A DNA stretch of 17,357 nt. Origin: Candidatus Delongbacteria bacterium. GTDB taxonomy: Bacteria > UBA4055. Shown here one piece after another: positions 1-17,357 of this stretch. The stretch is from contig JAFGVM010000047.1 in assembly GCA_016937995.1 (NCBI GenBank), positions 1-17,357 of the forward strand, in the 5' to 3' direction. The notes under the pieces were generated by a model, which saw only the letters and a program-made list of their open reading frames with translations, searched no databases and was not told the DNA's origin. Within the stretch, counting starts at the first letter, position 1. Every line of letters begins with the position of its first letter. The translations under genes and the position numbers were made by a program.

Positions 1-986
1 AACTTAATTCATTTCTAAATCAGGATGATCCTGATTATGCAGGATTTGAGAATTTAGGAAAGACTGAACTGATAGTAGAAGAAGCAAGAAAATATCACAT
101 TCAGCAGGTACTTGATATTCCTTACATTAACAAATCCGGTATAAGGAAGAGGAATTTTAAAGTGGCAATAGACTGTGTCAATGGAGCTGGAAGTGTTATT
201 CTTGCAGACCTTTTGATCGATCTCGGATGCAGTGTCGCAAAGATAAACTGCACACCAAACGGGATATTTCCTCATGGTGCAGAACCTTTACCTGAGAACC
301 TGACCGAAATTTGCGAATTCATAAAAGAAGGTAATTTTGATATCGGTATGGTCGTTGACCCCGATTCAGACAGATTGGCACTGATATCTGATGCCGGTGT
401 TCCATTGGGTGAAGAATATACTCTGGCCATGGTAGCAGACCTTTTACTTGATAAGATAAATACTGATATAGTCGTAAATATTTCAACATCCAGAGTTATT
501 GAAGACATTGCAAAGAAAAATTATAAGAAGATCTTCAGAACTAAAGTTGGAGAAATTAATGTCTCTACTGAAATGATAAAAAGAGGATGTCTGATCGGTG
601 GAGAAGGGAATGGCGGAGTGATATTACCTCAGATCCATCCCGGGAGAGATGCTTTGGTAGGAGCGGGATTGATCCTTCAGTACTTATTTGAAAAGGACAG
701 CTTTGTTACGAATATATTCAATGACCTTCCTCAATATATGATAGTTAAAGACAAAGTTTCTGTCGAGAACATCGATTTTGATGCAAAAATGCAAATTATA
801 CTTGATGGTGAGGATCCTGAAAATATAGATGATATTGATGGAATTAAGATAAATCATGAAGAATATTGGGTACAATTGAGAAAATCCAATACAGAACCGA
901 TCGTAAGGATTTTCGCGGAAGCAAAGACAAAAGAAAAGGCGGAAGAGATTGTTAAAATATATAAAGATAAACTCATTGGTCAGTAA
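1..986 (+). CDS. glmM: Phosphoglucosamine mutase (GlmM-like phosphohexomutase), 5'-truncated
   Basis: This is the C-terminal part, about 327 residues, of an alpha-D-phosphohexomutase. The frame is open from base 3, so the gene begins upstream of the window and the GTG at 162 is internal. The metal-binding loop DPDSDR, the sugar-specificity loop GGEGNGG and the C-terminal phosphate loop RKSNTEP are all present. The catalytic phosphoserine region is missing because it lies before the window. The run around GEEYTLAMVAD and the GEGNGG form resemble Bacteroidetes-type GlmM more than E. coli GlmM. GlmM converts glucosamine-6-phosphate to glucosamine-1-phosphate, the precursor of UDP-GlcNAc for peptidoglycan and lipid A, which fits lpxB three genes downstream. 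A phosphomannomutase or phosphoglucomutase role cannot be excluded from this fragment. The gene runs 38 bases into the TTG start chosen for the next gene. Confidence 0.85.
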   Translation, partial: LNSFLNQDDPDYAGFENLGKTELIVEEARKYHIQQVLDIPYINKSGIRKRNFKVAIDCVNGAGSVILADLLIDLGCSVAKINCTPNGIFPHGAEPLPENLTEICEFIKEGNFDIGMVVDPDSDRLALISDAGVPLGEEYTLAMVADLLLDKINTDIVVNISTSRVIEDIAKKNYKKIFRTKVGEINVSTEMIKRGCLIGGEGNGGVILPQIHPGRDALVGAGLILQYLFEKDSFVTNIFNDLPQYMIVKDKVSVENIDFDAKMQIILDGEDPENIDDIDGIKINHEEYWVQLRKSNTEPIVRIFAEAKTKEKAEEIVKIYKDKLIGQ

Positions 987-2238
987 AGTACTTCGAATAC
1001 CTTTGTTTATATACATCGTAACTATTACTCTACATGTGTATTCTCAACCGGAGAAGACATTAATGTTCGATGAAACATATACGACCGGGCTACCTGTTTT
1101 CAGGTATAATATTGTTAGGTTATTCAATGAAAAAGACGGTTATTTTGATCTTAATGTTCAAACAGAGATAACAAATGAGAGACTTCATTTTTTAAAAAAA
1201 GGAAGTGAATACACTTCAACTTACGTGATATCAGTGGCTGTCTTTGAAAGGGGTAAAACAAATGATATACCTTTATCCCAAAAATCTGAAAAAACAGTAT
1301 ATTCAACTAAAAATTACTCTGAAACCCAGTTAAACAAATCAAATAAAAAACACAACTATATATTTTCAGTACCTGAAGGTTCTTATTCAGTCGTATTACT
1401 TATTACCGACCAGAACAGTAAGAAAGAATTCAAAGTAAAAAAAGAGATCGAATTTTCTTTGAAAGAGGATCCGGCAATATCAGATCTTCAAATGGTCAGC
1501 TGGAACGATGATGATAATTTTCTAAACGACTACACTCCTAACATAAACAATATAATTGATAAGAAGAACAGCTTCACCGGAGCTCTTTTTGAAATTTATT
1601 CAGTTGATGCTGTTAATGTTTCATACAGCATCGAATATAAAATAATTGACAGAAAAGGAAGTATCCTTTATCACGACACGTTCAAGGATATTTTAAAGGA
1701 TAATCTTCATTATCAGGTATTAAAGATACCTTTGGATAAATTCAATATCGGGAATTTCAAGATCGAACTTAAAGTTGATTTTCCTGAAACGACAATTGAA
1801 AGAGAGAGTACTTTTTATTTGAGATGGAAGGACCTTTCACTTAATATTTCTGATATTTCGGTAGCTATAGAACAAATGCTTTACCTGATGGATTATGATT
1901 CACTTAAACCTGTATTCAATTATGATGAAGAGCAGAAAAAAATATGGTTTCAGAACTACTGGAATGATCTGGAGACAAATCTAAAGCTGAAAAAAAATTC
2001 CCTGATGGAAGAATATTACCGCAGGATATCATTTGCCAATATAAATTTTTCAGTTCCTTTAAAAGAAGGATGGAAAACAGATATGGGTAAAGTACTTTGC
2101 ATTATGGGTGATCCTGATGAAGTACAAAGTTACAGTTTTACAAGAAATTCCCGACCGTATGAAGTTTGGATATATTATGAATACGGTTCACAATATATTT
2201 TTGATTATATCAGTGGTGAATTCAGATTAAGAAAATAG
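949..2238 (+). CDS. Secreted GWxTD domain-containing protein (first copy)
   Basis: A predicted exported protein of about 429 residues and unknown function. A signal-peptide-like N-terminus (hydrophobic IPLFIYIVTITLHVYS followed by Gln) leads into a beta-rich middle region. The C-terminus has a helical stretch (QNYWNDLE, then YYRRISFANINFS) and the GWxTD motif as GWKTD at about residues 374-378, followed by MGDPDEVQSY and an aromatic tail ending EFRLRK. That order is the hallmark of the GWxTD family, common in FCB genomes and uncharacterised. No ATG fits the start. TTG 949 has AAGGCGG at 936-942, whereas TTG 976 gives a tighter signal peptide but a poor ribosome site, so the start is uncertain. 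The gene overlaps glmM and is probably co-transcribed with it. Its paralogue lies at 12963-14513. Confidence 0.85.
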   Translation: MLKYIKINSLVSKVLRIPLFIYIVTITLHVYSQPEKTLMFDETYTTGLPVFRYNIVRLFNEKDGYFDLNVQTEITNERLHFLKKGSEYTSTYVISVAVFERGKTNDIPLSQKSEKTVYSTKNYSETQLNKSNKKHNYIFSVPEGSYSVVLLITDQNSKKEFKVKKEIEFSLKEDPAISDLQMVSWNDDDNFLNDYTPNINNIIDKKNSFTGALFEIYSVDAVNVSYSIEYKIIDRKGSILYHDTFKDILKDNLHYQVLKIPLDKFNIGNFKIELKVDFPETTIERESTFYLRWKDLSLNISDISVAIEQMLYLMDYDSLKPVFNYDEEQKKIWFQNYWNDLETNLKLKKNSLMEEYYRRISFANINFSVPLKEGWKTDMGKVLCIMGDPDEVQSYSFTRNSRPYEVWIYYEYGSQYIFDYISGEFRLRK

Positions 2239-2323
2239 TCTGGTATGCAGACTTGTATCCCGTGAAAGATGCAAGTAACACATTCTTGCGTTCTGAACCA
2301 TTATTAAGAAGGAATCATACAAA

Positions 2324-3085
2324 TTGAAAATAGCAGTACTCTCAAGCGGAAGTAAAGGAAATTCTTCTTTTATTGAATCAAATGATCAGGCGGTTTTAAT
2401 CGATGCAGGTCTTTCAACCAAAAGGTTACTTATGAAAATGGATGAGGTTGGTGCAGACCATAAGATCATTGCAGGAATAATTGTTACGCATGATCACTCT
2501 GATCATATCAAAGGTGTCGGAACTCTTGCAAGAAAGTTGAAAATCCCAGTTTATATTCATGAGGAAAACTACAGAATGAAAGCTGATATTTTCACGAATT
2601 GCCAGATCAAATTCATTGAAAAAGAATTTACAATTGGAAATTTCACTATATCGCCTATCCCCGTTTCTCATGACGGTACTGTAAATTATTCTTATAATAT
2701 TCAGGCTGAAGGTAAAAAAATATCTCATCTTACCGATCTCGGAAAAGCAACATCCCTGGTCAGAGAACGAACAAAAGACTGTGATCTTTTCGTTCTGGAG
2801 TCAAATCATGACCCGGTGATGTTGAAAGAAGGTCCATATCCCTGGTATCTTAAGCAGAGGATCTCAGGAATAAAAGGTCACCTGTCAAATTCTGATGCCA
2901 GTGATCTTATTATTTCTGGACAAAGAACTAACTTGAAGAACATAATTCTTGCTCATCTCAGCGAGGAAAATAACGATCCTGTATTGGCTTATGAGAACAT
3001 GGTATGCTCGATCACAGAAAAAGATCTGGATATTAACGTTCATATAGCACTTCAAAATAAACCACTGGAGTTCATTGAGATATGA
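2324..3085 (+). CDS. MBL-fold metallo-hydrolase, WalJ/YycJ-like
   Basis: A cytoplasmic metallo-beta-lactamase-fold protein of 253 residues. The N-terminus MKIAVLSSGSKGNSSFIE and the early DAGLSTKRL are typical of the YycJ/VicX/WalJ branch. The metal-binding motif is THDHSDH at residues 55-61 (His56, His58, Asp60, His61), with later candidate ligands in SHDG, LTDLG and AHLSEENN. Members of the family have been reported as 5'-to-3' exonucleases connected to DNA mismatch repair; in Firmicutes the gene lies in the walRK operon, which is absent here. The start is TTG at 2324, supported by AAGGAA at 2309-2314 about 10 bases upstream; no in-frame ATG explains the conserved beginning. The stop overlaps the lpxB start as ATGA. 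Fold assignment is firm and the nuclease role is inferred from the family. Confidence 0.9.
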   Translation: MKIAVLSSGSKGNSSFIESNDQAVLIDAGLSTKRLLMKMDEVGADHKIIAGIIVTHDHSDHIKGVGTLARKLKIPVYIHEENYRMKADIFTNCQIKFIEKEFTIGNFTISPIPVSHDGTVNYSYNIQAEGKKISHLTDLGKATSLVRERTKDCDLFVLESNHDPVMLKEGPYPWYLKQRISGIKGHLSNSDASDLIISGQRTNLKNIILAHLSEENNDPVLAYENMVCSITEKDLDINVHIALQNKPLEFIEI

Positions 3086-4227
3086 TAAATGATAAATTGA
3101 TCTATATTTCTGCAGGTGAAACATCAGGGGATCTTTTAGGCAGTGAAGTAATAAAAGAACTTATGACAATTGATCCATATCTTAAGATCAAAGGTATAGG
3201 TGGCTCAAGTATGGTAATTCAGGGTCTGGACCCCGTCTTTAGAACTGAAGAATTCGGATTCATGGGTTTCTTTGAGATCTTCAGTCATATACTTTTCATC
3301 AAAAAAGTAATGAATACAATGGTGAAAAATATAATTAAAGACCAACCAAAAGTGATATTGCTGATAGATTTTTCAGAATTCCATATAAAACTGGCTAAGC
3401 GATTAAGAAAGCATAATATAAGATCGAAGATCATAAAATATGTCAGCCCTCAGATATGGGCATCCAGGTCGGGAAGGATCTATGATATAGTTGCCAATTA
3501 TGACTGTTTATGTTGTATCCTTCCGTTTGAGAAGGAAATATATAAAGACCATGATATCGATTGCAGATACGTTGGTCACCCTCTCCTTGATAAGATAAAG
3601 ATCCGTTACAGTAAGGAAGAATTTTACAAGTTCTTGAAGACGGGAAGTAATAAGAAAATTATTTCAATATTTCCCGGTAGCAGAAAACAGGAAATCGAAA
3701 AACATATGGAAATTCTGTTAAAAACTGTGAAAGAACTGAAAAATGAACGTGATGACCTGGCTTTTTTCATCAGCAGGAACGAAAATATTTCTTTTGATGA
3801 CCATAGTAGTATTTTCGAGAAGGAAAATATCACTGTAGTTGATTCAGTTTACCAATGGGAACTTATAAAATATTCAGATATAGTTCTATGTAAAAGTGGA
3901 ACTTCTTCACTGCAGACTGCGTTAATGAATACTCCTTCTATAATTTTTTACAGGATCAATTCGTTTTCATACTTTATTGCGAAAAGGATCATTAAGACCA
4001 AATACATTTCACTTCCAAACATTATTGCAAAAAAATTAATAGTCCCAGAGTTGATGCAGAATGATTTCACAGTTGAAAATCTCAGATCGGAAACTATGAG
4101 ATATTTGAATGATAAGGAATATTATGAAAACACTGTATCAGAGCTTGAGAAAGTCACAAATTCTATCGGTGATAAAGGAGCAGGTAAAAAAGTCGCTGAA
4201 GCTGTTATCGAATATCTGAACAGATAA
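3082..4227 (+). CDS. lpxB: Lipid-A-disaccharide synthase LpxB
   Basis: A protein of 381 residues, normal for LpxB, a GT19-family glycosyltransferase. It condenses UDP-2,3-diacylglucosamine with lipid X to form the lipid A disaccharide at the inner face of the cytoplasmic membrane. Family landmarks are SAGETSGDLLG near the N-terminus, GIGGSSM, EFGFMGFFEI, LIDFSEFHIKLAK, YVSPQIWASR, YVGHPLLD, FPGSRKQEI, and SGTSSLQTAL in the nucleotide-binding C-terminal half. The ATG start overlaps the upstream metallo-hydrolase stop by 4 bases, indicating translational coupling. The gene shows that the organism makes lipid A and therefore has an LPS-type outer membrane. It is the last gene of the plus-strand run and faces a convergent gene. 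Confidence 0.96.
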   Translation: MINDKLIYISAGETSGDLLGSEVIKELMTIDPYLKIKGIGGSSMVIQGLDPVFRTEEFGFMGFFEIFSHILFIKKVMNTMVKNIIKDQPKVILLIDFSEFHIKLAKRLRKHNIRSKIIKYVSPQIWASRSGRIYDIVANYDCLCCILPFEKEIYKDHDIDCRYVGHPLLDKIKIRYSKEEFYKFLKTGSNKKIISIFPGSRKQEIEKHMEILLKTVKELKNERDDLAFFISRNENISFDDHSSIFEKENITVVDSVYQWELIKYSDIVLCKSGTSSLQTALMNTPSIIFYRINSFSYFIAKRIIKTKYISLPNIIAKKLIVPELMQNDFTVENLRSETMRYLNDKEYYENTVSELEKVTNSIGDKGAGKKVAEAVIEYLNR

Positions 4228-4241
4228 TTGTAAGTTAAAAG

Positions 4242-4302
4242 CTGTCATTATCGAACATGATGGATCCCCGGTTCTGGATACCAACCCGAGGATGACAATA
4301 AT
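4242..4302. repeat. Palindromic intergenic element between convergent genes
   Basis: This 81-base gap between lpxB (plus) and the M23 gene (minus) holds nested inverted repeats. TGTCAT at 4243-4248 pairs with ATGACA at 4292-4297. Inside it, ATCCCCGGTT at 4264-4273 pairs imperfectly with AACCCGAGGAT at 4283-4293. The sequence is clearly more GC-rich than its surroundings. The TGTCATCCTCGGG pattern (minus strand) resembles the short palindromic repeats scattered between genes in many bacteria. No other copy is present in this window, so its repeat status is inferred. It could also act as a two-way transcription terminator, though no clean T-run follows on either side. Confidence 0.5.
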
Positions 4303-4308
4303 CTAATT

Positions 4309-5709
4309 TTATAAACTGGTTATTGAGAATAATTTATTTTTTTCTTTGAACTCATGTACTTTTTGGTCGATCTCTTCTATCTGAGTTAGAAAACGGGCGT
4401 ATTTTTCGCCGGTCAATTTAGGTGTTGCGATCATTCTTTTCAGTAACGGGTTAGCCCATTTTCCCTTATTGTCCTTGATCCCGAAATGCAGATGTGGCCC
4501 GGTAACTCTTCCTGTTCTTCCAAGTTTAGCTATCTGTTGTCTTGCTTTGACTGTCTGACCTTTTTTCACGAGACTTTTATCAAGATGGATGTAATAAGTT
4601 TTAGTTCCGTCCGAATGTTTAATAACAACTTTATTGCCATTTAATTTATCATATCCTGAATAGATCACTTTTCCTTTTGCAACTGCATAGACTGGATCTC
4701 CAATATGACCTCTGTAATCGACACCTGAATGGAACGATCTTTTACCTGTAACTGGATGTCTTCTTTGCCCGAATGTGCTTGTAACATGGATCTTGTCCAC
4801 CGGTAATCTTAGTGCGGAATGGATCAGAGCTTTTCCATCTTTAGTGTAGTGGGCATTGTAAGCAGACAAAGGATCGGTGTCGTCAAATCTGAAAGCTTCA
4901 TGAAATCCGCTTCTTCTACCTGAATAAGAAACATAATGTATCTTTCCGCCAGATAATTTATGACCTTCAAAATAATATTCTTCCATGAATACAGTGAACT
5001 GATCTCCCAATCTTGCATCTGTCCTGAAGTTAACAACACATTCAAGAATGCCATTGATCTCCTGACTTGTTGAAACAGGTATATCACAATCGAGTAGTGC
5101 CTGATTCAATGTTGTTTCGATCTTTCCTGTCAAAAACCTGTTCCTTGTTTCTACAGGCAGAGATATTTTTTCATATTCATAATTTCCTTCAGGATCTTTG
5201 GTCAATTTATGGGTTGTAACAACATCAGGTTTAAATTCAAACTCAATAACATTGGTTTTAGTGGAATCGTAAACCACTTTAAACTCTTCACCTGCTTTCA
5301 AAAAACGGAAATCGACATGAAATCTCAGTGCATTTGAAATTTCCATTGCATGTCCGATAGAAATACCATCAACTGCTATTAAAGAATTCGTAAACCCTTC
5401 ATTTGGAAGGATAGAACCGCTTAGTCTATAATTGTTTTCTGTAGGAGACTTTTCTAGTAAACTGTCAGGTATTATCTCATTTTTTATATTCACTGAGTCT
5501 TGAACCATTGCCTGCCCTGAATCAAAGGAGCATAAAACAACTACTGAGAATGCTATCAGCGCTATCGCAGCCACCAGATTATGATGATGAGTGACAATAA
5601 AGTTTTTTATAACTACTCCATCTTGTTTATTGTGGTCAATCGATGTAAAAAATAAGAAATATTTTATCAGAAAGCAAATATAGGTTAAAAATGTTGAGTT
5701 TATATCCAT
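4309..5709 (-). CDS. M23-family peptidoglycan endopeptidase, membrane-anchored
   Basis: A 466-residue LytM/M23 zinc metallopeptidase that would cleave peptide cross-links of peptidoglycan in the periplasm. The C-terminal catalytic domain (about residues 305-425) has HPVTGKRSFHSGVDYRG with zinc ligands His327 and Asp331, YYIHLD with His375, and GPHLHFG with His406 and His408, so all active-site residues are present. Residues 95-270 resemble the propeptide-like domains of Csd3/MepM-type enzymes, which can regulate access to the active site. Two hydrophobic stretches occur before residue 65 (about 7-22 and 45-62). The second looks like the real anchor, but no convincing in-frame start lies between them, so ATG 5709 is kept. 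It is divergent from rpsA, and a candidate extended -10 element overlaps the rpsA promoter. Confidence 0.93.
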   Translation of the reverse strand: MDINSTFLTYICFLIKYFLFFTSIDHNKQDGVVIKNFIVTHHHNLVAAIALIAFSVVVLCSFDSGQAMVQDSVNIKNEIIPDSLLEKSPTENNYRLSGSILPNEGFTNSLIAVDGISIGHAMEISNALRFHVDFRFLKAGEEFKVVYDSTKTNVIEFEFKPDVVTTHKLTKDPEGNYEYEKISLPVETRNRFLTGKIETTLNQALLDCDIPVSTSQEINGILECVVNFRTDARLGDQFTVFMEEYYFEGHKLSGGKIHYVSYSGRRSGFHEAFRFDDTDPLSAYNAHYTKDGKALIHSALRLPVDKIHVTSTFGQRRHPVTGKRSFHSGVDYRGHIGDPVYAVAKGKVIYSGYDKLNGNKVVIKHSDGTKTYYIHLDKSLVKKGQTVKARQQIAKLGRTGRVTGPHLHFGIKDNKGKWANPLLKRMIATPKLTGEKYARFLTQIEEIDQKVHEFKEKNKLFSITSL

Positions 5710-5758
5710 TCGATTGCACTTATTTCATCAAATATCCTTAAAACAATTAAATCACAAC

Positions 5759-5787
5759 TTGACATTATAACAATATATATATATATT
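5759..5787 (+). promoter_or_regulatory. Sigma70-type promoter of rpsA
   Basis: A perfect -35 TTGACA (5759-5764) is followed by a 17-base spacer and the -10 TATATT (5782-5787), within an AT-alternating tract. Transcription would begin near 5794, giving a leader of about 60 bases that contains a CGGT/ACCG inverted repeat and then AGGAGG. This fits the high expression expected of a ribosomal protein gene. Confidence 0.75.
5764..5772 (-). promoter_or_regulatory. Candidate extended -10 promoter for the M23 endopeptidase gene
   Basis: On the minus strand the sequence reads TGTTATAAT, a perfect extended -10 box (TGn followed by TATAAT, the box at 5764-5769). No good -35 is found 17-18 bases upstream, as is common for extended -10 promoters. 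The predicted start near 5757 would leave a leader of about 47 bases before ATG 5709. The box lies over the rpsA -35 and spacer, so both promoters probably cannot be occupied at once. Confidence 0.5.
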
Positions 5788-5840
5788 CTCGGTTCCAAAA
5801 CGGCGATGATCCCGGCAGTGTCGGTAGACCGTTCAAAATC

Positions 5841-5846
5841 AGGAGG
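5841..5846 (+). promoter_or_regulatory. rpsA: Shine-Dalgarno site fixing the rpsA start
   Basis: A perfect AGGAGG lies 10 bases before ATG 5857. It shows that translation begins there and not at the in-frame ATG at 5806, which would add 17 residues unlike any S1 protein. Confidence 0.85.
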
Positions 5847-5856
5847 TATTTTTATA

Positions 5857-7788
5857 ATGACTGAAGAAACAAAAAAACAAACCGTTGTCGAACCGGAAGA
5901 GATCTGGGTAGACGACATAAGCGAACTGTACGAAGAAGAGTACACAAAAGAACAGATCGAGGAGATGGAATCCCTGCTTTCCACTTCAATGCTTGACATC
6001 AAAGAGGGTGAGATCATTGAAGGAAGGATCGTGAATATCAATCAGGTTGGTGTAGCTGTTGATATCGGATTTAAAAGTGAAGGAATGATAGAGTTGGATG
6101 AGTTTGATGATCTTAATTCTATTAAAAGAGGTGATACTATCAGTGTATTCCTTGAATCAGTTGAAGGTAGAAGAGGTGAATTGATTCTTTCGAAAAGAAA
6201 AGCAGATTTCCTTAAGATCTGGGAAGAAGTTAGAATTATTCATGACGAGCAAACTATTGTTCAGGGTAAATGTCTTAGAAGAGTTAAAGGTGGTATCGTT
6301 GTTGACCTTATGGGTATCGACGCGTTCTTACCTGGATCACAGATCGATGTATATCCTGTAAGGGATTTTGATGCATTGATAGGTGAAACAATGGACTTCA
6401 AGATCGTTAAACTTAATGAGCAAAGAAAAAATGTTGTTCTTTCAAGAAAGATCATTCTTCAAAAAGATCTTAATGAAAGAAGAGAAGCAACTCTTAAAGA
6501 AATACAGATCGGCGATGTAAAAGAAGCTATCGTAAAGAACATAACCGACTTTGGTGTATTTGTTGACATAAACGGTCTTGACGGACTTATTTATATAACT
6601 GACCTATCCTGGGGTAGAGTAAACCACCCTAGCGAAGTATGTAAACTTGATGAAAAGATCAATATTCAGATCCTGGATATTGATTATGACAAGATCAGAG
6701 TTTCAGCAGGTTTAAAACAGCTTACATCTCACCCTTGGGAAGGGATTGAGGAAAGATACCCTGAAGGCAGTACTGTTCAAGGTAAAGTCGTAAGTATAAC
6801 CGACTACGGTGCATTTGTTGAAATAGAAAAAGGTATCGAAGGTTTGATCCATATTTCAGAAATGAGCTGGGTTCAGCATGTGAAACATCCGTCAGTTTAT
6901 CTCCACTTAGGTGATGTTATTGATGCGGTTGTTCTGAACATAAAGAAAGAAGAGAAAAAGATCTCTTTAGGTCTTAAGCAACTTGAACCTGATCCTTGGG
7001 CGATAATTGAAAACAAATATCCTGTTGGTTCTAAGCACAAAGGTGTTGTTAGAAGTCTTACTCAATTCGGTGCTTTCACTGAGCTTGAGGACGGAATTGA
7101 CGGTTTGATCCATATCAGTGACCTTTCATGGACTAAAAAGATAAGACACCCTAAGGATGTTGTAAGAAAAGGCCAGGAAATTGATGTTATCGTTCTGGAT
7201 ATAAACAAAGACGAAAGAAGGATCGCTCTTGGTTACAAGCAATTGGAAGAAGATCCTTGGGTCGAATTTGAAAAAATCTTAGTCGAAGGATACGAAACAA
7301 AAGCTAAAGTTATTAGAAAAATTGACAAAGGTATTATCGTTGAACTGAACGAACCTGCAGTTGAGGGATTTGTTCCTAAATCTTTAGCAGATAACTATGC
7401 TGGATGTAAAGAAGGTGATGAGATCGATCTTGTTGTTGAAACTTTCAATAAAGAAGTAAGAAAAGTCGTTCTTAAAAGCCCTACTGTTGCTTCACAAAAA
7501 GAAATTGCTGAAGCTATTATCAAGGAAGAATATGAAGCATCATTAGCTGAAGAAGTAGTGGTTGATGAAGTTGAAGATGACAATACTGTAGAAGCAGTTG
7601 AAGAAACAACTGAAGAAAAACCAGCTAAGAAAACTACTAAAAAAGCTGCTAAGAAAGATGAAGAACCAAAAGAAGAAGAAGTAGCTGAAGAAGCTAAAGA
7701 AGAGAAACCGGCTAAAAAGACTACTAAAAAAGCTGCTAAGAAAGATGAAGAAGAAGTAGCTGAAGAAACTAAAGAAGAAGAAAAATAA
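5857..7788 (+). CDS. rpsA: 30S ribosomal protein S1, six S1 domains plus charged tail
   Basis: A 643-residue protein with six OB-fold S1 RNA-binding repeats at about residues 50-115, 133-198, 217-287, 303-374, 389-461 and 476-541. Domains 3-5 carry the classic GVFVD or GAFVE strand followed by GLIHIS-type and SW signatures. S1 binds mRNA on the 30S subunit and helps initiation, matching the six-domain layout of E. coli S1 (557 residues). The extra length is a tail of about 100 residues, rich in Glu, Lys and Ala, with an 18-residue unit (EEKPAKKTTKKAAKKDEE) at 586-603 and 615-632. The start at 5857 is set by AGGAGG. A strong promoter and a strong terminator bracket the gene, so it is probably a single-gene unit. 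Confidence 0.96.
   Translation: MTEETKKQTVVEPEEIWVDDISELYEEEYTKEQIEEMESLLSTSMLDIKEGEIIEGRIVNINQVGVAVDIGFKSEGMIELDEFDDLNSIKRGDTISVFLESVEGRRGELILSKRKADFLKIWEEVRIIHDEQTIVQGKCLRRVKGGIVVDLMGIDAFLPGSQIDVYPVRDFDALIGETMDFKIVKLNEQRKNVVLSRKIILQKDLNERREATLKEIQIGDVKEAIVKNITDFGVFVDINGLDGLIYITDLSWGRVNHPSEVCKLDEKINIQILDIDYDKIRVSAGLKQLTSHPWEGIEERYPEGSTVQGKVVSITDYGAFVEIEKGIEGLIHISEMSWVQHVKHPSVYLHLGDVIDAVVLNIKKEEKKISLGLKQLEPDPWAIIENKYPVGSKHKGVVRSLTQFGAFTELEDGIDGLIHISDLSWTKKIRHPKDVVRKGQEIDVIVLDINKDERRIALGYKQLEEDPWVEFEKILVEGYETKAKVIRKIDKGIIVELNEPAVEGFVPKSLADNYAGCKEGDEIDLVVETFNKEVRKVVLKSPTVASQKEIAEAIIKEEYEASLAEEVVVDEVEDDNTVEAVEETTEEKPAKKTTKKAAKKDEEPKEEEVAEEAKEEKPAKKTTKKAAKKDEEEVAEETKEEEK
7612..7752 (+). repeat. 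Tandem 54-bp duplication in the rpsA tail
   Basis: Two 54-base units, 7612-7665 and 7699-7752, start 87 bases apart. They differ at 4 positions, all third codon positions that leave the encoded 18 residues identical. This is coding repeat within the charged S1 tail, not a mobile element. Confidence 0.85.
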
Positions 7789-7809
7789 TCTTTCTCTCTG
7801 GTTAATAAT

Positions 7810-7844
7810 AAAAAAAGGTGGAAATTTATGTTCCACCTTTTTTT
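7810..7844 (+). terminator. Rho-independent terminator after rpsA
   Basis: A near-perfect stem pairs the A-run plus GGTGGAA (to 7823) with TTCCACC plus a T-run (7831-7844) around a 7-base loop. The A-run upstream and T-run downstream make it potentially bidirectional. It ends only about 21 bases before the mtaB start. Confidence 0.9.
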
Positions 7845-7865
7845 ATTTTACCTTAAATTATTCAT

Positions 7866-9131
7866 ATGAACAAAACTGCATACATATTTACCCTCGGTTG
7901 TAAGATAAATATCTACGAATCTGAAGCGGTTAAGGATATTCTGATACGTTCAGGTTATGAGATCGTAAAAAAACCTGAGAATGCTGACGTTGTGATAATC
8001 AACAGTTGTACAGTAACTTCAAATGCGGACAGCAAACTGTATAAATTTCTGAATAAAGCATCCATTGCTAATCCGTATGCTATCAAAGTTGTGATGGGTT
8101 GCTATTCTCAACTGGAATCAGAGAAATTGAAAGAACATAATATTGCAGATATTATACTAGGAATTGACAACAAGTATCAGATCGTTCAGATTATCGAAGA
8201 GCATAGAAATTCAAAATATGTTCAGGTTCATGATAATTCAAAGATAGAATTTGAGGATTATCATCTGGCAGAATATAAAAATCATACGAGAGCTTTCCTG
8301 AAAGTGCAGGATGGTTGTGATAATTTTTGTACATACTGTACGATATCGAAGGCAAGAGGAAGATCAAGGAGTAAGTCGCCATCGTCTATAATGAAAGACG
8401 TAAAAGATCTCGTTAGTAACGGTTACAAAGAGATAATTCTATCCGGTATAGATCTTGGGAGTTATAAATATGAAGAAAATGGTCATTTGTTTCTACTGAA
8501 AGATATTATCAAAGAGATCCTGAAGATAGAAGGTTTTAGAATAAGGATTAGTTCAGTTGAGCCTTGGTGTTTTGATGAAGAATTAATACGTATTTTCACT
8601 GATGAAAACAGAATCTGTCCACATTTCCACATTCCTTTGCAATCAGCCTCAGATAACATTCTTAAAAAGATGAATCGAAAGTATAAAATAAAAGAATTTG
8701 ATACACTGATCAAAAAACTGAAAAGAAAGAAAGATGTACTGATCTCTACAGATATTATAGTAGGTTTTCCTACTGAATCAAAAGCAGATTACGAACTATC
8801 ACTGAGCTATCTAAAGAATTCTCAACTTGATACAGCACATATTTTTTCCTATTCTGACCGGCCTCATGCAGCTTCTAAAAACTTACTTCCAAAAGTTCTA
8901 AAAAAAGAAATTGATAGAAGAAGTAAGGAACTTAGACAGATAGCAGAAAATAAATTTGAACAATTTTACAAGAAGAACATCGGCAGCAATAAAGATATAA
9001 TCATTGAGAAGATAAAAAATAATGATGATATGTATCTATATTCGGGCACTTCAGACAATTACCTTCAATTGAGTTTTAAATCAACACAAAAATATAAGAA
9101 AGGTGATCTGCTTTCAGTAGTAGTTGAATAA
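7866..9131 (+). CDS. mtaB: tRNA t6A37 methylthiotransferase, MtaB-like radical SAM enzyme
   Basis: A 421-residue cytoplasmic methylthiotransferase. The N-terminal UPF0004 domain supplies three iron-sulfur cysteines: Cys12 in LGCKIN, Cys48 in NSCTV and Cys79 in GCYSQ. The radical SAM core has Cys151, Cys155 and Cys158 in CDNFCTYC, followed by ARGRSRSKSP, the SGIDLGSY strand, SSVEP and HFHIPLQSAS. A short TRAM-like C-terminal region follows. The GCKIN form and ARGRSRS indicate the MtaB (YqeV) branch, which converts t6A to ms2t6A at tRNA position 37, rather than MiaB or RimO. The length is normal and all six cysteines are intact. The ATG start lacks an obvious Shine-Dalgarno. Because the rpsA terminator lies just upstream, expression depends on read-through or an unrecognised promoter. 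Confidence 0.9.
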   Translation: MNKTAYIFTLGCKINIYESEAVKDILIRSGYEIVKKPENADVVIINSCTVTSNADSKLYKFLNKASIANPYAIKVVMGCYSQLESEKLKEHNIADIILGIDNKYQIVQIIEEHRNSKYVQVHDNSKIEFEDYHLAEYKNHTRAFLKVQDGCDNFCTYCTISKARGRSRSKSPSSIMKDVKDLVSNGYKEIILSGIDLGSYKYEENGHLFLLKDIIKEILKIEGFRIRISSVEPWCFDEELIRIFTDENRICPHFHIPLQSASDNILKKMNRKYKIKEFDTLIKKLKRKKDVLISTDIIVGFPTESKADYELSLSYLKNSQLDTAHIFSYSDRPHAASKNLLPKVLKKEIDRRSKELRQIAENKFEQFYKKNIGSNKDIIIEKIKNNDDMYLYSGTSDNYLQLSFKSTQKYKKGDLLSVVVE

Positions 9132-9197
9132 TGTACAATATGTTATTTTTATTATTGGGCAGGTGTTATCAACTAACGTAGTCATCTAAGCTAAAAT

Positions 9198-9226
9198 TTG
9201 ACAAAAATGTTTTAGAGTGTTATCTT
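9198..9226 (+). promoter_or_regulatory. Sigma70-type promoter of the lytic transglycosylase gene
   Basis: A perfect -35 TTGACA (9198-9203), a 17-base spacer and the -10 TATCTT (9221-9226) predict a start near 9233. The resulting leader of about 85 bases is unusually structured. Confidence 0.75.
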
Positions 9227-9232
9227 TGTCGG

Positions 9233-9317
9233 GATTTCTCAAGATATATTGAGAAATAAGTGTTATATCCACCAAGGTGGAAATAAGGCTGTCGTTGTTA
9301 AATAAAACGGAAAGTTG
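9233..9317 (+). promoter_or_regulatory. Structured 5' leader with perfect hairpins
   Basis: Hairpin 1 pairs ATTTCTCAA (9234-9242) with TTGAGAAAT (9249-9257), a perfect 9-bp stem. Hairpin 2 is TCCACC (9268-9273) with GGTGGA (9276-9281); the 2-base gap means that about five pairs form around a CAAG-like loop. A weaker stem, CGTT (9293-9296) with AACG (9306-9309), would cover part of the ribosome-binding region. I do not recognise a known riboswitch class. It may be a cis-regulatory leader or a small RNA. Confidence 0.45.
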
Positions 9318-9920
9318 ATGAACCTGATCAAAACTAAGAAATTTTTTGCAGTATTATTGTTTGCGGTAAGCTTTATGGCAAGCTGTATGAAATATACTTA
9401 CAGAGAGGGAAATTTTGTTGTAAATAACAGAAATGTGTATCGAAATAACTTTTCTGTGATCAAAGCGGATACATCAAACACTATCCTTTCATATAAGATC
9501 AATGAAACCAAAATTAAGAACTATATTAAGGAATTTAAAACATACAGATACAAAGAAGACGTTGCATCTATTTATGCTGATGCGATACTGTATGCCTGCA
9601 TTAAGTATGATATTGATATTGATATTATGCTGTCTTTAATAAAATATGAGAGCAGTTTTAATTCTTTGACAATAAACAAAAGGACCGGCTGTATCGGTGC
9701 TACACAAATAAATCCTGCTGTTTGGACAGAGGAATTGAAAGAAGCCGGTATTATTGAGAAAAAAGAGGATCTTTTTTCTTTAAGGAACAACATAATAAGC
9801 GGTGCATACGTTCTCAATCATTATATAAAGAAGACCGACAGTCTTGAACTGGCACTTCAGAAATACTATGGTACCTGCAATTATGCTTCGATCTATTCGA
9901 ACAACGTTCTTGGTGGATAA
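9318..9920 (+). CDS. Lytic transglycosylase (SLT domain) lipoprotein
   Basis: A 200-residue protein with a basic N-terminus, a hydrophobic core and a lipobox-like FMASC, so Cys23 would be lipidated and LspA would cleave before it. The SLT/lysozyme-like domain covers about residues 85-195. The catalytic glutamate is Glu111 in KYESSFN, followed by GCIGATQINPAVW, the equivalent of the GLMQI signature, and a late ALQKYYGTCNYASIYSNNV that fits the family's closing helix. Such enzymes cut the glycan strand of peptidoglycan and leave 1,6-anhydro-MurNAc. ATG 9318 is preferred over the adjacent TTG 9315 because GGA at 9309-9311 is then better spaced. The C-terminus ends soon after the SLT domain, so this is a minimal enzyme. 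It has its own promoter, leader and terminator. Confidence 0.9.
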   Translation: MNLIKTKKFFAVLLFAVSFMASCMKYTYREGNFVVNNRNVYRNNFSVIKADTSNTILSYKINETKIKNYIKEFKTYRYKEDVASIYADAILYACIKYDIDIDIMLSLIKYESSFNSLTINKRTGCIGATQINPAVWTEELKEAGIIEKKEDLFSLRNNIISGAYVLNHYIKKTDSLELALQKYYGTCNYASIYSNNVLGG

Positions 9921-9937
9921 AAATTTATTTACATAAT

Positions 9938-9967
9938 AAAAAAGCCGATCATCTGATCGGCTTTTTT
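9938..9967. terminator. Bidirectional terminator between convergent genes
   Basis: An A-run, then GCCGATCA, a 2-base centre, TGATCGGC and a T-run form a 14-bp perfect inverted repeat (9938-9951 with 9954-9967). It can end both the transglycosylase transcript and the opposing transcript from 9973-10641. Confidence 0.9.
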
Positions 9968-9972
9968 CATAC

Positions 9973-10641
9973 CTAAGCTTTTCCAAGCTTCCATCTACTG
10001 ATCGCTTTGAAGAACATGAGCACAGTGAACGGCACAGTGAAATCACCTTCCATCAACCTGTTAGTTGTTGATAGGATCAACCATGCTTTTTCGATATCTT
10101 TAGCTCTGTAATATTTTAAGAATATAGCCATTAATCTTTTTGAGAATACTTTAAATCTGTTGTTATTCATTATTAAATTTACAGCACCTGTGTAATATTC
10201 AACTCCAGCTTCTGTATGAAACCAGCCTTCAGTTGCTTCCGGTTCACCCTGTGATTTTATAATTTCAGCTATTTCATCATCTGTAAAAGAGAATTCATTG
10301 AATTCATCTGTTGAGAAGAAGTTAAAGCTTTCACTGTTGAACAGATCAGGATCTTCGTCATATTTTTTTCCAATGGCTGCATGAGGCCCCATCAGGTCCA
10401 TTGATGCTTCCATAATGGTCTTCTGCATTGCAGGACTTCCGAAGTATGAACCTACACTTTCTTTAACAGTTTCCTGCTTTTTTTGTGTAAAAGCCTCAGA
10501 CACCTGATAATATGTACAGTCTATACATTCTTCATTTCTATTCTTTGCACAACATACAGGACAGATCAGTGCACCGTTTTTTAATTTACAGATTCTCTTT
10601 CCTGCCTTTGCATCACAAAATGAGCATTTTACTTTAGCCAT
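9973..10641 (-). CDS. Conserved hypothetical protein with N-terminal cysteine-rich zinc-binding-like domain
   Basis: A soluble 222-residue protein of unknown function, with no signal peptide or membrane segment. The first 45 residues hold eight cysteines (6, 9, 18, 27, 30, 31, 39, 42) arranged CSFC, RICKLKNG, ICPVCC, CIDC, then TYY. This recalls a widespread uncharacterised N-terminal motif (R-C, G-x-IC-x-x-CC, R, C-x-x-C-x-Y) that probably binds zinc. The remainder is mostly helical with an acidic middle (DPDLFNSESFNFFSTDE) and no recognised catalytic motif. The ATG start has AGGA shortly upstream. The convergent neighbour is the transglycosylase and the upstream neighbour is the hybrid kinase, 107 bases away on the same strand. 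The two could share a transcript, but that gap shows no clear terminator or strong promoter. Confidence 0.75.
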   Translation of the reverse strand: MAKVKCSFCDAKAGKRICKLKNGALICPVCCAKNRNEECIDCTYYQVSEAFTQKKQETVKESVGSYFGSPAMQKTIMEASMDLMGPHAAIGKKYDEDPDLFNSESFNFFSTDEFNEFSFTDDEIAEIIKSQGEPEATEGWFHTEAGVEYYTGAVNLIMNNNRFKVFSKRLMAIFLKYYRAKDIEKAWLILSTTNRLMEGDFTVPFTVLMFFKAISRWKLGKA

Positions 10642-10748
10642 AGATTTTCCTAAAATTTTATTTATTAATAGAACAGGTTGGAATGTAAAAAAATAATTTG
10701 TTTTAAAAAAGGTTTTTTATCTTAAATAATTAAAGTTATAAAAATATT

Positions 10749-12287
10749 CTATTTAATTACGTACTTGAAAATTGTATTTTTAAGATCTTCTAAAGTAAAA
10801 GGTTTTTGAATACTTGCTGTAAATCCAAATTTTTCAGGGTTCTGTATTATAGGGTCTTCAGAGTATCCGCTGCTTACAATAACAGGTATTGTACTGTCAA
10901 TATCTCTGATATGCTTAATCGCTTCTTTTCCACCCATCCCACCGGGTATAGTAATGTCAAGAAATATAGCTGCAAGTTCATCTTTGTTATTCTTTAATTC
11001 TTTAAATATACCTATGGCTTCAGTTCCATCACAGGATTCTATAGTAGCAAATCCAAAATAATCCAGCATTTCTTTAAGCGTATTTCTTATTATTTCTTCA
11101 TCATCCATTACTAATACTTTTCCTGTTCCATTTATATTATTAGTTTTAAAATTTTTCTCATCCTGAAATTTCTTTTCTGAAGCAGGAAGACATATCGTAA
11201 ACGTACTCCCTTTTTCCGGAGTTGATTCAACATCAATATGCCCTTTATGTTTTTTTACTATTGAATAGCTTGTAGCAAGACCCAATCCACTACCAATCTT
11301 CTTTGTTGTAAAAAAAGGGTCGAAGATTCTGTCAATAATACTTTGAGGAATCCCTATACCCTGATCTTTTATCTGAATCCTAATATATTTGCCTTCCGTA
11401 AGTATATTATGCTCATTTTTTTTTAATTTAATATTATCAGCAATTACACTTATAGTTCCTCCACTTGGCATTGCTTGCTGAGCATTTATTACAATATTGT
11501 CAATAACCTGACCCATCTGATTTGCATCAAATTCACATACCCATAGATCTTCATTGATTGATATTTCACTGGATATTTTTGATCCGCTTAAAGCAAATTG
11601 AACTGTATCTTTAAGAAAATCGTTAAGATTGTTTACTTTGATTTCAGGTTCTCCACCTTTTGAAAAAGTAAGAAGCTGTTGTGTTAGGTTTTTTGCTCTC
11701 GAAAGAGTTTTAATTGTTGAATCTAAATATTTTTTTATCTTTGGCTCAGATGTCTTCATTCTTGCAATATCAATATAACCGTAAATCCCGAATAGAAGAT
11801 TATTGAAATCATGAGCTATTCCACCAGCAAGAATTCCTAACGATTCTAGTTTCTGATTATGCTGAATTTGCTTTTCATACTTTATCTTTTCTTCGACAGC
11901 TTTCTTTTGATCAGTTATATCTCTAAGGTGTTCTATAATATTTTGAATTTCACCTTTTTCATTAAGAATTGGATATGCTCTTATATCAAGCCAAATTTGC
12001 AGATCCTCAAAATATCTTTCAACTCTCGCTGGCTTTTTTGTCTCATACACAATAGAAGTGGCACATTGTTCACAGGGACTACCCCTTTGGATAAGCTCAA
12101 AACATTTTTTCCCTTTAACCTCTTCAAAAGATTTCTTCAGAAAGTCGTAACCGGCCTTATTATACTTTATAATATTATGGTCATTATCCTGCAGTCCTAT
12201 AATATCAGGTATATTATCAAAAAGAGTCTCAAGTGTCTTAGACATATTACTGTTCTCTTTCGCAGAATCAATGAGTTCCTTTTCCAT
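10749..12287 (-). CDS. Hybrid sensor histidine kinase: PAS, HisKA, HATPase, receiver
   Basis: A cytoplasmic 512-residue hybrid kinase. A PAS domain (about residues 17-125) contains a Cys72-x-x-Cys75 pair that could bind metal or respond to redox. The H-box GGIAHDFNNLL carries the phospho-accepting His159. The ATPase domain has the N-box around Asn268 (IVINAQQAMPSGG), DQGIGIP, FDPFFTTK and GSGLGLAT. A C-terminal receiver (about 388-510) has acidic residues MDDEE, phospho-acceptor Asp444 in FLDITIPGGMGG and conserved Lys495 in QKPF. There is no transmembrane segment, so it senses an internal signal. No partner response regulator or output gene lies beside it, making it an orphan in this window. 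GGGAG precedes the ATG, and a promoter is visible upstream. It appears more AT-rich than its neighbours. Confidence 0.95.
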   Translation of the reverse strand: MEKELIDSAKENSNMSKTLETLFDNIPDIIGLQDNDHNIIKYNKAGYDFLKKSFEEVKGKKCFELIQRGSPCEQCATSIVYETKKPARVERYFEDLQIWLDIRAYPILNEKGEIQNIIEHLRDITDQKKAVEEKIKYEKQIQHNQKLESLGILAGGIAHDFNNLLFGIYGYIDIARMKTSEPKIKKYLDSTIKTLSRAKNLTQQLLTFSKGGEPEIKVNNLNDFLKDTVQFALSGSKISSEISINEDLWVCEFDANQMGQVIDNIVINAQQAMPSGGTISVIADNIKLKKNEHNILTEGKYIRIQIKDQGIGIPQSIIDRIFDPFFTTKKIGSGLGLATSYSIVKKHKGHIDVESTPEKGSTFTICLPASEKKFQDEKNFKTNNINGTGKVLVMDDEEIIRNTLKEMLDYFGFATIESCDGTEAIGIFKELKNNKDELAAIFLDITIPGGMGGKEAIKHIRDIDSTIPVIVSSGYSEDPIIQNPEKFGFTASIQKPFTLEDLKNTIFKYVIK

Positions 12288-12345
12288 AACTATCTCCCAG
12301 GTAGAAACTTAATCTATAAAAAACATTTTTTTTAAATATTTAAAA

Positions 12346-12374
12346 ACTATAACAAAAAAATAGATGATTTACAA
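12346..12374 (-). promoter_or_regulatory. Promoter of the hybrid histidine kinase gene
   Basis: On the minus strand, TTGTAA (12369-12374) is followed by a 17-base spacer and TATAGT (12346-12351), with TG one base before the -10 (extended -10). Transcription would start near 12338, about 50 bases before the ATG. The surrounding 12288-12449 gap is very AT-rich and shows no GC-stemmed terminator for the upstream metalloprotease gene. Confidence 0.6.
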
Positions 12375-12449
12375 TCAATAAATTTTTTAGAACTACCCAA
12401 AGATAACATTACAAAATAAAAATATTTGTTTTTTAAATTTCAATGAATT

Positions 12450-12959
12450 TTAATTGTCAATTGTCTCTTCCTTCATCCCTTTAGCCATTAAAAAACCCAC
12501 AGCACGTTCTTTGAGCTTAAATCTGTTGATCAGTGACCTGAAATCTTTTCCATGATTTGGAACCAATAAATGAGCGATCTCATGTATGATAACATAGTCC
12601 ATAACCCACTTGGGATATGTAGCCAGAACCGGATTAATAACTATCTTTCTCTGTCTTGTATAGCACTTACCCCAGGTGCGCAACAGAGTTCCTTGAAATT
12701 CTATGGAGTAATCAGGTGCTTCGGGGATAAATTTTTTCTTGAGCTTTAGAGATCTTTTTAAAAGTTCATCATCATTGTTCAAAATTATTTCTTTAAGTTC
12801 AAGCTTCTCTAAAAATTTATTCAAAAAAGCTTTAATATCCCCGTCCGATGTGTGATGAGGAGCAAGTATCTTAACTGTATTATCTCTTAGAGAAGCCTGT
12901 AAAGTCTTTTTTCTACGTTTTGACCTTTTAACAATGATCTCGTATTTATCAGAAATCAT
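12450..12959 (-). CDS. YgjP-like (DUF45) metallopeptidase-domain protein
   Basis: A 169-residue protein of the YgjP/DUF45 group, related to SprT-like and M48-type zincins. The zinc motif is HEIAH at 126-130 (IIHEIAHLLVPNHGKDF), with His136 as the probable third ligand. TWGKC near residue 95 matches the family's conserved W-G-x-C segment, and INPVLATYPKWVMDYVIIHE is typical. No signal peptide is present, so it is probably cytoplasmic. Family members are presumed metal-dependent proteases and their substrates are mostly unknown. It is somewhat short for the family (about 230 residues) and lacks part of the N-terminal region. It starts 3 bases after the GWxTD gene stop, so it is the last gene of the minus-strand operon. 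Assignment to the family is firm; proteolytic activity is inferred. Confidence 0.85.
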   Translation of the reverse strand: MISDKYEIIVKRSKRRKKTLQASLRDNTVKILAPHHTSDGDIKAFLNKFLEKLELKEIILNNDDELLKRSLKLKKKFIPEAPDYSIEFQGTLLRTWGKCYTRQRKIVINPVLATYPKWVMDYVIIHEIAHLLVPNHGKDFRSLINRFKLKERAVGFLMAKGMKEETIDN

Positions 12960-12962
12960 AAA

Positions 12963-14513
12963 TTAATAAATTTCCTTTTTGATCTTTTCTTCCCAGTTCG
13001 GATCGTTCTTTTCACCTGTAAAATTGGAATGTATCAGAGAAAATTCGCCGAAACCATGGGTATCCGCAAAGACGAAAGTATAGTTCCCGTTGAAATAAGA
13101 CCAGATTTCATGATCCTGAGAATCGGTTGAATAAGTTTCCTTATCTATCTTATCCGGTGCACCATGAGTGATCAATATCCTGCCTCTATCTGTCTTCCAT
13201 CCTTCTTTATTTCCCAAAGAATATTCTTTATTGGCCAGATTTACATTATATAAAAATTTCTCTCTTGCATCAGGATCATCTCTCTCTTTTGTTTCCCAGA
13301 ACCTTTTTAAAAAATTGACTTTACCTTTGTCATTTAATTTGTCCGCTAAGTTCCTATCCTTTTTATCAAGAATGGTATACACCTGTTCAAATTCTTCAAG
13401 CATACTCTTATCACTTAGAACATCAACATTTTTGCTGTAATCCTTGTTTGCAAGATCAGAAAAATACTCGAATTTCTCTTTTTTGAACTTGTCATCATAT
13501 TTAGTTTTTTCTACCCAGTAATCAATAAGGAAAGATCTTTTTGCCTCCAACCCGTTCTTTTCGAACTCATCTGATCTATCTGCGGTAATATCCTTTGAAA
13601 TATTCCTGATCTCATTATCAATGGTTTTTTCAGTCAGTACTTCAATTGCATTACTCAGATCTTCAAATTTCATTTCCGCTTTTTCTCTGAAATCCAGAGT
13701 TCTGTATATATAGAAATTATTACTGCTTTCTATAGTTGACCCGTTCTTTGATACTTCCAGATTAAAGTCATACAATCCTGTTTTTAGACTCTGAATAGGT
13801 ATTTGATCCGCGAGTACGATCGCATTTCCAGGTGCTTTTTTTGATTTTGAATTCCCTTCCTTGATCTTTATCCCATCTTTATCACTGATAGACCACTTAT
13901 AATCAACACTGTTTCCTGCCTGCAATCCGTATACTTCTGTATAGTAATACAAGAAAGGTCTTCTGGTACCGAATACTTTACTCGGGTTCGGAAGGACGAT
14001 CACACCCTGCTTGAAGAACTCTGATTCTTTTTCAATATCGTTTGTAATTATTTTAGAAGCCAGTTGTATTGTGGAAAGGGAGAATTTATCATGGAATTTT
14101 GCAACAGAAAATTTCTTTGAATTTTGAGGAATATCTATTGTTTCTACATTCTTTGATTTAAGATCTTCGACCTCAGCAAGCAACCTGTAATATCCCGGAT
14201 CAAGATACATTGTGGATAATGCCGGTATTTCATTACCTGAGAATTTATCGTTTTCACTTTTCAGGGTATATTTTTGCTTCCATTTATCTTCTGCAATTAG
14301 CTTTTCACCATCATAAACATATAACTTGATCGCAAATACACTTTCGGATGTCTTATCAAATTCTAATGATTGTACCGGTATTGATACATAAATATCAACC
14401 TTTGTTTTATCAAGTCTTTCTCTGTCATAACAGGCATAATCCAAATAAAATACTCCCTTCGCGAGTAATACTGGAATGAATAATAATGTAACTAGATAAA
14501 TATATTTTCTCAT
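12963..14513 (-). CDS. Secreted GWxTD domain-containing protein (second copy) with internal duplication
   Basis: A 516-residue predicted exported protein of unknown function. A signal peptide (MRKYIYLVTLLFIPVLLAKG) precedes a beta-rich region to about residue 275, then a charged helical region. The GWxTD motif is GWKTD at 438-442, followed by ITHGAPDKID, HEIWSYF and an aromatic tail. The helical module just before the motif (401-432: FLKRFW, DDPDAREKF, LANKEYS) is also present at 328-360 (FLIDYW, DDKFKKEKF, SDLANKDYS), about 72 residues earlier and without its own GWxTD. The paralogue at 949-2238 has one such module. The start overlaps the NlpC/P60 gene stop by 4 bases (ATGA), implying coupled translation. 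A role in the periplasm or at the cell surface is likely; no activity can be assigned. Confidence 0.87.
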   Translation of the reverse strand: MRKYIYLVTLLFIPVLLAKGVFYLDYACYDRERLDKTKVDIYVSIPVQSLEFDKTSESVFAIKLYVYDGEKLIAEDKWKQKYTLKSENDKFSGNEIPALSTMYLDPGYYRLLAEVEDLKSKNVETIDIPQNSKKFSVAKFHDKFSLSTIQLASKIITNDIEKESEFFKQGVIVLPNPSKVFGTRRPFLYYYTEVYGLQAGNSVDYKWSISDKDGIKIKEGNSKSKKAPGNAIVLADQIPIQSLKTGLYDFNLEVSKNGSTIESSNNFYIYRTLDFREKAEMKFEDLSNAIEVLTEKTIDNEIRNISKDITADRSDEFEKNGLEAKRSFLIDYWVEKTKYDDKFKKEKFEYFSDLANKDYSKNVDVLSDKSMLEEFEQVYTILDKKDRNLADKLNDKGKVNFLKRFWETKERDDPDAREKFLYNVNLANKEYSLGNKEGWKTDRGRILITHGAPDKIDKETYSTDSQDHEIWSYFNGNYTFVFADTHGFGEFSLIHSNFTGEKNDPNWEEKIKKEIY

Positions 14514-15010
14514 CTTATGATCCTCCTTCCTGCTATGAATTTATTTTTAAAATAGTAATCATCGAGACTGCTTATCATAACACCCCTGGATGTTGATGCA
14601 TGCCCGAACTTACCATCCTTTAAATATACACCAACATGTGAAATACCTCTACCGTTCGTATTGAAGAAAACAAGGTCACCGTATGAAAGTTCAGCTTTTG
14701 AAATATGTCTTCCGTAATAATATTGTTTTTGGGCAGTTCTGGGAAGATTAACTCTATATATCTCTTTGAATAATGCCATCACGAATCCACTGCAGTCAAA
14801 TGAATTTGGCCCGGAAGCACCTAATACATACTTTGCTCCGTAGTGTTTCTCAATGAATTTTTCAATGATCTGGGCATCTTCAGCATCCTCTTCTGTGATC
14901 TGTTGTTTCTGCTGATTGTAATACTGATGTGATGATACTGAAGAGCATGACACAAAGATCATTGAAAAGGCCATTATAAAAGGTATGAAATATTTTATTG
15001 TTCTAGTCAT
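14510..15010 (-). CDS. NlpC/P60 family peptidoglycan hydrolase lipoprotein
   Basis: A 166-residue cysteine peptidase of the NlpC/P60 class, predicted to cut the peptide stem of peptidoglycan. The N-terminus has a basic start, a hydrophobic core and a lipobox-like FVSC, so Cys22 would be the lipidated residue after processing by LspA. After a short linker rich in Gln and Glu, the catalytic domain (about 48-166) shows FDCSGF with Cys73, SHVGVY with His125 and FGHAST with His137, so the triad is complete. RTAQKQY and LSYGDLVFF are typical family motifs. No cell-wall-binding domain is fused; this is a minimal Spr/NlpC-like enzyme. It lies 24 bases downstream of pgi and overlaps the GWxTD gene by 4 bases. 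Confidence 0.93.
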   Translation of the reverse strand: MTRTIKYFIPFIMAFSMIFVSCSSVSSHQYYNQQKQQITEEDAEDAQIIEKFIEKHYGAKYVLGASGPNSFDCSGFVMALFKEIYRVNLPRTAQKQYYYGRHISKAELSYGDLVFFNTNGRGISHVGVYLKDGKFGHASTSRGVMISSLDDYYFKNKFIAGRRIIR

Positions 15011-15034
15011 TATTTCTCAAATGTTATTGGTTTG

Positions 15035-16633
15035 TTATCCCATAAGGTGATTCAACAACCCTTTAGTTGAGCAGTCATGAGATTCCGGTATCTTTCCATC
15101 ATTCATTTCATTTTGAATAATATTTGCAAGTTGCTTACCGTATTCCACTCCCCACTGATCAAAGCTGTATATATTCCATATTATACCCTGAACAAAAATC
15201 TTATGTTCATAGATCGCTATAAGCTTTCCAAGAGTATTTGGGGTCAGTTTATCGTAGATAATTGAGTTTGTGGGATGATTTCCTGAAAATACCTTATACG
15301 GTGTTCCATCTTTAATATCATCAATTGTTCTGCCTTTCATCAATGCCTCAGTCTGACCAAGGAAATTTGACAGAAGGATCTTATGATGTTTATTTATTCT
15401 GTTCAATGGTTCTTTCGCTACAAGAAAATCAGCGGGGATCATTCTAGTTCCCTGGTGTATCAATTGATAGAACGAATGTTGACCGTTCGTACCCGGTTCC
15501 CCCCATATCACAGGACCAGTAGAATAATTCAAAGTCTTTCCTTCCCTGTCCACACTTTTTCCATTACTCTCCATATTGGCCTGTTGCAAATAAGCAGGGA
15601 ATCTGTGTAAATATTGATCATAAGGAAGAACAGCCTCACTATCTGTTCCAAAGAAATTTATATACCAGATGCTGATAAGAGCCAATAGAACCGGAATATT
15701 ATTTTCGAAATCTGTATTCTTAAAATGCTCATCTATGGAAGAAGCACCGGACATCATCTCTTCAAAACGGTCATAGCCAATATATAAAGCAATGCTCAGC
15801 CCGATCGCTGAGAATAACGAGTATCTTCCACCGATAAAATCCCAGAATTCGAACATGTTTTCAGTATCAATACCGAACTCCTCGACTTTTTCCTTGTTGG
15901 TAGACAATGCAATAAAATGTTTTTTTATGGTATTTTCATCTCTTGTATTTCTCAGGAACCATTCTCTTACTGAATAAGCATTTGTCATGGTTTCCTGAGT
16001 TGTAAAAGTCTTGGATGCGATCAGGAACAATGTCTCTTCATGGTCTAAATTCTTCAGTATTTCAGTTATTTCAGTTCCGTCTACATTTGAAATAAAATCT
16101 ACTTTGATATCTTCAGAACCATAGAATTTTAAAGCCTCTGTGACCATTGCAGGACCAAGATGTGATCCACCGATACCTATATTTACAATATTTTTAATTT
16201 TCTTTCCGGTATACCCTCTCCATTCTCCGCTTCTGACAGCATCACTGAATATTCTCATTTTTTTTCTGACATCTCTGATCAAAGGCATAATATCCTGATC
16301 ATCAACGTAAATTGGATCATGAGAAAAATTCCTCAAAGCAGTATGAAGGACAGCTCTGTTCTCAGTTTCATTTATCTTTTCACCAGAGAACATTTTGTCT
16401 ATTGAATCTTTTAAATTGCATTCTTTCGCAAGTCCGATCAATAACTGCTTCGTTTTCTCAGTGATAATATTTTTTGAGCAATCTATGAGTATATCTTCAA
16501 ATTGGAATGAAAAGTCATTGAATCTTTGGTCATTTGCGAAAAGATCACGCATATGAACTGATTTCATCTCAGCAAAATGGTCTAATAATTTCTGCCAGCT
16601 TTTTGTCTTTACGGGATCTACTTTACTAAGCAT
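15035..16633 (-). CDS. pgi: Glucose-6-phosphate isomerase
   Basis: A 532-residue cytoplasmic enzyme interconverting glucose-6-phosphate and fructose-6-phosphate, close in length to E. coli Pgi (549). Motifs in order are [11 protein letters not shown] (152-161), [10 protein letters not shown] (206-215), the family signature [13 protein letters not shown] (267-278), the catalytic glutamate Glu355 in [10 protein letters not shown], His386 in GTNGQHSF, and Lys500 in [11 protein letters not shown], the second signature. The active site is therefore complete. Fructose-6-phosphate feeds glucosamine-6-phosphate synthesis and thus UDP-GlcNAc, so the place in an envelope operon is metabolically sensible, though pgi position varies between genomes. 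It starts 12 bases after lspA ends and is followed 24 bases later by the NlpC/P60 gene. Confidence 0.97.
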
Positions 16634-16645
16634 AATATATCCATC

Positions 16646-17155
16646 TTATTGATTTGTATGAGGTTCGTCTTCCTTCTTTTCAAAAAATAAGTACTGTACC
16701 GACAACAGGACCATTCCCACTGTTACGAATGAATCAGCTATATTGAAGATCGGCCATCTTGTCATTATTATGTCAGGGAAATCACAGTCAATAAAGTCGA
16801 TCACTTTGCCATACAATGCCCTATCGATCAAATTTCCTATAGCTCCTCCAAGAATAAAGCTAAATGCCCAGAGTTCAAGTTTCTTTTTAATGTCGATCTT
16901 CAGGATCAAATAAATTACAAATATTGAAGCAATTAAAGAGATCGCTGATAAAAAATACCTGCTTCCGAGTTTGATACTGAAAGCTATTCCGGTGTTATAA
17001 GCAAGAGTGAACCTGACTAATTCTTCACCAAAGACATTAATTGAGTTTGAGTCCAGTGAAAGTAAGAACTTCTCTAAGAATTTTTTAGATACTTGATCGG
17101 CAATAATGATTATTGCCGATACTGAAAAAAATATTGTCTTTTTACTAAATGTCAT
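16646..17155 (-). CDS. lspA: Lipoprotein signal peptidase (signal peptidase II)
   Basis: A 169-residue integral membrane aspartic protease with four hydrophobic segments (about 7-22, 66-86, 94-110, 137-157). It removes signal peptides from prolipoproteins after diacylglyceryl transfer. Diagnostic motifs are ADQVSKKF, TLAYNTGIAFS, GGAIGNLIDR, VIDFID with catalytic Asp120, and WPIFNIADS with catalytic Asp141. Two predicted lipoproteins in this window, the NlpC/P60 protein and the lytic transglycosylase, are likely substrates. It is the first visible gene of the minus-strand operon; upstream lies a repeat region reaching the window edge, with no clear promoter found. Confidence 0.96.
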   Translation of the reverse strand: MTFSKKTIFFSVSAIIIIADQVSKKFLEKFLLSLDSNSINVFGEELVRFTLAYNTGIAFSIKLGSRYFLSAISLIASIFVIYLILKIDIKKKLELWAFSFILGGAIGNLIDRALYGKVIDFIDCDFPDIIMTRWPIFNIADSFVTVGMVLLSVQYLFFEKKEDEPHTNQ

Positions 17156-17169
17156 TCAGATCTTTACCC

Positions 17170-17357
17170 AATTTCTATTAAGTTTCAAGAAGTTCTAGGT
17201 GGACTGATGATTTAAAACAGGAGCTTAGATTTACTAAGTGACTGTGAATAAATCAGTGGTCCGATGCAGAAATTCAAAGAACAATTTTACAATTTCTGCT
17301 TAGTTTCAAGAAGTTCAAGGAGGTCTGATGATTTAAAACAGGAGCTTAGATTTACTA
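17170..17357. repeat. 67-bp direct repeat, two copies at 121-bp period, running to the window edge
   Basis: Copy 1 is 17170-17236 and copy 2 is 17291-17357, aligned without gaps and differing at 6 of 67 positions. The last 29 bases (TGATGATTTAAAACAGGAGC, then TTAGATTTA) are identical. Between them is a 54-base spacer. Within the spacer, GCAGAAATT (17266-17274) is the exact inverse of AATTTCTGC at the start of copy 2 (17291-17299). Copy 2 ends at the last base of the window, so the true unit may be longer and the array may continue. I see no protein or known RNA in it. The nature is unknown: tandem intergenic repeat, remnant coding sequence or part of a regulatory RNA. Confidence 0.8.

Follow-up and report, generated by a model that had tools for sequence, protein, structure and literature searches.

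The locus considered here raises the question of whether a protein encoded immediately behind a predicted cell wall endopeptidase, with overlapping stop and start codons, is a dedicated partner of that enzyme or a protein with a wider task in the cell envelope. The window (the whole stretch of DNA that was analysed, 17,357 nucleotides of the Candidatus Delongbacteria contig JAFGVM010000047.1) carries on its minus strand the gene of a MepS (Spr)-like NlpC/P60 lipoprotein (14510..15010; PF00877, E 3e-29), that of a predicted exported protein of 516 aa from the GWxTD family, here called GWxTD_A (12963..14513; PF20094, E 2.6e-10; TIGR04514, E 1.1e-20), and that of a YgjP-type zinc metalloprotease (12450..12959; PF01863, E 2.5e-19). 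It was suggested in the initial annotation that these three genes, if conserved together, define an envelope module in which the GWxTD protein serves the enzyme as a partner, regulator or scaffold. Neither a functional description nor a real mention of the GWxTD family (PF20094 / TIGR04514) was found in the open-access papers searched; the present analysis describes the division of the family into two types, the two Ig-like domains of its members and the operon of Delongbacteria.

Conservation of the nlpC-GWxTD_A pair in Delongbacteria

The stop codon of nlpC and the start codon of GWxTD_A share the bases ATGA (14510..14513, minus strand), and ygjP follows GWxTD_A after a gap of 3 bases; these features, and the three-gene arrangement as such, were confirmed in the sequence. 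The overlap was rightly called the closest coupling in this operon, since the junctions upstream are looser, with 24 bases between nlpC and its upstream neighbour, the gene of glucose-6-phosphate isomerase (pgi; 15035..16633, minus strand, PF00342), and 12 bases between pgi and lspA (16646-17155), which lies beyond it. A GGAGG motif is present 8 bases 5' of the GWxTD_A ATG, within the last codons of nlpC, and the codons that bear it specify two consecutive Arg residues that do not vary within the family. Comparison with 10 relatives revealed a purine-rich, Shine-Dalgarno-like stretch at the same place, so that GWxTD_A appears to have its own ribosome-binding site besides the overlap. The overlap itself is kept in every genome, with a length of 4 bases or, in one case, 7. 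In genome G001 (L034, 3113-5173) Pgi and NlpC were found in one continuous frame of 686 aa, the pgi stop being missing and the nlpC start being in frame, which reflects either a fault in the assembly or a genuine fusion with an internal start.

Sequence relatives from named genomes come almost entirely from Candidatus Delongbacteria. The Delongbacteria sample comprised 13 genomes, all of one family. Every one of them has a GWxTD gene, the A type being missing only from G005, and NlpC is found directly before GWxTD_A in 12 of the 12 genomes in which a search with an NlpC-protein profile located it. Each of these 12 has a single gene for the MepS-like protein, and the only other NlpC/P60 match among them is a weak one in G009. 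Within the phylum this pairing is not the product of chance: nlpC and GWxTD_A form a real operon feature that one phylum has conserved. The genome without GWxTD_A is also the one without NlpC; G005 is 97% complete and may have lost both genes jointly, although one missing contig could also explain their absence because the two are adjacent.

Conservation extends to genes further downstream. All 10 contigs that extend beyond GWxTD_A carry YgjP directly behind it. The fourth member of the conserved string is a zinc-ribbon-like protein of 222 aa whose N-terminus is rich in Cys (9973..10641 on the minus strand of the window); in 9 contigs of the phylum it is encoded two to four genes further down from GWxTD_A. 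The two deepest genera are represented by G004 and G007, whose GWxTD_A has 32-38% identity with that of the window. In them the unit of NlpC, GWxTD_A, YgjP and the 222 aa protein has been retained while the other flanks differ; Pgi, which is upstream of NlpC in most genera, is absent from this position. Within Delongbacteria the trio is conserved, and nlpC and GWxTD_A are adjacent more often than by chance. To call it an envelope trio is nevertheless a poor description, because YgjP and the 222 aa protein look cytoplasmic. YgjP scores above its family cut-off (70.5 bits against 26 for PF01863) and has its HExxH motif in the form HEIAH, and neither it nor the 222 aa protein, for which Pfam and NCBIfam searches returned zero matches, has a signal sequence. 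YgjP is thus no obvious envelope partner, and the conserved unit mixes probably exported with cytoplasmic-looking products.

Predicted properties of the paired proteins

The NlpC protein has a signal sequence with a lipobox cysteine (C22) and, judged from its sequence, an NlpC/P60 peptidase domain with a putative catalytic Cys-His pair and a third polar residue (C72, H125 and H137); these three residues and C22 are invariant in 9 Delongbacteria sequences. The lipobox and the Cys-His-His arrangement are shared with the E. coli DD-endopeptidase lipoprotein MepS (Spr), and the MepS model PRK10838 is the best NCBIfam match, but because the score of 111.5 bits falls below the equivalog cut-off of 186 we refer to the protein as MepS-like and not as MepS, from which it also differs in having GWxTD_A as its genomic partner. 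GWxTD_A has a signal sequence as well, with no lipobox. On the basis of these signal sequences and of an N-terminal helix in the predicted structure of GWxTD_A, both proteins are probably exported.

A second GWxTD gene, which did not figure in the finding of the initial annotation, is located on the plus strand of the window (GWxTD_B, 949..2238; TIGR04514, E 1.2e-25), and the two are the only GWxTD genes of this genome. Both proteins contain a GWKTD motif and score above the curated cut-offs of Pfam (40.8 bits for GWxTD_A and 62.7 for GWxTD_B, cut-off 26.9) and NCBIfam (74.1 and 90 bits, cut-off 28). They share the same architecture. In both AlphaFold2 models (pLDDT 90.2 for GWxTD_A and 87.7 for GWxTD_B) a hydrophobic helix at the N-terminus precedes two Ig-like sandwiches, and the C-terminal domain has helices first and strands after them; in GWxTD_A the signal segment would span residues 1-18, the Ig-like domains 19-138 and 142-276, and the GWxTD domain approximately 375-500, with a helical segment before it. 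A sequence search for a solved relative of the whole GWxTD protein or of the GWxTD domain returned none. Comparison of the Ig-like parts with PDB structures, which for GWxTD_A covered residues 19-276, gave matches to RbmA, to the carbohydrate-binding domain of Wzt, and to sandwiches of GH2 enzymes and transglutaminases. The Wzt domain was the top match for both models (Z 10.8 for GWxTD_A and 12.3 for GWxTD_B, rmsd 2.4-2.9), and tandem Ig-like domains as predicted in the GWxTD proteins are likewise a feature shared with RbmA and the Wzt domain. Because several unrelated Ig-like domains are near ties, these matches indicate a fold and not a ligand. Those to GH2 enzymes fall in their non-catalytic Ig-like domains.

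In a comparison of 94 GWxTD domains, the residues that never vary are W, G, G, P, W and F, and no conserved set of His, Cys, Glu or Asp was found; since the invariant residues are structural and a catalytic set is lacking, this argues against the domain being an enzyme. The helical stretch before the GWxTD core is duplicated in GWxTD_A of the window's genus only (approximately 70-80 aa; 13416..13658 on the minus strand, approximate bounds). Profile positions 298-369 match twice in G000 and G001, the insertion being absent in other genera, and the two copies align at a score of 85, against 67 or less in 300 shuffles.

The profile of the GWxTD domain gives weak but recurrent matches to BamE (SmpA/OmlA, PF04355). 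The pattern of the domain, G-W-x-T-D-x3-V...G-x-P...E-x-W-x-Y...F-x-F-x-D, has the elements G-x-T...V...G-x-P...W-x-Y...F in common with BamE, and its predicted order of two helices and three strands is that of BamE, which is built in the order helix-helix-strand-strand-strand; unlike BamE, it forms the C-terminus of a large non-lipoprotein. Overall, hhalign comparisons of the GWxTD core with BamE-like profiles gave probabilities of 39-68% and scores of 22-26 over only 23-37 columns. With nine BamE and BamE-like proteins the score was 25.1 (probability 59%), against maxima of 16.3 among 263 unrelated profile windows and 14.1 among 30 column shuffles. A set of 15 sequences scored 26.3, or 22.3 on cleaned columns against 16.8 or less in 100 shuffles, the columns of this control having been cleaned as one raw shuffle had given an impossible 128.7 over 4 columns. 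The likeness was not seen with five typical BamE sequences alone, and it depends in part on single sequences, the score falling to 18 when L183 is left out. PF04355 was not among the families listed for the 94 GWxTD domains, which only the GWxTD Pfam model recognises, and no BamE match was obtained in any of the Delongbacteria genomes. We regard the resemblance to BamE as suggestive.

GWxTD paralogues and their neighbourhoods in other phyla

GWxTD genes were surveyed with up to approximately 7-8 kb on each side in four further groups of genomes, labelled P15, P19, P42 and P57 after the genome used as the centre of each, and in single genomes of others. This yielded 108 GWxTD genes, 84 of them from outside Delongbacteria. 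Two halves are apparent in a tree of 107 GWxTD proteins, and in an unrooted tree of 90 proteins, built without long-branch rows, the A and B sets lie on opposite sides of one branch with an SH-aLRT of 97. Delongbacteria, P15, P19, P42 and P57 are represented in both clades. Most genomes of the first four have exactly two GWxTD genes, while the 82 genomes of P57 (G057, G061-G141) have from 2 to 19 each, a strong lineage expansion. The GWxTD proteins are hence two ancient paralogues, A and B, and in four of the five phyla sampled a genome usually carries a single copy of each.

In none of the stretches fetched around the 84 GWxTD genes outside Delongbacteria was there a match to YgjP or to the Delongbacteria NlpC profile. 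The proposal of an FCB-wide trio of NlpC, GWxTD and YgjP is for this reason unsupported and was rejected on the basis of the survey; the conservation and the adjacency that hold inside Delongbacteria do not carry over to the other genomes surveyed. A Pfam census of 99 direct neighbours of GWxTD genes was dominated by housekeeping and regulatory families, and outside Delongbacteria most direct neighbours are housekeeping genes, which vary from one phylum to another (SMC, FtsY, MtaB, PurN/PurH, GatB). In P19 the A-type genes are flanked by SMC and an ABC-transporter gene; adjacent A and B genes are common in P15 and P42. In P57 and P19 the B-type gene belongs to a string of FtsY, MtaB, GWxTD_B, an S66 LD-carboxypeptidase, PurN and PurH, with MreB further down (L067, L070, L137-L146 and L161-L178). 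The S66 gene, whose product is without a signal sequence, directly follows GWxTD_B in 21 of 27 such loci, in two phyla. In the window the GWxTD_B gene lies between glmM and the gene of an MBL-fold hydrolase, with lpxB after the latter, and the order GlmM, GWxTD_B, MBL-fold is kept throughout Delongbacteria. A convergent gene for an M23 endopeptidase (4309-5709) was also observed near this locus.

Four A-type loci (L047, L049, L051 and L069) are near genes for a protein of approximately 1000-1150 aa, a PorV-like outer-membrane barrel and another large protein, of approximately 800-1000 aa, from a shared family; one of the large proteins at these loci has a weak match to a type IX sorting domain. 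A link of GWxTD_A with the T9SS was considered and dropped, since only a few A-type loci lie near a large secreted-type protein and a PorV-like barrel and most do not.

The role of GWxTD_A

The reading that we prefer, and to which we would give about an even chance, is that GWxTD_A is an exported, probably non-enzymatic binding or adaptor protein with a general role in the envelope, which is co-produced with a MepS-like endopeptidase only in Delongbacteria. After cleavage of its signal the protein would consist of two Ig-like beta-sandwich domains and a C-terminal alpha-alpha-beta-beta-beta domain that weakly resembles BamE, and its basic job, for which NlpC would not be needed, would be to serve as an adaptor or in assembly, either at the outer membrane or at the peptidoglycan. 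That this task is general is suggested by the ancient A/B pair and its usual presence as one copy each in FCB phyla, and since other phyla keep GWxTD genes with no NlpC neighbour, GWxTD_A is more probably a general binding protein of the envelope than a dedicated part of a wall-cutting module. In Delongbacteria its gene would have become locked behind that of the endopeptidase lipoprotein, so that the two products may be made together and in coupled quantities, both ending up on one side of the inner membrane; the start/stop overlap and the internal ribosome-binding site point to such linked production. Of the role first envisaged, a non-catalytic binding or adaptor function fits the predicted structure.

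It is possible, although we think it rather doubtful, that GWxTD_A is instead a dedicated partner of the MepS-like enzyme, which it would bind and either dock at sites of wall growth or present for degradation, coupled translation serving to match its amount to that of the enzyme. The model for this is NlpI of E. coli, a TPR-like lipoprotein homodimer that acts as an adaptor of MepS, directs MepS to Prc for proteolysis and serves as a scaffold for endopeptidases (PMC7049810), its control of MepS and scaffolding of other endopeptidases having also been described elsewhere (PMC5686067, PMC11211486). The single MepS-like enzyme of each genome, always adjacent and overlapping, the probable export of both proteins and the lack of both genes in G005 are in keeping with this, but GWxTD_A is older and far more widespread than the pairing, the enzyme is near none of the 84 GWxTD genes elsewhere, and the double absence in G005 may be due to a lost contig. 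Any likeness to NlpI would be confined to a possible role as exported, non-enzymatic partner of a MepS-like enzyme, as GWxTD_A has Ig-like domains and a GWxTD domain, no lipobox and no TPR match.

The pairing could also be an inherited gene order in a sample drawn from a single family, the two proteins being co-expressed and otherwise unrelated in their roles. We consider this unlikely. Unrelated genes do accompany nlpC and GWxTD_A (in all genera YgjP and the cytoplasmic-looking 222 aa protein, in most also Pgi), GWxTD_B is held just as tightly between GlmM and the MBL-fold gene, and elsewhere GWxTD genes are found in housekeeping strings; on the other hand, the four-gene unit has outlived the replacement of its flanks in G004 and G007, and the start/stop overlap has been retained in every genome. 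That GWxTD_A is itself an enzyme, for instance one that hydrolyses peptidoglycan or glycans together with NlpC/P60, is very improbable, for although wall enzymes adjoin GWxTD genes both here and, in two other phyla, at the 21 loci with S66 behind GWxTD_B, the domain has no conserved catalytic set and the parts that can be compared match binding sandwiches.

A broader and quite speculative idea, to which we attach only a small likelihood, is that GWxTD_A and GWxTD_B form a periplasmic two-protein system ancestral to the FCB phyla, which with its Ig-like domains and BamE-like tail would organise growth of the cell wall and outer membrane and would be tied by different phyla to different wall enzymes. 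If this were true, the ties would be to NlpC/P60 and GlmM in Delongbacteria and to the S66 LD-carboxypeptidase and the MreB region elsewhere. Nearly every genome sampled from several FCB phyla contains GWxTD proteins, and the A/B paralogy of these proteins, together with the locking of one paralogue to the only NlpC/P60 protein of a phylum, leads to testable ideas: that they may bind a wall endopeptidase, peptidoglycan or each other.
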